A stretch of DNA of 64,000 nt. Source: a bacterium. Lineage in GTDB: Bacteria > Verrucomicrobiota > Verrucomicrobiia > Limisphaerales > RI-55. Under the pieces are notes generated by a model, which worked only from the letters and a program-made list of their open reading frames with translations, made no database searches and was not told the origin of the DNA. Positions 1 to 64,000 of this stretch are shown here, piece by piece. Each line of letters opens with the position of its first letter. Positions within the stretch are counted from its first letter, which is position 1. Position numbers and translations under genes: made by a program. The stretch spans positions 186,001 through 250,000 of the forward strand of contig WGOC01000017.1 in assembly GCA_016124235.1 (NCBI GenBank), written 5' to 3'.

Positions 1-240
1 GTGGATCGCGGGATGGCGACCGCGGCGGAAACCGGCGTTTACGGTCCCGAAGGCGAATGGTTGATCGAAGGCCACGGCGTCGATCCGGACATCGTGGTCG
101 ACAACCTGCCGCACGCGACCTTCAACGGCAGCGACGCGCAACTCGACGCCGCCATCAGTTATCTGAAGGACATAATCGCAAAAGAGCCAAACCCCGTCCC
201 GGCCGCACCGAAGTATCCAGACAAGTCGTTTAAGCGATGA
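1..240 (+). CDS. C-terminal fragment of a tricorn-type/S41 PDZ protease (truncated by left window edge)
   Basis: ORF open to the left edge; GVYGPEGEWLIEGHGVDPDIVVDNLPHATFNGSDAQLDAAI resembles the tricorn protease homologue C-terminus. Confidence 0.7.
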   Translation: MDRGMATAAETGVYGPEGEWLIEGHGVDPDIVVDNLPHATFNGSDAQLDAAISYLKDIIAKEPNPVPAAPKYPDKSFKR

Positions 241-438
241 ACGACACCAACGAATGTTGCATGAAACACACCTGAAGATGCTTCACCTCGCCGCGCGTGC
301 CCAAAGAGCTGCCAGTCAAAGCAACGATTCGCAATACGGATCGCGCCGCTGCGTGGTGGAGGTTTCTGGACGAGTGCAGTCACGGAAGTCCAAGTGTGCG
401 AACTCGCACATCCAAAAAAATCTAACAAGACGAAATTC

Positions 439-1863
439 ATGAGCGATTACGATTTAAAGCAACTTGAAGGATTCCTCGCAGCAATCGAACCGAATCTACG
501 AGGGTATAAACACTCAACTTTCAGCTACTTTGCTCTGAAGAAAGGCAACGCATTGTATTTGGCTCAGGGCCGGCTGGGCCTTCAAGGAGTCCCCACGCGA
601 AGCGAATCGAGATATTTCGAGTCTCGCATTCTCAAAGTAGGCATTCTGCGACTTAGTGAATTGCATCGATCTATTAAGCAACTGATTGAAGATTTGCTTG
701 CCGGCACATTGCAAACGCCTCACGGCGAATTGCTCTTTTTACCTGAGGAAAACCGCCACTATTCACTTTTCTTTAATCCGTTTCACGCGGAAGGGGTGCC
801 ATACCAAAATCGGCACACCTTTCAGTATCGTCAAATGCAACTGCACATTCGCGGCGCCCGGCGTGAGCAAATTGATCCCCTGTCGCTTGCTTGGGAGCTC
901 AAAGCCACTCAGACACCATTCGAAAGCGTGCAAGAGCTATGCTCTGAATTCGGGGTCGGCCAAATGGATGGAGATTCTTCAACCGTGGAAATTACTGCTT
1001 TCAGCGTTGCCGCGATAGGCGCTGATAGTTCTGTGACTGGGACAAAAGCTAAATTAGTAATTAACCTCGCAAATGGTTTGGATCGGGCGAGGGCGTCAAT
1101 CGGTTACCGCCTTATTGAACGCAATACAGTCGTGAGACGAAGTACACTTTCCGGAAATGACATCACGTGGGAGGATTTTCCCGATTTCCAGCGAGGCGAA
1201 GCCGAACTACAAGTGACTGCAGGAGCCGTTTTGCACTGTATAGCCAGCCACGACGGTCACGCTCAACATCATTACTGGGTGGCAGACCCAACTAGCGCAC
1301 TGAACCCATTTCGCGCAGTCCATCATGCGTTCGACAAAAACTTGGAAGTACTGCAGGAGCTTGTGACCAAAGCCCAAGCCAGAGGGGCGAATGCTCGTGA
1401 TTTGGAAATTTCGGTTGCATGGTTGCTTTGGATGCTCGGCTTTCGTTCAACGCACATCGGCGGAACGAAGAGAACAGAAGAAGCGCCGGATTTAATTGCC
1501 GCCACACCTAGTGGAAACCTTGTGGTTATCGAATGCACGACGGGTATCTTGAAGGAAGATAGTAAATTGGCGCATCTATTTGAACGGTCAGAAAAGATTC
1601 GACAGAGCTTGGCTGCTTGCGGGAACCAGCACTTGAAAATCCTTCCGGTAATTGTGACGACAAAGACCCGTGACGAAGTAAAATCGGAATTGGATCAAGC
1701 TTACAAAAATGGCGCTCTCGTTGCGACCATTGAGGATTTTCCACAGCTAATTAATCGAACACTACTATACCCGAATGCGGAACAACTTTTTGCAGAGGCT
1801 GAAGAGACATTACAACGTTTACAAAATCCACCATTTCTACCTGGTCTTGAGGGAGCTAATTGA
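439..1863 (+). CDS. Hypothetical protein with putative PD-(D/E)xK-like nuclease C-terminal region
   Basis: Long ORF; C-terminal PDLIAATPSGNLVVIECTTG fits a D...ExT core; start moved to internal ATG at 439 (MSDYDLKQL). Confidence 0.6.
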   Translation: MSDYDLKQLEGFLAAIEPNLRGYKHSTFSYFALKKGNALYLAQGRLGLQGVPTRSESRYFESRILKVGILRLSELHRSIKQLIEDLLAGTLQTPHGELLFLPEENRHYSLFFNPFHAEGVPYQNRHTFQYRQMQLHIRGARREQIDPLSLAWELKATQTPFESVQELCSEFGVGQMDGDSSTVEITAFSVAAIGADSSVTGTKAKLVINLANGLDRARASIGYRLIERNTVVRRSTLSGNDITWEDFPDFQRGEAELQVTAGAVLHCIASHDGHAQHHYWVADPTSALNPFRAVHHAFDKNLEVLQELVTKAQARGANARDLEISVAWLLWMLGFRSTHIGGTKRTEEAPDLIAATPSGNLVVIECTTGILKEDSKLAHLFERSEKIRQSLAACGNQHLKILPVIVTTKTRDEVKSELDQAYKNGALVATIEDFPQLINRTLLYPNAEQLFAEAEETLQRLQNPPFLPGLEGAN

Positions 1864-2216
1864 CCAGACGCTTGGCGCTAAATCATACGAAAATGAAGAC
1901 CAAAGCTATTCTACAGACATTTCAGTTGGTCGCGTCAAAGGTCGATCGGTTGAAAAAGCTCAGGCAATGGACAGCGCTTACCGCATGAAGATGACGGGGC
2001 TGCTTCAGATCCCGTTTTTCCGGCGCATAGAGCACCAGCATTTTCATGCGGATGGCGGAGGAAATGGCGCGGCTGGTCAGTCCGTTTACCAGGATATTTT
2101 CGTTGAGGTTGCCGCCTGACTTCGGGATGGTGTGAATCACACCGAGTCGCCAAATGCAGATGCCACCATACCCGCACGCATTACCTGGCGACTTGGAAAA
2201 ACCCACGACAACCTCC

Positions 2217-2810
2217 ATGAGCGACCCAACACTCACTCAAATCAAAGATACCACCGCGAATCCGGCACCGCTCGGCCTGCTTGGTTTCGGCATGACAACC
2301 GTGCTGCTGAACCTGCACAACGCCGGCTTTTTCGAGCTCAACGCCATGATTTTGGCAATGGGTATTTGCTACGGCGGCGCCGCGCAAATCATCGCCGGCA
2401 TCATGGAATGGAAAAAGGCCAACACGTTCGCCGCTACTGCTTTCATTTCGTACGGTTTCTTCTGGCTTTCCTTTGTAACGCTGCTTGTGCTGCCAAAACT
2501 GAATTTGTTTCTGGCGGCCAGTGAAACCGCCATGGCCGCCTATCTCGCCATGTGGGGATTGTTCACCGGCGTCATGTTCCTTGGCACATTCCGGCTGAAC
2601 CGGGCGCTGCAACTGGTCTTTGGCACGTTGACAATTCTTTTCTTCCTGCTGGCGTATGGCGACTACTCCGGGGCGGGCGCCGGGTTCAAACATTTCACCG
2701 GTTACGAGGGAATTGTTTGCGGCGCTTTGGCAATTTACACCGGCATGGCACAAGTTCTAAATGAACTCTACGGGAAGACCATCTTGCCGCTCGGTGTGGT
2801 CAAGAAGTGA
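2217..2810 (+). CDS. GPR1/FUN34/YaaH (SatP-like) acetate uptake transporter
   Basis: [25 protein letters not shown] and multiple hydrophobic segments typical of the family; start at internal ATG 2217. Confidence 0.9.
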
Positions 2811-2919
2811 GGTTTCGATTTGACGAAATCTGTTTTCGCTTATCATCCGGCCATCACTCGGGAACTGATCGAACGATTGATTCGCGAAATTCAAATTTCG
2901 TTGATTGTGGGTGGAGAGA

Positions 2920-3825
2920 TCAGTCCATACCTTTATCGCACTTTGGGTGGGTCGCCGAATTCTCCTCGTGCAAAGTCGGCTGCCCTTTCAAGTAACCCAG
3001 CGATGCCAGGAAACGATCCATTTCGATCACAGTCCTATTGTAAAACTCCCGGTTGCGATAATTGAAAAAGCCGTGTGGTTGCCCCGGGTATAAATGCAGA
3101 TCGCACCGACGACCATTCGCTTTCATGCGGCGTTGATATTCCTCTGCCGTCTTGACCGGCACCAGTTCGTCCTTGGTGCCGAAAAAGACGACCATCGGCG
3201 GCGTGGTTTCGTCGATGTTGTGCATGGGCGAAAAGTCCTGCCAATACTCCTTCACACGATCGTAACCATAGCCAGTCGGGCCATTGTCAAAAACCGGATT
3301 GAACAAAACGAGCGCGTTCGGCCGGGAGCTAATCTTGCGGTTCTCATTGGGCTCCTCGAACGCTTTCGTAGTGCCGGTGGCGGCCGCCATTTGTCCGCCC
3401 GCCGAACCGCCTCCCGCAGCAATCCTGTTTGGATCGATACCCAGTTCGTCGGCGTGTTCGCGGATCCACCGGACCGCGGATTTACCATCTTTCACGCATT
3501 CGCGTGGAACGGTGTTGTCCCGGGACTTCACCCGATATTCGGCGGACATGGCAACCATCCCGCGCGACGCCAGATAATGACAGTGCGGATAAAACTGACT
3601 CGGTGAACCTCCATTCCAACCGCCGCCAAAGAAGAAGACAACGGCCGGCCGCCTGTCGGTGTGCTTTTGTCCCGCTGGATTGAAAACATGAAGTTTGAGT
3701 TCCGTTTTGCCCACCGTCTTGTAAATGAGCGCTTTGTCGGGAGTGAATCCATCGACATCCACCGCGTAAGCCGCGAGAGCATGAACAAACAAAACGATGA
3801 TTGGGGTTAAGGCTTTAGTTTGCAT
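2920..3825 (-). CDS. Secreted alpha/beta hydrolase (BD-FAE/esterase-like)
   Basis: VVFFFGGGWNGG oxyanion region, GGGSAGGQMA nucleophile elbow, signal-like N-terminus. Confidence 0.85.
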   Translation of the reverse strand: MQTKALTPIIVLFVHALAAYAVDVDGFTPDKALIYKTVGKTELKLHVFNPAGQKHTDRRPAVVFFFGGGWNGGSPSQFYPHCHYLASRGMVAMSAEYRVKSRDNTVPRECVKDGKSAVRWIREHADELGIDPNRIAAGGGSAGGQMAAATGTTKAFEEPNENRKISSRPNALVLFNPVFDNGPTGYGYDRVKEYWQDFSPMHNIDETTPPMVVFFGTKDELVPVKTAEEYQRRMKANGRRCDLHLYPGQPHGFFNYRNREFYNRTVIEMDRFLASLGYLKGQPTLHEENSATHPKCDKGMD

Positions 3826-3915
3826 CGCGAAATTCTAATTGCATCGAAGATCAGCGCCAGCGACGACAGCCAGCCACACGTGCATTATCTGCGGCTTCCA
3901 GTGAAGTTGCGCCCT

Positions 3916-5193
3916 TCATTGTTTCGCACTCGCGGCGTCCTTCGCCCAAACCGCTCGAATAGCATCTTCATCTCCCGAGCCGGTGGGGACGGCCGGGCTC
4001 GGGTTGTTTGCGTGATACCAGCGCGTGTCCGGTGAAACAGCAGTGCGGCCGCCGGGCATTTCCAGCCAGCCGTTGGGATCGGTCTTGCGCACCCAGTCCC
4101 ACGCGTATTGCAGCCATTGCGCGCGGTATTCCTTCGGCTGATGCGCAAACCACGTGATTTCGTCGTAGCCCCAGACCCAGTTGAAACTCCCCTTCGTGTT
4201 CGGCTGACCCGGATGATTGCTGACGCCATAATTGTCGAACTCGACAAAGTACGGGAGGTGTTCGCACGACCAACCGTTCACCGTCATCCCGCCCTTGCTC
4301 CGATTGTAGAGACCGTCGGAAAAGCCCAGTTTCAGAATCGCCTCCTGCGGTTTGTCGGGCGTCTCCATGATGCGCAACGGGAACGCGTTGAAGTCGAGCA
4401 GCGGATTGCCGTCGTGCAACAAACCGCCGGTCGGTGTGTGACCGTTGAGCAACACCTTGTGGCGTCGCGCGTGCAGGGCGGCGTAGGCGCGGACGCGCTG
4501 GAACAGATCCGCCCACAGCGTGTTGCCACGGTCGTTCCGATTCATAATTTCGACCTGGCCAAAGTGAATCCCCTCGCAGCCGATGTCGATGTAGGTGCGC
4601 GCCTGGAAGTAAAACCAAAGCCGCGTCTCCAGCTTGCTTTCATCCGGCACCTGCGCGTTGCGTCCCATCGCCCGGCGCTGGCCCTCGGGATAAATCATGT
4701 CGTCGAACCGGAAGTTGCGCTTTGCCACCGGTTGATCCATTTCGGTGAAGACCCAGTCGGGGATCGCGATTTCGTTCACTTTGGGCGAGACCGTTTCGAA
4801 CACGCAGGCTTCGAGAACAATATCGGGATCGGCCGCGTGAACCTGCGGGATGGCGATGCGCGCACGCTCGACGTTGTTCGTGAAGTCGCGCTCCGCATTC
4901 CACAAACAAACCGCGCGTCCGACGTATTTCGCGCCGATGCGTGTGAGCATGCGGGTGTCGTCCTCGAGATTGCCGCGACCGTGCAGCATCCCTTCCATGA
5001 CGATCGATCGTGCGAGATAGTTCTCCAACACCGGACGGGAAATGCTCCCGTCAAACGTATAGCCGCCCGGCCGATCGGTGGAACCGGTTTCGGCAGCGCG
5101 AACATTCGGAGCGGCAAGCAGCGACGAGGCGACGAGGCACACGGCCAGCCATCCGGCGCTGCGTGGCATTGGGTTCAAAGTCGGACGGTTCAT
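3916..5193 (-). CDS. Secreted hypothetical protein, possible glycosidase-like TIM barrel
   Basis: Long ORF with signal peptide (start chosen at MNRPTLNPMPRSAGW); no family firmly recognised. Confidence 0.6.
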   Translation of the reverse strand: MNRPTLNPMPRSAGWLAVCLVASSLLAAPNVRAAETGSTDRPGGYTFDGSISRPVLENYLARSIVMEGMLHGRGNLEDDTRMLTRIGAKYVGRAVCLWNAERDFTNNVERARIAIPQVHAADPDIVLEACVFETVSPKVNEIAIPDWVFTEMDQPVAKRNFRFDDMIYPEGQRRAMGRNAQVPDESKLETRLWFYFQARTYIDIGCEGIHFGQVEIMNRNDRGNTLWADLFQRVRAYAALHARRHKVLLNGHTPTGGLLHDGNPLLDFNAFPLRIMETPDKPQEAILKLGFSDGLYNRSKGGMTVNGWSCEHLPYFVEFDNYGVSNHPGQPNTKGSFNWVWGYDEITWFAHQPKEYRAQWLQYAWDWVRKTDPNGWLEMPGGRTAVSPDTRWYHANNPSPAVPTGSGDEDAIRAVWAKDAASAKQ

Positions 5194-5249
5194 AAATTTT
5201 TTCGAAACAATGGACCCTTCGCCTAACAATTTGCGCATGGTTTCTTCAC

Positions 5250-8200
5250 TTACAATTCCGGCGCGGTCCACGGCGTTTGGCGATCAGCGGTCGCGGCGCG
5301 GACACGCTTCACTTCGTCCTCGCTGACTTTGGACGCGCTGTTTCCGAAATGGCTTCGCACATGGGAGAGCACGTCGGCGATTTGTTGATCGTCGAGCGCC
5401 GCGAAGGACGGCATCTGCAACCCGGGCGTCGTGACGAACACGTCGCCCTTGACCGTGAGCGGCCCGGACAATCCGTGCAGCACGACCTTGATCAATCTAT
5501 CGGTGTCGCCCTGGACCCAGTCCGATCCGGCGAGCGGCGGATAGACGCCCGGCAAGCCGTTGCCCTCTGGTTGATGGCAGGCGAGACACGTTGCTTCGAA
5601 GATGGCCGCGCCGGGTTCCGGCGCTTTCGGCGACTCGTTCACCAGGTTGCGCAGGTACGCTTCCTGGGCCGGGTCGCCGACGTGCAGATCGCCGGACACG
5701 AACGCGTTCTTCCAATGTGGCTCCAAGGCGCGGACACTTTGCCGCAGCGCGTAAACGAGGAACGGGTCCATTGGCCGCTGCAACACTTCCGTGACGACAC
5801 CGACGGTTTCGGGCTTATGCAAATAACTCCCCGCGACCACCGCGCAAAGCCGCACGCGCGGATTCTCATCCCGAACACCCATTTCGAGATCGGCCAACGG
5901 ATTCTCCAATCGGTCGCTCCACATGCCGGCGACAAGCTCGCCGTACGCGCGCACGCGAAAATCTTTTGCCGTCAGCAGCTTTTTCAACAGGTCCGGGCGG
6001 ACGGTTTCGTGCGCTTGAAAAACACCGGTAACTTCGAGCAACAAATGTTCGTAGCCCGGCATCTCCGGCGAGAAATTTTTCAACCATTGATCGGCGGCGG
6101 ACACGACCTTCGCGGTCGGCTTGTAGAACAACAAACGCTTCGCCTGATAACGCGTCCAACGCTCCGGCGAGCGGAGTTGATCAAGCAATTCGGGAATACT
6201 CATCGACGCGAGATCGGGCTGTTTGACGGGGGCTTTGCCCTTGGCGGAAATGCGCCAGATGCGGCCGTGCATTTTGTCGCGACGCGGATCCGCGTAGCTC
6301 GCCTGATAGTGGCCGATGATCGGATTGTACCAGTCCGCGAGATAGATCGAACCGTCCGGCCCGACGCTAACGTCGACCGGTCGAAACGAGTGGCTCGACG
6401 ACGTCATCAGCCGCGGAAGCTGCGTGGTGCGAAACCCGGAACCGGCGTCGTAAAATCGATGCAGCTCGACCACGGAACCGAAGTATCCGCCGATCAACGC
6501 GCAGCCCTGGATGTCGTCCGGCAGCGCGCGCGTTCCGATGATGTCCAGCGATGTGGTTTTGGGCGAAGTGTCAAACAGCGGTCCGACCGAATGATATTGC
6601 TCGGGCGAATTCGCGTACGATTGGTCAGCGGAAATTCGCGAACTGCTGCCGGCGGGATTCGCGCCACGGACCATGCCCGGGACCGTCCAATAACCCTGGG
6701 GTCGGTCGCCGGATTTATGAAACACCTGTCCATAATCATCGAACGCCACACCCCAGCAATTCGCGCCCGCCATGCCGCCGCCGAAGAACCCTTCCAACCG
6801 CATTGTGCGCGGCCGCCAACGCCACACGCCCGCGCGGTCCAGCCGCGAAATGCCCCAGGGCGTTTCCACGAGCGACATCGCGTGCAGTCCCTGCGTAAAC
6901 CACAGGCTTCCGTCCGGTCCGTGCGTGATGGAATTGACCAACTGGTGCGTGTCGCCCACGCCGAAGCCGGAAAAGATCACTTCGCGCGAATCCGCCCGCC
7001 CGTCGCCGTCCGCGTCGCGCAGATAAAGCAACTTGTTGAAGTCGCAGACGTAGAGACCGTCGGGTCCCGGTTCGAGTCCTTCGACCATCGTCAGACCTTC
7101 GGCGAATCGGTGGGAACGATCCGCGCGCCCGTCGCCGTTCGTGTCTTCCAGCACGAGAATGTAGTCTGACGGTTTTTGGTTTGCGCGGGCCTGCGGATAC
7201 GACGTTGAACACGCGACATAAAGCCGCCCCCTCTCGTCCCACGAAAATTGCGTCGGATTGACCACGCCGTCCGCCTCGGACGCGAACAAGTTCACTTCGT
7301 AGCCGTCCGTCAGCGTGAAGGTGGCCTGCTCCTCCTCGGGGGTGAGCGCGGCTGGCAGCGCTGAATCAGACAAAGGCGCCGAGGCCGTCGCGGTTTCCGG
7401 TTCGCTCTTTGACACGGAATCACCCTTGGCGAGGGCGTGAATGCGGGCATCCCATTTTTCGATCAACGGCCGCCGCAGTTCGAACGACTCCTTCAGCGAA
7501 GGATGCCCATCGGCACTCTTGCCGAACATCTGCGACACGCGATCGCCGTAAGCGAAGGACCAGTTGGCCGGTCGCCAGCAATCGTACCAGAGCCGGTTCT
7601 TTTCCACGATCGCCGCGCGCAACGCTGCCATGTCCACGTGGTTCGACGTGCTCGCGCCGAGCTGATCCGCGATGATTTTCGCGACGACTTCCAAACCTTG
7701 TTCCGTCAAGTGAATCCCGTCGTGCGTGAGACGCGGTGCACCCGGATTTCGCTTCGCCAAAGGCGTGTATAAATCGACGTAAATGGCGTTTCGCGCGCGG
7801 GCGATTTTACCAACTGCTTCCGCGTATTTGGCGACATCGGAATTGCGCGCGGTCAGGTCCGGCGCGTTCGGGGCCTCGGGTTTTTCAAACGGCATCGGCG
7901 AGATCAAAACGAACCGCCGGGTCTGCGTGGCGAACCGGTCGAGCAGGTGATGATACGCGGTTTCAAACGCGGGCAAACGGCCGACGCCGTCGAACGCCTC
8001 CATCTGTCCGAACTGCGCGATCACGACTCCCGCGTCCGCCGTTTCCAATTGGTCCTCCCAGTCGCCAAAATTCAGATCGCGCCATTGTTCGTAAACCGTG
8101 TCGGCTTCCCAAGCCATCGAACGGAAGCGCGGTTCCGCGTCGGCGAACCCGACGGCGAGCAGCGATTCCAACGCGGCGGAACTTTGTTCGCGCACGAGAT

Positions 8201-8978
8201 TTTCCTGACCAACGAACACCACGACTTCGTTGGTGGTGAGATTGAATCGGCCACCCGCAAACGGCGCTTTCGGCAACTCGGGCTGACCATCCCCGAAGCG
8301 GCTCAGTACTTCGCCTTCCGGCGGCACCTCCGAATCAGGCAACACTTCGATTCGAATGTTGCGATACGAAACCTGAGCCTTGTTGTTCCCGTGGATCTGC
8401 AGCGCGATGACGCCTTCCTTCTCAATCGCCGGGTCGCGTTCGATCCACGTCGCCGTCTTCTGTCCGTTCAGCGTCAACTCGATCTCCGGCCCGGTCGCGA
8501 CGATTTCGTAGCGGTTCCAGTCGCCCGGCTTTTCGATCTTCGCAATCAGATTCGTGTCTGCATGCACCAACGTTATTCGCCGCCGGGATTCGTCGTAAAG
8601 GCAGCCCGAATAACCGGCGCCCAGATCCGCCTGAAACCCGCTCATCTCGTTCGGTGGATTTGCCAGCCGTTTGCTTCGGAACTGCACACCGCCGTTCACG
8701 AAGCCTTCCGTGCCGACGAGCTTGTATTCCAGCGTCAGTCGAAAATTGCGGTAACTTTTGGTTGTGCTGAGGAATTCGTTTTGCGGATTGCCCGCCAATG
8801 AACCGCCAACGATCGCGCCGTCCTCGATCCGCCAGACCGAATTGGTGTTGCCCTCCCAACCGTTGAAGGTGCGGCCGTCAAACAGAGGAACCGAATCGGC
8901 CGCAAAAAGGGAAACGGTTGCGGCAAGCCCGAAAATTAAGAGTGTCAGGCCGCGCCCAACTGCGAAACGTGTCTTCAT
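5250..8978 (-). CDS. PVC-type multidomain protein: DUF1080 + SGNH hydrolase + membrane-bound dehydrogenase propeller + HEAT-like + cytochrome c (CLACH)
   Basis: PLFDGRTFNGWEG (DUF1080), GDGQPELP...VGQENLVR (SGNH-like), VNPTQFSWDERGRLYVACSTSYPQ (dehydrogenase), CLACHQPEGNGLPGVYPPLAGSDWV (cytochrome c). Confidence 0.9.
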   Translation of the reverse strand: MKTRFAVGRGLTLLIFGLAATVSLFAADSVPLFDGRTFNGWEGNTNSVWRIEDGAIVGGSLAGNPQNEFLSTTKSYRNFRLTLEYKLVGTEGFVNGGVQFRSKRLANPPNEMSGFQADLGAGYSGCLYDESRRRITLVHADTNLIAKIEKPGDWNRYEIVATGPEIELTLNGQKTATWIERDPAIEKEGVIALQIHGNNKAQVSYRNIRIEVLPDSEVPPEGEVLSRFGDGQPELPKAPFAGGRFNLTTNEVVVFVGQENLVREQSSAALESLLAVGFADAEPRFRSMAWEADTVYEQWRDLNFGDWEDQLETADAGVVIAQFGQMEAFDGVGRLPAFETAYHHLLDRFATQTRRFVLISPMPFEKPEAPNAPDLTARNSDVAKYAEAVGKIARARNAIYVDLYTPLAKRNPGAPRLTHDGIHLTEQGLEVVAKIIADQLGASTSNHVDMAALRAAIVEKNRLWYDCWRPANWSFAYGDRVSQMFGKSADGHPSLKESFELRRPLIEKWDARIHALAKGDSVSKSEPETATASAPLSDSALPAALTPEEEQATFTLTDGYEVNLFASEADGVVNPTQFSWDERGRLYVACSTSYPQARANQKPSDYILVLEDTNGDGRADRSHRFAEGLTMVEGLEPGPDGLYVCDFNKLLYLRDADGDGRADSREVIFSGFGVGDTHQLVNSITHGPDGSLWFTQGLHAMSLVETPWGISRLDRAGVWRWRPRTMRLEGFFGGGMAGANCWGVAFDDYGQVFHKSGDRPQGYWTVPGMVRGANPAGSSSRISADQSYANSPEQYHSVGPLFDTSPKTTSLDIIGTRALPDDIQGCALIGGYFGSVVELHRFYDAGSGFRTTQLPRLMTSSSHSFRPVDVSVGPDGSIYLADWYNPIIGHYQASYADPRRDKMHGRIWRISAKGKAPVKQPDLASMSIPELLDQLRSPERWTRYQAKRLLFYKPTAKVVSAADQWLKNFSPEMPGYEHLLLEVTGVFQAHETVRPDLLKKLLTAKDFRVRAYGELVAGMWSDRLENPLADLEMGVRDENPRVRLCAVVAGSYLHKPETVGVVTEVLQRPMDPFLVYALRQSVRALEPHWKNAFVSGDLHVGDPAQEAYLRNLVNESPKAPEPGAAIFEATCLACHQPEGNGLPGVYPPLAGSDWVQGDTDRLIKVVLHGLSGPLTVKGDVFVTTPGLQMPSFAALDDQQIADVLSHVRSHFGNSASKVSEDEVKRVRAATADRQTPWTAPEL

Positions 8979-9044
8979 GGATTGGGAAACGCTAATCGCC
9001 ATCGACGCACGTTTCCAGCCGTTTGTCCGAGCCACGCCGCTTTC

Positions 9045-10100
9045 TCAGCTCGGCTGGGTCGCGCTCGCCAGGTAATGAACGACGGACGTTTCGCGTAATC
9101 GTTGCGCCGCTTGTTCGGGCGTCAGGTCCCGTTGGGGTTCGGCGAGCATCTCGTAGCCAACCATGAATTTCTTCACCGTTGCCGATCGGAGCAACGGAGG
9201 GAAGAAATGCGCGTGCAGCTGCCAGTAACTGAAATCACCAACGCCGTGCGGCGCACCATGCCAGCCCATCGAGTACGGAAACGACGTCTCAAATAGATTG
9301 TCGTACCGCGTGGAAAGACGACGCATCATGTCGGCCAGGGAATTTCGTTCGTTTGGTTCCAAGTCCGGGAGCCGAAGCACGTGACGTTTGGGCAAAAGCA
9401 ACGTTTCAAACGGCCAGACCGCCCAGTACGGAACGGTCACAAGCCAGTGTTCATTTTCATCAACGATCCGTTCGCCGTGCTGCAATTCCACGAACGCGTA
9501 ATCCACCAGCAGCGGAACGCCGTTCTCCTCCAAATAGCGGCGCTGGCGACGAACCTCTTTCTGAATCTCATTCGGCAAGGCGTCACTGGCCCAGATTTGG
9601 CCGTGCGGATGCGGATTGGAGCACCCCATCACGTCGCCCTTGTTTTCGAAAATCTGCACCCACAGATAGTCGCTTCCCAATTCGATCAACTGATCCGACC
9701 AGGTATCGATCACCAGCCGGATCGCCGCCGGTTCCATGCGTGAAAGGGTGAGATCATGACGCGGTGAAAAACAGATGACCCGGCTCGTTCCACGAACGGG
9801 ATCGGCCCGAAGCAACGGATGACTTGAGCCGGCACCATTCTCGGCCGCCTCGGGCAACAGCGCCGCAAAGTCATTCGTGAACACGTAGGTGCCCGTGTAA
9901 TCCGGATTGCGTTCTCCGTTCGCCCGGATGTTGCCGGCACACAGGTAGCAATTCGGATCGTGAGGCGGCCGTTCGTCTGCGGCGACGCTTTCACGTTTCC
10001 CTTGCCACGGTCGCTTGGTGCGATGCGGTGAAACCAAAACCCAGTCGCCGGTCAGCGCATTCAGGCGACGATGCGGATGCTCGGAAAGTGAGGAAGCCAT
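9045..10100 (-). CDS. galT: UDP-glucose--hexose-1-phosphate uridylyltransferase
   Basis: [65 protein letters not shown]. Confidence 0.95.
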
Positions 10101-10118
10101 CGAAGGAAAAACTGTTTG

Positions 10119-11693
10119 CTAAAATCGAGACTTGCTCGGCTCGATGCGCAGGAAATCGAATTTACCGGTCGCATCCGCCGCTCCGCCGGCCGTCAGTCCG
10201 ATGCGGATGCTGCGGTCCCATGGCGGAAGATAGCCGCCATCCGCCTGGTCGCCCACCGGTTGCCAATCCTTGCCGTCGCGACTGACGGAGAACAGGAAGC
10301 GATTTCCATTTGCGACGCGGATCTGGAGATACACCTTGGCCCAATCCACCTTGGGCAATTCGGCCAGCGTCTTTTGTTCGTCGCGCTGGCGCTGCCAGAC
10401 GATGGCCTTGCTTTCAGTGATGCCGACGCCGATCGCATTGCCCGGATCACCGATGGCCGCGAGTCCGACCGTGACGCCAGGCCGGAGGTCGCGAACCGTG
10501 ACTAAAGTCGTCGCGGTGTAGTCGCCGCTGGTGGTGGAACGTGCGACGATCGCTCCCGCTGTGTCGGTGGCGCGTTCAGGTTGCGGCGTCAACTCCAACA
10601 CGCCACCTTTCAACGCGATGATCGGCATGTTGTTTTGTGGCCATTGCCAGCCGGGCCGCAGATCGCCGCTGGCGAAGTCGTCATCAAAACTCAGTTCCGC
10701 GTGCTTTTGTTTCGCTCCGAACGGCGATGGCGCGGTGATCGCCGGACCGTTTCCGTCGTTGATCGTTGGCCAGTCGTCGGCACCAAATTTGACTTCCTCG
10801 AGCCACATTTCGCGGCCGGTGAAGGTGAACGTTTTGGCATCGTAAGCGTGGTGCAAAAGCCAGTAACGGCCCTGCGGGTCGGTCACGATGCTGCCGTGTC
10901 CCGGACACTTAACTTGTTCGGTGCCGGTCATGATCGGGTTGGCGGGGTTCTTTTCCCACGGACCTAGCAACGCCTTGCTGCGGGCAACGCCCATCGCGTA
11001 AGTGCAACCGCGACCACAGCAACCATTCCCCGAGTAAAAGAGATAAAAGTAGTCGCCACGCTTCAAAATGAACGGGCCCTCGACCAACCCGCCTTCCCAC
11101 GGTTCGTCGTTGCGGATCAATTCGTGTTTTTCGCCGATCAACTTGGTCCCGGTTTCGTCGAGTTGCTGCGCCCAGATCGGCGTGGGTTGCCGGCGGCTGT
11201 TGCCGTCTTCCTTCCAGACCAGCCAACGCTCGCCCGTTTCATCGGTGACTGGGTCGGCATCTATGGAGCCATCGTCCTGCGCGACCAGCGGACCATGATC
11301 GGTGTAGGGGCCTTCCGGTCGATCGGCGGTGGCGACCGCGACGGCGAGGGGTCCGTCCTTTTTGCGGGCGGTGTAATAGACAAAGTAATGGCCGTTCCAG
11401 AAGGAGATTTCCGGCGCCCAAAAATTACCTGCCGCCCAAGAGGGTCGCTGCTTGAGCACCGGGCCAACGATCTCCCAGTTCACGAGGTCGGTGGAATGCA
11501 GCAAAGGAAACTGCGGCCCCCATTCGGACGATGTGGCGGTTGCGTAATAGTCGTCACCCACGCGAATCACCGATGGATCGGGATAATCCCCGGCCATCAC
11601 GGGATTGGTGTAGGTGACGTCGGCGGCCGATGCTAGTTGACTTCGCATGACCGTCATCACAATTCCGATAACGACAATAAACATTCGCCTCAT
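10119..11693 (-). CDS. Glycoside hydrolase family 43 protein (secreted)
   Basis: YTNPVMAGDYPDPSVIRVGDDYYATATSSEW; five-blade propeller plus C-terminal lectin-like/DUF1349-like domain. Confidence 0.9.
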   Translation of the reverse strand: MRRMFIVVIGIVMTVMRSQLASAADVTYTNPVMAGDYPDPSVIRVGDDYYATATSSEWGPQFPLLHSTDLVNWEIVGPVLKQRPSWAAGNFWAPEISFWNGHYFVYYTARKKDGPLAVAVATADRPEGPYTDHGPLVAQDDGSIDADPVTDETGERWLVWKEDGNSRRQPTPIWAQQLDETGTKLIGEKHELIRNDEPWEGGLVEGPFILKRGDYFYLFYSGNGCCGRGCTYAMGVARSKALLGPWEKNPANPIMTGTEQVKCPGHGSIVTDPQGRYWLLHHAYDAKTFTFTGREMWLEEVKFGADDWPTINDGNGPAITAPSPFGAKQKHAELSFDDDFASGDLRPGWQWPQNNMPIIALKGGVLELTPQPERATDTAGAIVARSTTSGDYTATTLVTVRDLRPGVTVGLAAIGDPGNAIGVGITESKAIVWQRQRDEQKTLAELPKVDWAKVYLQIRVANGNRFLFSVSRDGKDWQPVGDQADGGYLPPWDRSIRIGLTAGGAADATGKFDFLRIEPSKSRF

Positions 11694-12304
11694 AACATCT
11701 TTACCAAAACCAAAGATACATCGTCCGGAAGAGCGCCCGAAGGATAACGTACCAACGCCATTAGGAGATCAAGCGCCACGCCTGCCTCATTAGTCCTCAC
11801 AATATCTGCGATCTTCCCACGACTGGCGTACTTGAACAACCCATCGCTGGCAACCAACAGTCTTCCAGTAAGTCCAGTTCGTTCGAAACCGACGGGATTC
11901 GTCGCGCCACTTCCAAGGAGCGGTTTCCGAACTTGTCCAGATGAAAGATCGTCAATTCCTTCATCTGAAATCAACCATGCACCAGAATCGCCAACACTTG
12001 CTCCAACCAATTTTGAGGCGCTGATGCGAATTGCGATTATCGTTGTTTCACCAGTGCCACGGTTGTCAGACAGATCTTTATCCAGTCGAGAAAGCATTTC
12101 GACAAACGAATCAGAGTTGAATCCAACCGTTCGCAACTGAGCGCGGGCAGCGTTCGCGGCAACATCCGCCGCATCGGCACCGCCCGACATTCCACCAGCA
12201 CCGTCAGCTAACACAACCATGACATCAGATTCATCACGATCGATCGCCACTCTGTCTTCAAGAATGTCCCCAGCTGATTCAATTCGATGGACAACTTCAA
12301 ACAT
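11690..12304 (-). CDS. PP2C-family protein phosphatase
   Basis: VLADGAGGMSGGADAADVA, VGDSGAWLI, VASDGLFKYAS motifs; 4-bp ATGA overlap with the GH43 gene. Confidence 0.85.
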   Translation of the reverse strand: MFEVVHRIESAGDILEDRVAIDRDESDVMVVLADGAGGMSGGADAADVAANAARAQLRTVGFNSDSFVEMLSRLDKDLSDNRGTGETTIIAIRISASKLVGASVGDSGAWLISDEGIDDLSSGQVRKPLLGSGATNPVGFERTGLTGRLLVASDGLFKYASRGKIADIVRTNEAGVALDLLMALVRYPSGALPDDVSLVLVKML

Positions 12305-12322
12305 GGAATTCGGGCAATTCGT

Positions 12323-13330
12323 TCAATACTTCCGATTCGGCAGCTCCGCCGCCGCATTGCTCACGTCAAACACGCGGTCGTGCACGATCGTCTTCTTCGG
12401 CAGCGTCTCGCCCTTAACCGCCTTTTCCACGGCATCGAAGGCCATCGGCCCGAGCAACGGGTTGCACTCGACCGTGCAGTTCATGTTGCCGGCGACCAAG
12501 GCTTTAAAGGCGTCCTGCACGCCGTCCACCGAAACCACGATCACGTCTGTGCCGGGTTTCTTGCCGGCTTCTTCCAATGCCTGAATTGCGCCGAGCGCCA
12601 TGTCGTCGTTGTGCGAGTAAACGGCCGTGACCTCGGGATGCACCTTGAGCAGCGCCTCCATCACTTGTTTGCCACCGCTGCGGCGGAAGTCACCGCTCTG
12701 TGACGCCACAATTTTCATATCCGGATGATCCTTGATGCCTTCCTCGAAACCTTTCTTGCGATCGATCGCCGGGGCCGCGCCGGGAGTGCCCTGCAATTCA
12801 ATGATCGTTGCTTTGCCGTCGGTTTTCTTGATCAACCAATCCGCTGCCATCTTACCCTCGGCGACGAAGTCTGACGCGATCAGCGTGGCGTAGAGCGAAT
12901 CGTCGTCGACCTTGATGCCGCGATCGACGAGGACGACCGGAATCTTCGCCTGTTTGGCTTCCTTGAGCACCGGCTCCCAACCGGTCTCGACGATCGGCGC
13001 GAGGATGATCGCGTCCACGCCCTGGGCGATGAAACTGCGGATGGCCTTGATCTCGTTCTCCTGTTTGCTCTGCGCGTCCGAGAATTTGAGATTCACGCCG
13101 CGCTTCGCGGCTTCGGCCTTGATGGATTCGGTCTCGGCCGTCCGCCACGCGCCTTCGGCTCCGACCTGGGCGAACCCAACGGTCAAGGCTTTCGCGGACG
13201 GTTTGCTTTCACCACCGGCGGAGGACGAAGACGAATCATTGGACGGACCGCAACCCGTCAAAACGAGAGCGGTGAGACATGCAGCCAGGCCGAGCAGCCC
13301 ACGGCGGTTGAACGGAGTGAATGATTTCAT
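12323..13330 (-). CDS. ytfQ: Galactofuranose-type ABC transporter substrate-binding protein (YtfQ-like)
   Basis: TVGFAQVGAEGAWRTAETESIKAEAAKRG and GVDAIILAPIVETGWEPVLKEAKQAKIPVVLVDRGI closely match YtfQ; lipobox LTGC; start at MKSFTPFNRRG. Confidence 0.9.
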   Translation of the reverse strand: MKSFTPFNRRGLLGLAACLTALVLTGCGPSNDSSSSSAGGESKPSAKALTVGFAQVGAEGAWRTAETESIKAEAAKRGVNLKFSDAQSKQENEIKAIRSFIAQGVDAIILAPIVETGWEPVLKEAKQAKIPVVLVDRGIKVDDDSLYATLIASDFVAEGKMAADWLIKKTDGKATIIELQGTPGAAPAIDRKKGFEEGIKDHPDMKIVASQSGDFRRSGGKQVMEALLKVHPEVTAVYSHNDDMALGAIQALEEAGKKPGTDVIVVSVDGVQDAFKALVAGNMNCTVECNPLLGPMAFDAVEKAVKGETLPKKTIVHDRVFDVSNAAAELPNRKY

Positions 13331-13356
13331 AAATGGGTCAAAGTTGATGAACGGAA

Positions 13357-13586
13357 GGAAACCACGAATCAACACGAATGCACACGAATAATCCCACCGT
13401 GACGCAAATCCGCCAGACTGGTGGGGCGAGCTCTCCGAGCCCGCCTTCAAACGAGTTTGAGAGAGTCGATTCCCAAGGCGCGCACGGAGTGCCCACCCCA
13501 CCTCACTCGGCTCTCCGCCACGTCGCGATTCAAGGACACGATCGCCATCCTTCCATTCATGTCGATAGGTGTTCATTCGTGGTTCA
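13357..13586. repeat. Composite dispersed repeat (copy A) with nested inverted repeats
   Basis: Outer arms accacgaatcaacacgaat (13361-) and gttcattcgtggttca (13571-13586); inner ggtggggcgagctctccgagcccgcctt ... gcacggagtgcccaccccacc (13420-13502). Confidence 0.75.
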
Positions 13587-13595
13587 ATCAGTTGC

Positions 13596-14573
13596 TCACG
13601 TCGTGCTCCGTGCGGTCGCGCGGCTGGTGATCGCTTTCTGCAAGAGGATGAACAATAGCAGCAACAAACCGATCGCGATGCGTAACCACCAGGAATTCAG
13701 CCGACCGTCAAACACAAGTGCGGACTGAATTGTCCCGAAGATCAGCACCCCCAGCAATGTGCCTTCGACCGAGCCCACGCCACCGGTGAGCAGCGTCCCG
13801 CCGATCACCACCGCCGCAATGGCATCGAGCTCGAGACCCGAACCCATCGCCGGATTGCCGGACCCGGTGTAAAATGTCGCAACGATTCCCGCGAGCGCGG
13901 AACAAAAGCCATTGACGGCGTACACCGCAATTTGCGTTCGTCCGACCGGCAGTCCCATCAACCGGGCGGAATCGGGATTGCCTCCTAGCGCAAATGTGTT
14001 TCGTCCATAGGTGGTAAAGTGCGCGACGAAAACGGCCACGACAAACGCGGCCAAGAAGATCAACGCGGTCGCCGGCAGAGCCGCCCGGCCACCGATCGGC
14101 AATCGCACGTTCAACACGGCGTCGTAAAACGGGTTGTTGATCCCGACCGATTCGGCATTCACGACGAACGCCATTCCGCGGGCGAAGAACATGCCGCCTA
14201 ATGTCACCAGAAACGCAGGCAATTCGAATCGTTGAATCAAGAAACCCTGCCCGAGTCCGAAGAGCGTTCCGGCGGCTAGCGCCACAAGCATCGCCGGCAC
14301 CGGATGCCAGTGGTGACCGGTGATCAGCGTCGCCACCAGCACCGTGGTAAACGCGATCGCCGATCCAATACTGAGATCAATTCCACCGGACAAGATGACA
14401 AACGTCATCCCGACGGATGCGATGCCCAGCACGGCGTTGTCGGCAAAAAGGTTGGCAATCACACGCAACGAAAAGAACCCGTCGTAAAGTACGGATGCCG
14501 TCCCAAACAAAACGACGAGCACCACGGCTGTCGCCAGCAACGGGATGTTGATGCGTCGGGCAAAACGGTTCAT
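13596..14573 (-). CDS. yjfF: Sugar ABC transporter permease (YjfF-like)
   Basis: Hydrophobic RbsC-family permease, GMTFVILSGGIDLSIGS; start at MNRFARRINIPLL. Confidence 0.9.
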   Translation of the reverse strand: MNRFARRINIPLLATAVVLVVLFGTASVLYDGFFSLRVIANLFADNAVLGIASVGMTFVILSGGIDLSIGSAIAFTTVLVATLITGHHWHPVPAMLVALAAGTLFGLGQGFLIQRFELPAFLVTLGGMFFARGMAFVVNAESVGINNPFYDAVLNVRLPIGGRAALPATALIFLAAFVVAVFVAHFTTYGRNTFALGGNPDSARLMGLPVGRTQIAVYAVNGFCSALAGIVATFYTGSGNPAMGSGLELDAIAAVVIGGTLLTGGVGSVEGTLLGVLIFGTIQSALVFDGRLNSWWLRIAIGLLLLLFILLQKAITSRATARSTT

Positions 14574-15589
14574 GTCGTCGCCCTCCGGGGAAGCAGTCCG
14601 CGCAACGCGTCGCGGAATTTCGCCGATTGCAACAGGCACGCCGCGACGATCACGATCGCCTTTGGCACCGGAGCAATCGCGGGAGGCATTCCGAGATTGT
14701 ACATCGTCGTGGTCAAGGTCTGGATCAACAACGCGCCAATCATCGAACCAACCAACGTGAAACGTCCACCCGTCAACGCCGTGCCGCCGACAACCACCGC
14801 AAAGATCGCGTCAAGTTCCATCATCTCGCCGACACGGTTTGCGTCCGCCGCCTTGATGTTCGACGACGCGATCAAACCGGCGATCCCGGCGCAGACTCCG
14901 GAGAACGCGTAAACGAGCACCTTGATCCGGGCCGTCGGCACGCCGCAAAACCGGCTGGCGGTTTCGTTGTCACCCGTTGCTTCGAGAAACAGTCCGACCG
15001 CCGTTCGCCGCGTGATCCACAACGTGGCCACCAGCGTGACCAGCACGATCGTGGTAGTAAACGGCAGTCCGAACAAATGGCCGTTGCCAACATAAACGTA
15101 AGAGGCCCGTTCAAACGTGATCACCTGCCCTCCGGTCAGGAGCATCGCAATTCCGCGCCCCGTCACCATGAGGATCAACGTCGCGATGATCGGTTGAATC
15201 CGAAGCGCGGTGACCATCAAGCCGTTGAAGGCGCCGAAAAGTCCGCACAAAGCCAGGCACGCGGGCACAACGATCCCAAACGGCAATGACGTCTTCGTGA
15301 CCAGCAACGCTCCAGTTGCCGCCGCAACCGCCATGAGCGAGCCGACGGACAAATCCACGCCGCCGGAAGCAATCACGAGTGTCATTCCCAGCGAAAGCAA
15401 CATGACCTTCGATCCCTGATTCAGGATGTCCACAAGCGTGCCGTAAAGATGGCCGTCCTTGATTTCGAAATGAAAGAACGACGGAGCGAAGATCAGGTTG
15501 AACAACAGCAGTGCCGCGAGGCTGAGGACCGGCCAGAGCAATCGCCCGCCACCAAACCACCCACGGATCTTCTTCTCGGAATCACTCAT
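14570..15589 (-). CDS. ytfT: Sugar ABC transporter permease (YtfT-like)
   Basis: RbsC-family permease, LGMTLVIASGGVDLSVGSLMA; overlaps neighbours by 4 and 8 bp. Confidence 0.9.
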   Translation of the reverse strand: MSDSEKKIRGWFGGGRLLWPVLSLAALLLFNLIFAPSFFHFEIKDGHLYGTLVDILNQGSKVMLLSLGMTLVIASGGVDLSVGSLMAVAAATGALLVTKTSLPFGIVVPACLALCGLFGAFNGLMVTALRIQPIIATLILMVTGRGIAMLLTGGQVITFERASYVYVGNGHLFGLPFTTTIVLVTLVATLWITRRTAVGLFLEATGDNETASRFCGVPTARIKVLVYAFSGVCAGIAGLIASSNIKAADANRVGEMMELDAIFAVVVGGTALTGGRFTLVGSMIGALLIQTLTTTMYNLGMPPAIAPVPKAIVIVAACLLQSAKFRDALRGLLPRRATT

Positions 15590-17192
15590 GCGGCTGGGCG
15601 ATGAGGTTCATGATCCGGTGTTCGTCGAAATCGCCTTCCAGTTCGCCGACCTTGCGACGATCACGCAGCACGACCACGCGCTGGCTCACGCGAACGACTT
15701 CATCCAGTTCCGACGAAATGAAGAGCACGGCCATGCCGCGTTCCCGGAGGGATTCGACGAGTTTTTCGATTTCCGCCTTGGCGCCAACGTCGATGCCACG
15801 CGTTGGTTCGTCGAGGATGATCAACTTCGGTTGCATAGCCAGCCAGCGGGCAAGCAAAACCTTTTGCTGGTTGCCACCGGAGAGATTGCGGATCGGCGTT
15901 TCCGTGTCGGCGGTCTTGATGTTCAACGCGCGAATGTAGTGGTCGGCAATCCGCAATTGCTCGGGCAAAGGGAGCTGACGAAGCGCACCGCGACTCGCCT
16001 GCATGGCCAAAATCAGGTTTTCTCGAACGCTCAGGTTGGGCGCGATGCCCTCAGTCTTGCGATCCTCGGAGCAAAACGCCAGACCACGGGAAATGGCCTC
16101 GCGCGGTGAGCGCAGCGGAACCGGTTTGCCTTCGACGGAAACGTGGCCGGAATCCCGCGAATCGATGCCGAACAAAAGCCGCGCTGTTTCCGTGCGACCC
16201 GATCCAAGCAGCCCGGCAAGGCCGAGGACTTCACCGGCGTTGATCTGAAGATCGAGCGGTTCGACACCCATTTTGCGACCGATTGACTTGGCGGATAGGA
16301 AGGGAGTCTTTTTCGAGATTGTGGTGGGAGCCTCGGAGTCTCCTATCGCACTCGCGGATTCGAAGGTGGGGCGCGTCTCTCCGAGACCGCCTTTTGGGTG
16401 TCCCTCGGAGGCGGGCAGCGGAGTGCCCGCCCCACCTACCGACGAAGGCAGCTCACCACTTTCCTTGCCCAGCATTTTGGCGATCAACTCGAGCTTCGGG
16501 AGTTTCGCCGTTTCGAATTCACCGACCAAACCGCCGTTGCGCAATACCGTGATGCGATCGGTCACGGCATACACCTGATCGAGAAAATGGGTCACGAACG
16601 CGATCGCCAGTCCATCATCACGCAGCCGCCGCATCACGGCAAACAACGCTTCGCATTCCTGTTCATCGAGGCTCGATGTAGGCTCGTCGAGAATCAGCAG
16701 TTTTGCCTGAACGTCCAACGCGCGGGCAATCGCAATCATCTGCTGAATGGCGATCGAGCAGGATCGCAGTTCCCGTGAAACCTCGAGTTCGAGACCGAGC
16801 CGTTCGAGCGCGCGCGCCGCGTGGCGTCGCATGGCCCGCCACTGAATGATCCCAAACTTCTTTGGCTGGCGACCGAGCAGGATGTTCTCGGCAACCGACA
16901 ATGTCGGAATAAGATTCACCTCCTGGTAAACCGTGCTGATCCCCGCCGCCTCGGCCTCGCTCGGCGAGTTTGGCGAGATTTGCCGACCGTCAAATTCAAT
17001 CGTGCCGACATCGCGTGCATAAACTCCGGTGAGTATTTTGATCAACGTCGATTTTCCCGCGCCGTTCTCGCCCATCAGCGCATGGATTTCGCCGGCTCGC
17101 AGTGTGAGGTCCACTTTGTCCAGCGCCTTGACGCCGGGAAATGTTTTCCCGATGCCCCGCGCCAGCAACAATTCGTCAGTCCGATCACTCAT
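15582..17192 (-). CDS. ytfR: Sugar ABC transporter ATP-binding protein with two ABC domains (YtfR-like), with a repeat-derived linker insertion
   Basis: Walker A GENGAGKS, IRNLSGGNQQKVLLARWL, two ABC modules. Confidence 0.92.
   Translation of the reverse strand: MSDRTDELLLARGIGKTFPGVKALDKVDLTLRAGEIHALMGENGAGKSTLIKILTGVYARDVGTIEFDGRQISPNSPSEAEAAGISTVYQEVNLIPTLSVAENILLGRQPKKFGIIQWRAMRRHAARALERLGLELEVSRELRSCSIAIQQMIAIARALDVQAKLLILDEPTSSLDEQECEALFAVMRRLRDDGLAIAFVTHFLDQVYAVTDRITVLRNGGLVGEFETAKLPKLELIAKMLGKESGELPSSVGGAGTPLPASEGHPKGGLGETRPTFESASAIGDSEAPTTISKKTPFLSAKSIGRKMGVEPLDLQINAGEVLGLAGLLGSGRTETARLLFGIDSRDSGHVSVEGKPVPLRSPREAISRGLAFCSEDRKTEGIAPNLSVRENLILAMQASRGALRQLPLPEQLRIADHYIRALNIKTADTETPIRNLSGGNQQKVLLARWLAMQPKLIILDEPTRGIDVGAKAEIEKLVESLRERGMAVLFISSELDEVVRVSQRVVVLRDRRKVGELEGDFDEHRIMNLIAQPHE
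16365..16436. repeat. Palindromic repeat (copy B) inside ytfR-like coding sequence
   Basis: ggtggggcgcgtctctccgagaccgcctt ... gcagcggagtgcccgccccacc; clear similarity to copy A core. Confidence 0.8.
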
Positions 17193-18427
17193 GACTTGGG
17201 CGGCAATAGCGGCAATTCAAGTGGAGTGGCGCCGGCGGCGGGTCGCGAAACGAACATCGTTGGAACGATGCCCGTTTCACCTTGATAACGACCTCCCAAA
17301 GTGGCGGCAACTGCTTCCGCACGACGAGCATCCACGACCGCGATGCAACAACCGCCGAACCCACCGCCAGTCATGCGACAACCGAACACGCCGCCGTCCA
17401 AACCAATTTCGCCCGCGATTCTGACCACCAGATCCAACTCCGAGCAACTGACCTCAAAATCGTCGCGCAACGAATCATGGCTGGCGTACATCAACTCGCC
17501 GACTCCGTGCCAGTCACCGCCCTGCACGAGATCGGCCGCCCTTCGCGTTCGTGCAATTTCACCGATCACGTGACGCGCACGTTTCTTGATCGCTTCCGGC
17601 CAGTCGCCGGATTTTTCGTCGAGTTGAGTTGGCGTGGCATTACGCAAACTAGCGATGCCCAAAAGTTGCGCGGCTTCCTCGCATTGCGCGCGGCGCAAGG
17701 GATATTCACTGCTGCCGAGATTGTGGCGAATGTTGGTGTTGATGACGAGAAAGGTCACCGAGTGATCGTGGAGTGGAACCGGTGTCACCTCATGCGATCG
17801 GCAGTCGATCAGCAACAGATTGTTTTCCCGCCCGAACACCGACGCAAACTGATCCATGATACCGCACGGCACGCCAGCGAAGTCGTGTTCCGCTCGCTGA
17901 CACAACAACGCCTTTTCGACCTGGGGTGTTTGCCGTTGATTGGCGAGGTCCAGGATCGTGGCGGTCGCCACTTCCAGAGCGGCACTACTGCTCAAACCGC
18001 CTCCGATGGGCAAATCTGTGTCGATCAGAAGTTGCAGACCGCGCAGGGTTTCGCCGCGTTCGCGGTAACCGTGAATGACGCCCCGTAGATAATTGGACCA
18101 CGCCGGCTGACCGCGCTCGATCGTGCGCTCCAACGGCACGGCCGCATCTTCGCAATTCACTTCGCTGAAGATTTTGATCACCGGTTCAGTAATCGGGCTC
18201 GCGGCCATGATCACATGCCGATCGATCGCCATCGGCATGACCAGGCCGTCGCAATAATCGACGTGCTCACCGATCACATTGATGCGGCCGGGCGCGCATG
18301 CCAGCCAGCTCGGCGCGCAACGGAAACGGCGTGCGAACGCTTCGGCCGCGTCGCGTACCTTGACCGCCAGTGATCGGGCCGCAAGCAAAGCTGGTGCTCC
18401 GACCGAGCCAGTAGACGAGGTTTGCAT
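17189..18427 (-). CDS. galK: Galactokinase
   Basis: APGRINVIGEHVDYCDGLVMPMAI, GGGLSSSAALEVA, MTGGGFGGCCIAVV. Confidence 0.96.
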   Translation of the reverse strand: MQTSSTGSVGAPALLAARSLAVKVRDAAEAFARRFRCAPSWLACAPGRINVIGEHVDYCDGLVMPMAIDRHVIMAASPITEPVIKIFSEVNCEDAAVPLERTIERGQPAWSNYLRGVIHGYRERGETLRGLQLLIDTDLPIGGGLSSSAALEVATATILDLANQRQTPQVEKALLCQRAEHDFAGVPCGIMDQFASVFGRENNLLLIDCRSHEVTPVPLHDHSVTFLVINTNIRHNLGSSEYPLRRAQCEEAAQLLGIASLRNATPTQLDEKSGDWPEAIKKRARHVIGEIARTRRAADLVQGGDWHGVGELMYASHDSLRDDFEVSCSELDLVVRIAGEIGLDGGVFGCRMTGGGFGGCCIAVVDARRAEAVAATLGGRYQGETGIVPTMFVSRPAAGATPLELPLLPPKS

Positions 18428-18541
18428 GGATGACTGCGTGGCTATGAGAAACTACGCTACCGGATGCCGACCGCGAGGCAACGAGGATTCCGGTCGAACT
18501 TTGGAGAAATTCAGTCCATCATTTTGGTCGTTCCAATTTCA

Positions 18542-19717
18542 ATGAAACGCGCCGATCGAAAACAACCAAGACAACCCCACGTGGCGCTCCTGGTGGAGAC
18601 TTCTCTCGCTTCCGGCCGGGACATTTTGCGTGGCATCGCCCGCTACGTGCGGGACCACACGCCCTGGTCGCTTTACCACGAGCCGCGCAGCCTAGAGGAC
18701 GCCCTGCCCCCTTGGTTTCAGGACTGGGACGGCGATGGCATCATTGCGCGCGTGCAGACGCCGGCCATGGCACGGTCGATTGCCAAAACCGGAATTCCCA
18801 CCGTCGACGTACTGGGTGTGGTGCCGGATTGCAAGTTTCCGCTCGTGCATGTGGATGACCGGGAGATTGCCCGTCGCGCGGCCGAGCATCTTGTTGAGCG
18901 CGGCTTTCGCCACTTCGCTTTCTTCGGAATCGATCGAGAAAACTGGTCAACCGCTCGAGGCGACGCTTTCCGAGAATTTCTGGCCGATCAGGGGTTTGAT
19001 ACCGCGACATTTCAAGTGCCTCGCCACGAGCCCGCCGGCGAATCGTGGGAAACCCAACAGGACACCCTGGCCAGCTGGATTGGCACCCTGGCCAAGCCGG
19101 TCGGCGTGATGGTTTGCAGCGATCAACGGGGCCTCCAATTTCTCGACGCCTGTCGGCGCGCCGGCGTCACGGTACCCGACGAGGTCGCCGTCATCGGCGT
19201 CGACAACGACGAACCCTTGTGTGACGTCAGCAACCCGCCTTTGACAAGCATCTGGCCCGGCCACGTGCAGGTTGGTTATCAAGCGGCGGCATTGCTCCAG
19301 GAACTCATGCGCGGCCGATCAGCTCCGAAGAAGTCCATTCTGGTACCGCCTCGGGAAATCATCACCCGACGATCAACCGAAGTACTCGCTGTCGATGATC
19401 GTGCTGTCGCCGCCGCTTTGCGAATTGTGCGCGAACACGCCTGCGACCGGATTCGCGTCGACGACATTGCCACTCAGGTTGGCGTTTCGCGAAGCGTGCT
19501 CCAAAGACGTTTTCGAACGGTGCTAGGACGTACGCTCCACGAAGAACTGGTCAATCAACGAATCAAGCGCGCGCAGCAGTTATTGATCGATTCCGATCTG
19601 CCGCTGCTCGATGTCGCCGAGCGGGCCGGATTTGAACATCAGGAATACATGGGCGCGGTTTTCAAATCCCGAATGGGCATCACGCCGGCCCAATTCCGGA
19701 AGAACGGTCGCGGCTGA
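18542..19717 (+). CDS. XylR-like transcriptional regulator (LacI-type sensor + AraC HTH)
   Basis: VALLVETSLASGRDILRGIARYVRDHTPWSLYHEPR and C-terminal AraC helix-turn-helix. Confidence 0.92.
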   Translation: MKRADRKQPRQPHVALLVETSLASGRDILRGIARYVRDHTPWSLYHEPRSLEDALPPWFQDWDGDGIIARVQTPAMARSIAKTGIPTVDVLGVVPDCKFPLVHVDDREIARRAAEHLVERGFRHFAFFGIDRENWSTARGDAFREFLADQGFDTATFQVPRHEPAGESWETQQDTLASWIGTLAKPVGVMVCSDQRGLQFLDACRRAGVTVPDEVAVIGVDNDEPLCDVSNPPLTSIWPGHVQVGYQAAALLQELMRGRSAPKKSILVPPREIITRRSTEVLAVDDRAVAAALRIVREHACDRIRVDDIATQVGVSRSVLQRRFRTVLGRTLHEELVNQRIKRAQQLLIDSDLPLLDVAERAGFEHQEYMGAVFKSRMGITPAQFRKNGRG

Positions 19718-19768
19718 GTAATCAGTTAGTACCTGGTTTGTAGAGATGAAAGCGAGCAACGGAGCGGC

Positions 19769-21442
19769 CTACGATCGACTTTCGACATAGGATTGGTAGT
19801 TGGGCTGCCAGCACCATTCGCGGACACGTCTCTGCAATTCATCATCGCTGAGATCCTTGCCGACGCCTTGTTCGCGGGCCGCCCGTGCCACGCGGAAGGC
19901 CACGTGCAGACTGACCTCCCGCAAGTTCGCGACACTGGGAAACAACGCCTTTTCCGCGGCGTGCTTTTCGTAAGTCAGTTCGGCCAGCGCATCGGCCGCC
20001 GCGAGGAAAAGCGCATCCACCACGCGACGAGCTTCGCTGATCAACAAACCGAGACCGATGCCCGGAAAGACAAAGACGTTGTTGCACTGACCGATCACAT
20101 AACGATGCCCGTTAAACTCCACTGGTTCGAAGGGCGAACCGGTGGCAACCAACGCCTGCCCATTGGAATGAATAATCGCTTCAGAAGGTGTGCACTCCGT
20201 GTTGCTGGTTGGATTGCTGAGCGGAAAGATCATGGGTCGCGGACAGCCGGCGGCCATATGCTGAATCACTTCCGGGGTGAACACGCCGGGTTGGCCGGAG
20301 GTGCCAATCAGAATCGTCGGGTGCCAGGCTTTCACGGCGTCAAGCAGGGTCATCGACGCACTGTTTGCCATGCCCATCGCTTGCGCGTCTTCTTCACTGA
20401 GTGCGAACGCTGCCTTGTGCGGATCTTCGTTGGCGCGGCCCGCGCGGAGAACACCACTCGAATCGAGAAAGACGAACTGACGGCGGATGGCCTCGTCCGG
20501 GACGCCGTCGTGTTCAAGCGCCGCGCGGATGAGCCGGCCAATCCCGACGCCAGCACCGCCCGAACCGACAAACAACATGCGCTGGTCGCGCAAAGATTTT
20601 CCCGTGTGCCGGAGGCCGGTCAAGATTCCCGCAAGGGTCACGGCCGCGGTGCCCTGAATATCGTCGTTGAAGCTGGGCAACACATCGACGTAACGCTCGA
20701 GCAGGCGGAATGCGTTTCCCTTTTTAAAATCTTCCCACTGTAAAACCGCGCGCGGAAACACCGTCTTGACCGCCTGCACAAATTCTTTCACGAACGAGTC
20801 GTATTCCGGTCCCCGCAATCGTCGGGCGCGATGGCCGAGATAGAACGGATCCTCCAACAGCGCGGCGTTGTCCGTGCCGACATCCAGGCTGACCGGCAGG
20901 CAATGCGACGGATGAATCCCCGCGCCGGCCGTGTAGAGAATCAGCTTGCCCACCGGGATCGCCATGCCACCCACACCCTGGTCACCGAGCCCGAGGATTC
21001 GTTCATTGTCGGTAACCACGATGAGGCGAATATCGCGGTCAGACAGATTCTCCAGGCGGCGGGCGATTTGCCCGCGATCCGCCGGCGAAATAAACAACCC
21101 ATGTGGCCGGCGGAAAATGTGACTGAAGCGCTGGCAGGCGAGCCCGACCGTGGGCGTGTAAATAATCGGCGCCAGCTTCTCGAGATGATCGAGCAACACG
21201 CGGTGGAAAAGTGTTTCGTTGCGATTCAACAACGCAATCAGGCCGACGTATTGTTCCAGCGGATCGGGCTTCGCGTTGAGGTGCTCCATTTCCACGGCCA
21301 CTTGTTGATCGATGCTGAACACGGCGGGCGGCAGCAACCCTTCCACGCCAAAAGCCGTACGTTCCTCAAGTGTGAAAGCGGAATCCTTGTTGTATCTCGG
21401 GTTTTCCAGCAACGCGGCGCCAGTGGGAATTGGTTTCTTCAT
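19769..21442 (-). CDS. NAD-dependent malic enzyme
   Basis: IYTPTVGLACQRFSHIFRRPHGLFIS, VVTDNERILGLGDQGVGGM, PIFPLSNPT-like PMIFPLSNPTSNTECTP. Confidence 0.96.
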   Translation of the reverse strand: MKKPIPTGAALLENPRYNKDSAFTLEERTAFGVEGLLPPAVFSIDQQVAVEMEHLNAKPDPLEQYVGLIALLNRNETLFHRVLLDHLEKLAPIIYTPTVGLACQRFSHIFRRPHGLFISPADRGQIARRLENLSDRDIRLIVVTDNERILGLGDQGVGGMAIPVGKLILYTAGAGIHPSHCLPVSLDVGTDNAALLEDPFYLGHRARRLRGPEYDSFVKEFVQAVKTVFPRAVLQWEDFKKGNAFRLLERYVDVLPSFNDDIQGTAAVTLAGILTGLRHTGKSLRDQRMLFVGSGGAGVGIGRLIRAALEHDGVPDEAIRRQFVFLDSSGVLRAGRANEDPHKAAFALSEEDAQAMGMANSASMTLLDAVKAWHPTILIGTSGQPGVFTPEVIQHMAAGCPRPMIFPLSNPTSNTECTPSEAIIHSNGQALVATGSPFEPVEFNGHRYVIGQCNNVFVFPGIGLGLLISEARRVVDALFLAAADALAELTYEKHAAEKALFPSVANLREVSLHVAFRVARAAREQGVGKDLSDDELQRRVREWCWQPNYQSYVESRS

Positions 21443-21871
21443 TTTAGCGGCAATGTTTGGCCAGTCGGCTGGCCCATCCATATTCTTCGGTTCCGGCGAT
21501 TCACGACGAGTATGCTAACGCAACGAACCTTCGCCTGCGATTCGCTCCATTATTCAGGGTCATGAAAATTACCCTCGTCGGAGATAGGAATACCGATTCA
21601 GCCAAAACTTGCCCACCGCTATTTGGCGATGGTCAACCCAACTCTGCTCCAATGGACGATTTGCCAGCGAAAGGCGAAGGAACGTTCTCAATAGGTTCGC
21701 CGCTTTTTGATCATTGAATCTCCTGCGCGCAGCGAAAAGCAGTCGGGAAACGCGGCCAATTTTCAGCTGGCTCTATCACAAAGATGCGGTCGGGAATATT
21801 TTTGAGTTTTCCCGTTAATCTGGCGGTGGTCTACTCCCGTGCTTTCCGAACCCGAGCATATCGGTCGTCAA

Positions 21872-23239
21872 ATGAAATTGTCTTACCTATCCGCCATCGT
21901 TCTGGTCGCCGTCGCCATTCCCTCGTCAAACGCCTTCGCCAAGGATGCTGAACCACTCCAACCAACCAACCTCGCGACGCGCAGGATTGCCGCGCTTGAT
22001 GCCGGCGAACTAACGCCCAAAGCTTCGATTTTGAACGCCGCAAAATCGGTCAAGTTGCCCCGCGGTTTCAAATACGAACCGCTCGTGGTCGGCGACATTC
22101 CGGAACCGCTTGATCTGGAATTTTGTCCCGATGGCCGACTGTGGTTTACGGGTCGGCGGGGCCAAATTTGGGCTTATGATTTCCAAACGGAGAAGCACGA
22201 ACTGGTGACCCAAGTGACCGTGGGCTGGCAACCGCCACCCGACAACGCAACCAATGAACGCGGGCTCCATGGCATCGAGTTCGACCCGGACTATCTAAAG
22301 AATGGTTACATCTACGTGCATTACGCGCCGCCTCCAGTCGACGGGCATTATACGAACCGCGTTTCACGCTTTACGGTGGACCACCCGCAGCGCGCGACCG
22401 GTTTGAAACCTGGCAGCGAAAAGGTGTATCTGGAGATCCCATCGCCTCGCGGTTTTCACCAGGGCGGCGCCATCGAATACAATCCCAGGGACGGCAAATT
22501 GTACATCAGTGCCGGCGACAACAACATCTCGGGTGAGACAAAAGATTTTTGGAATGATCCCAATAACCCGCCGCAGCGCCTCGACAGTTTGCTCGGCAAA
22601 ATTCTGCGATTGAACCTCGACGGCTCGATTCCGGCCGATGACCCCTTTGCGAACAAGTCCGGTGCTCGCGGCGAAATTTACACCTACGGCCATCGCAATC
22701 CGTACAGCATGAACTTCGATCCCGAGACGGGCACCGTTTATGTGGGTGAAGTGGGTTACGATCTCAAGGATTCCTACGAAGAGGTGAACAAACTCCAGTC
22801 AGGGGGCAATTACGGCTGGCCCCGGTTGAACGGCCCGCACAAACCAATCTTCCCGGAACCGGCGAATCCTTATCCGATTGGTGAAACGATCGATCCATTC
22901 ATCACCTATGATCACTCGGGCGGTGGTGCCAATGCCACCAGCGGCCCGGTTTATCGTGTGATGAAAACCGGCACACCGTTTCCCGAAGCGTATCGCGGCG
23001 GCATGTTTTACGCCGACTTTTCGCGCAAATGGATCCGCTTCGCTCAAATCGATCCGTCCACACAACAGGTCGCACGCACCCGGAGCTTCGCGTTCGGATT
23101 GACGACCGGCGTTTTGTCGATGCACGAGGGACCGGACGGCGGTCTTTACTTTGTCGAGTACGGTGGATGGTTTACGCCGTCTCCCAAGGACAAGCTGGCG
23201 AGAATCGTGTACGCGCCGGATGAAGTGGCGGAGAAATAG
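21872..23239 (+). CDS. PQQ-dependent sugar dehydrogenase-type (glucose/sorbosone dehydrogenase) secreted protein
   Basis: LEFCPDGRLWFTGRRGQIWAYD, GLHGIEFDPDYLKNGYIYVHYAP, YTYGHRNPYSMNFDPETGTVYVGEVGYD. Confidence 0.9.
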   Translation: MKLSYLSAIVLVAVAIPSSNAFAKDAEPLQPTNLATRRIAALDAGELTPKASILNAAKSVKLPRGFKYEPLVVGDIPEPLDLEFCPDGRLWFTGRRGQIWAYDFQTEKHELVTQVTVGWQPPPDNATNERGLHGIEFDPDYLKNGYIYVHYAPPPVDGHYTNRVSRFTVDHPQRATGLKPGSEKVYLEIPSPRGFHQGGAIEYNPRDGKLYISAGDNNISGETKDFWNDPNNPPQRLDSLLGKILRLNLDGSIPADDPFANKSGARGEIYTYGHRNPYSMNFDPETGTVYVGEVGYDLKDSYEEVNKLQSGGNYGWPRLNGPHKPIFPEPANPYPIGETIDPFITYDHSGGGANATSGPVYRVMKTGTPFPEAYRGGMFYADFSRKWIRFAQIDPSTQQVARTRSFAFGLTTGVLSMHEGPDGGLYFVEYGGWFTPSPKDKLARIVYAPDEVAEK

Positions 23240-23281
23240 TTAACACTGGCTGGTCAACAGTACGGCATTTGCCTGTCAGCG

Positions 23282-23563
23282 ATGTTTCGCAAAGACCTCA
23301 TCCCCTTGCTGAGCGGAAATCCGCTGACGATTCGAGAGATCGCCCAGCGGTTGCGTACCAAACCAAGCGAAGCGGAAGACGATCTGGTCCACCTCGCCAA
23401 ATCGTTGGTGCACGGTGAATGGCATTTGAGCGTAACACCAGCTGCCTGTCGGAAATGCGGTTTTGAGTTTGGAACGGACAAACTGCACAAGCCATCAAAG
23501 TGCCCGAAATGTCACGCGACCTGGTTGAGCGAACCAGTGATTGAAATCGTGCCGCGCGGCTGA
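23282..23563 (+). CDS. HTH + zinc-ribbon predicted transcriptional regulator
   Basis: HTH-like N-terminus and CRKCGFEF...CPKCHATWL zinc ribbon. Confidence 0.75.
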   Translation: MFRKDLIPLLSGNPLTIREIAQRLRTKPSEAEDDLVHLAKSLVHGEWHLSVTPAACRKCGFEFGTDKLHKPSKCPKCHATWLSEPVIEIVPRG

Positions 23564-23705
23564 TCCAGAACGAACCACGTTTTGTGACCCGTGATTCAAG
23601 GACCTGGCTTCGGCCGATCCGAAGTGAAGCTACTGAGAGAACCGGGAGTTCCGGAGAGATTAAAGATGCTTCGGTTCCGTTGACGTAAAACGACAGACAA
23701 TCGGT

Positions 23706-24479
23706 CTACGAATTGCCGACCAACTTGTCCAAGGCATCCCGGTGCGTTCGGCTCATCGTGAGCCGCGTGCCGTCCTTGAGGATCACCGCCTGGTCACCGT
23801 GAAAGAGCGGTTGCAGCTCACGCACCGTGCGCGGATGCACGATCACCGACCGGCTGATCCGAACGAAGCCGGCACCGGAGAGTCGTTGCTCGATGGAGCT
23901 CATCGTTTCGCGCATCAAATGCTCCACTTTGCCGACGTGTAACTTCACGTAGTTGTCGGCCGCCTCCACCCAATCGATGTCGGCGGTGTTCACAAACAAA
24001 ATGCGCCCGCTCGACTTCACGGCGATGCGATCCGGAGCAGTCGCCGGTGCGGGACGTTTCATACCGGCGAGCAGAGCGGAAATCTGATCCTGTAAATGCG
24101 TCTGTTCATTGGGAGCGGCGAGCAACTGGCGCGCGCGATCCAATGCCTTTTGAAGGCGTTCGCGATCGAAGGGTTTCAGCAGATAGTCCAGCGCGTGAAC
24201 TTCAAATGCCTTCAACGCGAATTGATCGTGCGCGGTCACAAAAACAACGGCGGGCCGCGCGTCGGCCGGTAATTCGGCCAGTACGCCGAAACCATCCAGT
24301 TCCGGCATCTGCACATCGAGGAATACGAGATCGGGACTGGTCTCCGCGATGCGGTCAAGCGCAGTGCGTCCATCGCCGGCTTCCCCGACGACCTCAATGT
24401 CGGCCTCCTTGGCGAGCAGGCTTTTCATCTTCCCGCGCGCCAGCGGTTCATCATCGACGATCAATACACGCAAAGGCAT
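23706..24479 (-). CDS. LytTR-family response regulator
   Basis: VLIVDDEPLARGKMKSLL receiver domain and C-terminal LytTR domain (DIDWVEAADNYVKLHVG...SIEQRLSGAGFVRISRSVIVH). Confidence 0.95.
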   Translation of the reverse strand: MPLRVLIVDDEPLARGKMKSLLAKEADIEVVGEAGDGRTALDRIAETSPDLVFLDVQMPELDGFGVLAELPADARPAVVFVTAHDQFALKAFEVHALDYLLKPFDRERLQKALDRARQLLAAPNEQTHLQDQISALLAGMKRPAPATAPDRIAVKSSGRILFVNTADIDWVEAADNYVKLHVGKVEHLMRETMSSIEQRLSGAGFVRISRSVIVHPRTVRELQPLFHGDQAVILKDGTRLTMSRTHRDALDKLVGNS

Positions 24480-24489
24480 GGCGCAAGTG

Positions 24490-25599
24490 TTAGCCGGTTG
24501 ACGGGTTCACTGCAATGCTGCGACACGGCAACGTGATGGCCGCGCGAAACCCACCGCCGTCCGCCGACCCCAAATTGAATGTCTGCCCGTCGCCATAAAG
24601 CTGGCGAAGGCGATTCCGGGTATTGGTCAGCCCAACCCCTTCCTTCCACTCGCCGGCGGGAGCGCCGTTGCCGGTATCGCGCACTTCCAAAAGCAAATCG
24701 TCGCGCTCGCGTCGGGAACTGATGGTCACTCGCCCGGCCCGCGCATGGGGCTCAATCCCGTGCTGGATCGCATTTTCCACGAGCGGTTGCAGCACGAGAT
24801 TGGGTACGAGCAGGTCCGTCGTGTCGGGCGCGATGTTCAATTCAATCTTTAAACGATCGCCGAAGCGAGTTTCCTCAATTTCCAGATAACGCTTCAGAAA
24901 ATCAATTTCCTCCTGCAGCGGCACTTCCTGTTGCTCGGTCGATTCGAGCGCGTGGCGAAGCAACTCGCTCAACCGCGTGATCATGCGATCGGCCGCGTCG
25001 ACATCCTGATGCATCAACGCCGAGATGGCGTGCAGCGTGTTGAACAGAAAATGCGGATTGAGTTGCATCTGAAGCGCCTGTAACCGGGCCTCCACCAGAC
25101 GCTTTTCCAGTTCGGCCGTCCGCGTCACACGTTCCTGAAATTTACGGTAAAATTCCAGCGCGTGTGCGACGCTGAGGATCACCCAGTAGATCAACAAGTT
25201 GAAATGCCAGGTCTTGCCCAACAGCACTTTGAACGCTTCAACGTAGGTGGTCCCCAATCCCGCCACGCCCGGTTGCCACAACGCGACGAAACTCCGCAAG
25301 GCGACGAACAAGATCGAGAACACGATACTCGTCATGAAGTGGATCGCAAAACGCGCTCCCCAGTCGGGTCCGTCGAGTCCAAAGCGCCGCGCCTGGCGAA
25401 GGGGAATGAACGACAGCAGCGCGAAGACATACCAGTCGGCAAGCGAATGACTGAGCGCCAGCTTCCAGGAAATTGCCGAACCCGTCTGCGAACTGCTGAT
25501 GAACAACTGTCCGGCAAACGAAAGACCAATGAGCGTCCACAACCCGAAGATCAGGATGAAGGCAATCCAGCGTTTTGAAAGGGCGGTTGGCGCGGCCAT
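24490..25599 (-). CDS. LytS/YehU-like sensor histidine kinase
   Basis: LQMQLNPHFLFNTLHAISALMH and VPNLVLQPLVENAIQHGIEP motifs; N-terminal membrane segments. Confidence 0.95.
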   Translation of the reverse strand: MAAPTALSKRWIAFILIFGLWTLIGLSFAGQLFISSSQTGSAISWKLALSHSLADWYVFALLSFIPLRQARRFGLDGPDWGARFAIHFMTSIVFSILFVALRSFVALWQPGVAGLGTTYVEAFKVLLGKTWHFNLLIYWVILSVAHALEFYRKFQERVTRTAELEKRLVEARLQALQMQLNPHFLFNTLHAISALMHQDVDAADRMITRLSELLRHALESTEQQEVPLQEEIDFLKRYLEIEETRFGDRLKIELNIAPDTTDLLVPNLVLQPLVENAIQHGIEPHARAGRVTISSRRERDDLLLEVRDTGNGAPAGEWKEGVGLTNTRNRLRQLYGDGQTFNLGSADGGGFRAAITLPCRSIAVNPSTG

Positions 25600-25914
25600 G
25601 AACGGATCGGACGCAAGCTAACCAGACGGCCTGACGGGCGTCCAGCCGGAGCCCGCAAATCGTGTGTCACCGTGACTCAGGGCCGTGTCATTGTTTAACC
25701 AATCAGGTTCACACCCGTTGGCCGAAAGCCCCGATTTACAAGGACTTTTCGCCGCGATCCGGTGTGCATCGCTTATGCTAAATAGAAGGCGTCAATGAAT
25801 TCGCTCGGTGGCGGGCGTTAGAAATTTCCCGGCCGAGCGAACGCCGAGCATGGGATCTCGCGGACAGCCCATGTGAGGAAACCTAGAGTCCGCGCGCAAA
25901 AGAAAGAATTGATT

Positions 25915-26370
25915 ATGAACGCATTGACTCGATGGGATCCGTTCAAGGAATTGGATGAACTGCACAACCGTTTAACCCGCGTGCTGGGAGGTCGGACGAC
26001 CCGCACCAATGGCGACTCGAAAGAGCAGATTACCGTTGCCGAATGGGAGCCCCTGGTCGACATCAGCGAGGATGACAACACCTATCTGATCAAGGCTGAG
26101 TTGCCCGAGATCCACAAGGAAGACGTCAAGGTTCGTCTGGAAAATGGCGTCCTGAACATCAGCGGCGAACGTCGTTGGGAGAAGGAGGAGGGCAATCGCA
26201 AATATCACCGGGTGGAACGCGCCTACGGCAGCTTTGTCCGGAGCTTCACGATGCCCGATGACGCAGACCCGGACAAGGTCAAGGCCGAGTTCAAAGACGG
26301 CGTTCTGCGTGTCATCATCAACAAGAGCGAGAAGGCGAAAGCGCGGGCAATCGAAGTAAAAGTCGGATAA
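25915..26370 (+). CDS. Hsp20/alpha-crystallin family small heat shock protein
   Basis: EDNTYLIKAELPEIHKEDVKVRLENGVLNISGERR, GVLRVIINK. Confidence 0.95.
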   Translation: MNALTRWDPFKELDELHNRLTRVLGGRTTRTNGDSKEQITVAEWEPLVDISEDDNTYLIKAELPEIHKEDVKVRLENGVLNISGERRWEKEEGNRKYHRVERAYGSFVRSFTMPDDADPDKVKAEFKDGVLRVIINKSEKAKARAIEVKVG

Positions 26371-26387
26371 CAAAACACAGCACCAGG

Positions 26388-26421
26388 AACCCGGCGCCGC
26401 CATGAACGACGCCGGGTTTTT
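26388..26421 (+). terminator. Probable Rho-independent terminator downstream of hsp20
   Basis: Perfect 9-bp inverted arms aacccggcg (26388-26396) / cgccgggtt (26410-26418) followed by T-run. Confidence 0.75.
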
Positions 26422-26482
26422 CCGTACTCGCTTCAGCGATGGCACATCGGATCGAGCGTAACGCTCGGTTTATCATTTCCAC

Positions 26483-26731
26483 TTGTCGCCCGGAAACATT
26501 TCGGCAACCTCGGCGGCGATGAGTCCCACGGAAGCGATTGGCGAATTGCGGAGCCGCAGCAACGAGATTGCGAAGTGCGTCACCGCGATGCATCCCACTT
26601 TGAAACACCTCGGCAATCCCGCGACGCAAGGAGAGATCGTGCGCGCGTTGTTCGAATTAACGAAGCAGGTCGAGGTCGTGAAGAAGCAACTGTTGAAGCT
26701 CGAGAAACAGGACAACTCAACGCTGCTTTGA
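26483..26731 (+). CDS. Small hypothetical protein
   Basis: 82-aa ORF with plausible coiled C-terminus; convergent to the cyclase gene and overlapping its 3' end. Confidence 0.45.
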   Translation: MSPGNISATSAAMSPTEAIGELRSRSNEIAKCVTAMHPTLKHLGNPATQGEIVRALFELTKQVEVVKKQLLKLEKQDNSTLL

Positions 26732-28522
26732 GCGCAGCTTTCCCAGAGCACTCGTGGCGAAGATGAGCGGATACAGTTGCTCGAAATACCAAAGGCGGGC
26801 GAAGTAGAGGCCGATCGGCGCGGCCTTCAGAGAATCGGCAGAATCAAGTTTGGCAAGCAACCACTTCACGCCGCGATCCACCGCCGAATGGTATTGGGGC
26901 GAATCGGCCAGAGCTTCCAGCGCAAGCGCCGTTTCTTCAACGGAAGTCTGCACACCAGCATCCCCTCCCCAACCACCGTCGCGACCTTGAGCGGCCAATA
27001 AAAACTCCGCCGCGCGCTCGATCATGGGGGCATCGATGTCAACCTTCCGCCGGATCAGTTCATTCAAGGAAATCAACACCTGCGCGGTTCCGTAAACTGC
27101 GTTCTCGTGGGCGGCGGCATTTTCATTGCCAAACCAGAGCGGTATCCAGGCACCGTCGCCTCGTTGAGCCTTGCTCAAAAAATGAAGCGCACGAGGAATT
27201 GCACTGGCGAGTCGTCTTCCAAGCACGGCGTCAAGATGTGCGCGCCAAACGGTCCACGCCCGTAATGCGTGTACGGTAATCTCTGGCGTGCTGCGATCGA
27301 ACGGCAATGTACCCCAGCCGCGACAAAATGTGGGGATGCCACCGTCACGATTCTGCAAATCGAGCAACCAGCGCGCCCCCGCTTCGACGGCGCGAATCGT
27401 TGCTTCGTCGGGCTCACCCAACTCGTATAACGCAAGCAACGCACCGGCCGTGTCGTCGGCGTCCGGCACCCCGCCGGGAAGATCCGTCCACGCCCAACCA
27501 CCCGGCGCGGCGCCGGTGTAGGGATGCACGGTTTGATATTGCTGTTTGAGCAGCCATTCCCGAAGCGTCTGCTTTTCCGTCGGCGACAACGCGTCCGGTT
27601 GATGAGCCAATGCCTTGATCGAGAGCGTTGTCACCCAGGTGGCGAGATTGGTGTCGATCGGCCAACTGCCGTCAGCGAGTACGGACTGACGCAGGAATTC
27701 CCCGCCTTTGCGCGCCACGGCATTTCCGCCGAGCCCCATGCTCGCAAGGCTCATTGTGACAAAGGCCGTCAGCGGCGTCGCTTCGAGAAAACCGCCATTG
27801 GCGGGTTGAAGTTGTTCCAGCGTTTGCAGCGTACGATTTCGCGACACATCGCGAACGACTCGCGCAACTGGATTTTTCGATGGCGAATGAAAATGAATCG
27901 TCTGACCGATCGCGATCAAGGCCGGCAACGCGTAGCTCACGACGGGAAGTTGCAGTGCGCCGAACCAAGAGCGTGGAAACATCGCCAACTCAAATGGAAG
28001 TGCGCGAACTTGTCCCCAGCCGTTTTTGCCGAGTCGTCCGCTCAACGCCAGTGTCATGACAATCGGCACCGAGAACGTCCGGTCTTTTCCGTACGCGGCC
28101 TCGATTGCTGGCACCACGTTTTCAAGGCTCCCGGCCGTCCGCTCGATGTAGTTCACCGCACTGGCAACAACGCTTTCAAAATCCCTGTCCATACCGGCCG
28201 CGCCAAATGCCGCCCAAACGAGCGCAGTCGTCGAAAGGTTGCTTTGGCTGCGGATGGTATCGCCCCAGCCACCGTCTTCATTCACGTGGTCCGCCAGCCA
28301 ACGCAGCCCGTTGGCGACGAACTGTTCGTGATGATTGGCGCCGCTTTGTCGATCGAGTTCCCCCAACGCGATCGTGGCAACGGCGGTGGACAACGCACTG
28401 CTGCTGAGTTCGCCGGACCAGTGACCTTGCTCGTTCATTGCGGCCAGCAAAGCGGAAGTTGTACGTTCAAGCACTGAGGTGATTGAACTAAATTTCGCAG
28501 AGGTCGAACCCTGGCCGTTCAT
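26717..28522 (-). CDS. Squalene-hopene-cyclase-like class II terpene cyclase
   Basis: DADDTAGALLAL (DxDD catalytic motif), QW-type repeats NEDGGWGDT, QNRDGGIPTFCRGWG, QGRDGGWGGD. Confidence 0.85.
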   Translation of the reverse strand: MNGQGSTSAKFSSITSVLERTTSALLAAMNEQGHWSGELSSSALSTAVATIALGELDRQSGANHHEQFVANGLRWLADHVNEDGGWGDTIRSQSNLSTTALVWAAFGAAGMDRDFESVVASAVNYIERTAGSLENVVPAIEAAYGKDRTFSVPIVMTLALSGRLGKNGWGQVRALPFELAMFPRSWFGALQLPVVSYALPALIAIGQTIHFHSPSKNPVARVVRDVSRNRTLQTLEQLQPANGGFLEATPLTAFVTMSLASMGLGGNAVARKGGEFLRQSVLADGSWPIDTNLATWVTTLSIKALAHQPDALSPTEKQTLREWLLKQQYQTVHPYTGAAPGGWAWTDLPGGVPDADDTAGALLALYELGEPDEATIRAVEAGARWLLDLQNRDGGIPTFCRGWGTLPFDRSTPEITVHALRAWTVWRAHLDAVLGRRLASAIPRALHFLSKAQRGDGAWIPLWFGNENAAAHENAVYGTAQVLISLNELIRRKVDIDAPMIERAAEFLLAAQGRDGGWGGDAGVQTSVEETALALEALADSPQYHSAVDRGVKWLLAKLDSADSLKAAPIGLYFARLWYFEQLYPLIFATSALGKLRSKQR

Positions 28523-29400
28523 ACGCTCAGATGCCCAAGCGCCAGCAAACCGTAATATGTGTATTCCGCATCGAGAAAATCGTCGGCCCAGTGACCATGA
28601 AACCCACCATCAGCACTCCACAATGTATCGATAAAATCCAGGCAGCGTTCATGCACGCCACTCGGTATGCGGCGATCCATGCAGGCCAAAGCGTGAAGTG
28701 CGGTAGCGGTCGAAAGCAGGTCGGGCAACGGCGCGTTGGGCACCGCCTTGAAGCCGCCTTGCGGATGCGCCTGCGCCATCAACCAATCGCCAACCGCCTG
28801 GTTCACCGGAAAGCCGAGGTGCGTGATCAAGGTGACCGCGCCGGCTGTCGCATTTAACGAACCAACTGTTTGTTCGGGTGCGTTACTCCAAGCGTGATCC
28901 GCCGTCTCAAGTCGTTTCAAACTGCGAATGAGTTCCAACACGCGCGGTGGCTTGGTGTCGAGATCTTCGTAAGCACCAAGAGCGACGAAGGCGTCATAAG
29001 CCGTCCCAAAACCGGCTTTGGGATTCGAGTGATAACCGCCGTCCGGCTGACGATAATCTTCAAGCCGTTTCAACAACGCTCGCGCCGTTTCACGCGTGGC
29101 GCCACCAGTCGCCGCCCAACATCGAGCGAGCGCTCCCAAGTGCACAAAGTCGAGCGATTCGCCATCGCCAAAAGTGGTCAGCCATTGGCGGGTGATGTCG
29201 ATCGGCGCCTGGGCGTCGGTGGCCTGCGCACCGGCAAGCGCAAAGATGGTGTAATAGAGATCCGGTTTGCCGGCGCGATCGGAGGCGGCTCCATCGGCGT
29301 CGAATTGTCGCGAGTAGAAATCGCGCACGAGATCCATCGATTCACCGAGCAATCTCGGCGCGAGGCGGGCGACTTGCAGGAGCTGAAGACGGATCGACAT
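28519..29400 (-). CDS. Prenyltransferase beta-subunit-like (alpha/alpha-toroid) protein
   Basis: Repeated PDGGYHSNPKAGFGTAYDAF, HPQGGFKAVPNAPLPDLLSTATAL, SADGGFHGHWADDFLDAEYTYYGLLAL. Confidence 0.8.
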   Translation of the reverse strand: MSIRLQLLQVARLAPRLLGESMDLVRDFYSRQFDADGAASDRAGKPDLYYTIFALAGAQATDAQAPIDITRQWLTTFGDGESLDFVHLGALARCWAATGGATRETARALLKRLEDYRQPDGGYHSNPKAGFGTAYDAFVALGAYEDLDTKPPRVLELIRSLKRLETADHAWSNAPEQTVGSLNATAGAVTLITHLGFPVNQAVGDWLMAQAHPQGGFKAVPNAPLPDLLSTATALHALACMDRRIPSGVHERCLDFIDTLWSADGGFHGHWADDFLDAEYTYYGLLALGHLSV

Positions 29401-29409
29401 CGTCCACGA

Positions 29410-29838
29410 CTACTTAGCCCAAAACTTCCACCATGGCCTTTTTGACGGAACTGACAAAGAGACAAGTTCGCCAAAAACCTCAGGAACCACTCGAAAAAAA
29501 CCGGCAATTCCATCATCAAGTCCGTTGTCAATCTGTTTGGCTATTTTAGAAAAAGGGAACGCCACGTTTTGATCGTCAAACGCCACACACCACGTCCCTT
29601 CTCGTTGAATCCAACTCCCGCCATAACATTGAACCAGGCACTCTCCCAAGTAAGATCCAAATACGCTCTCCAACTTATGGCGATTGTTTTCATCTTCGAA
29701 TTCTCCGCCTGCCCGAAGGCGTTCAATGTAGTCCTCCAACCACTCAACCGATTTACGATTGTAACCGAAATCTTTCCAGCTCAACGGGCGAAGCTGAGCG
29801 ATGACCATTTCAGAGTTTGCTCGGATTTTCTCCCTCAC
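29410..29838 (-). CDS. Small conserved-looking protein, possibly DUF3806-like
   Basis: YNRKSVEWLEDYIERLR...SYLGECLVQCYGGSWIQREGTWCVAFDDQNVAFPFSKIAKQ; family assignment tentative. Confidence 0.55.
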   Translation of the reverse strand: MREKIRANSEMVIAQLRPLSWKDFGYNRKSVEWLEDYIERLRAGGEFEDENNRHKLESVFGSYLGECLVQCYGGSWIQREGTWCVAFDDQNVAFPFSKIAKQIDNGLDDGIAGFFRVVPEVFGELVSLSVPSKRPWWKFWAK

Positions 29839-29857
29839 AAGGACGAATTACATAGGC

Positions 29858-31612
29858 CTACGCCAACGCAGCAACGGGCAAGTCGGCGTGCTTTTGCGCA
29901 ATTTCCTGCTCATGTTCCTTGCACCAGCCTTTGATCTCTACGTCGTTGAAGATTTTGCCCAGCGTGCGCCGCAGCAAACCTTTGAGACTGGCGTTTTCCA
30001 GTTCAGCCAACGAACGTACCGCCTGCTCCTGGTAGCTCTCGAGCAAATGTTCACAGCGCTCGTCGGCTTTCAATTCACGGCAAAGTTCAGCCAAGCGTTC
30101 GGCATCCGGCGCTTCCTCGCGTCGCCAGATGCGATCCAGGTAATCACGATTTTCGCCGTTGGCCCGGTCGCGTGCGATCGCGAGCAGCAGGCTGGGGCGA
30201 AGATTGTCGAGATCGTTGGAGTCACCCGTGCCATCCCAGTCCGAAAGATCATCACGAACCTGATACGCGATGCCAAGTGCGGTGCTATAGGCGCCGAGAA
30301 CTTCCGCGCATTCCTCGTGCTGACCGGCTGCGAGCGCGCCGAGGCGGAGCGCGACTTCAAACGCCGGCGCGGTCTTGCGACGGAAGATGTCAACCACTTG
30401 CAGCGGTTTGAGCACGTCGGGTTTGCGGTTCCAGCCGAGTTCATCGCCCTGGCCGCGACACAATTCGCGTTGACCTTCGGCCGCAACCCGCAACATGGCG
30501 CTCTTCGTCTCCGCCGAAAGACCGCACGTGGCGAGCAAGCGATAACCCTCGCCAATCAACAAATCGCCGACGTTCAACGCCACGGCCGTTCCGTGTTCCG
30601 CGTGCAACGTCTTTTCGCCATAACGAATTTCGTCACCGTCCTCGATGTCGTCATGGATAAGCGATGCCTTGTGGAAACATTCGACCGCCACTGCCACTTT
30701 TCGTAGATCAGCCGGCAATTCACCGTTCACGGGATTGGCCAGCGCGCGATACGCGGCGACGGTCAAGAACGGCCGCCAGCGTTTGCCGGCGCGCATCAAC
30801 CATTGACGGGCGATGCGTTCGGCTTCGGTGCTGCCATTGCCGAGAATGATTTCCAGAGATGCCGGCGAAAACCAGGAATCGACTTCGTCGCGCAACGCCG
30901 ATAAATCGAGCCGGCGAGTTTTGTCGTCGCTGCTGAGATGGATGTATTCCCAGACCCAGTCGAGATCGACGTTGGTATCGATGCAATCGTCCTGAAGCAA
31001 CGGCACCGCCACACCGGGAATCGCCGCCGCTTCCATGTACGGAAACGCGCGTTCCAACACGCTCAAACAACTCACACCGACGATCGCCTCGATCTGGCCG
31101 GTTTGAATCAGACTCATCACGATCGCGGAACCTTCGGCGACGAGCACCGCGTACCCCAGCTTTTCCGCCTCGACCGTCAGATCCTGAATCGAACACAAAC
31201 CGCACTGTTTGCAGAGCAAACCAAATTCATCGAACGGCGCGGGGCATTTGCTTTCCACGCGCAGACATTTTGGGAGCAGCAACAGGCGGCGTTCGTAGGG
31301 AACCGCGGCGAGCGATTCCCGCCACATTTCGTTGTTCAGCAATACGCCGACGTAGTCGCGGTAAATCGGATCGCATTTGAGCTCGGCCACCACGCGGTCG
31401 GCGTGGACCTTGAGCTCATCCGCTGGCAACGGAGGCACGGGATTGAATTCGGCGACGTAATTGCGGACAGCATGCAGAACGCGCTGCCGGTCGTGCAGGG
31501 TTTGCGGGACGTTTTTCTTGGGCGCGCGCCACGTCTGTTGCGGGACGAGGCGCGGAAGTCCGGTGGACGGACCACTGCCAACGGCTTGGTTGGAATTGTG
31601 CGACATATTCAA
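29858..31612 (-). CDS. DUF116 domain fused to trans-polyprenyl diphosphate synthase
   Basis: N-terminal Cys-rich DUF116-like LPKCLRVESKCPAPFDEFGLLCKQCGLCSIQDLTVEAEKLGYAV; C-terminal LIHDDIEDGDEIRYG (FARM) and YQVRDDLSDWDG (SARM). Confidence 0.88.
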   Translation of the reverse strand: MNMSHNSNQAVGSGPSTGLPRLVPQQTWRAPKKNVPQTLHDRQRVLHAVRNYVAEFNPVPPLPADELKVHADRVVAELKCDPIYRDYVGVLLNNEMWRESLAAVPYERRLLLLPKCLRVESKCPAPFDEFGLLCKQCGLCSIQDLTVEAEKLGYAVLVAEGSAIVMSLIQTGQIEAIVGVSCLSVLERAFPYMEAAAIPGVAVPLLQDDCIDTNVDLDWVWEYIHLSSDDKTRRLDLSALRDEVDSWFSPASLEIILGNGSTEAERIARQWLMRAGKRWRPFLTVAAYRALANPVNGELPADLRKVAVAVECFHKASLIHDDIEDGDEIRYGEKTLHAEHGTAVALNVGDLLIGEGYRLLATCGLSAETKSAMLRVAAEGQRELCRGQGDELGWNRKPDVLKPLQVVDIFRRKTAPAFEVALRLGALAAGQHEECAEVLGAYSTALGIAYQVRDDLSDWDGTGDSNDLDNLRPSLLLAIARDRANGENRDYLDRIWRREEAPDAERLAELCRELKADERCEHLLESYQEQAVRSLAELENASLKGLLRRTLGKIFNDVEIKGWCKEHEQEIAQKHADLPVAALA

Positions 31613-32892
31613 CGGGCTGCTGGTTGTGCGTTTACCGCGGCACCAGGTGTCAACTGGTCCCGCAATTTGCAGGCTTTGGCTTCGGCGTCGTGGGCCACCT
31701 TACGATAGGCTCCGAAATCCGAAAACCAGTATTTCTTGGAAAGTCGATACATCCAGTGTCGCTCGGGCACTTCCTCGCCCGGGAGCCACTGGCTGAAACG
31801 CGGTGTCATCGCGTCGAGTTCGGCCATCGCCGTGCCGCGCAAGGTCGTATCGCGGGCGCCATGCTTGACCACGAGTTCCTTGACCAGATCCGGTCGTTCG
31901 AGCACGACGCAACCGCGGGTGTGTTGAGCGCTCAAATCACGGAAATCGCGAAGAAATTCCGAATCGCGCATCGCGGCAAATACGCCACGCGGATCGCGAA
32001 TGTCTTCCTTGGCAAATTGAATGATCGGACACGGCTCAATTCCACCCGACGGCCCCACATGATGGCTGATACCGGTGGTCATCGGACACAACGCCTGACC
32101 CTGATGATCGTAATACGCGTCGATGATCGCGATCGGGACTTTTGCGCGCATCTCGACCACAAACTTCCGCGTTCGCACAAGTTGGTCCGGACGCAGGGCG
32201 AGCTCCTGATTCATCTTCGGGCCGACCGGCCGGTAGGTGTGATACCAGACGTAATGGACGCCGCGATCGATGAGTTCCCGCAGCCAGGTCTCGGTCAGCA
32301 ATTCGTCAATGTTCGACTGACACACGCTCGTGGCGACACCGGTCAAAAGTCCGGCGCGAAGGCAGTTATCCAATCCGCGCAAAGTGCGATTGAAAACGTC
32401 CTTGTTCCCGCGACGCTCATCACTCGTGATCTCGCGACCTTCGATGGAAATCAACGGCGTCGCGTTGCCCAGTTCCTTGAGCCTGCGCGCGACTTTTTCC
32501 GTGATGAACTGGCCGTTGGTGAAAACCTGGAAATAACAATCCGGATGCGCCGCCAGCAGATCGAGCAACTGCGGATGCATGAACGGTTCCCCGCCGAGGA
32601 TGCCGAAGAACGCATTGCCGTGGGCTTTGGCGTCGTTGATCGTGCGATTCAACGTGTCGAGATCGATCTCGGTGCGCTCGGCCGCGACGTCCACCCAACA
32701 ACCCTGACAGCGCAGGTTGCACGAGTTGAGAATCGAGAGATACAGGAACGGCGGAAAGTACTCGCCGCGTTTGATCCGGCGCTTGAACTTCTCCACCGAA
32801 AGCAGTCCTTTGAAACCGAAGTTCCAGGCAAACTTCCAGATGCAGCGCGGATCAGCGCTGAGCAACGTGCGGGTGACGAGGGAGGGGAGCAT
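31609..32892 (-). CDS. Radical SAM protein, HpnH-like architecture
   Basis: LSILNSCNLRCQGCWVD (CxxxCxxC), GILGGEPFMHPQLLDLL, ISIEGREITSDERRG. Confidence 0.88.
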   Translation of the reverse strand: MLPSLVTRTLLSADPRCIWKFAWNFGFKGLLSVEKFKRRIKRGEYFPPFLYLSILNSCNLRCQGCWVDVAAERTEIDLDTLNRTINDAKAHGNAFFGILGGEPFMHPQLLDLLAAHPDCYFQVFTNGQFITEKVARRLKELGNATPLISIEGREITSDERRGNKDVFNRTLRGLDNCLRAGLLTGVATSVCQSNIDELLTETWLRELIDRGVHYVWYHTYRPVGPKMNQELALRPDQLVRTRKFVVEMRAKVPIAIIDAYYDHQGQALCPMTTGISHHVGPSGGIEPCPIIQFAKEDIRDPRGVFAAMRDSEFLRDFRDLSAQHTRGCVVLERPDLVKELVVKHGARDTTLRGTAMAELDAMTPRFSQWLPGEEVPERHWMYRLSKKYWFSDFGAYRKVAHDAEAKACKLRDQLTPGAAVNAQPAAR

Positions 32893-32913
32893 CAGTGCTT
32901 TCGCGGATAATGG

Positions 32914-33132
32914 CTAGAGGGCGTTGAACTCGTCCACCGACATCCCGAGTTCGCGAATGATCGTTCGCAATGTCCCCTTGGGCACGTCGCCCGGATGGTT
33001 TGGAATCGGAACTGTCATATTTCTTTTGGCTGAATAGTAAACCGGATGCCGCTTGGTTCGTATCATCTCAAAACCTGCCCTCTTAAGCTTTCTTGCCAGC
33101 TCGCGGTGCGAGATGGGCACCAGTTTAGGCAT
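32914..33132 (-). CDS. hicA: HicA-family mRNA interferase toxin
   Basis: LARKLKRAGFEMIRTKRHPVYYS...VPIPNHPGDVPKGTLRTIIRELGMSVDEF. Confidence 0.85.
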   Translation of the reverse strand: MPKLVPISHRELARKLKRAGFEMIRTKRHPVYYSAKRNMTVPIPNHPGDVPKGTLRTIIRELGMSVDEFNAL

Positions 33133-33364
33133 GAGCCGGTCGACGATAGATGTTCAGACCGGCGTAGCGTGGCTTGCGCAACCTGGTCGCCGCGATCTTT
33201 TCGCGCGCCTCCAAACAGCTTTCGATCGCGTCCACTGTGTTCCGATAACATTCCTTCAGCGTCCTGCCCCAGGCAACACAGCCCCGAATCGCCGGAACGA
33301 CGGCGTTGAACATGCCGTCTTCGTCCTGAAAATAATCGATCTCGAATTCCTGGTGTTTCTTCAT
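33125..33364 (-). CDS. hicB: HicB-family antitoxin
   Basis: FEIDYFQDEDGMFNAVVPAIRGCVAWGRTLKECYRNTVDAIESCL; overlaps hicA by 8 bp. Confidence 0.8.
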   Translation of the reverse strand: MKKHQEFEIDYFQDEDGMFNAVVPAIRGCVAWGRTLKECYRNTVDAIESCLEAREKIAATRLRKPRYAGLNIYRRPAHA

Positions 33365-33387
33365 AAATGAATCGTAGGTTTCTAATT

Positions 33388-34221
33388 CTACCTTTGCAAC
33401 GCAGACTTCGCCTTGTTCGCCGCTTCCTCGGCCTTGCGGGCGATTTCCTCCGGCGAGGGCAGGCTCATCAAAACCTCGGGCGGAATGTCGTTGGCCATGC
33501 TCGCGAGTTTGACCAGACATTTCTGGCGTTCGGCGAGCGCCTTGTCGGAATCGCGCTCCTTGCTGAAACGGCTGCGCGCGCGTTCACTCCGATTGCGCAA
33601 CATCGAATAAACGTCACCGCCGAGCAACGCGGAGATGTCGATCTTCATCTTCTCGCGATTCAGGTCGGAATCGCTCACTTCATCGCCGTTGATCGGTCCG
33701 GCCTTGTATTTCGGGAACATGATGGCCGCCTCGGGGCAGACACGCGAACAAGCCGGGCAGTTGGTTTTGCAATTGTCGTTGTTCTGAACCTGGATGCGTT
33801 GTTCGTCGTCCACGCCGTAAACACCGAACAGGCAAAAGCTCAAACACTGCATGCAGTTGGTGCAGCGATCGTAATCGATGACCGGAAACCAGGGCTTCCA
33901 TTCGCCGGGTCGCGCGGCGCCCAAATCCGCTTGTTGGGAATCCAATTGATCCGCCAACGCGGCCGGCTCCAATCCTTCCAACGATTGCCAACGTACGCTT
34001 TGGGAATCCGATTCGACGGCGGGCGTTTCCGAGAATTTGCCCAGTACGGTAACGCGCGCTTCGTCCGCCGGAGCGACCGGTCTTTCCGCACCGGCGCGGG
34101 TCACGGCATAACCGCGTTCAAGCAACGCGCTGACGGTTTGAAAGCGCTCGTCGGGCGCGAGCGGTTCGGCACCGTTTCCCTCGTAGAGAACGACACGAAT
34201 GGTTGGATCAGTCAGGGCCAC
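33388..34221 (-). CDS. 2[4Fe-4S] ferredoxin-type protein
   Basis: DRCTNCMQCLSFC and CKTNCPACSRVCPEAAIMFP clusters in a 277-aa protein. Confidence 0.85.
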   Translation of the reverse strand: MALTDPTIRVVLYEGNGAEPLAPDERFQTVSALLERGYAVTRAGAERPVAPADEARVTVLGKFSETPAVESDSQSVRWQSLEGLEPAALADQLDSQQADLGAARPGEWKPWFPVIDYDRCTNCMQCLSFCLFGVYGVDDEQRIQVQNNDNCKTNCPACSRVCPEAAIMFPKYKAGPINGDEVSDSDLNREKMKIDISALLGGDVYSMLRNRSERARSRFSKERDSDKALAERQKCLVKLASMANDIPPEVLMSLPSPEEIARKAEEAANKAKSALQR

Positions 34222-34223
34222 AA

Positions 34224-34640
34224 TCAGGAAACGGTTGAGGGTTCTTCCGCAGTCGGCGCGTCCGCCTGAGTGACTTTGCCGGCGGGTAAATTCGGAGTCA
34301 CGGTTGGTTCAAACAACGCCGCACACGCGTCGTCGGCGGTCAGGTTGCGGAGGTTCACAATTTCCGTTTGTTCAATCTCCAACTGCGCGTTGGCCGCCGC
34401 GAACAACCACTTCACCGCGCGCGGAAAACAGGCGGCGATCTTCAGCGGACCCGCCGCCGCCAAACGGACCAATGACGCGTCACGTCGCGCGGAAAGTTCG
34501 CACAAGTCAGGCACCGCTTCGAACGGTTGCCCGGACTCGCACAGCTTTTGCAGGACGGCCTGCTTCACATCCTTGGGCAGCACCTGCGCGTACTGGCAGT
34601 GGCAGTAAAGAATGGCCGGCTTGTTGGGTACGTCACTCAT
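34224..34640 (-). CDS. HdrA N-terminal-domain-like cysteine protein (stand-alone)
   Basis: ILYCHCQYAQVLPKDV...LKIAACFPRAVKWLFAAANAQLE resembles HdrA CHC/AACSPRTHExLF pattern; tentative. Confidence 0.55.
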   Translation of the reverse strand: MSDVPNKPAILYCHCQYAQVLPKDVKQAVLQKLCESGQPFEAVPDLCELSARRDASLVRLAAAGPLKIAACFPRAVKWLFAAANAQLEIEQTEIVNLRNLTADDACAALFEPTVTPNLPAGKVTQADAPTAEEPSTVS

Positions 34641-36655
34641 GCGGTCGCGAGATCGGAATTCGTCACTCGATGAGTCGGAGTCGGACGTCCGGGTCGGAAA
34701 TGTTCGGAATGATCGAGGCGCGCGGTCAGGCCGGCGATCTTCTCCGGCAATGCCGCCACAGCGGCTTCAACGGCGGCACGCAAGTCAGCCGGATCGGCCT
34801 CGGCGCGGAGGTTCAAAATCAACTGACCCGACTCGGCCGGACCTTCCAGCGTGAGGCTGAGTTCCGGAATATAATCGCTGCGCACCAGGCTAATCGCCGC
34901 GATGTCGCCGATGCCTTGATCCGGATTAAACGTCATTTTGAGGTGCGCGATTTCGGCCTCGCCCAACCGTTGTTTCAAATCTTCCGCTAGCGTTCGCAAA
35001 AGGGCATTCGCATCGAGCGCCGAGCCGGTGATTTGCACGGTAGCGTTCAGCCAGCCCAACAATGCTTCGCCTTCGGCGTAAATGTCGTAATCAACCGCCA
35101 TCACCGGCCGCGTTGTCTGATCGCCGCTTAACACGCGATTGAACCACGCATCGACCCCGGCACCGGTGCGCACGGAGACCTTGAAGATTTCCTTGTTCGG
35201 GAATTCTTCGCCCAGCCGATGCTCGAGCCGCGTCAACCGTGCCTCGTCGAGCAGATCGGTTTTGGTGATCACCAGCAGATCCGCTTCCTCGGCCTGCTTG
35301 CGCCAAATGTAGAGAACCTTCTCGGAAAACTTCCGGCCCGGCGCCAAGCCAAATACCTGCTCCGCGCGAACCGGATCGACCAGCACACTCAACGGCGCAA
35401 TGCGGAAACGATCGCCATACATCCTTCGTAAAGGATACGTAACCGTTGCCACGAGGTCTGTGCAACTGCCGACCGGCTCGGCGACGAACGCGTCTGGCTG
35501 CGTGGCAGAGGTCAACTTGCCGGCGGCGTCGACGAGTGAATTGAAGCGACAGCAGAAGCAGCCGCCGGGAATTTCCTCGGTGGCAAATCCTCGCGCCCGC
35601 AGCATCGCGGTGTCGACCAGTTCACTGCCCTGGTCGTTGGTGATCAGGCCGACCTTCAGGCCGTCGCGAGTGAGACGCTGGGCGAGCGCCGCTACCGCGG
35701 TCGTTTTGCCGGCGCCGAGGAAGCCGCCGATCATAAAATAGCGCGCCGCTGACGAAGCGGATGTTTTTAGTTGTTCGCTCATGAGAATTTCACTTTTTGA
35801 CGTTTCAATATTTAGCGAGGTTTCTGTCGCCTCGACGGCAACCGCAAGTTGCGCATACGCCTGCCGGAATCCTAATCGATAAATCGCGCCGCCCAGCAGC
35901 CCGCCCAACAAAGGCGCAATCACGTAAACCGTCAACCAGCCCGAGCCATTGGTAACAAAGGGCACCCTGCCCCAACCAGCCAGCGTCGAAAATAATCGTG
36001 GCCCCAGGTCGCGCGCCGGATTGAAGCACGCCATCGTAAGTGGCCCCAAAAGCGAGATCAACAACGTCACCGTCAGGCCGATCGTCGCCGCGGTCAGCGC
36101 CTGCGGCCGCGACCGATTGTGTTCGTCCGTCACGCACAAAATCACCAGTAATAACACTGCAGTCCCCACCACCTCGGCGCCAAACGCCGCGCGCGGGGAC
36201 ATCGTCGCGAGTTTGGCAATCGTCAGCGGCTGGCCACCCGGGTTGGGAAAAAATTCACCGAACACCATCGCCGTTGCTTCGCTGCCCGGCTGGCCGCGCA
36301 CAATTCCGTGGGTTTGTTCATAGGAGAGCAAGGGGCCGCTAAATATTCCATAGAGAACGGCCGCCGCCACGAACGCACCTACCATTTGAGTGACAACATA
36401 CGGAAAAACTCGTCGGCGGGGAAAATCCGACCACACCGCCAGGCTCAATGTGACCGCCGGATTCAAATGGGCGCCGCTCAAGGAGCCGGTCAGGTAAATC
36501 GCCGTGGCGATTCCAAGTCCCCACACGATCGCCACCTGAAAAACCCCAACCTGCGCCCCGGTTAGTACGGCGGCGCACACACTGCCGCAACCGAAGAAGA
36601 CCAAAAGAAAGGTCCCCGCCAGCTCGCCCACCAACCAGCCCGGCAATTTGTTCAT
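34637..36655 (-). CDS. Aquaporin/MIP family channel fused to CobW/G3E-family GTPase
   Basis: MIP: SGAHLNPAVTLSL and ACFNPARDLGPR (two NPA-type motifs); GTPase: GGFLGAGKTT Walker A, GGCFCC, ITKTDLLD; single uninterrupted 672-aa frame. Confidence 0.85.
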   Translation of the reverse strand: MNKLPGWLVGELAGTFLLVFFGCGSVCAAVLTGAQVGVFQVAIVWGLGIATAIYLTGSLSGAHLNPAVTLSLAVWSDFPRRRVFPYVVTQMVGAFVAAAVLYGIFSGPLLSYEQTHGIVRGQPGSEATAMVFGEFFPNPGGQPLTIAKLATMSPRAAFGAEVVGTAVLLLVILCVTDEHNRSRPQALTAATIGLTVTLLISLLGPLTMACFNPARDLGPRLFSTLAGWGRVPFVTNGSGWLTVYVIAPLLGGLLGGAIYRLGFRQAYAQLAVAVEATETSLNIETSKSEILMSEQLKTSASSAARYFMIGGFLGAGKTTAVAALAQRLTRDGLKVGLITNDQGSELVDTAMLRARGFATEEIPGGCFCCRFNSLVDAAGKLTSATQPDAFVAEPVGSCTDLVATVTYPLRRMYGDRFRIAPLSVLVDPVRAEQVFGLAPGRKFSEKVLYIWRKQAEEADLLVITKTDLLDEARLTRLEHRLGEEFPNKEIFKVSVRTGAGVDAWFNRVLSGDQTTRPVMAVDYDIYAEGEALLGWLNATVQITGSALDANALLRTLAEDLKQRLGEAEIAHLKMTFNPDQGIGDIAAISLVRSDYIPELSLTLEGPAESGQLILNLRAEADPADLRAAVEAAVAALPEKIAGLTARLDHSEHFRPGRPTPTHRVTNSDLATA

Positions 36656-37143
36656 GGGTTCGATTCGTCAGATTTCTGTTTTTCCAACATCCGGTCAATC
36701 GTCGCGTCCAGCAGTGCCCGATAGCCATCGATATCCATCACGCGTTCATCCGGTTTGCCGGAGAATTCGTAGAGCCAGCCGGCATCGTATGGACGCTCCG
36801 TAATCCCGGCAAGCGAGGTCGCCAGTTCCGGGTTGCCACCGGCGAACTTCCCGTTCCCGACAGAATAAATGTCGCTGATAGCCTTAAAGCCTTCCACCGT
36901 GCCGAGGATGTCGCCCGTCTGGACGGCAGCGCCGGCCGCATATTCAAATTGTACGTCCACCAGCTCGCCGAGCATCCGCAGGGCAAACTTCGTGTAACCG
37001 ACCCGCCATCGCCCACCTTCCGGAGCATCCGCATCCACTTGCATCAACCAATTGTGGGAGTGCGTGTATAGATGCGTCCTCGGCAGATGGGTTACAAAGG
37101 TGGCGCGTTTGTAAAGCACGGTGGGTGTCACAGCGGCCGCCAC
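36652..37143 (-). CDS. GcvH-like lipoyl domain protein
   Basis: GTVEGFKAISDIYSV lipoylation-type motif with Lys; HNWLMQVD...RVGYTKFALRMLGELVDVQF matches GcvH N-terminus; AGWLYEF C-terminal motif. Confidence 0.8.
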   Translation of the reverse strand: MAAAVTPTVLYKRATFVTHLPRTHLYTHSHNWLMQVDADAPEGGRWRVGYTKFALRMLGELVDVQFEYAAGAAVQTGDILGTVEGFKAISDIYSVGNGKFAGGNPELATSLAGITERPYDAGWLYEFSGKPDERVMDIDGYRALLDATIDRMLEKQKSDESNP

Positions 37144-37352
37144 GCTACCGACGACTCCGTCAAACGTTCAAGCCAACAACGGACAAAAGACAACAGCTGG
37201 GCTCCCCAGATTCGTGGCCGAAGATGTTTGTCGATCTATCGTGCCCCAGCTATAAACTCCTGCAAATGCTCCCCCGGACAGAACGTCACCCCGCGCCCGC
37301 CGTCGTGCGGCTCACCGGAGAATCTTCGACCGAACGGACACCTGGACTCCCA

Positions 37353-39110
37353 ATGAATTCCCAGCCAATGAACTGTTTCAATCGCTTTCTCGCTTCGCTG
37401 ATCACAATGGCGGCCCTGCTCGGACTGACCCAAGGGGACGTCAAAGCCGCCGCCCGCCCCAATGTCGTGCTGATCATGACCGACGATCAGGGCTACGGCG
37501 ACATCGCGGCGCTGGGCAATCCCTGGCTGCGAACGCCCAACATCGATCGGCTCTATTCCGAAAGCGTCCGGTTCACGAATTTCCACGTCGATCCAACCTG
37601 CGCCCCGACGCGTTCCGCCTTGATGACCGGGCGTTATTCCACGAGGACAGGTTGCTGGCACACGATCATGGGGCGTTCCCTGATCTTTCACGACGAAGTG
37701 CTGATGCCGAAGTTTTTCAAGGAAGCCGGTTACGCGACCGGTATCTTTGGCAAATGGCACTTGGGCGACGATTATCCCATGCGCCCGCACGATCTCGGAT
37801 TTGACATGGCGGTGGTCAATGGCGGCGGCGGCGTTGGTCAGACACCCGACTGGTGGGGCAACGATTACTTCGATGACACCTATTGGCGGAACGGGACGCC
37901 AGAGAAGTTCAAAGGCTATTGCACGGATGTTTTCTTCGATGAAGCGGAGAAGTTCATCACCGCACATCAGAACGAGCCATTCTTCGTTTACTTGCCGACG
38001 AATGTCGCCCACAGCCCCTACAAAGTCGCCGAAAAATACACCCAGCGCTTGCTCGATCTGGGCGTGCCGCGCACGCCGGCGCAGTTCTTCGGCATGATCG
38101 AAAACTTCGACGAACGGCTCGGTGAGTTTCGGAACTTCCTCCAAGGAAAAGGTCTCGAGGAAAACACGATCTTCATCTTCCTGACCGACAACGGCACTGG
38201 CGAAGGCATCCCGTGGGGCGATCTCGACCAGGCGGAGTGGAAGGGCTTCAACGCCGGCATGCGGGGCAAGAAAAGTTCGCAATACGACGGCGGACATCGG
38301 GTGCCATTCTTTATCCGCTGGCCGGCAGGAAAGATCGGTGGCGGCCGCGACGTTAAACCCATCGCCGCGCACATCGATGTTTTGCCGACATTGATCGATC
38401 TGTGCGGATTGAAGATGACGCCGCCCAATCCACTCGATGGCACGAGTCTCGTTCCCCTGTTGCGGGGCGATGCAAACAACTGGCCGGAGCGGACGTTGTT
38501 CGCGAGCATCCAGCGGGAGGAGATTCCGCCCAAGTGGGTCGGCAGCGCAGTCATGACCGATCGGTGGCGGTTGATCGATGGCAAGGAGCTTTACGACATG
38601 GATGTCGACCCGGGTCAGCGGAACAATGTCGCGGCGAACTTTCCGAATGAGGTCAAACAGTTGCGGGCGAAATATGAAACCTGGTGGACGTCCGTGGAAC
38701 CGTCATTCAGCAAATACGGTTACATCACGATCGGCGCGGAAGCGGCGAATCCCGTCCGGCTCACCGCCCACGACTGGCATTCCGCCGAGCCGATCCCCTG
38801 GGACCAGAGCCACATCAAACGCGACATGTGGGTCAACGGCTATTGGATGATCGAAGTGGCGAAGGCCGGCCGCTACGAGTTCACGCTGTATCGCCAGCCC
38901 AAACAGGCGAACCATCCGTTGGAGGCCAGCAATGCACGCGTACAGGTCGACGATGTCGAAGCCAAAACGACCGTTGCCGACGATGCCACGTCCGCCACCA
39001 TGACGCTCGCTCTGAAGCCAGGCCCGGCGAAGTTGCAAACCTGGCTGATCAATGAGCCGAAGAACAAAACGCGCGGGGCGTTTTTTGTTCATGTTAGGCG
39101 GGTGGATTAG
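37353..39110 (+). CDS. Sulfatase (arylsulfatase family)
   Basis: PNVVLIMTDDQGYGDIAALGNPWLRTPNIDRL; CAPTRSALMTGR formylglycine motif. Confidence 0.95.
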   Translation: MNSQPMNCFNRFLASLITMAALLGLTQGDVKAAARPNVVLIMTDDQGYGDIAALGNPWLRTPNIDRLYSESVRFTNFHVDPTCAPTRSALMTGRYSTRTGCWHTIMGRSLIFHDEVLMPKFFKEAGYATGIFGKWHLGDDYPMRPHDLGFDMAVVNGGGGVGQTPDWWGNDYFDDTYWRNGTPEKFKGYCTDVFFDEAEKFITAHQNEPFFVYLPTNVAHSPYKVAEKYTQRLLDLGVPRTPAQFFGMIENFDERLGEFRNFLQGKGLEENTIFIFLTDNGTGEGIPWGDLDQAEWKGFNAGMRGKKSSQYDGGHRVPFFIRWPAGKIGGGRDVKPIAAHIDVLPTLIDLCGLKMTPPNPLDGTSLVPLLRGDANNWPERTLFASIQREEIPPKWVGSAVMTDRWRLIDGKELYDMDVDPGQRNNVAANFPNEVKQLRAKYETWWTSVEPSFSKYGYITIGAEAANPVRLTAHDWHSAEPIPWDQSHIKRDMWVNGYWMIEVAKAGRYEFTLYRQPKQANHPLEASNARVQVDDVEAKTTVADDATSATMTLALKPGPAKLQTWLINEPKNKTRGAFFVHVRRVD

Positions 39111-39182
39111 AGCAAAGATTATTTATTCGTTCGATTCGTCGCCGAGGCATTACACTCCGGCGTTTTCAACCCATCCGCTGCC

Positions 39183-40616
39183 ATGAAGAAATCAATCCAT
39201 TCGCTTTTTGTCCTTTTAATTTTCGGTGTGCTCCAACTCGGGTTCGTTGCGCGAGTTCATGCCGCGGATAAGCCAAATTTCGTGATCATCTTTGCCGATG
39301 ATTTGGGTTACGGCGATCTCGGTTGTTTTGGCAATCCCACTATTCGGACACCCAACCTGGATCGCATGGCGGCCGAGGGCCAGCGGTGGACCAGCTTTTA
39401 CGTTGGTGCCAGCGTGTGCACGCCAAGTCGCGCGGCCTTGATGACCGGCCGGCTGCCGATTCGAACTGGGATGATGTCCGCCAGGAACCGTGTGCTGTTT
39501 CCCGACTCCGAAGGCGGGTTGCCGTCGTCGGAAATCACCATTGCCGATCTGTTGAAGGGACAAGGTTACGCCACCGCCGCCGTGGGCAAGTGGCATCTCG
39601 GTTATCAACCTCGCTATTTGCCGACTGCGCATGGGTTCGACACCTACTGGGGCGTCCCCTACTCGAACGACATGGACCCCGAGCCGGGTTCTCCCAATTA
39701 CGCAAAGATGGTCGCGCAGGACGCGAATTATGCCGCCAAGTTCGAGCAATTCAACGTGCCGATCCTGCACGACACTGACGTGGCGGAACGTCCCGCGAAC
39801 CAAAACACGTTGACCGGTCGCTACTCGGACAAGGCGGTCGAATTCATTCGCGCACACCGGGACCAGCCGTTCTTCATCTATCTCGCGCACAACATGCCGC
39901 ACATCCCGCTCTTCGCGAGCGAGGACTATCGAGGGCACAGCCGGCGGGGATTGTTCGGTGACGCGGTCGAGGAAATCGACGCCGGCGTCGGCAAGATCCT
40001 CGCGACGTTGAAGGAGCTGAATCTGGACAAAAACACCCTGGTGATTTTCACATCGGACAACGGGCCGTGGCTGCCATTCAAAACGCATGGTGGGTCCGCC
40101 GGGTTGCTCCGTCAGGGCAAGGGCACGACCTTCGAAGGTGGCATGCGCGAGCCAACGATTTTCTGGTGGCCGGGCAGGATCGCGCCCGGTGTCCAGATGG
40201 AGCTCGGCACGACGATGGATATTCTGCCGACGTTCTGTGCGTTGTCCGGAACCCAACCGCCGCAAGATCGCATTCTGGATGGATACGACTTGTCACCGGT
40301 GTTGCTCGGCAAGACGGACAAGAGTCCGCGCGACACCGTTTACTATTGGCGCGAAGAGAAATTGTTCGCCGTGCGTCAGGGTCCGTGGAAGGCCCATTTC
40401 ATCACGCAAGGTTGTTATGGGATCGGTCCGAAACGGGTGGTCCACGAAGTTCCGGAACTTTATCAGGTCGAAAACGATCCCTCGGAGAAATACAACGTTG
40501 CGGAATTTCATCCGGACATCGTCACTCGTCTCAAGGCTGTCGCCGAACGGCACATTGCCACCATCAAACCGGTGCCGAATCAACTCGATCTGCGAAAACC
40601 CGCCGCGAAAAAATAA
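39183..40616 (+). CDS. Sulfatase (N-acetylgalactosamine-6-sulfatase-like)
   Basis: PNFVIIFADDLGYGDLGCFGNPTIRTPNLDRMA; CTPSRAALMTGR. Confidence 0.95.
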   Translation: MKKSIHSLFVLLIFGVLQLGFVARVHAADKPNFVIIFADDLGYGDLGCFGNPTIRTPNLDRMAAEGQRWTSFYVGASVCTPSRAALMTGRLPIRTGMMSARNRVLFPDSEGGLPSSEITIADLLKGQGYATAAVGKWHLGYQPRYLPTAHGFDTYWGVPYSNDMDPEPGSPNYAKMVAQDANYAAKFEQFNVPILHDTDVAERPANQNTLTGRYSDKAVEFIRAHRDQPFFIYLAHNMPHIPLFASEDYRGHSRRGLFGDAVEEIDAGVGKILATLKELNLDKNTLVIFTSDNGPWLPFKTHGGSAGLLRQGKGTTFEGGMREPTIFWWPGRIAPGVQMELGTTMDILPTFCALSGTQPPQDRILDGYDLSPVLLGKTDKSPRDTVYYWREEKLFAVRQGPWKAHFITQGCYGIGPKRVVHEVPELYQVENDPSEKYNVAEFHPDIVTRLKAVAERHIATIKPVPNQLDLRKPAAKK

Positions 40617-40879
40617 GTCCGAGCGCTGGCCCCCTTTGGCGGATCGAACGAGCCAATTGTCCAGTAGAGCATCCTACCAATTCCCATACTTACGATTGCA
40701 GGTCTCGCTCTGGGCGCGACGCGGGACATTCCGTTCAACTGCGCCGTCCATCGACGGATCGTGACGATCGGCACATTGCACCCATGACCAAAAGGAGGTT
40801 AGCTTCGCCGCTTCGGAATCACGCCGACCAACGCGAACGATTACGGAATTGCTCGGCCAACCATCCTGGCTACTCACAA

Positions 40880-43141
40880 ATGATTTCTTACAGCATGAAT
40901 CTCGATCACATGAAATTTACGGGCCTGCTCATCGCGGTCTTACTTACCAGTTCCCTTGGCTGGTCTGCGGCCTTGTTGACCGGAGATCCGGTGGACTGTG
41001 TCAACCCACTCTCCGGCGCAAACGGCGACGCCGAGTTCTCCCGCGGCAACACGGTGGTATCGATCGTCGCCCCGTTTGGAATGACGACCTGGGCACCCCA
41101 AACTGATGGCAATGCTTCGCCATTCTACCAGGTGAAACACACCCAGTTCGAAGGAATCCGCGCCAACCATCAGCCGAGCATCTGGATCCGTGACTACGGT
41201 GATTTCCTCATCATGCCGGTGGTCGGCTCGTGGGAAGGTTCGCAGAAAGACCGCGCCTCGAAATTCAGCCACGAGAAAGAGACCGCGCGGCCTTACTACT
41301 ACGCGGTGGATCTCGAACGCTACCACACCCGGATCGAGCTGACGCCCACCGAACGCTGTGCGATGATGCAGTTCACTTTCCCGGACACCGACAAAGCTTC
41401 AATCGTATTCAACAACGAGGGGCCGGTCGAAACGACCTACGACTCCGGGAAACTTCAAATCCGCGGCAAGGCGACCCACGTGACGTTCGGCGCACCCGGC
41501 GGATTCGGAATGTTCTTTGTCGCGCAATTCGAGCAGCCATTCGAATCAGTGGACGTGAATCTCGACGGCAAGATGACCACCGCTGCAGTTCATCTCGCCA
41601 ATGTCCACGCAGGCAAACCGGTGGCGATGCGCATTGGCACCTCGTTCATCAGCTACGAACAAGCGGTTCTGAATCTGCGCCGAGAGATTCCCAATTGGGA
41701 TTTCACGGCCACGAAGGAGAAGTCGAAGGCCGCTTGGGCCGAAGAGCTCGCCCGCGTGGACATCAAGGGCGCGTCGCCCCAACAGAAATCGACGTTTTAC
41801 ACAGCGCTCTATCGTTCGCTGCAGTTTCCCCGCATGTTTTACGAATTCGATGAGAACGGGAAACGGGTGCATTACAGCCCGTTCGACAACGGCAAAATTC
41901 ACGGAGGTCCGCTCTATACCGACAATGGCCTGTGGGACACCTTTCGCTCGGCGTTTCCATTCTTTGTTCTCTACACACCGGACCGTAGCGCCGACATTCT
42001 CGAAGGCTGGTTGAACGCCTACCGCGAGGGAGGAAGTCTGCCGGAATGGCCGAGCCCGGGCAACCGGCCGTGCATGATCGGCTCGCATGCGGACTCCATC
42101 TTTGCCGATGCGTGGGTGAAGGGCCTGCGCTCATTCGACCTCCAGGACGCGCACGCCGCAACCCTCAAGGATGCGATGAAAAGCGAACCCTGGGCGGGCC
42201 GCGACCACGTCGAGGATTACGTCAAGCTCGGCTACGTCCCGGCAGACAAGCGCAAGGATGCCGCCACGTCGTGCACGCTTGAATATGCCTACGACGACTT
42301 TTGCGTTGGCTTGTTGGCGAAGGCCGCCGGCAAAGAGGACATCGCGAAGGAAATGTTCAAACGCGCGAAGAATTACGAGAACGTCTGGGATCCGAAGACC
42401 GGTTTCATGCGCGGGAAATTGGCTGATGGCAGCTGGCAGGAGCCGTTCGATCCGCTCGCGTGGGGCGGCGCTTACGTCGAGGGCAATGCCTGGCAGTGGT
42501 TGTGGTCGGTCCAGCAGGATCCCTACGGATTGATGAAATTACTCGGCGGCCGCGACGGCATGGCCAAGAAACTGGACGAGTTGCTGACGATGCCAAGCAC
42601 CACCGTGGTCGGCGGCTACGGTCACGTGATTCATGAAATGCGCGAAGTCGAATACGCGAAGATGGGCCAGTATGCCCACATCAACGAGCCCGATCATCAC
42701 GTGCTGTATTTCTACGATTTTGTCGGCCAGCCTTGGAAAACGCAGCACGCGGTCCGCCGGGTCATGGACGAACTCTACAATCAGGATGGAATGGTTGGAG
42801 ACGAGGACACGGGCGAGATGTCGGCGTGGTATGTGTTCAACGCCGCCGGGTTTTATCCATTCTGCCCCGGCACACCGTGCTACCTGATCGGCAGCCCGTT
42901 GTTCAAGGAAACCGTCATTCACCTCGAAAATGGCAAGACCTTCACCGTCGGCGCTGACAACAACAGCCCCGAGAATCAATACATTCAGTCCGCGCGGCTT
43001 AACGGCAAACCGTTCACCAAAACCTGGCTGACTCATGACGCCATCACCGCCGGCGGCTTGCTCGAATTCGAAATGGGGCCCAAGCCCAGCGAGAACTGGG
43101 GCAGCGGTGAAGACGACGCGCCGCCGAATTATTTTCCGTGA
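40880..43141 (+). CDS. GH92 alpha-mannosidase-like secreted protein
   Basis: VNPLSGANGDAEFSRGNTVVSIVAPFGMTTWAPQTD; YNQDGMVGDEDTGEMSAWYVFNAAGFYPFCPG; upstream part of the track ORF rejected as extension. Confidence 0.93.
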   Translation: MISYSMNLDHMKFTGLLIAVLLTSSLGWSAALLTGDPVDCVNPLSGANGDAEFSRGNTVVSIVAPFGMTTWAPQTDGNASPFYQVKHTQFEGIRANHQPSIWIRDYGDFLIMPVVGSWEGSQKDRASKFSHEKETARPYYYAVDLERYHTRIELTPTERCAMMQFTFPDTDKASIVFNNEGPVETTYDSGKLQIRGKATHVTFGAPGGFGMFFVAQFEQPFESVDVNLDGKMTTAAVHLANVHAGKPVAMRIGTSFISYEQAVLNLRREIPNWDFTATKEKSKAAWAEELARVDIKGASPQQKSTFYTALYRSLQFPRMFYEFDENGKRVHYSPFDNGKIHGGPLYTDNGLWDTFRSAFPFFVLYTPDRSADILEGWLNAYREGGSLPEWPSPGNRPCMIGSHADSIFADAWVKGLRSFDLQDAHAATLKDAMKSEPWAGRDHVEDYVKLGYVPADKRKDAATSCTLEYAYDDFCVGLLAKAAGKEDIAKEMFKRAKNYENVWDPKTGFMRGKLADGSWQEPFDPLAWGGAYVEGNAWQWLWSVQQDPYGLMKLLGGRDGMAKKLDELLTMPSTTVVGGYGHVIHEMREVEYAKMGQYAHINEPDHHVLYFYDFVGQPWKTQHAVRRVMDELYNQDGMVGDEDTGEMSAWYVFNAAGFYPFCPGTPCYLIGSPLFKETVIHLENGKTFTVGADNNSPENQYIQSARLNGKPFTKTWLTHDAITAGGLLEFEMGPKPSENWGSGEDDAPPNYFP

Positions 43142-43218
43142 TTTCGACGCGGCATCACTCCTCAAAATCAAAAACCGTCCGTATTGAACTGATCGTTCCG
43201 CTCCCAACTCCAACAACC

Positions 43219-44487
43219 GTGAAACCCACCCGCATTCTCCTCGTCCTCGCTGCGCTGGCCGCCAGTCCCATCGTGTCGCGCGCCGCAGACAATCCTGCGC
43301 TTCAATCCGGTGATTACATCGCCATCTGCGGCGACTCCATCACGGAACAAAAAATTTACTCGGCGTTCCTTGAGGAGTACTTCCTCGCCTGCCAACCGGC
43401 GACGAAACTCGAGGCGTCGCAATTCGGTTGGGGCGGAGAGACTTCATGGGGTTTTCTAGCGCGGATGAAAAACGATGTGTTCCCCTTCGCGCCGAATGTC
43501 GCCACATTGTGTTACGGCATGAACGACGGCGATTACCGCGTGCCGGATCCCGCGCGAGTGGAAAAATACCGCGCCGCGTTGACGGAAGTTGTGCAGAACT
43601 TCAAAAAGGCGGGCGTGCGGGAAATCGTCGTAGGCTCGCCCAGTCCGGTGGATTCCACCTCGTTCAAAGGTGTCTGGTTTCACCCGCCAATCACTCCTGA
43701 CCAATACAACGAGACGCTGGAAGGCCTGACGGCCACCGCGAAAAAGGTCGCCGCCAACGAGGACGTGCGGTTCGCCAACATCCACGCTGAAGGCCTGCGT
43801 GTGATGCAGGCGATGAAGGAAAAATACGGCACGAATTATCTGCTCTTCGGTGACGAAGGCATCCACCCGAAGGAAGCCGGCCATCTCGTGATGACGTACG
43901 CCTTTCTCAAGGCGCTCGGTTGCGACGGCACCATCGGCACGATCACCTTGGACTTAGGCGCAGGGAAGGCCACCGCAACTGAGGGCCACAAAATTGTTTC
44001 CGCCTCCGATGGAACGGTCACCGTCAAGTCATCCCGCTATCCCTTCTGCTTTTATGGCGATCCGTCGAAACCAAACGCCACCACCGGCGTCATCGAGTTT
44101 CTCCCATTCAACCAGGACTTCAACCGGTTCATGTTGGTGGTGCGCAACCCACCCGCAGGAGCCACGCGTCTGAAAGTGACCTGGGGCAAGGACACAAAAG
44201 AGTTCCCGGTCGACCAACTTGAAAACGGAATCAACCTCGCGGCTGAGTTTCTCGACAATCCCTTTTCTGAACCGTTCCGGAAGGTGCAGGAGGCCGTTCT
44301 GCGGCAGCAACGCTACGAAACGCCGATGGTGAAAGAGCTGCTCCACTCCGTTCCCGACTGGAAACAAAATGGCGTCAACGGCTCCAACAAACTTGTGAAG
44401 GAACTCGTGCGGATGGACGCCAACCTCCGCGAAGCCGCCGGCAAAAGTGTCGTGCCGGTGACGCACGAGATTCACATTAGCGACTGA
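43219..44487 (+). CDS. SGNH/GDSL hydrolase family protein (secreted)
   Basis: IAICGDSITEQKIYSAFLEEYF block I, GMNDGDYRV, DEGIHPKEAGH; GTG start inferred at signal peptide VKPTRILLVLAAL. Confidence 0.88.
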   Translation: MKPTRILLVLAALAASPIVSRAADNPALQSGDYIAICGDSITEQKIYSAFLEEYFLACQPATKLEASQFGWGGETSWGFLARMKNDVFPFAPNVATLCYGMNDGDYRVPDPARVEKYRAALTEVVQNFKKAGVREIVVGSPSPVDSTSFKGVWFHPPITPDQYNETLEGLTATAKKVAANEDVRFANIHAEGLRVMQAMKEKYGTNYLLFGDEGIHPKEAGHLVMTYAFLKALGCDGTIGTITLDLGAGKATATEGHKIVSASDGTVTVKSSRYPFCFYGDPSKPNATTGVIEFLPFNQDFNRFMLVVRNPPAGATRLKVTWGKDTKEFPVDQLENGINLAAEFLDNPFSEPFRKVQEAVLRQQRYETPMVKELLHSVPDWKQNGVNGSNKLVKELVRMDANLREAAGKSVVPVTHEIHISD

Positions 44488-44545
44488 TTCGACCAGATTC
44501 GCCATCGAGGCTTGCGTTGACGGTCGATCGTCCTAGGTTCAATTC

Positions 44546-45703
44546 ATGATCTCCAAAGGCTCGCTCTTCGCATTCGTCGCGACCAGCGTCGTTCTTGGTT
44601 GCGGAACATCGGCGTTCGGTCAAAACGCCGCGCCACTCTATCGGAAGGCGTTCCGATATGAGCAGCGGTTGCAAAAGGAGTTTCCCGACCAGGCGCGCCG
44701 GTTTGAGGTGTGGAAGAAAGTGATGCAAAAACGGGATTTCGACGAAGAGGCCCGCCGCTATCTGGATGCAATCGCTCCCGAATTGGATCAGGCGGTAGCC
44801 GCATCGAAAATGCCGACGTGTCGCTGGAACGAGGATTTCTATCAGGGCTATGTGATGTCGGTCGCCAAATGCAAGAGTCTGGCAAAGGTGTTGATCGCCC
44901 GTATGATTCTTCGTTCCAAGGATGGAGAGATCGACGGTGGGCTCGCGGATTTCATGGCGGTGATCCGGATGAGCGACCAATTCGAGGGCGAATACCGGTC
45001 AACCATCGGACTTATCTTGAAACGGGAAACGCAATGGCAAGTGATCCAGGAATACGCGAAGGTTCTGCCCCAAAAAAACCAAGCCGCGCTAATCCGCCTG
45101 ACGGACTTCTGGTCGCAGCATCAATCTGATTACCAATGGGAACTGGGGGATTCTCTTCGCGAAGAGACGCATCGGACATTTGCCGAAATTCAAAAGCAAC
45201 TGACCAACGGGCGTGCTGTTTCAGACATCAAAAAGTGGATGCTTGAATCGGGCGGATTCAACACAAAGGCGCCCTTGCTGGAAGCCGCGAACGCCAAGGC
45301 GGATTTGGAGCCGGTACTGCAGAAATTGCAAACCCAATGCCTGCGCATCGCCGACGTTTTGGATCAACAAGACGTCGATCGATTCAATGAAGAACTTCGA
45401 ACCTACATGAACGATTATGCGGGCACGCCGGTGGCTCGTGCCGGTTGGTTCGCCATGGCAAACGACGGGGCCAACAGTCTGCGCATTGTTTACGAGAAGG
45501 CCAAGATGACCGAGATCGCCACCGCGATGTTTGATTTGGCGGTGAAGCGCTCCTTGAACGGCGACGCGGCGTTGGAATCCGTCAAGGACCCTGCCACCGG
45601 TCGTCGGTTCATCGTTCGGCCGACGGAGGCGGGTTACCTTATTGAATCGGCGTTTGCTGGAAGGAAGAAGCCCATCCAACTGCAAGTCGGCGACGCGCGC
45701 TGA
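44546..45703 (+). CDS. Secreted hypothetical protein
   Basis: 386-codon ORF with signal peptide; no family recognised. Confidence 0.7.
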   Translation: MISKGSLFAFVATSVVLGCGTSAFGQNAAPLYRKAFRYEQRLQKEFPDQARRFEVWKKVMQKRDFDEEARRYLDAIAPELDQAVAASKMPTCRWNEDFYQGYVMSVAKCKSLAKVLIARMILRSKDGEIDGGLADFMAVIRMSDQFEGEYRSTIGLILKRETQWQVIQEYAKVLPQKNQAALIRLTDFWSQHQSDYQWELGDSLREETHRTFAEIQKQLTNGRAVSDIKKWMLESGGFNTKAPLLEAANAKADLEPVLQKLQTQCLRIADVLDQQDVDRFNEELRTYMNDYAGTPVARAGWFAMANDGANSLRIVYEKAKMTEIATAMFDLAVKRSLNGDAALESVKDPATGRRFIVRPTEAGYLIESAFAGRKKPIQLQVGDAR

Positions 45704-45838
45704 GTTGACGTTTAAGGAGTATCACGCTTTCACACGACAAGGTGTCATCAGTAATCCTGTCCACGGCCACCGGACTTTGATGGTTGCGCGACCCAGCCAT
45801 ACGCGGTGTAGTTCCCGGAACCCTGTTTGATTGACCCG

Positions 45839-47266
45839 ATGATCGCCTTATTTCGCCGCCTCGCCGCCTGTTTGCTGGTATCCGGAATCTGCCCCTTCGT
45901 TTCGTCCGCCGCTTCCGCCAGACCAAACATCCTGTTCATCTTCGCCGACGACCAGTGTTACGAAACGATCGGCGCGCTGGGCTTGACAGACATCGAGACT
46001 CCGAACCTTGACCGACTGGTCCATTCCGGCACGACGTTCACGCATGCCTACAACATGGGTTCGTGGCAGGGGGCCGTTTGCGTGGCGAGCCGGACGATGC
46101 TGAACACCGGACGCTTTCTTTGGCGTGCGCACGCGGTTGAACCAAAGCTCAAGGAAGAGGCCGCGGCCGGGCGTCTGTGGGGACAACTCATGAAAGCTGC
46201 GGGATACGAAACCTACATGACCGGCAAGTGGCATGTGCAAATTCCCGCGCCGCAGATTTTTGACCATGTAACCCATGTGCGCCCCGGCATGCCGAAGGAC
46301 ACGAAGGCCGGTTATCAACGGCCGATCGAGGGCCAGCCCGATCCATGGTCACCGTACGATCCAAAATTTGGTGGACACTGGGCCGGGGGCAAACACTGGG
46401 CGGAAGTACTGGCCGATGACGGCGAATCGTATTTGGCGAACGCGGCGAAATCGGACAAACCGTTCTTCATGTATCTCGCGTTCAACTCCCCGCACGATCC
46501 GCGTCAATCGCCGAAGAAGTTTGTCGACATGTATCCGCCGAGCCGCATCAAAGTGCCAAAGAATTTCCTGCCCGAGTACCCATACATGGAGGGCATGGGC
46601 GCAGGCAAACGTTTGCGCGATGAACAACTCGCGCCGTGGCCACGAACGGAATACGCCATCAAAGTTCATCGTGGCGAATACTACGCGATGATCACGCACT
46701 TTGACGTGCAGATCGGCAAACTACTGGATGCGCTCAAGGCCACCGGCAAGGCGGACAACACCTACATCTTTTTCACGGCGGATCACGGGCTTGCCGTTGG
46801 ACATCACGGCTTGCTCGGCAAACAAAACATGTATGAGGACAGTTTGCGCCCGCCGTTGATCGTGGTCGGGCCCGGCATACCCAAGGGCAAACGCGTGGAT
46901 GCCCGTGTTTATCTGCAGGACATCATGCCGACGACGCTTGAACTGGCCGGCGCCGCCAAGCCCGATTACGTCGAGTTCAACAGTTTGCTGCCGTTGATCC
47001 ACGGCGACAAGTCACAGCAATACGAAGAAATCTACGGCGCCTATTTGAAGGGCCGTCAACGAGCCATCATCAAGGGTGACTACAAACTGATCCACTACCC
47101 GGCGATCAACGTCTATCGATTGTACAATCTGAAATCCGATCCGATGGAGATGCACGACCTGATCAACGAATTGGACGATGCGGGCGAAGTCAATGCGCTC
47201 AAGGTCGCGCTCGCCAAACTGGAGAAGAAGATGGACGATCCCTTGGTAGATGCGACCGCACGTTGA
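45839..47266 (+). CDS. Sulfatase with CxAxR active-site motif
   Basis: RPNILFIFADDQCYETIGALGLTDIETPNLDRL; CVASRTMLNTGR. Confidence 0.92.
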   Translation: MIALFRRLAACLLVSGICPFVSSAASARPNILFIFADDQCYETIGALGLTDIETPNLDRLVHSGTTFTHAYNMGSWQGAVCVASRTMLNTGRFLWRAHAVEPKLKEEAAAGRLWGQLMKAAGYETYMTGKWHVQIPAPQIFDHVTHVRPGMPKDTKAGYQRPIEGQPDPWSPYDPKFGGHWAGGKHWAEVLADDGESYLANAAKSDKPFFMYLAFNSPHDPRQSPKKFVDMYPPSRIKVPKNFLPEYPYMEGMGAGKRLRDEQLAPWPRTEYAIKVHRGEYYAMITHFDVQIGKLLDALKATGKADNTYIFFTADHGLAVGHHGLLGKQNMYEDSLRPPLIVVGPGIPKGKRVDARVYLQDIMPTTLELAGAAKPDYVEFNSLLPLIHGDKSQQYEEIYGAYLKGRQRAIIKGDYKLIHYPAINVYRLYNLKSDPMEMHDLINELDDAGEVNALKVALAKLEKKMDDPLVDATAR

Positions 47267-47383
47267 TCTTCCTTTGTGAACGCTGTAATCGATCCCACCA
47301 ATCGAATCGCCGGGCTGCCAACGGTCCGCGCGCGCCAGTCCAGCCGGCAACCCTTTCTCACCGGCGCTTAATTCCATCGCGTT

Positions 47384-49930
47384 ATGGCGGTCCAAGCATG
47401 GCGTTTACGGTCTTTGTTGTGGGAATTCGTTTCGCGTCGTTTGTTTTCAAATTTGATGATCGTCGCTGCCACGGTGGCGATCAGCCCGACCTCTTCCGCC
47501 CAGTATAATCCCTACGAGCAGATTCACAGTTTTGGGAACGTCGATCAAATGGCGGCACATCCCACCGCGCCGTTGTTGGAAGGCAGCGACGGAGTGCTTT
47601 ACGGCACCGCATACACCGCGGGATCGGGCGACGTCGGTGCCGTGTTTCGCGTGAACAAGGATGCCTCGGGATTCAAGGTGCTCCGGGCGTTTTCGGAAAT
47701 CGGCGGCGACGCACAGAACCCCGCGGCCGGCCTCGTCGAAAACAGCGTCGGTTTGCTGTACGGCACGACCATCGCCGGCGGAATGTTCGCCAGTGGAACC
47801 GTGTTCAAGATCGCCAAAGACGGCAGCAGCTATGAAGTCCTGCACAGCTTCCCCGCGTTCGCCGGCGACGGGAAAATCCCTTACGGCGGAATGATAATCG
47901 GCGACGGCGGTACGCTTTACGGGACCACGAGTCGCGGCGGCCCGAACGACGCCGGCACCGTGTTCAAGATCAACCCGGACGGGACCGGTTACGCCGTTCT
48001 GCGGCCGTTCTACTCGACGAACCTAAATGGAGCGTATCCGCAGGCGGCGTTGCTCCACGGCAGCGATGGACTGTTGTACGGCACCACTTTCGGTGGCGGG
48101 CAGACCGGTGTCGGCACGGTATTTCGACTTAATACCGGCGGGACCAATTACGTCGTATTGCATTCGTTCACCGGCACCAACAGCGACGGCGCAAATCCCC
48201 GGGACGCCTTGATCGAAGGGCGTGATGGTCTGATCTACGGCACGACGGAGAACGGGGGTGAAAACGGCTTCGGCGCGATCTTCAGATTGAGCAAGGATGG
48301 TTCAAATTATTCGGTCATCCATAGTTTTGACCGTGCAGGCAGCAGCGGCGTCGTGCCCGGTGCACCGTTGTTTGAAGGCCAGGACGGAACGCTTTACGGC
48401 ACCGCCAGTTCCGGCGGTGACAACGGTGCCGGCACCGTGTTCCGACTCAACCACGACGGAAGCGGCTTCAGCGTTTTGCACAGCTTTTCGTTTGCCGCGG
48501 ACGATGCCATCAATCCTAACGCCGCGCTCATCCAAGCTCGTGATGGCCTGTTTTACAGCACGGCATCCGGCGGCGGACCAAGTGGTGACGGCGCGATTTT
48601 TCGAGTGGCGGGTGACGGTACGCAGTACGAAATCACACACACCTTCTCAAACACCGGTGGTGACGGACGGTTTATTTTGGCATCGATCGCTGTGCCGTCG
48701 GATGGCCAACTCTACGGCACCACCCAACTCGGTGGCCGAAACGGGCAGGGTGCGATTTACAAGCTCGCGCGAGATGGAAATGGCTATGCAATCATTCACA
48801 GTTTCGGCGGCAGCGCCGGTGATGGCGCCGAACCACACGCCACCCTGACTTACGGGCCGGGCGGCATGCTGTTTGGAACGACCTATCTGGGTGGCGCCAA
48901 CGATGCGGGCACCCTGTTTAAAATCAAAACCGACGGGAGCGGTTACACGGTGCTCCATGACTTTCTCGGGGCCGCATTGGACGGTGGAAAACCTGAGGCT
49001 CAATTGATCGTGACCCTCGACGGCTTGGTTTGCGGCACCACCGCCGGCGGAGGCACGGACGACTTTGGAACAGTTTTCAGATTGGATTCCAACGGTGGAA
49101 ACTATTCGATTCTTCATCAATTCCCGGCCGGAAACAATGACGGCAAATATCCGGAAAGTGGTTTGACGACGAATGGCCAGGGCGCGTTTTTTGGCACCAC
49201 GGCAAACGGAGGTGCGTTCGGAGCCGGGACCGTATTTCGCATCAATACCGACGGTTCAAATTACCAAACGCTGCACGACTTCAATACCAACGAAGCCGAT
49301 GGCATCATCCCCAAAGGGACAATCCTGCTTGGTTCGGATGGATGGCTGTATGGCATGACGCGCTACGGGGGTGCGAACGGGTTGGGCATGATCTATCGGC
49401 TCCAACAAGACGGTGGTGGCTACGCCCAACTCCGCAGTTTTTCCGCATCCGATGGAAACGCCGCCACGCCTGAAGCCGGTTTGGCGGAAGGGCCGGATGG
49501 CGCACTCTACGGCATGACCTACAATCGCGGCGGCACCATCTTCCGGATGAATAAAGACGGTTCCGGCTTTACGATTCGACACGTCTTCACGAGCGGAACA
49601 GGCGACGGCGTTTACCCGGTTGCGCAAATGATCAACGGACCCGACGGTCTCTTATACGGCACCACTGAATTTGGCGGCGCGGTGGGTTTCGGCACCATCT
49701 TTCGGATATCGCTCGATACGTTGTTTGCACCGCACCTTTCGAACAGCGGAACATTCAGCGCGAGTTTTGTTGGCAAACCGGGCATGAAATGGTCGATCCA
49801 ACGGGCGCAATCCGTTTCTGGTCCATGGAATGGGATTGGATCATTGACGCCAAACAGTGCGGGACTTGGGCAACTAACCGATACAAATCCCCCCACGCAA
49901 CGATCGTTTTATCGGATGGTTTTTCCGTGA
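47384..49930 (+). CDS. Gloeo_Verruco-type tandem repeat secreted protein (about 14 repeats)
   Basis: Recurring DGxLYGTTxxGGxxxxGTVFRxxxDGSxYxVLHSF units of about 50-55 aa. Confidence 0.93.
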   Translation: MAVQAWRLRSLLWEFVSRRLFSNLMIVAATVAISPTSSAQYNPYEQIHSFGNVDQMAAHPTAPLLEGSDGVLYGTAYTAGSGDVGAVFRVNKDASGFKVLRAFSEIGGDAQNPAAGLVENSVGLLYGTTIAGGMFASGTVFKIAKDGSSYEVLHSFPAFAGDGKIPYGGMIIGDGGTLYGTTSRGGPNDAGTVFKINPDGTGYAVLRPFYSTNLNGAYPQAALLHGSDGLLYGTTFGGGQTGVGTVFRLNTGGTNYVVLHSFTGTNSDGANPRDALIEGRDGLIYGTTENGGENGFGAIFRLSKDGSNYSVIHSFDRAGSSGVVPGAPLFEGQDGTLYGTASSGGDNGAGTVFRLNHDGSGFSVLHSFSFAADDAINPNAALIQARDGLFYSTASGGGPSGDGAIFRVAGDGTQYEITHTFSNTGGDGRFILASIAVPSDGQLYGTTQLGGRNGQGAIYKLARDGNGYAIIHSFGGSAGDGAEPHATLTYGPGGMLFGTTYLGGANDAGTLFKIKTDGSGYTVLHDFLGAALDGGKPEAQLIVTLDGLVCGTTAGGGTDDFGTVFRLDSNGGNYSILHQFPAGNNDGKYPESGLTTNGQGAFFGTTANGGAFGAGTVFRINTDGSNYQTLHDFNTNEADGIIPKGTILLGSDGWLYGMTRYGGANGLGMIYRLQQDGGGYAQLRSFSASDGNAATPEAGLAEGPDGALYGMTYNRGGTIFRMNKDGSGFTIRHVFTSGTGDGVYPVAQMINGPDGLLYGTTEFGGAVGFGTIFRISLDTLFAPHLSNSGTFSASFVGKPGMKWSIQRAQSVSGPWNGIGSLTPNSAGLGQLTDTNPPTQRSFYRMVFP

Positions 49931-49978
49931 TTTGTTTTTACATGGTGCTTTAGGGTCTCGCCAACAAGGACAGCATCA

Positions 49979-50872
49979 ATGCGAATTCGTAAGTGTTTGG
50001 CAAAATCGATGAAAGATACGCAACCGCGAATTTGTCCACAGGTTATCCTCCAAATGTTGTTGCCATTACTGATTATTCTTTCGGGATGTGAGAACTCCCG
50101 AAACGACAGCGTCGAGAAGAAATCGCAAAGTCAGCAGCGCAAGGAAAAGCCGATTTCCGTTGCGGACTTGTCAAGTTCGCTAATACCGGGAATGACCATG
50201 GAGGAAACTATATCCAAATTGGGGCGACCCCGTTCCGAATTCCGAGAGAATGACAACATCCGGGAATTGGACTTCATTCGTGACGTCGGGGGCATTCCCG
50301 TTCAGGGCAACGAAAGAGTCATTGGCTTCAAAGTGAGATTTGTCAGCTACCGATTGACCAACTGGACACTAATCGTTGTCGATAGCGATACGATTTCAAA
50401 TAGATTGTATTCGATGGAACCGCCCCCCTCGTTTCGAAAGGAATTAATTGTCGCGAGTAGAATAGAAACAGAAACGAAGACGGAAAGTAAAACGACGAAT
50501 GCTCCGGCAAATCTTCCGTCAAGTTCACGGCCAGATTTGCCCATCCTAGAGGGAGCCGACGTACCACTTGCCATCTTCGAAATGCCAGCCGGTACCACCA
50601 AATCTCGCAGCTCTGTTCAGTCAAAAATCGAGCAATTGCGGCCGAATCTCACGATTACAGCGGCAAAGATTTACACGGTTGGTGACCGAAAAGGTGATGT
50701 TCAGCTCGCTGTGGAACTGGACTCAAACGAGCTTGATCGCTTTTCACATTTTGTGGATCAGAATCTTGGAAAAGTCGTGGTCTTCACACAGAAAGGGATC
50801 CCCGTCTCGACGGTGAAGTTTGAGCAACCCATGACTTATTACAAATTTGATTTACCCCTAAACGTCAGGTAG
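49979..50872 (+). CDS. Hypothetical lipoprotein
   Basis: MLLPLLIILSGCENSRND lipobox; 297-aa ORF. Confidence 0.65.
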   Translation: MRIRKCLAKSMKDTQPRICPQVILQMLLPLLIILSGCENSRNDSVEKKSQSQQRKEKPISVADLSSSLIPGMTMEETISKLGRPRSEFRENDNIRELDFIRDVGGIPVQGNERVIGFKVRFVSYRLTNWTLIVVDSDTISNRLYSMEPPPSFRKELIVASRIETETKTESKTTNAPANLPSSSRPDLPILEGADVPLAIFEMPAGTTKSRSSVQSKIEQLRPNLTITAAKIYTVGDRKGDVQLAVELDSNELDRFSHFVDQNLGKVVVFTQKGIPVSTVKFEQPMTYYKFDLPLNVR

Positions 50873-51068
50873 CCGGCTACGGGCATTGAGTCTGAAACGA
50901 GTTGCTACGATTCTTGAAATTGAACCCGGAATAGCGCTCATTAAGAGACCCACTACTTTTGACAGGCAATTTAATGGAAGGAATTGGGACGTTCCGTTTT
51001 CATTCGGGCCCGATGTATGGCCACCAACAGTCCGGTGCCTTCTTTGATCAGTGCTTCGCACGGTAAAC

Positions 51069-52307
51069 TCACCGGCAATCAATCGCCGCCTGAAGGAACG
51101 TCTTCGCTGCGGAATGTTTTCCTTCAGTCGCGAAGTCGAGAGCCGTCTTGCCCGACGACGTAACCACCGAGCAATCCGCACCGTGTTTCAGGAGTGCCTC
51201 CACTGTGTCGGCGTGCCCGCTTGCCGCCGCGTACATCAAAGCCGTGCGGCCATAGATTTCCTCGCGCGCGTCGATGTCGGCACCATGCTCCAACAAGATC
51301 ACCACTAACTGGGTGAAGCCCTTTTCCGCCGCCTCCATCAACAGGGTCTTGTTTTCGAGATTGTCCCGAAGATTCGGTTCCGCGCCTTTTTCCAACAACA
51401 GCTTTACCAGGCCGCCATGATTGCGTTCGACCGCAAGCGTCAACGAAGTTTTGCCGAGCGTGTTGATCGCATTGATATCGGCGCCGTGCCGGAGGAGTAC
51501 CTTGGCCACTTCGACGTGCTCGCGCGACACGGCAATGGTTAGCGCGGTATTCCCGCGGCTGGTCTTGAGATTCGCGCTCGCACCGCCGTGAAGAATCGCG
51601 GAGACCTGATCCACGTCGCCCTTGTGCGCGGCCAACATGAGATCGCAGGCACCGGCCTTTTTCAAAATCTGCACCAACTGCTCATCGCCCTGAAAGGACG
51701 CCATCATGAGCGCCGTGTTGTCGAGATTGTCCTGGGCGTTTGCGTTGGCTCCGTGTTCGAGCAGAAACTGCACGACCTCTGTGTGACCACCGACGGTCGC
51801 CATCATCAGCGGAGTTTGACCGGTGGCTTCGGCGTCCACTTCGGCGCCGTGTTTTACGAGCAACTGGACGACATCGAGGTGGCCACTTGAAGCCGCCATG
51901 GCGAGCGCCGAGTAGCCCAACACAGATTCCTTCGCTCCGATGGCAGCACCTTTTCCCAGTGCCAAACGCGCGATCTCTGGCAGACCCTTTTCCGCCGCAA
52001 ACATCAAAATCGTTCGATCTTCCTCCGGATCCTTCGCATTGGGATTCGCTCCCCGTTCGAGCAGCAGCCGGACGATCGACACCCGGCGAATCCTAGCGGC
52101 ATAGAGCAACGCCGGAGTGTGATCGGCCATGGTCGAATTGACGTCCATGCCTGCGTCCAAGAATAGCCGAGTAAGGGAAATGTCGCCCTTCTTGATCGCG
52201 GCAAAGAACTGAACGTGACCGAACTCCACCCCCATCTCACCGAGCTGATCGCGAGCCTCTTCCTGCGTAATTTCCATTTTGGCGATATCCATTGTCGAGC
52301 TGGCCAC
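51069..52307 (-). CDS. Ankyrin repeat protein
   Basis: Many xGNTALxxAxxxGHxEVVxxLLxxGADxN repeats throughout 412 aa. Confidence 0.95.
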   Translation of the reverse strand: MASSTMDIAKMEITQEEARDQLGEMGVEFGHVQFFAAIKKGDISLTRLFLDAGMDVNSTMADHTPALLYAARIRRVSIVRLLLERGANPNAKDPEEDRTILMFAAEKGLPEIARLALGKGAAIGAKESVLGYSALAMAASSGHLDVVQLLVKHGAEVDAEATGQTPLMMATVGGHTEVVQFLLEHGANANAQDNLDNTALMMASFQGDEQLVQILKKAGACDLMLAAHKGDVDQVSAILHGGASANLKTSRGNTALTIAVSREHVEVAKVLLRHGADINAINTLGKTSLTLAVERNHGGLVKLLLEKGAEPNLRDNLENKTLLMEAAEKGFTQLVVILLEHGADIDAREEIYGRTALMYAAASGHADTVEALLKHGADCSVVTSSGKTALDFATEGKHSAAKTFLQAAIDCR

Positions 52308-52561
52308 TCATGGGTTATCGGACACTTTCCACAAAAAACTAAGTTGTTTTGAATGCGTAAATTAACCAGCCAGCCAGGTCGGTGCGTGCCGCTTATGAGA
52401 ATCGAGCATTACGCCGGTTCGAAAATCCGGGGCAAATGATCCAATGAGACATCCCATACCGCGCTCATTCCGGAATTGAGCGGCATGTCGCGATTGTCCG
52501 GCGCAATGCAGTATTGCTCCCAATCCCGCTTCGCTCCACGATGCCCGTTCGTTTAACTATC

Positions 52562-53809
52562 ATGATTCTTGAAAAATTCTCCTTCGGTGTGGGCGACCGG
52601 TTTGCCCACCAGGCCAAAGCACAGTTGCGCGCGTGCCAGTTGATCGCGCAGGACGGCGTGGATGTCGCGCCGGTTTGGAACAAATCCAACCGCGAACACT
52701 CGTTCATCGGCTCCGAACCGTCGTCCGTGCTCGCCGCTGCGAAGGAAGCCGTCGCCGCGCTGAACTGGACCCAAGGCTGGCACGTGGACGCGGACCACAT
52801 CGGTCTCGGAACCGTCGACCGGTTCCTGCCCCATTCGGACTTTTTCACGCTCGACGTCGCCGACTCAATCGGAAAACCAGCTTCCGCCGAATCCATTCAG
52901 GCATTCGTCGACAAGCACCCGGAATTGATCGGCACCATTTCCATCGCTGGAATTGATCAACCGTTCGAAACAACGCGCGAAGAAGTGGAACGCGTCGCGG
53001 GCAAGTTCCTGCTCGCCGTTCAGGACGCCGGAAAAATCTATCGTCACATCGCCGATGCGAAGGGCGCTGACAATTTCATCGCTGAAATCTCCATGGACGA
53101 AACGGACTCGCCACAGACGCCGCCGGAGCTCTTGATCATTCTCGCCGCGATTGCCGACGAAGGGATTCCGGTGCAGACGATCGCGCCAAAATTCACCGGC
53201 CGGTTCAATAAAGGTGTCGATTACGTCGGTGACCTCGCCCAGTTCGAGAAGGAATTCCACGACGACCTCGCCGTGATTGCGCACGCCGTGAAGACCTACG
53301 GTCTGCCCGCGAATCTGAAGCTCAGCGTGCATTCGGGCAGCGACAAGTTTTCGCTCTACCCGATTATCCGCCGCACGCTGCCGAAGTTCGACGCCGGGTT
53401 GCACATCAAAACCGCCGGCACGACCTGGCTCGAGGAAATCATCGGCCTTGCCGAGGCAGGCGGTGACGCGCTCGCGTTCGCCAAGGAAATTTACGCGGAA
53501 GCGCTCGCGCAGGTGGACGCACTCTGCGGCCCTTACGCGACGGTCATCGACATCGACCGCGCGAAGCTGCCGACTGCCGAGGAGGTGAACGGCTGGACCA
53601 GCACGCAATTCACCGACGCCCTGCGCCACGTGCAATCCAATCCGGGATTCAACCCCAGCCTGCGCCAGCTGCTCCACATCGGATTCAAGCTCGCCGCAAA
53701 AAAGGGCCAGCGCTACCTTGATCTGCTCAAGGCCAACGAAGAAGTCGTCGCGCGCAACGTCACCGAAAATCTCTACGACCGTCACCTCAAGCCGTTGTTT
53801 GTCGGGTAG
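52562..53809 (+). CDS. Tagaturonate epimerase (UxaE)-family-like protein
   Basis: FSFGVGDRFAHQAKAQLRACQ and ADHIGLGTVDRF; family recalled from memory, moderate certainty. Confidence 0.7.
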   Translation: MILEKFSFGVGDRFAHQAKAQLRACQLIAQDGVDVAPVWNKSNREHSFIGSEPSSVLAAAKEAVAALNWTQGWHVDADHIGLGTVDRFLPHSDFFTLDVADSIGKPASAESIQAFVDKHPELIGTISIAGIDQPFETTREEVERVAGKFLLAVQDAGKIYRHIADAKGADNFIAEISMDETDSPQTPPELLIILAAIADEGIPVQTIAPKFTGRFNKGVDYVGDLAQFEKEFHDDLAVIAHAVKTYGLPANLKLSVHSGSDKFSLYPIIRRTLPKFDAGLHIKTAGTTWLEEIIGLAEAGGDALAFAKEIYAEALAQVDALCGPYATVIDIDRAKLPTAEEVNGWTSTQFTDALRHVQSNPGFNPSLRQLLHIGFKLAAKKGQRYLDLLKANEEVVARNVTENLYDRHLKPLFVG

Positions 53810-53844
53810 CCCCTCCGACAAAAAGGATGTGATTTGAGCTATAC

Positions 53845-54249
53845 ATGATCGAAGGCTGGTTCAACGACGATTACTTGATTCTGTTCAACCGCATGGAGGA
53901 ATCGCGTTCGCTAGCCACCGAGTATGGCCTCGACGCATATCTACCGAGGCACAGGCTTCTCGGCATCAAAAGCTGGGACGACTTCATCATCAGCGACGAA
54001 CACGGCGAAATCTGGACCTTACCAACCATCCCACTGGACGCCAGCAACAGACAGTCATTCGATCTTCCACCATCGACACCCGAGCTAGAGGCTGACCGCC
54101 AATACGCCGGAAAAATCAAATGGTATCTTACGCCACTAGTATTCGGAGGAAGCCCGACTGACGAATCAAACATGACGTGGATATCCCGTGCGGATCACCC
54201 GAAACTCGTCAACTGGTGGAACAAAAAGTACCGCGAGCTGCAAAAATAG
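53845..54249 (+). CDS. SMI1/KNR4- or immunity-like small protein
   Basis: C-terminal MTWISRADHPKLVNWWNKKYRELQK typical of SUKH/immunity-like families; tentative. Confidence 0.5.
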   Translation: MIEGWFNDDYLILFNRMEESRSLATEYGLDAYLPRHRLLGIKSWDDFIISDEHGEIWTLPTIPLDASNRQSFDLPPSTPELEADRQYAGKIKWYLTPLVFGGSPTDESNMTWISRADHPKLVNWWNKKYRELQK

Positions 54250-54273
54250 ACGTTAGCCAAAATTGATTTGAGA

Positions 54274-55095
54274 ATGAAATCAGCCATCACAGTTTCTCTC
54301 GTTGAAGAGGCCAAGGGCGGTCCGTTTGTGTTTCACAACGGAATCGAAGACGCCGCGAGCCGCGCCGCTGCATTGGGCTTCGACGCCATTGAAATTTTTC
54401 CGCCAAGCGCGGATGCGTTGAACCCAACCGAAATCCTCGAGATCACCAAACGCCACGGGCTCGCAGTCGCGGCAGTCGGCACCGGTGGCGGTTGGGTGAT
54501 TCGCAAACAGCACCTCTGCCTGCCGGACGCTGCCACGCGTCAGGGCGCGAAGGATTTCATCCGCCGCATCATCGATGTCGCGGCGAAGCTCGGCGCTCCG
54601 GCGATCATCGGCTCCATGCAAGGCAAATGGGGCGACGGCGTTTCCAGCAAGCAGTCGTTGACCTGGCTCGCCGAGGCGTTGAACGAACTCGGTGCGCACG
54701 CAGAACAAGCGGGCCAGATCCTGCTCTACGAACCGCTGAATCGCTACGAAACCAACCTATTCAACACGGTTGCGGACACGGTCGCGTTCTTGAAAACGCT
54801 CAAGACGTCCAACGTCAAGATCCTCGCCGACCTGTTCCACATGAACATCGAGGAAGCTGACGTGGCGGCCGCAATCCGCAGCGGTGGCGCACACATCGGC
54901 CACATCCATTTCGTCGATTCGAACCGCCGCGCCGTCGGACTCGGCCACACCGCGTTTGAACCGATCGTGCAGGCCCTGCGCGACATCGAATTCAACGGCT
55001 ATCTCAGCGCCGAAGCGTTCCCGCTCCCCGACACCGAGACTTGCGCACGCACTCAAAGCGAAAGCTTCAAACGTCTCGTCCGAGAAGTGAATTGA
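54274..55095 (+). CDS. Sugar phosphate isomerase/epimerase (xylose isomerase-like TIM barrel)
   Basis: AASRAAALGFDAIEIFPP, LYEPLNRYETNLFNTVADTVAFL, ADLFHMNIEEAD, HIHFVDSNRRAVGLGH. Confidence 0.9.
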   Translation: MKSAITVSLVEEAKGGPFVFHNGIEDAASRAAALGFDAIEIFPPSADALNPTEILEITKRHGLAVAAVGTGGGWVIRKQHLCLPDAATRQGAKDFIRRIIDVAAKLGAPAIIGSMQGKWGDGVSSKQSLTWLAEALNELGAHAEQAGQILLYEPLNRYETNLFNTVADTVAFLKTLKTSNVKILADLFHMNIEEADVAAAIRSGGAHIGHIHFVDSNRRAVGLGHTAFEPIVQALRDIEFNGYLSAEAFPLPDTETCARTQSESFKRLVREVN

Positions 55096-55150
55096 TCATC
55101 GAGTCGCCGCCAAATCCGATCACTGAAAACTGTTTACCGAACAACTGACC

Positions 55151-56083
55151 ATGCAAACCCGCCAACTCGGCAACACCGATCTGCAACTCCCGATTCTCAG
55201 CTTCGGCGCGTCCTCGCTGGGCGCCGAGTTCCGCGCTGTGAAACTCGACGAAGCGCTCGACTCTGTGCGCGTCGCGCTCGACTGCGGATTGAACTTCATC
55301 GACACCTCGCCGTTCTACGGGCGCGGAATGAGCGAGGTCCTGCTCGGCATCGCATTGCAGGGCGTTCCGCGCGAGAACTACACGCTCTGCACCAAGCTCG
55401 GGCGCTACGATCTGGAGCATTTTGACTTCAGCGCAAAACGCGTCGCCGAAAGCGTGGACGTCAGCCTGCACCGCCTGCGCACCGATCATCTCGACATCGT
55501 TCTCTGCCACGACATCGAGTTCGTGCCGATGCAGCAGATCGTCGATGAAACGATTCCGGCGCTCCGCAAAATTCAGGAAGCTGGCAAGGTGCGCTACGTC
55601 GGTTTCAGCGGTTACCCGATGAAAATTTTCAAATTCATCCTCGACCAGACCAGCGTCGACTGCGTGCTCAGTTACAATCAATACACGCTTCAGAACACGC
55701 GCTTCGCCGACGAGGTCGTGCCGTATCTCAAAGAAAAAAGGGTTGGTGTGATGAATGCCGGTCCGTTCAGCGCGCGACTCCTGACCAACGCTCCACTGCC
55801 CGCGTGGCTCAAGGAACCCGAAGACGTCAAGGACGCGGCGAGAAAAGCCGCTGCGCTCTGTGCGGAACGCGGCGTGGACATCGCCCAACTCGCTCTCCAG
55901 TTCTCCTGCGCCAATCCCGACATCACCACCACGGTCGCCGGCAGCGCCAACCCGAACAACATCCGCAAATGGGCCGATTGGCTGGCGAAGCCGCTCGACA
56001 CCGCCCTGCTCGCGGAGGTCCAAGCCAACTTCGCGCCAGTTAAAAATCTCGGGCACAAGGAAGGGTTGCCGGAGAATAACTAA
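55151..56083 (+). CDS. Aldo/keto reductase (galactose/fucose dehydrogenase-like)
   Basis: LGNTDLQLPILSFGASSLG, FIDTSPFYGRGMSEVLLG, DHLDIVLCHDIEF. Confidence 0.92.
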   Translation: MQTRQLGNTDLQLPILSFGASSLGAEFRAVKLDEALDSVRVALDCGLNFIDTSPFYGRGMSEVLLGIALQGVPRENYTLCTKLGRYDLEHFDFSAKRVAESVDVSLHRLRTDHLDIVLCHDIEFVPMQQIVDETIPALRKIQEAGKVRYVGFSGYPMKIFKFILDQTSVDCVLSYNQYTLQNTRFADEVVPYLKEKRVGVMNAGPFSARLLTNAPLPAWLKEPEDVKDAARKAAALCAERGVDIAQLALQFSCANPDITTTVAGSANPNNIRKWADWLAKPLDTALLAEVQANFAPVKNLGHKEGLPENN

Positions 56084-56755
56084 ATGGGGCGTAAGCTTCA
56101 GAATGTAACATTTGAGCAGTGGTTGGATTTTGCTTTCAACCATCCGGTCACCAAGCCCGCCTGGCATTGGGCTGACGATGCGGACCTTTGGGCCGGGAGC
56201 GCGACTGAGATGGTTGATCTTCTTACCCGTACGTTTCTCGATTCTGGAACTGCCCTTCAATCATTTTCAGATGCGCAGCTCAACCAAGGTTTTTGGTATT
56301 TGATCAGTGTTCCATGCTCAGACATTGCGTGTAGCATCACAAACGGAAGAGTTTCGAATCATGCTCGCATCGACTGTGTCAAAGCGATCGTGAATCTGTT
56401 CCGAGATTGTTTCGCATTGCGGTGTTCCAATCACCTCTCACACTTGGACGAAGCCGGTGCAAATCCATTAAACTCGATTTGCTACATGTGGTGGGATCTT
56501 TTCCCTGTGTTTGGTAAACCTAAAGAGCCAAAGTGGGCTGAATTTGATTCACTGATCCTCGAGGTCATGGGCAGAGTCCTAGACTTGGATTCCGACGCCT
56601 GTCGTGAGGCAGCCCTGCACGGACTTGGTGAATCGCACTGCTATTATCCAGATCGCACACCCGCGATAGTTGAAAACTTTATCTGGAAACACCGGCACAT
56701 TCGAGATTCGCTGCGCAACTACGCTTACGCCGCGATGCACGGCGACGTCCTTTGA
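56084..56755 (+). CDS. Hypothetical protein
   Basis: 223-aa ORF starting immediately after the AKR stop; no family recognised. Confidence 0.6.
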   Translation: MGRKLQNVTFEQWLDFAFNHPVTKPAWHWADDADLWAGSATEMVDLLTRTFLDSGTALQSFSDAQLNQGFWYLISVPCSDIACSITNGRVSNHARIDCVKAIVNLFRDCFALRCSNHLSHLDEAGANPLNSICYMWWDLFPVFGKPKEPKWAEFDSLILEVMGRVLDLDSDACREAALHGLGESHCYYPDRTPAIVENFIWKHRHIRDSLRNYAYAAMHGDVL

Positions 56756-57055
56756 ATCTGTTGCTGCTTAGTCATTCTCATTATGGCGACCAAATACTCC
56801 TCGATAGACTCCAGAAAGTCCTCGGGCGCCGCTGACGCGCTGACCGAGCGCGACATCTTTGAATTACCCGACTGGTCGGCCGCAGCTCGGCGAAGGACGC
56901 GCAAAGCGGCCGCTCTGCGCGAAGAAGTAGTCGCGGAATATCGCATCCGCATCCGCCGGCAACCCGGTCGCCAAGAACGGCGCCTTGCTCGCAAGGTGGA
57001 TCGTGAGTTTGTCCTCTGACTTTGCGACGGCGAGTTGTTTGAATCTCAACAAGCC

Positions 57056-57292
57056 ATGAAGAATTCCTCAAAGCCCTCGAACAGTAATTCGATACCGGAT
57101 CGATTCCGGGAACAATTGCCGGCGTATGGGCTGGACCTGCCGGTCGCTCCCGATTGGTTTTCCGAGGAGCCAAAGGGCACGTGGGAAGACGGCTACCAAC
57201 TCAGCCTTCAGTTGATTCGCGATCTCAAGGTTCGTGATCGTGTCCTAGCTGAACGTGACGCCTGCATGGTTTCGGCGGAGTTTAAGATGTAG
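57056..57292 (+). CDS. Small hypothetical protein
   Basis: 79-codon ORF (MKNSSKPSNSNSIPDRFREQLPAYGLDLPVAPDWFSEEPKGTWEDGYQL). Confidence 0.45.
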   Translation: MKNSSKPSNSNSIPDRFREQLPAYGLDLPVAPDWFSEEPKGTWEDGYQLSLQLIRDLKVRDRVLAERDACMVSAEFKM

Positions 57293-57333
57293 CACCGCCC
57301 CTTCATCGAAGTTATCAACCGGAACGGCCGGCC

Positions 57334-58080
57334 ATGCGACTCCATATCCTCAGTGATCTGCACATCGAGTTCGCCGACTTCGAACCGCCGGCCACCGACG
57401 CCGACGTGGTCATTCTCGCCGGTGACGTTCATATCGGGCGCGAAGGCCGGAAATGGATCCGCCGCCACTTCGCGGACCGGCCGGTGATCTATGTGCTCGG
57501 CAATCACGAGTTCTACCGCCATTCCCTGCCAGAACTGACTGAGGATTTACGCCGGGAGACCGAAGGGAGCCTGATCCATCTTCTCGAAAATAGTTCGGTC
57601 GAGATTGATGGATTCACATTCCTGGGCTGCACACTCTGGACCGACTTTGCGGTCTCGGGCAATCCGGTTGAAAGCCGCGCGGCCGCCGAAAACTGCATGG
57701 CGGACTATCAGTTGATACGCAGCAGCCCAGCGTTTTGCCGAATACGAGCGCTGGACACCCAGCGACTGCACATTGCGTCACGGCAGTGGTTGTCCAGCGA
57801 ACTCGGGAAACACAATCCGGCCAAAATGGTGGTCGTCACACACCACGGACCGTGTAGCCGATCGATTCCACCCGACCACGCCGGCGAAGCGTTGAACGGG
57901 GCGTTTTGCTCACGCCTCAATACGTTCGTGGCCACCAGCCGAATTCCGTTGTGGGTTCACGGCCACACTCATCACTGCGTCGATTATCGGCTTGGTGAGA
58001 CTCGTGTGCTGGCCAACCAGCGTGGATATCCGGACGCGTTCTGCAAGGATTTCGATCCCGGACTGGTCCTGGAATTGTAG
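57334..58080 (+). CDS. Metallophosphoesterase
   Basis: MRLHILSDLHIEFADFEPP, VILAGDVHIG, LGNHEFYRH, VVVTHHGP, VHGHTHHCVDY. Confidence 0.95.
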   Translation: MRLHILSDLHIEFADFEPPATDADVVILAGDVHIGREGRKWIRRHFADRPVIYVLGNHEFYRHSLPELTEDLRRETEGSLIHLLENSSVEIDGFTFLGCTLWTDFAVSGNPVESRAAAENCMADYQLIRSSPAFCRIRALDTQRLHIASRQWLSSELGKHNPAKMVVVTHHGPCSRSIPPDHAGEALNGAFCSRLNTFVATSRIPLWVHGHTHHCVDYRLGETRVLANQRGYPDAFCKDFDPGLVLEL

Positions 58081-58088
58081 AATTGCTC

Positions 58089-58789
58089 ATGACGGCAGTT
58101 GAACAAAACGGTTTTGAACGGATTGCAAACTTCTCGGACGCGTCCGTGGCCCGCACGCGGTGGATCTCTTGGAAGCCATGAAGCGTCACGCCACCGGCGG
58201 CCGGGCGGGAACTCGTAATCTGCTGACTGAAAGTGCGGTCCTGCGAGTAGCCGAGGAGATCGCGGGCTTTGAAATCATCACGGCCGCCACCGGTCGTGCG
58301 GCTTTCCCCGTCCGCGCGCTGCTGTTCGACAAGACCCCACAAACCAACTGGAACGTCAGCTGGCATCAGGATTTGAGCATCGCGGTTAGGGAAAGACACG
58401 ACGTTCAAGGCTTTACCGGCTGGGCTTTGAAGCAAGGAGTCTGGCACGCGCAACCGCCGGCAGCTTTCCTTGAACGCATGATCACGTTGCGGCTGCATTT
58501 GGATGATTGCAAATCGGACAATGGACCGCTGCGGGTGATCCCCGGCTCGCATCGCGATGGCCGATTCGATTCCGAAGCGATCGCGCGCTGGCGGTCAGTC
58601 GTTCCGGCAAAGGAGATCATCTGCCAGGCGGGTGATGCGTTGCTGATGCGTCCGCTTTTGTTGCACGCATCGTCCAGGGCAACGCGCCCGAGCCATCGCC
58701 GTGTCTTGCACGTGGAATACGCGGCATTCCAACTTCCGGCCCCGCTTGTTTGGGCGTTTGCATCAACAGAATCACCGAAGATGGATTGA
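58089..58789 (+). pseudogene. Phytanoyl-CoA dioxygenase-family gene with apparent frameshift near 58140-58160
   Basis: MTAVEQNGFERIANFSDASVA in one frame, HAVDLLEAMKRHATGGRAGTRNLLTES...WHQDLSIAV...VIPGSHRDGRF in another; continuous if 1 base is restored. Confidence 0.6.
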
Positions 58790-58823
58790 GCGTTTCGGCG
58801 CCACTTGATATTTCTTGCTGCGC

Positions 58824-59849
58824 ATGAAAGCACTTCAACTGGCCGAACCCAAAGTCTGGACCTCCCTCGACGTCCCCGAACCGAATCAGCCCGGTCTCGG
58901 CGAAGCGCTCGTGCGGACGCATCGCATTGGTATTTGTGGCACCGACATCTCGGGTTATCTCGGCAAAATGCCGTTCTTCAAATACCCGCGCATCCCCGGT
59001 CACGAACTCGGCGTGGAAGTGCTGGCGGTTGGTGAGGGCGTGACGAACGTCAAACCGGGTGATCGTTGTTCCGTCGAGCCTTACATGAACTGCGGCAAGT
59101 GCTTTCCCTGCCGCAAGGGCAACAGCAATTGCTGCACGTCGTTAAACGTCATCGGCGTCATGATCGATGGCGGAATGCGCGAACGATTTTTGATCCGCGC
59201 GGACAAATTGCATCCATCTGCCAAACTTTCGATGGAACAACTCGCTCTTGTCGAAACGCTCGCTATTGGCTGTCACGCGACGGACCGGGGCGAACCCAAA
59301 AAGGGCGAGCACGCGTTGATCATCGGCGCCGGACCGATCGGCCTGTCGGTTCTTGAATTCACTCGACTCACCGGCGCGACCGTCACCGTAATGGACATGG
59401 TCGAATCACGACTGGAGTTTTGCCGGAAGACTTATGGCATCGAACATACGATCCAATTCAAAGGCGACGGATCGGAGTTCGAGCAGATGAAGACGATCAC
59501 CGGCGGCGACATGTATTCGGTGGTCACGGACGCCACGGGCAGCAACAAATCGATGTCGTCCGCGCTGCAATATTGCGCGCACACCGGTTCGCTCGTTTAT
59601 GTGGGGATCACGACGCAGGAAATCACGTTCACCCATCCGGTGATGCACCGGCCGGAATTGACGCTCAAGGCCAGCCGCAACGCCCTGCCCCGCGATTTTC
59701 CGCGCATCATCCAATTGATCGAAGACGGCACGATCAACACCGATCCGTGGATCACCCACCGGACCGGCATTGATCAACTAATCAGCCAGTTCGAGTCATT
59801 CACCCGACCCGAAACCGGCGTCATCAAGGCGGTCGTGGAAATGAGTTGA
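58824..59849 (+). CDS. Zinc-type alcohol/polyol dehydrogenase (MDR family)
   Basis: RIGICGTDISGYLGKMPFFKYPRIPGHELGVEV, CGKCFPCRKGNSNCC, IIGAGPIGLSVLEF. Confidence 0.93.
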   Translation: MKALQLAEPKVWTSLDVPEPNQPGLGEALVRTHRIGICGTDISGYLGKMPFFKYPRIPGHELGVEVLAVGEGVTNVKPGDRCSVEPYMNCGKCFPCRKGNSNCCTSLNVIGVMIDGGMRERFLIRADKLHPSAKLSMEQLALVETLAIGCHATDRGEPKKGEHALIIGAGPIGLSVLEFTRLTGATVTVMDMVESRLEFCRKTYGIEHTIQFKGDGSEFEQMKTITGGDMYSVVTDATGSNKSMSSALQYCAHTGSLVYVGITTQEITFTHPVMHRPELTLKASRNALPRDFPRIIQLIEDGTINTDPWITHRTGIDQLISQFESFTRPETGVIKAVVEMS

Positions 59850-59983
59850 TTATTCGGGTCCGCAAATCTCGGCCTTTTGCCCATTAGGAAAGGTCGACTG
59901 GAAAACAGGTCCGCTGCAAAGTTGGCCTCCCGACGTCCTTGGCTTGAATTTCTCGTTGTGCCCAGCGTTTAATAAACACATCC

Positions 59984-62900
59984 ATGAAACACCTGACACT
60001 ATCCTTTTCGCTGCTTGCGGCCAGTTTGCTGGCGGGTTCGGCGGCGGATCAACCCGCTCTGCAATTGAAGAAGGGCGATCATATCGCCTTGATCGGTAAC
60101 GCCCTGCCGGACCGCATGCAGTTCGACGGTTATCTCGAAACGTTGATCACCGCCGCGTATCCAAATGACGACCTGACCTTCCGGAATCTCGGACGCACGG
60201 GAGACGAAGTGGTCACGCGGGCGCGTTCGGCCAACTTTGGCACGCCCGACGAATGGCTCGAAAAAACCAAGACCGACGTCATTCTGGCTTATTTCGGGTT
60301 CAATGAATCCTTCAACGGCGAGGCCGGGCTCGACAAGTTCAAGACGGATCTGGATACGTTTCTCAAACAAACCAAGGCGATGAATTACAGCGGCAATGGC
60401 GCGCCGCGAATCGTCTTGTTCTCGCCCATCGCGGCCGAGCATCACCAAGACCCGAATTTCGCGCTGCCGGACAAGATCAACGCCAACGTCGAGCTTTACA
60501 CCAAGGCGATGGGTGAGGTGGCCCGGCAGAACGGAGTGCCGTTCGTCGACCTCTACGCGCCAACGAAATCGCTGTTTGATTACAACCGCGACCAGAAACA
60601 ATCGCTCACGATCGATGGGCAGCACTTGAGCCAGGACGGCGATCGCGTGCTGGCGCCGATCATGTTCCGCGCGTTGTTTGGCAAGGAACCGCCGCAGGGT
60701 GATTTCTCCAAACTGCGCGAAGCCATCAATGCGAAGAACTGGCAGTGGCACATGCGCTACCGGACGATTGACGGTTACAACGTTTATGGTGGCCGGTCCG
60801 AGCTCGCCTATCAGCCCGACAAGGGCGCCTTCATTACGGACCGCGACCCGAAACCGCCGTTCATTTCGAACTACGAAGTCATGCAACGCGAAATGCAGAT
60901 GCGGGACGTGATGGTGGCCAACCGCGACAAGCGAGTCTGGGCCATCGCTCAAGGAGGCGACCTCGAGGTGGACGATTCCAATCTGCCGCCGCCGATCGAC
61001 GTGCCGACGAACGAGCGCGGTTCCAACCCAGACGGCACGTTTCCCGTGACGGGTGGGGAGGAAATGATCTCGGAAATGAAGGTGCACTCGAACATGAAGG
61101 TGAACCTGTTCGCCAGCGACGAGCAGTTCCCTGAGTTGATCAGTCCATTGCAAATGATGTGGGATACCAAGGGCCGGCTTTGGGTGACGGTCTGGCGGAA
61201 TTATCCGGAACGCAAACCGACCAGCACGATCGGCGACAGTGTGCTGATCTTTGAAGACACCGACGGCGACGGCAAGGCCGACAAGGTCACGCACTTCCTC
61301 GACGGTTTGAACGCTCCCACGGGATTCCAGTTTTACAAGGACGGCTTGTTGGTCATGCAGGCGCCGGATCTTTGGTATGTTCGCGACACCGACGGCGACG
61401 ACCATGCTGACACCAAGGAACGCGTCCTGATGGGAATGGATTCAGCGGACTCTCATCACACGGCAAATGCGCTTTCCTACGATCCGGGCGGAGCGATCTA
61501 CCTGAGCGACGGTGTGTTTCACCGCACGCAGGTGGAAACCGCGAATGGCCCGGTGCGCAATCTCGATGCCGGCATCTACCGCTTTGAGCCCGTCACCGGC
61601 CGGTTCGAGCGCTACATCTCCTATGGATTTGCGAATCCACACGGCAAGGTCTTCGATCGTTGGGGCAACGGCATCATGACGGATGCGACGGGTAACAACA
61701 GTTACTTTGACGCGGCGTTCAGCGGTCACATCGATTACCCGATGAAGCACCCGGGTATGAAACAGTTTTGGGATCGGCCTTCCCGTCCGTGCCCCGGCAC
61801 GGGCTGGCTCAGCAGCCGGCATTTTCCGGACGAACTCCAGGGCACGTTCATGAACTGCAACGTGATTGGCTTTCAGGGCATTTACCTGGTCAAAGTCACC
61901 GACGACGGATCGGGCATCAAAGGCGAAACGATCGAACCGCTCGTTTCATCGACGAATTACAACTTTCGTCCTTCAAACGTCGATATCGGGCCCGACGGCG
62001 CCATTTATTTCCTCGATTGGGAAAAGCCGCTCATCGGCCACATGCAGCATCACCTGCGCGATCCCAACCGTTACTTCCCGCACGGCCGCATTTACCGCAT
62101 CACTTACGACGGCCGGCCGCTCTTGAAGCAGCCGAAAATTGACGGCCAACCGATTCCCGATTTGCTTGAGCTGCTGAAGTCGCCCGAAGACGGCGTACGC
62201 CAGCTCGCGAAAATCGAACTCGCCAAGCACGACGCCCAGGAAGTGGCGGCGGCCGTGCAGAAGTGGATCACCACGCTCGACAAATCGTCGCCCGATTATG
62301 AGCACGAAATGATGGAAGCGCTGTGGGTTCATCAATGGAACAACGTCGTCAACGTCGACTTGCTGAAGCGCATGCTCAACTCGCCCGATCCGCGTGCCGT
62401 CGCGGCGGCTGGACGCGTCCTCTGCTACTGGCGCGATCGCGTGCCGGACGCGTTGGATCTCTTCCGCAAGCTCGCCAACGACGCCAGTCCCCGCGTCCGT
62501 CTGGAAGCGGTTCGCGCGGCGAGCTTCTTCGATAGTCCGGAAGCGGCCGAGGTCGCCCTCGAAGTGCTGAAACATCCGATGGATTACTACCTCGAATACA
62601 CTTTGAAGGAGACCATGCGCCAACTCGAGCCGGTCTGGCGGAAAGCGCTGAGCGAAGGCAAATCCATCGCCGCCGACAACCCGAAAGGCGTCGAATACAT
62701 TTTGAACGCCGTGCCAAACTCCGGGCTCGCCAACCTGCCTCGCATTCCGGGTGTTTTGGAAGCCTACCTGACCCGGCCCGGCATTACCGATGCCGATCGC
62801 GCTGTGGCTCTGGCGGATTTGGCTGACAAAAAAGGCACCGACCGCACCACGTTGCTGATGGACCTGATCAAGGGTTCCTACAAAGACGATGCCGCCGCGC

Positions 62901-64000
62901 AGGCCAATCTCGCCCGGCAATTGCCAACCGTCCCGCCCGACGAACTGAAATCCAAGCGGACGATGGTTGCGGAACTGACCAAACCCGATGCACCGGGCGT
63001 GGCGAGACCGGCGGCTTGGGCCGCGCTCGCAGCCGCTGACGGTTCCTTTGACGCCGTTTTCAATCGCGCCGAGAAGGATCCGGCTGAACTGACGGAACTG
63101 CTTAACGGCATCCCGCTGTTGATGGACCCAACGTTGCGGGCGGCGGCGTGGCCGAAAGTTCGGCCATTGTTGACCTCCCTTCCTGGCGGCTGGGACAGCG
63201 GCAAAATGAAAGCCGGCACCAAAGGCCGGTATGTGAGGATCGAGCTGCCTCGTCGCGGCACGTTGACTCTGGCTGAAGTCGAGGTCATGAGCGACGGCCG
63301 CAACATTGCCCGGTTCGGCAAGGCCAGCGAGTCATCTGTCGCCAATGGCGGCACCGCCGATCGCGCGATTGACGGCCGGACTGATGGCGACTTCGGCAGC
63401 GGAACTCAAACGCACACTCGAGAGAATTCCCGCGACCCATGGTGGGAGGTCGATCTCGGTGCGACGCGTCCGATCAATTCTGTCGTCGTCTGGAATCGTA
63501 CCGAAGGCGAACTAGGCAAACGCCTTGATCACTTCACGTTGCAGGTCCTCGACGATTCACGAAATGTGATCTTCGAACAAAAAGACAACCCTGCGCCGGA
63601 GAAGAATGTCACGATCAACGTGAGCACCGATCCGGTGGGCACCATGCGCCGGGCAGCCATCCAGGCGCTCGCCAGCATGGGAACCAAGCCGGCCGAGACG
63701 TTCGGCGCCCTTTCGGACCTCATCGTCAAGGGCGAGGAAGTCGTGGAAGCCACCCGCGCTTTGCGCAGCGTGCCCCGCGCAAGTTGGCCCGCCAAGGAAG
63801 CTGGAGCCGACGCGCGTGCGCTCGTCGATTGGGCCAAATCCGTCCCGACGGATGCGCGTACTTCGCAGGACTTCGTGGAGACAACCCAAACCGCTTCGGA
63901 CTTGACCGGGCTGCTTCCGGCGCCGGAAGCCGTCGCGTTGCGCCACCAGTTGAAGGACATTCGCGTCGCGATGTTTGTCGTCCGCACGGTGCGCGAGCAA
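59984..64000 (+). CDS. PVC-type multidomain protein: SGNH-like + membrane-bound dehydrogenase propeller + HEAT + F5/8 C-like domain (truncated by right window edge)
   Basis: Read directly: MKHLTLSFSLLAASLLAGSAADQPALQLKKGDHIALIGNALPDRMQ ... VNLFASDEQFPELISPLQMMWDTKGRLWVTVWRNYPE ... WWEVDLGATRPINSVVVWNRT; 1339 codons open to the edge; absent from supplied ORF track. Confidence 0.88.
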   Translation, partial: MKHLTLSFSLLAASLLAGSAADQPALQLKKGDHIALIGNALPDRMQFDGYLETLITAAYPNDDLTFRNLGRTGDEVVTRARSANFGTPDEWLEKTKTDVILAYFGFNESFNGEAGLDKFKTDLDTFLKQTKAMNYSGNGAPRIVLFSPIAAEHHQDPNFALPDKINANVELYTKAMGEVARQNGVPFVDLYAPTKSLFDYNRDQKQSLTIDGQHLSQDGDRVLAPIMFRALFGKEPPQGDFSKLREAINAKNWQWHMRYRTIDGYNVYGGRSELAYQPDKGAFITDRDPKPPFISNYEVMQREMQMRDVMVANRDKRVWAIAQGGDLEVDDSNLPPPIDVPTNERGSNPDGTFPVTGGEEMISEMKVHSNMKVNLFASDEQFPELISPLQMMWDTKGRLWVTVWRNYPERKPTSTIGDSVLIFEDTDGDGKADKVTHFLDGLNAPTGFQFYKDGLLVMQAPDLWYVRDTDGDDHADTKERVLMGMDSADSHHTANALSYDPGGAIYLSDGVFHRTQVETANGPVRNLDAGIYRFEPVTGRFERYISYGFANPHGKVFDRWGNGIMTDATGNNSYFDAAFSGHIDYPMKHPGMKQFWDRPSRPCPGTGWLSSRHFPDELQGTFMNCNVIGFQGIYLVKVTDDGSGIKGETIEPLVSSTNYNFRPSNVDIGPDGAIYFLDWEKPLIGHMQHHLRDPNRYFPHGRIYRITYDGRPLLKQPKIDGQPIPDLLELLKSPEDGVRQLAKIELAKHDAQEVAAAVQKWITTLDKSSPDYEHEMMEALWVHQWNNVVNVDLLKRMLNSPDPRAVAAAGRVLCYWRDRVPDALDLFRKLANDASPRVRLEAVRAASFFDSPEAAEVALEVLKHPMDYYLEYTLKETMRQLEPVWRKALSEGKSIAADNPKGVEYILNAVPNSGLANLPRIPGVLEAYLTRPGITDADRAVALADLADKKGTDRTTLLMDLIKGSYKDDAAAQANLARQLPTVPPDELKSKRTMVAELTKPDAPGVARPAAWAALAAADGSFDAVFNRAEKDPAELTELLNGIPLLMDPTLRAAAWPKVRPLLTSLPGGWDSGKMKAGTKGRYVRIELPRRGTLTLAEVEVMSDGRNIARFGKASESSVANGGTADRAIDGRTDGDFGSGTQTHTRENSRDPWWEVDLGATRPINSVVVWNRTEGELGKRLDHFTLQVLDDSRNVIFEQKDNPAPEKNVTINVSTDPVGTMRRAAIQALASMGTKPAETFGALSDLIVKGEEVVEATRALRSVPRASWPAKEAGADARALVDWAKSVPTDARTSQDFVETTQTASDLTGLLPAPEAVALRHQLKDIRVAMFVVRTVREQ

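Follow-up and report, generated by a model that had tools for sequence, protein, structure and literature searches.

A conserved Verrucomicrobiota operon combines a lipoyl carrier gene with radical-SAM and isoprenoid genes

Introduction

What is a lipoyl carrier of the GcvH family doing in a bacterial operon, away from the glycine cleavage genes? To our knowledge, protein-bound lipoate has few roles, which lie in central 2-oxoacid and glycine metabolism and in sHdr sulfur oxidation. In the window (the whole stretch of 64,000 nucleotides analysed here), an initial annotation had recognised such a carrier in a string of four genes, together with an aquaporin-GTPase fusion, a small cysteine protein and a ferredoxin, and had read them as a minimal or novel lipoyl redox module with small-solute import. 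We report here that these genes make up only the first half of a longer operon, which continues into radical-SAM and isoprenoid genes. No paper describing this gene cluster was found in the literature searched, and this conserved bacterial system has apparently gone undescribed so far.

Results

Extent of the operon

The four ORFs are real, free of internal stops and chained as first annotated, with overlaps of 4 bp (36652/36655 and 34637/34640) and a gap of 2 bp (34221/34224). The GcvH-like family, the MIP and cobW domains in one frame and the 2[4Fe-4S] motifs of the ferredoxin were likewise correctly assigned (Table 1). The operon end placed at 33388 was wrong, as the gene string runs on to 26717 and the whole operon spans positions 26717-37143 of the minus strand. 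On the 3′ side of the ferredoxin gene, HicBA genes are inserted, and then come the genes for a radical-SAM enzyme, for a fusion of DUF116 with a polyprenyl-diphosphate synthase and for two toroid proteins of the squalene-cyclase type. All junctions down to 26717 are gaps or overlaps of 2-23 bp, with the exception of a 457-bp gap before TC2. The idea of a minimal four-gene module thus loses its support, because the radical-SAM and isoprenoid half of the operon had been missed.

Table 1. Genes of the operon, in order of transcription
Feature	Position	Strand	Supporting matches
GcvHx, GcvH-family lipoyl carrier, GcvH paralogue	36652..37143	-	Pfam GCV_H E 1.6e-14
MIP aquaporin domain (residues 8-259) in frame with COG0523/CobW-type GTPase (residues ~305-660)	34637..36655	-	Pfam MIP 1.7e-44, cobW 1.8e-23
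HdrAs, 138-aa alpha/beta Cys protein, invariant CxC and DLC	34224..34640	-	model pLDDT 90; no Pfam/NCBIfam family
Ferredoxin, two [4Fe-4S] motifs, N- and C-terminal extensions	33388..34221	-	PorD/KorD-type 4.2e-10, alignment A3
HicB-type antitoxin, operon insertion	33125..33364	-	HicB_lk_antitox 1.6e-4
HicA-type toxin, operon insertion	32914..33132	-	HicA_toxin 1.5e-11
Radical-SAM enzyme (rSAM), CxxxCxxC, twitch-like C-x13-G-x4-C and one more Cys	31609..32892	-	Radical_SAM 7.9e-14, alignment A1
Cys-rich DUF116 fused to trans-polyprenyl diphosphate synthase (PPS)	29858..31606 (ORF-list start 31612 TTG)	-	DUF116 4.1e-36, polyprenyl_synt 1.3e-43
TC2, single prenyltransferase alpha-alpha toroid protein without DxDD	28519..29400	-	Prenyltrans 3e-9
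TC1, squalene-hopene-cyclase-type protein, class-II DxDD(T)	26717..28522	-	SQHop_cyclase_C 9.7e-33, _N 2.4e-13

The lipoyl carrier and the GTPase fusion

GcvHx is predicted to be a lipoyl carrier from its conserved lipoyl lysine, whose motif reads EGFKA in 67 of 70 homologues and EGLKA in the remaining three. Its true start is probably an in-frame GTG about 12 bp inside the ORF, as judged by comparison with the related locus L141. The protein stays below both NCBIfam gcvH equivalog models, with 57 bits (cut-off 115.85) and 66.6 bits (cut-off 117), and in a tree its homologues and the GcvH proteins of the same genomes form separate clades (support 100/99). The genome of the window has a second, canonical GcvH, which adjoins GcvT on contig C20; GcvT and GcvP were indeed found to be absent beside GcvHx, as initially noted. 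GcvHx contains no cysteine, and alignment A2 has no invariant Cys column. Genes for LipA and LplA/LipB occur in relatives. A dedicated lipoate ligase, for which the initial annotation had proposed a search, was not found: genomes that have GcvHx and genomes that lack it do not differ in LplA/LipB-type genes, and the candidacy of these genes as its partner was rejected, most genomes having two copies regardless.

Walker A and CxCC motifs are present in all 58 GTPase homologues. Outside the window, the MIP domain appears at a single other locus (L141), likewise in frame. The aquaporin, present in two genomes, is a lineage-specific fusion that stands outside the system, and the conserved cluster includes the GTPase part alone. 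Small-solute import is consequently unsupported, since every relative except one lacks the aquaporin. The GTPase itself is absent from the operon in four loci (L025, L101, L113 and L120).

The iron-sulfur proteins

HdrAs and the ferredoxin, whose Cys motifs are kept in 78 of 78 homologues, can be regarded as one unit because they are fused in divergent genomes (L065, L067, L072, L077, L091). In its distribution this unit follows rSAM and DUF116::PPS instead of GcvHx. The label of HdrA-N-like, given at first to HdrAs, does not find support in profiles: the window protein has no HdrA profile match, and the weak matches seen came from one alignment member each and were attributed to a row running into the ferredoxin. 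The fold search gave HdrA (5odc_A) at TMq 0.46 and E 0.22 amid many Rossmann-like matches, so that the model is at best weakly HdrA-like by fold.

The HicB-type insertion is found at the same place in four other loci (L098, L121, L130, L141). In the rSAM family, CxxxCxxC is present in 123 of 125 homologues and C-x(9-15)-G-x4-C in all 125, Cys motifs that predict a twitch/SPASM-like auxiliary cluster. Selenocysteine was considered, as many matches carry an in-frame TGA, and was discarded, these codons being natural C-terminal stops on translation.

The isoprenoid genes

DUF116 and PPS are fused in all 29 copies. The DUF116 Cys cluster is kept in 83 of 83 sequences, and the structure model of this domain is poor (pLDDT 59). 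The first Asp-rich motif of the synthase, DDxxD, is present in 81 of 81 sequences; for the second, alignment A4 holds an invariant DD, with the strict pattern in 73/81. DxDD is found in every TC1 homologue (29/29) and in no TC2 homologue (0/58). TC1 falls below family cut-offs: it reaches 95.8 bits where the hopene cyclase equivalog requires 431, and 132 where the squalene cyclase subfamily requires 323.

Conservation and spread

The gene order GcvHx-GTPase-HdrAs-Fdx-rSAM-DUF116::PPS-TC2-TC1 recurs in about 35 Verrucomicrobiota loci. Among 58 related genomes, Fisher tests treating genomes as independent gave p 2.7e-8 for GcvHx-rSAM, 5e-11 for GcvHx-Fdx and 1e-12 for rSAM-Fdx. A grouping that is syntenic in many loci and also co-occurs across genomes goes beyond chance. 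The two findings named at the outset as fatal to the initial annotation thus turned out otherwise: the four types of gene that it had listed (lipoyl, GTPase, Cys-protein and ferredoxin) are conserved together in other genomes, and GcvHx is distinct from the genome's GcvH. There are also genomes where rSAM, GcvHx and Fdx are spread over different contigs. A cysteine desulfurase gene lies divergent beside GcvHx in more than 20 loci and inside the operon in L197; it is unlinked in the window genome.

Other classes of the phylum carry a compact core, Fdx-rSAM-DUF116::PPS-TC2-TC1, without GcvHx, GTPase or desulfurase, which makes the link of these three to the isoprenoid step an indirect one. Conservation is strongest for the iron-sulfur, rSAM and DUF116 genes, which are kept where TC1 and TC2 are not adjacent to the core (L103, L122, L129). 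PQQ-propeller genes were rejected as an obligate part and are accessory at most, because their best orthologues (E <1e-140) occur in 13/34 rSAM-positive and 3/24 rSAM-negative relatives.

Among Verrucomicrobiota MAGs from freshwater and soil, carriers of the cluster are common, and the cultured Brevifollis gellanilyticus has the radical-SAM, HdrAs and ferredoxin genes. In a scan of named genomes, the best 80 of 578 relatives were nearly all titled Verrucomicrobiota, the rest being MAGs with unresolved or doubtful titles; plasmid records gave remote prenyl-synthase matches in Embleya and nothing else.

Discussion

A putative pathway

We lean towards a reading, somewhat better than evenly balanced, where the operon would serve the making and radical modification of an isoprenoid product, with an attached lipoyl, metallochaperone and sulfur-supply module; what we propose for the reactions, their order, the product and the lipoyl arm is inferred. 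This reading draws on gene content, fusions, synteny, co-occurrence and conserved catalytic motifs. Points that speak against it are the loci with TC1 and TC2 away from the core, the core form that lacks GcvHx, GTPase and desulfurase, the loci whose operon has lost the GTPase, the spread of rSAM, GcvHx and Fdx over several contigs in some genomes, and the poor DUF116 model. The DUF116-fused synthase would produce an all-trans polyprenyl diphosphate, which TC1, assisted by TC2, may then protonate through its DxDD acid and cyclise, either directly or as a derivative. The rSAM enzyme, whose twitch-like domain would hold a second iron-sulfur cluster, would modify the product with electrons received from the HdrAs-ferredoxin unit, and DUF116 could be a further iron-sulfur partner. 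In the extended form present in the window, the lipoyl arm of GcvHx may carry an intermediate or a sulfur or redox equivalent, while the COG0523 GTPase would supply metal and the cysteine desulfurase sulfur, perhaps for rebuilding the rSAM auxiliary cluster. The product is probably a terpenoid membrane lipid or a lipid-like cofactor. A bolder proposal, which we hold only tentatively, is that lipoyl carrier, desulfurase and rSAM act together on the isoprenoid, for example in sulfur insertion or the formation of a new C-C bond, in a pathway not known before.

Alternative explanations

The initial annotation had pointed to sHdr/Lbp sulfur oxidation, and a module of this kind, where GcvHx ferries sulfur or electrons between an HdrA-like protein and the ferredoxin and the isoprenoid genes are merely co-transcribed neighbours, could explain the conserved lipoyl lysine, the linked cysteine desulfurase and the rank of 5odc_A as top TM among the listed PDB fold matches of HdrAs. 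However, a strictly conserved pair of cysteines, one N-terminal and one C-terminal, is typical of LbpA (PMC6067878), and GcvHx, being without cysteine, does not qualify as one. HdrB and HdrC are absent from the operon, as initially noted, and neither the operon nor its conserved neighbourhood contains a specific lipoate ligase or hdr-like genes. With neither Lbp cysteines nor HdrABC in the operon, the sulfur-oxidation reading is unsupported; the missing HdrA profile match and the company that HdrAs-Fdx keeps also speak against this module, which we consider unlikely.

Equally improbable is a redox-cofactor or respiratory system with a quinone-like prenyl electron carrier serving NapG/NapH-type polyferredoxins and PQQ-like propeller proteins. 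Several of the loci L178, L182, L183, L184, L186 and L192, from other classes, do have NapH-like, NapG-like and BamB/PQQ_2 propeller genes next to the core. In the window's order, however, most of the best propeller orthologues are located on other contigs, and genomes that lack rSAM have them too; the window genome yields weaker propeller matches only, and none of the genes next to the core was recognised as an aromatic prenyltransferase. Slightly less probable still is that this is a hopanoid or terpene cluster of the ordinary kind, to which housekeeping iron-sulfur genes are loosely attached. Such a cluster would agree with the squalene-hopene cyclase domains and DxDD of TC1, and with the dominance of terpene clusters in Verrucomicrobial BGC counts, where Pedosphaerales is among the richest orders (PMC8692599). 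Nevertheless, TC1 scores far from the hopene and squalene cyclase cut-offs, and it is the iron-sulfur, rSAM and DUF116 genes that are best conserved and persist without adjacent TC genes.

Significance and relation to known systems

If the isoprenoid reading is true, lipoate would have a further role, on a carrier tied to radical-SAM chemistry and isoprenoid synthesis, and DUF116, a Cys-rich family for which we know of no assigned function, would gain one. Sulfur insertion or C-C bond formation, if real, would imply a novel class of lipid or prenyl cofactor, and a lipoate role beyond central metabolism and sulfur oxidation. The cluster hints at a membrane lipid or cofactor in Verrucomicrobiota that is not yet described.

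Among known systems, LbpA/sHdr (PMC6067878) likewise shows linkage between the genes of a GcvH-like lipoyl protein and of iron-sulfur proteins, whereas GcvHx lacks the conserved cysteine pair, its operon is without HdrB, HdrC, TusA, DsrE or a dedicated ligase, and its partners are rSAM and isoprenoid enzymes. With GcvH of glycine cleavage, GcvHx shares the fold family (profile E 1e-24 to GcvH structures) and the lipoyl lysine, but it is about 27-37% identical to the GcvH of the same genomes, forms its own clade far under the gcvH cut-offs and has no adjacent GcvT or GcvP. The window rSAM resembles NirJ, AhbC/D (radical-SAM heme/SPASM-type) and HpnH in its CxxxCxxC core and twitch/SPASM-like Cys pattern, and NirJ-type models give its best NCBIfam scores, of about 70 bits; it is nevertheless far under every equivalog cut-off (HpnH, 37 bits only) and belongs to a conserved family of its own. 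The GTPase carries the Walker A and CxCC motifs of COG0523/CobW metallochaperones and differs by an aquaporin fusion confined to the window lineage. Finally, prenyl synthases are paired with DxDD toroid cyclases in sesquarterpene (sporulene-type) pathways, and the operon makes a similar pairing, also reminiscent of squalene-hopene cyclase pathways; here, however, TC1 lies under the cut-offs, the synthase is fused to DUF116, and the partners are rSAM, ferredoxin and lipoyl proteins.

Operon architecture

The four ORFs that the initial annotation had regarded as an operon (lipoyl, aquaporin-GTPase, HdrA-like and ferredoxin genes) are all present on the minus strand, intact and joined by junctions of -4, -4 and +2 bp. 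Its boundaries, however, were drawn too short, as the operon runs on along the same strand from the ferredoxin (Fdx) through HicBA, a radical-SAM enzyme (rSAM), a DUF116::polyprenyl diphosphate synthase fusion (DUF116::PPS) and two squalene-cyclase-type toroid proteins (TC2 and TC1). Spacings in this downstream half are 2-23 bp or overlaps, except for 457 bp ahead of TC2.

Genes of the operon in the window
Gene	Position	Strand	Remarks
GcvH-like (GcvHx)	36652-37143	minus	intact; Pfam/NCBIfam GCV_H
MIP::GTPase	34637-36655	minus	intact; Pfam/NCBIfam MIP + cobW
138-aa Cys protein (HdrAs)	34224-34640	minus	intact; without Pfam/NCBIfam family
Ferredoxin (Fdx)	33388-34221	minus	intact; PorD-like 2[4Fe-4S], Pfam/NCBIfam
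HicB	33125-33364	minus	
HicA	32914-33132	minus	
rSAM	31609-32892	minus	
DUF116::PPS	29858-31606	minus	DUF116 fused to polyprenyl diphosphate synthase
TC2	28519-29400	minus	single prenyltransferase-type toroid
TC1	26717-28522	minus	squalene-hopene-cyclase N + C domains

A HicBA toxin-antitoxin pair is inserted at the Fdx/rSAM junction (32914-33364), where homologous loci carry HicAB (L098, L130, L141), HicB alone (L121) or, by eye, other small genes (GIY-YIG- and Uma2-like); this junction is an insertion hotspot. Between DUF116::PPS and TC2 (29401-29857) there is an open frame of ~140 aa, matched to no conserved family, and L098 also has extra sequence there. Downstream of the operon lie a sensor kinase and a response regulator of the LytS/LytTR type (23706-25599), which are not conserved with it. 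Because the genome (3.9 Mb; window on contig C1) is listed as 56% complete, the absence of a gene from it means little.

Conservation and variants

The string GcvHx-GTPase-HdrAs-Fdx-rSAM-DUF116::PPS-TC2-TC1 is syntenic in order-level relatives and in ~25 further named MAG loci. Among 58 genomes, one per genus save one pair, 32 carry GcvHx, 34 carry rSAM and 29 carry the two together; Fisher p values, kinship ignored, are 2.7e-8 (GcvHx-rSAM), 5e-11 (GcvHx-Fdx) and 1e-12 (rSAM-Fdx). This synteny and co-occurrence bear out the co-conservation of the four genes, and the operon is real and conserved. Its most conserved members, rather than those first noticed, are rSAM and DUF116; rSAM, with a mean column identity of 67% in an alignment of a deliberately diverse set, was found in 41/243 genomes of a phylum scan including other classes.

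In those classes a compact core, HdrAs::Fdx-rSAM-DUF116::PPS-TC2-TC1, lacks GcvHx and GTPase (L182-L186, L192), and a BioB-like radical-SAM gene lies immediately upstream of it in L186 (8457-9383). The extended form adds GcvHx, the GTPase and a NifS-like cysteine desulfurase, which is divergent from GcvHx in >20 loci and lies inside one co-directional operon in L197 (GcvHx-GTPase-CysDes-rSAM-HdrAs-Fdx-DUF116::PPS-TC2); the nearest homologue in the window genome is unlinked (62% identity). L178 holds a complete GcvHx-GTPase-HdrAs-Fdx-DUF116::PPS-TC2-TC1 set with rSAM alongside. The GTPase is not obligatory in L025, L101, L113 and L120, since it is absent there between GcvHx and HdrAs. The aquaporin (MIP) domain occurs, in frame, only in the window and L141; in both, the linker has diverged and an internal Met lies close to where the GTPase begins. 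The best interpretation is a lineage-specific fusion outside the system; the small-solute import proposed for this domain was therefore mistaken.

A literature search covering few subscription journals found no description of the cluster, which is apparently undescribed. Surveys report numerous terpene clusters without a name from Verrucomicrobiota, among them Pedosphaerales (PMC8692599); this operon may be one of those tallied, though without being described.

Components and proposed function

The following motifs show no or almost no variation: GTPase Walker A and CxCC (58/58), HdrAs CxC and DLC (89/89), Fdx Cys motifs (78/78), rSAM CxxxCxxC (123/125) and twitch-like C-x-G-x4-C (125/125), synthase DDxxD (81/81), the DUF116 Cys cluster (83/83) and TC1 DxDD (29/29). 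From these motifs, every component looks catalytically competent. The rSAM copies without CxxxCxxC in the motif scan (L078, L138) are possibly inactive, a sequencing error or one contig in two collections. DUF116 and the synthase form a single ORF in 29/29 copies examined, and so do HdrAs and Fdx in five loci (L065, L067, L072, L077, L091), so that the latter two probably act together. The HdrAs model is confidently predicted (pLDDT 90) and Rossmann-like; HdrA (5odc_A) has the top TM (0.46) among the fold matches listed, but with E 0.22, and no profile search supports HdrA, which leaves "HdrA-like" as a lead only.

In our best reading, the operon would make an isoprenoid, cyclise it and modify it by radical chemistry, with a dedicated ferredoxin feeding this modification. 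In other classes the core is bordered by genes for NapH/NapG-like polyferredoxins and for NHL and PQQ_2 propellers (L178, L182, L183, L184, L186, L192). Given the polyferredoxins and PQQ-type propellers, the product may be quinone-like, but propeller genes associate only loosely with the cluster in the window's order. To this isoprenoid pathway, the extended form would add a lipoyl-carrier, metal and sulfur module, whose desulfurase may act as sulfur donor for the product or regenerate an auxiliary cluster that has been sacrificed.

Comparison with known lipoyl proteins

The initial annotation had drawn an analogy with sulfur oxidation, where two cysteines are strictly conserved among the LbpA proteins of the sHdr pathway (PMC6067878). 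The analogy fails on this defining pair: the window GcvHx has no Cys and its family no invariant one, so GcvHx is rejected as an LbpA. It is also distinct from GcvH of the same genomes, the two forming separate, fully supported clades, and the window genome's own GcvH adjoins GcvT. A third, long-branched GcvH-like gene (L202; G047:C87:6900-7600) near a separate ferredoxin match (G047:C87:7959-8165) is possibly another lipoyl/iron-sulfur pair.

The lipoyl lysine is kept in 70/70 GcvHx homologues (EGFKA, or EGLKA in L178-L180). LipA and LplA/LipB genes are found in relatives, which makes lipoylation possible; the presence of LplA-type genes among relatives does not track GcvHx. Redox or sulfur equivalents on the lipoyl arm would be one alternative. 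The other is that this arm may carry an intermediate, by analogy with H protein, which bears octanoyl/lipoyl intermediates for LipA, itself a radical-SAM enzyme.
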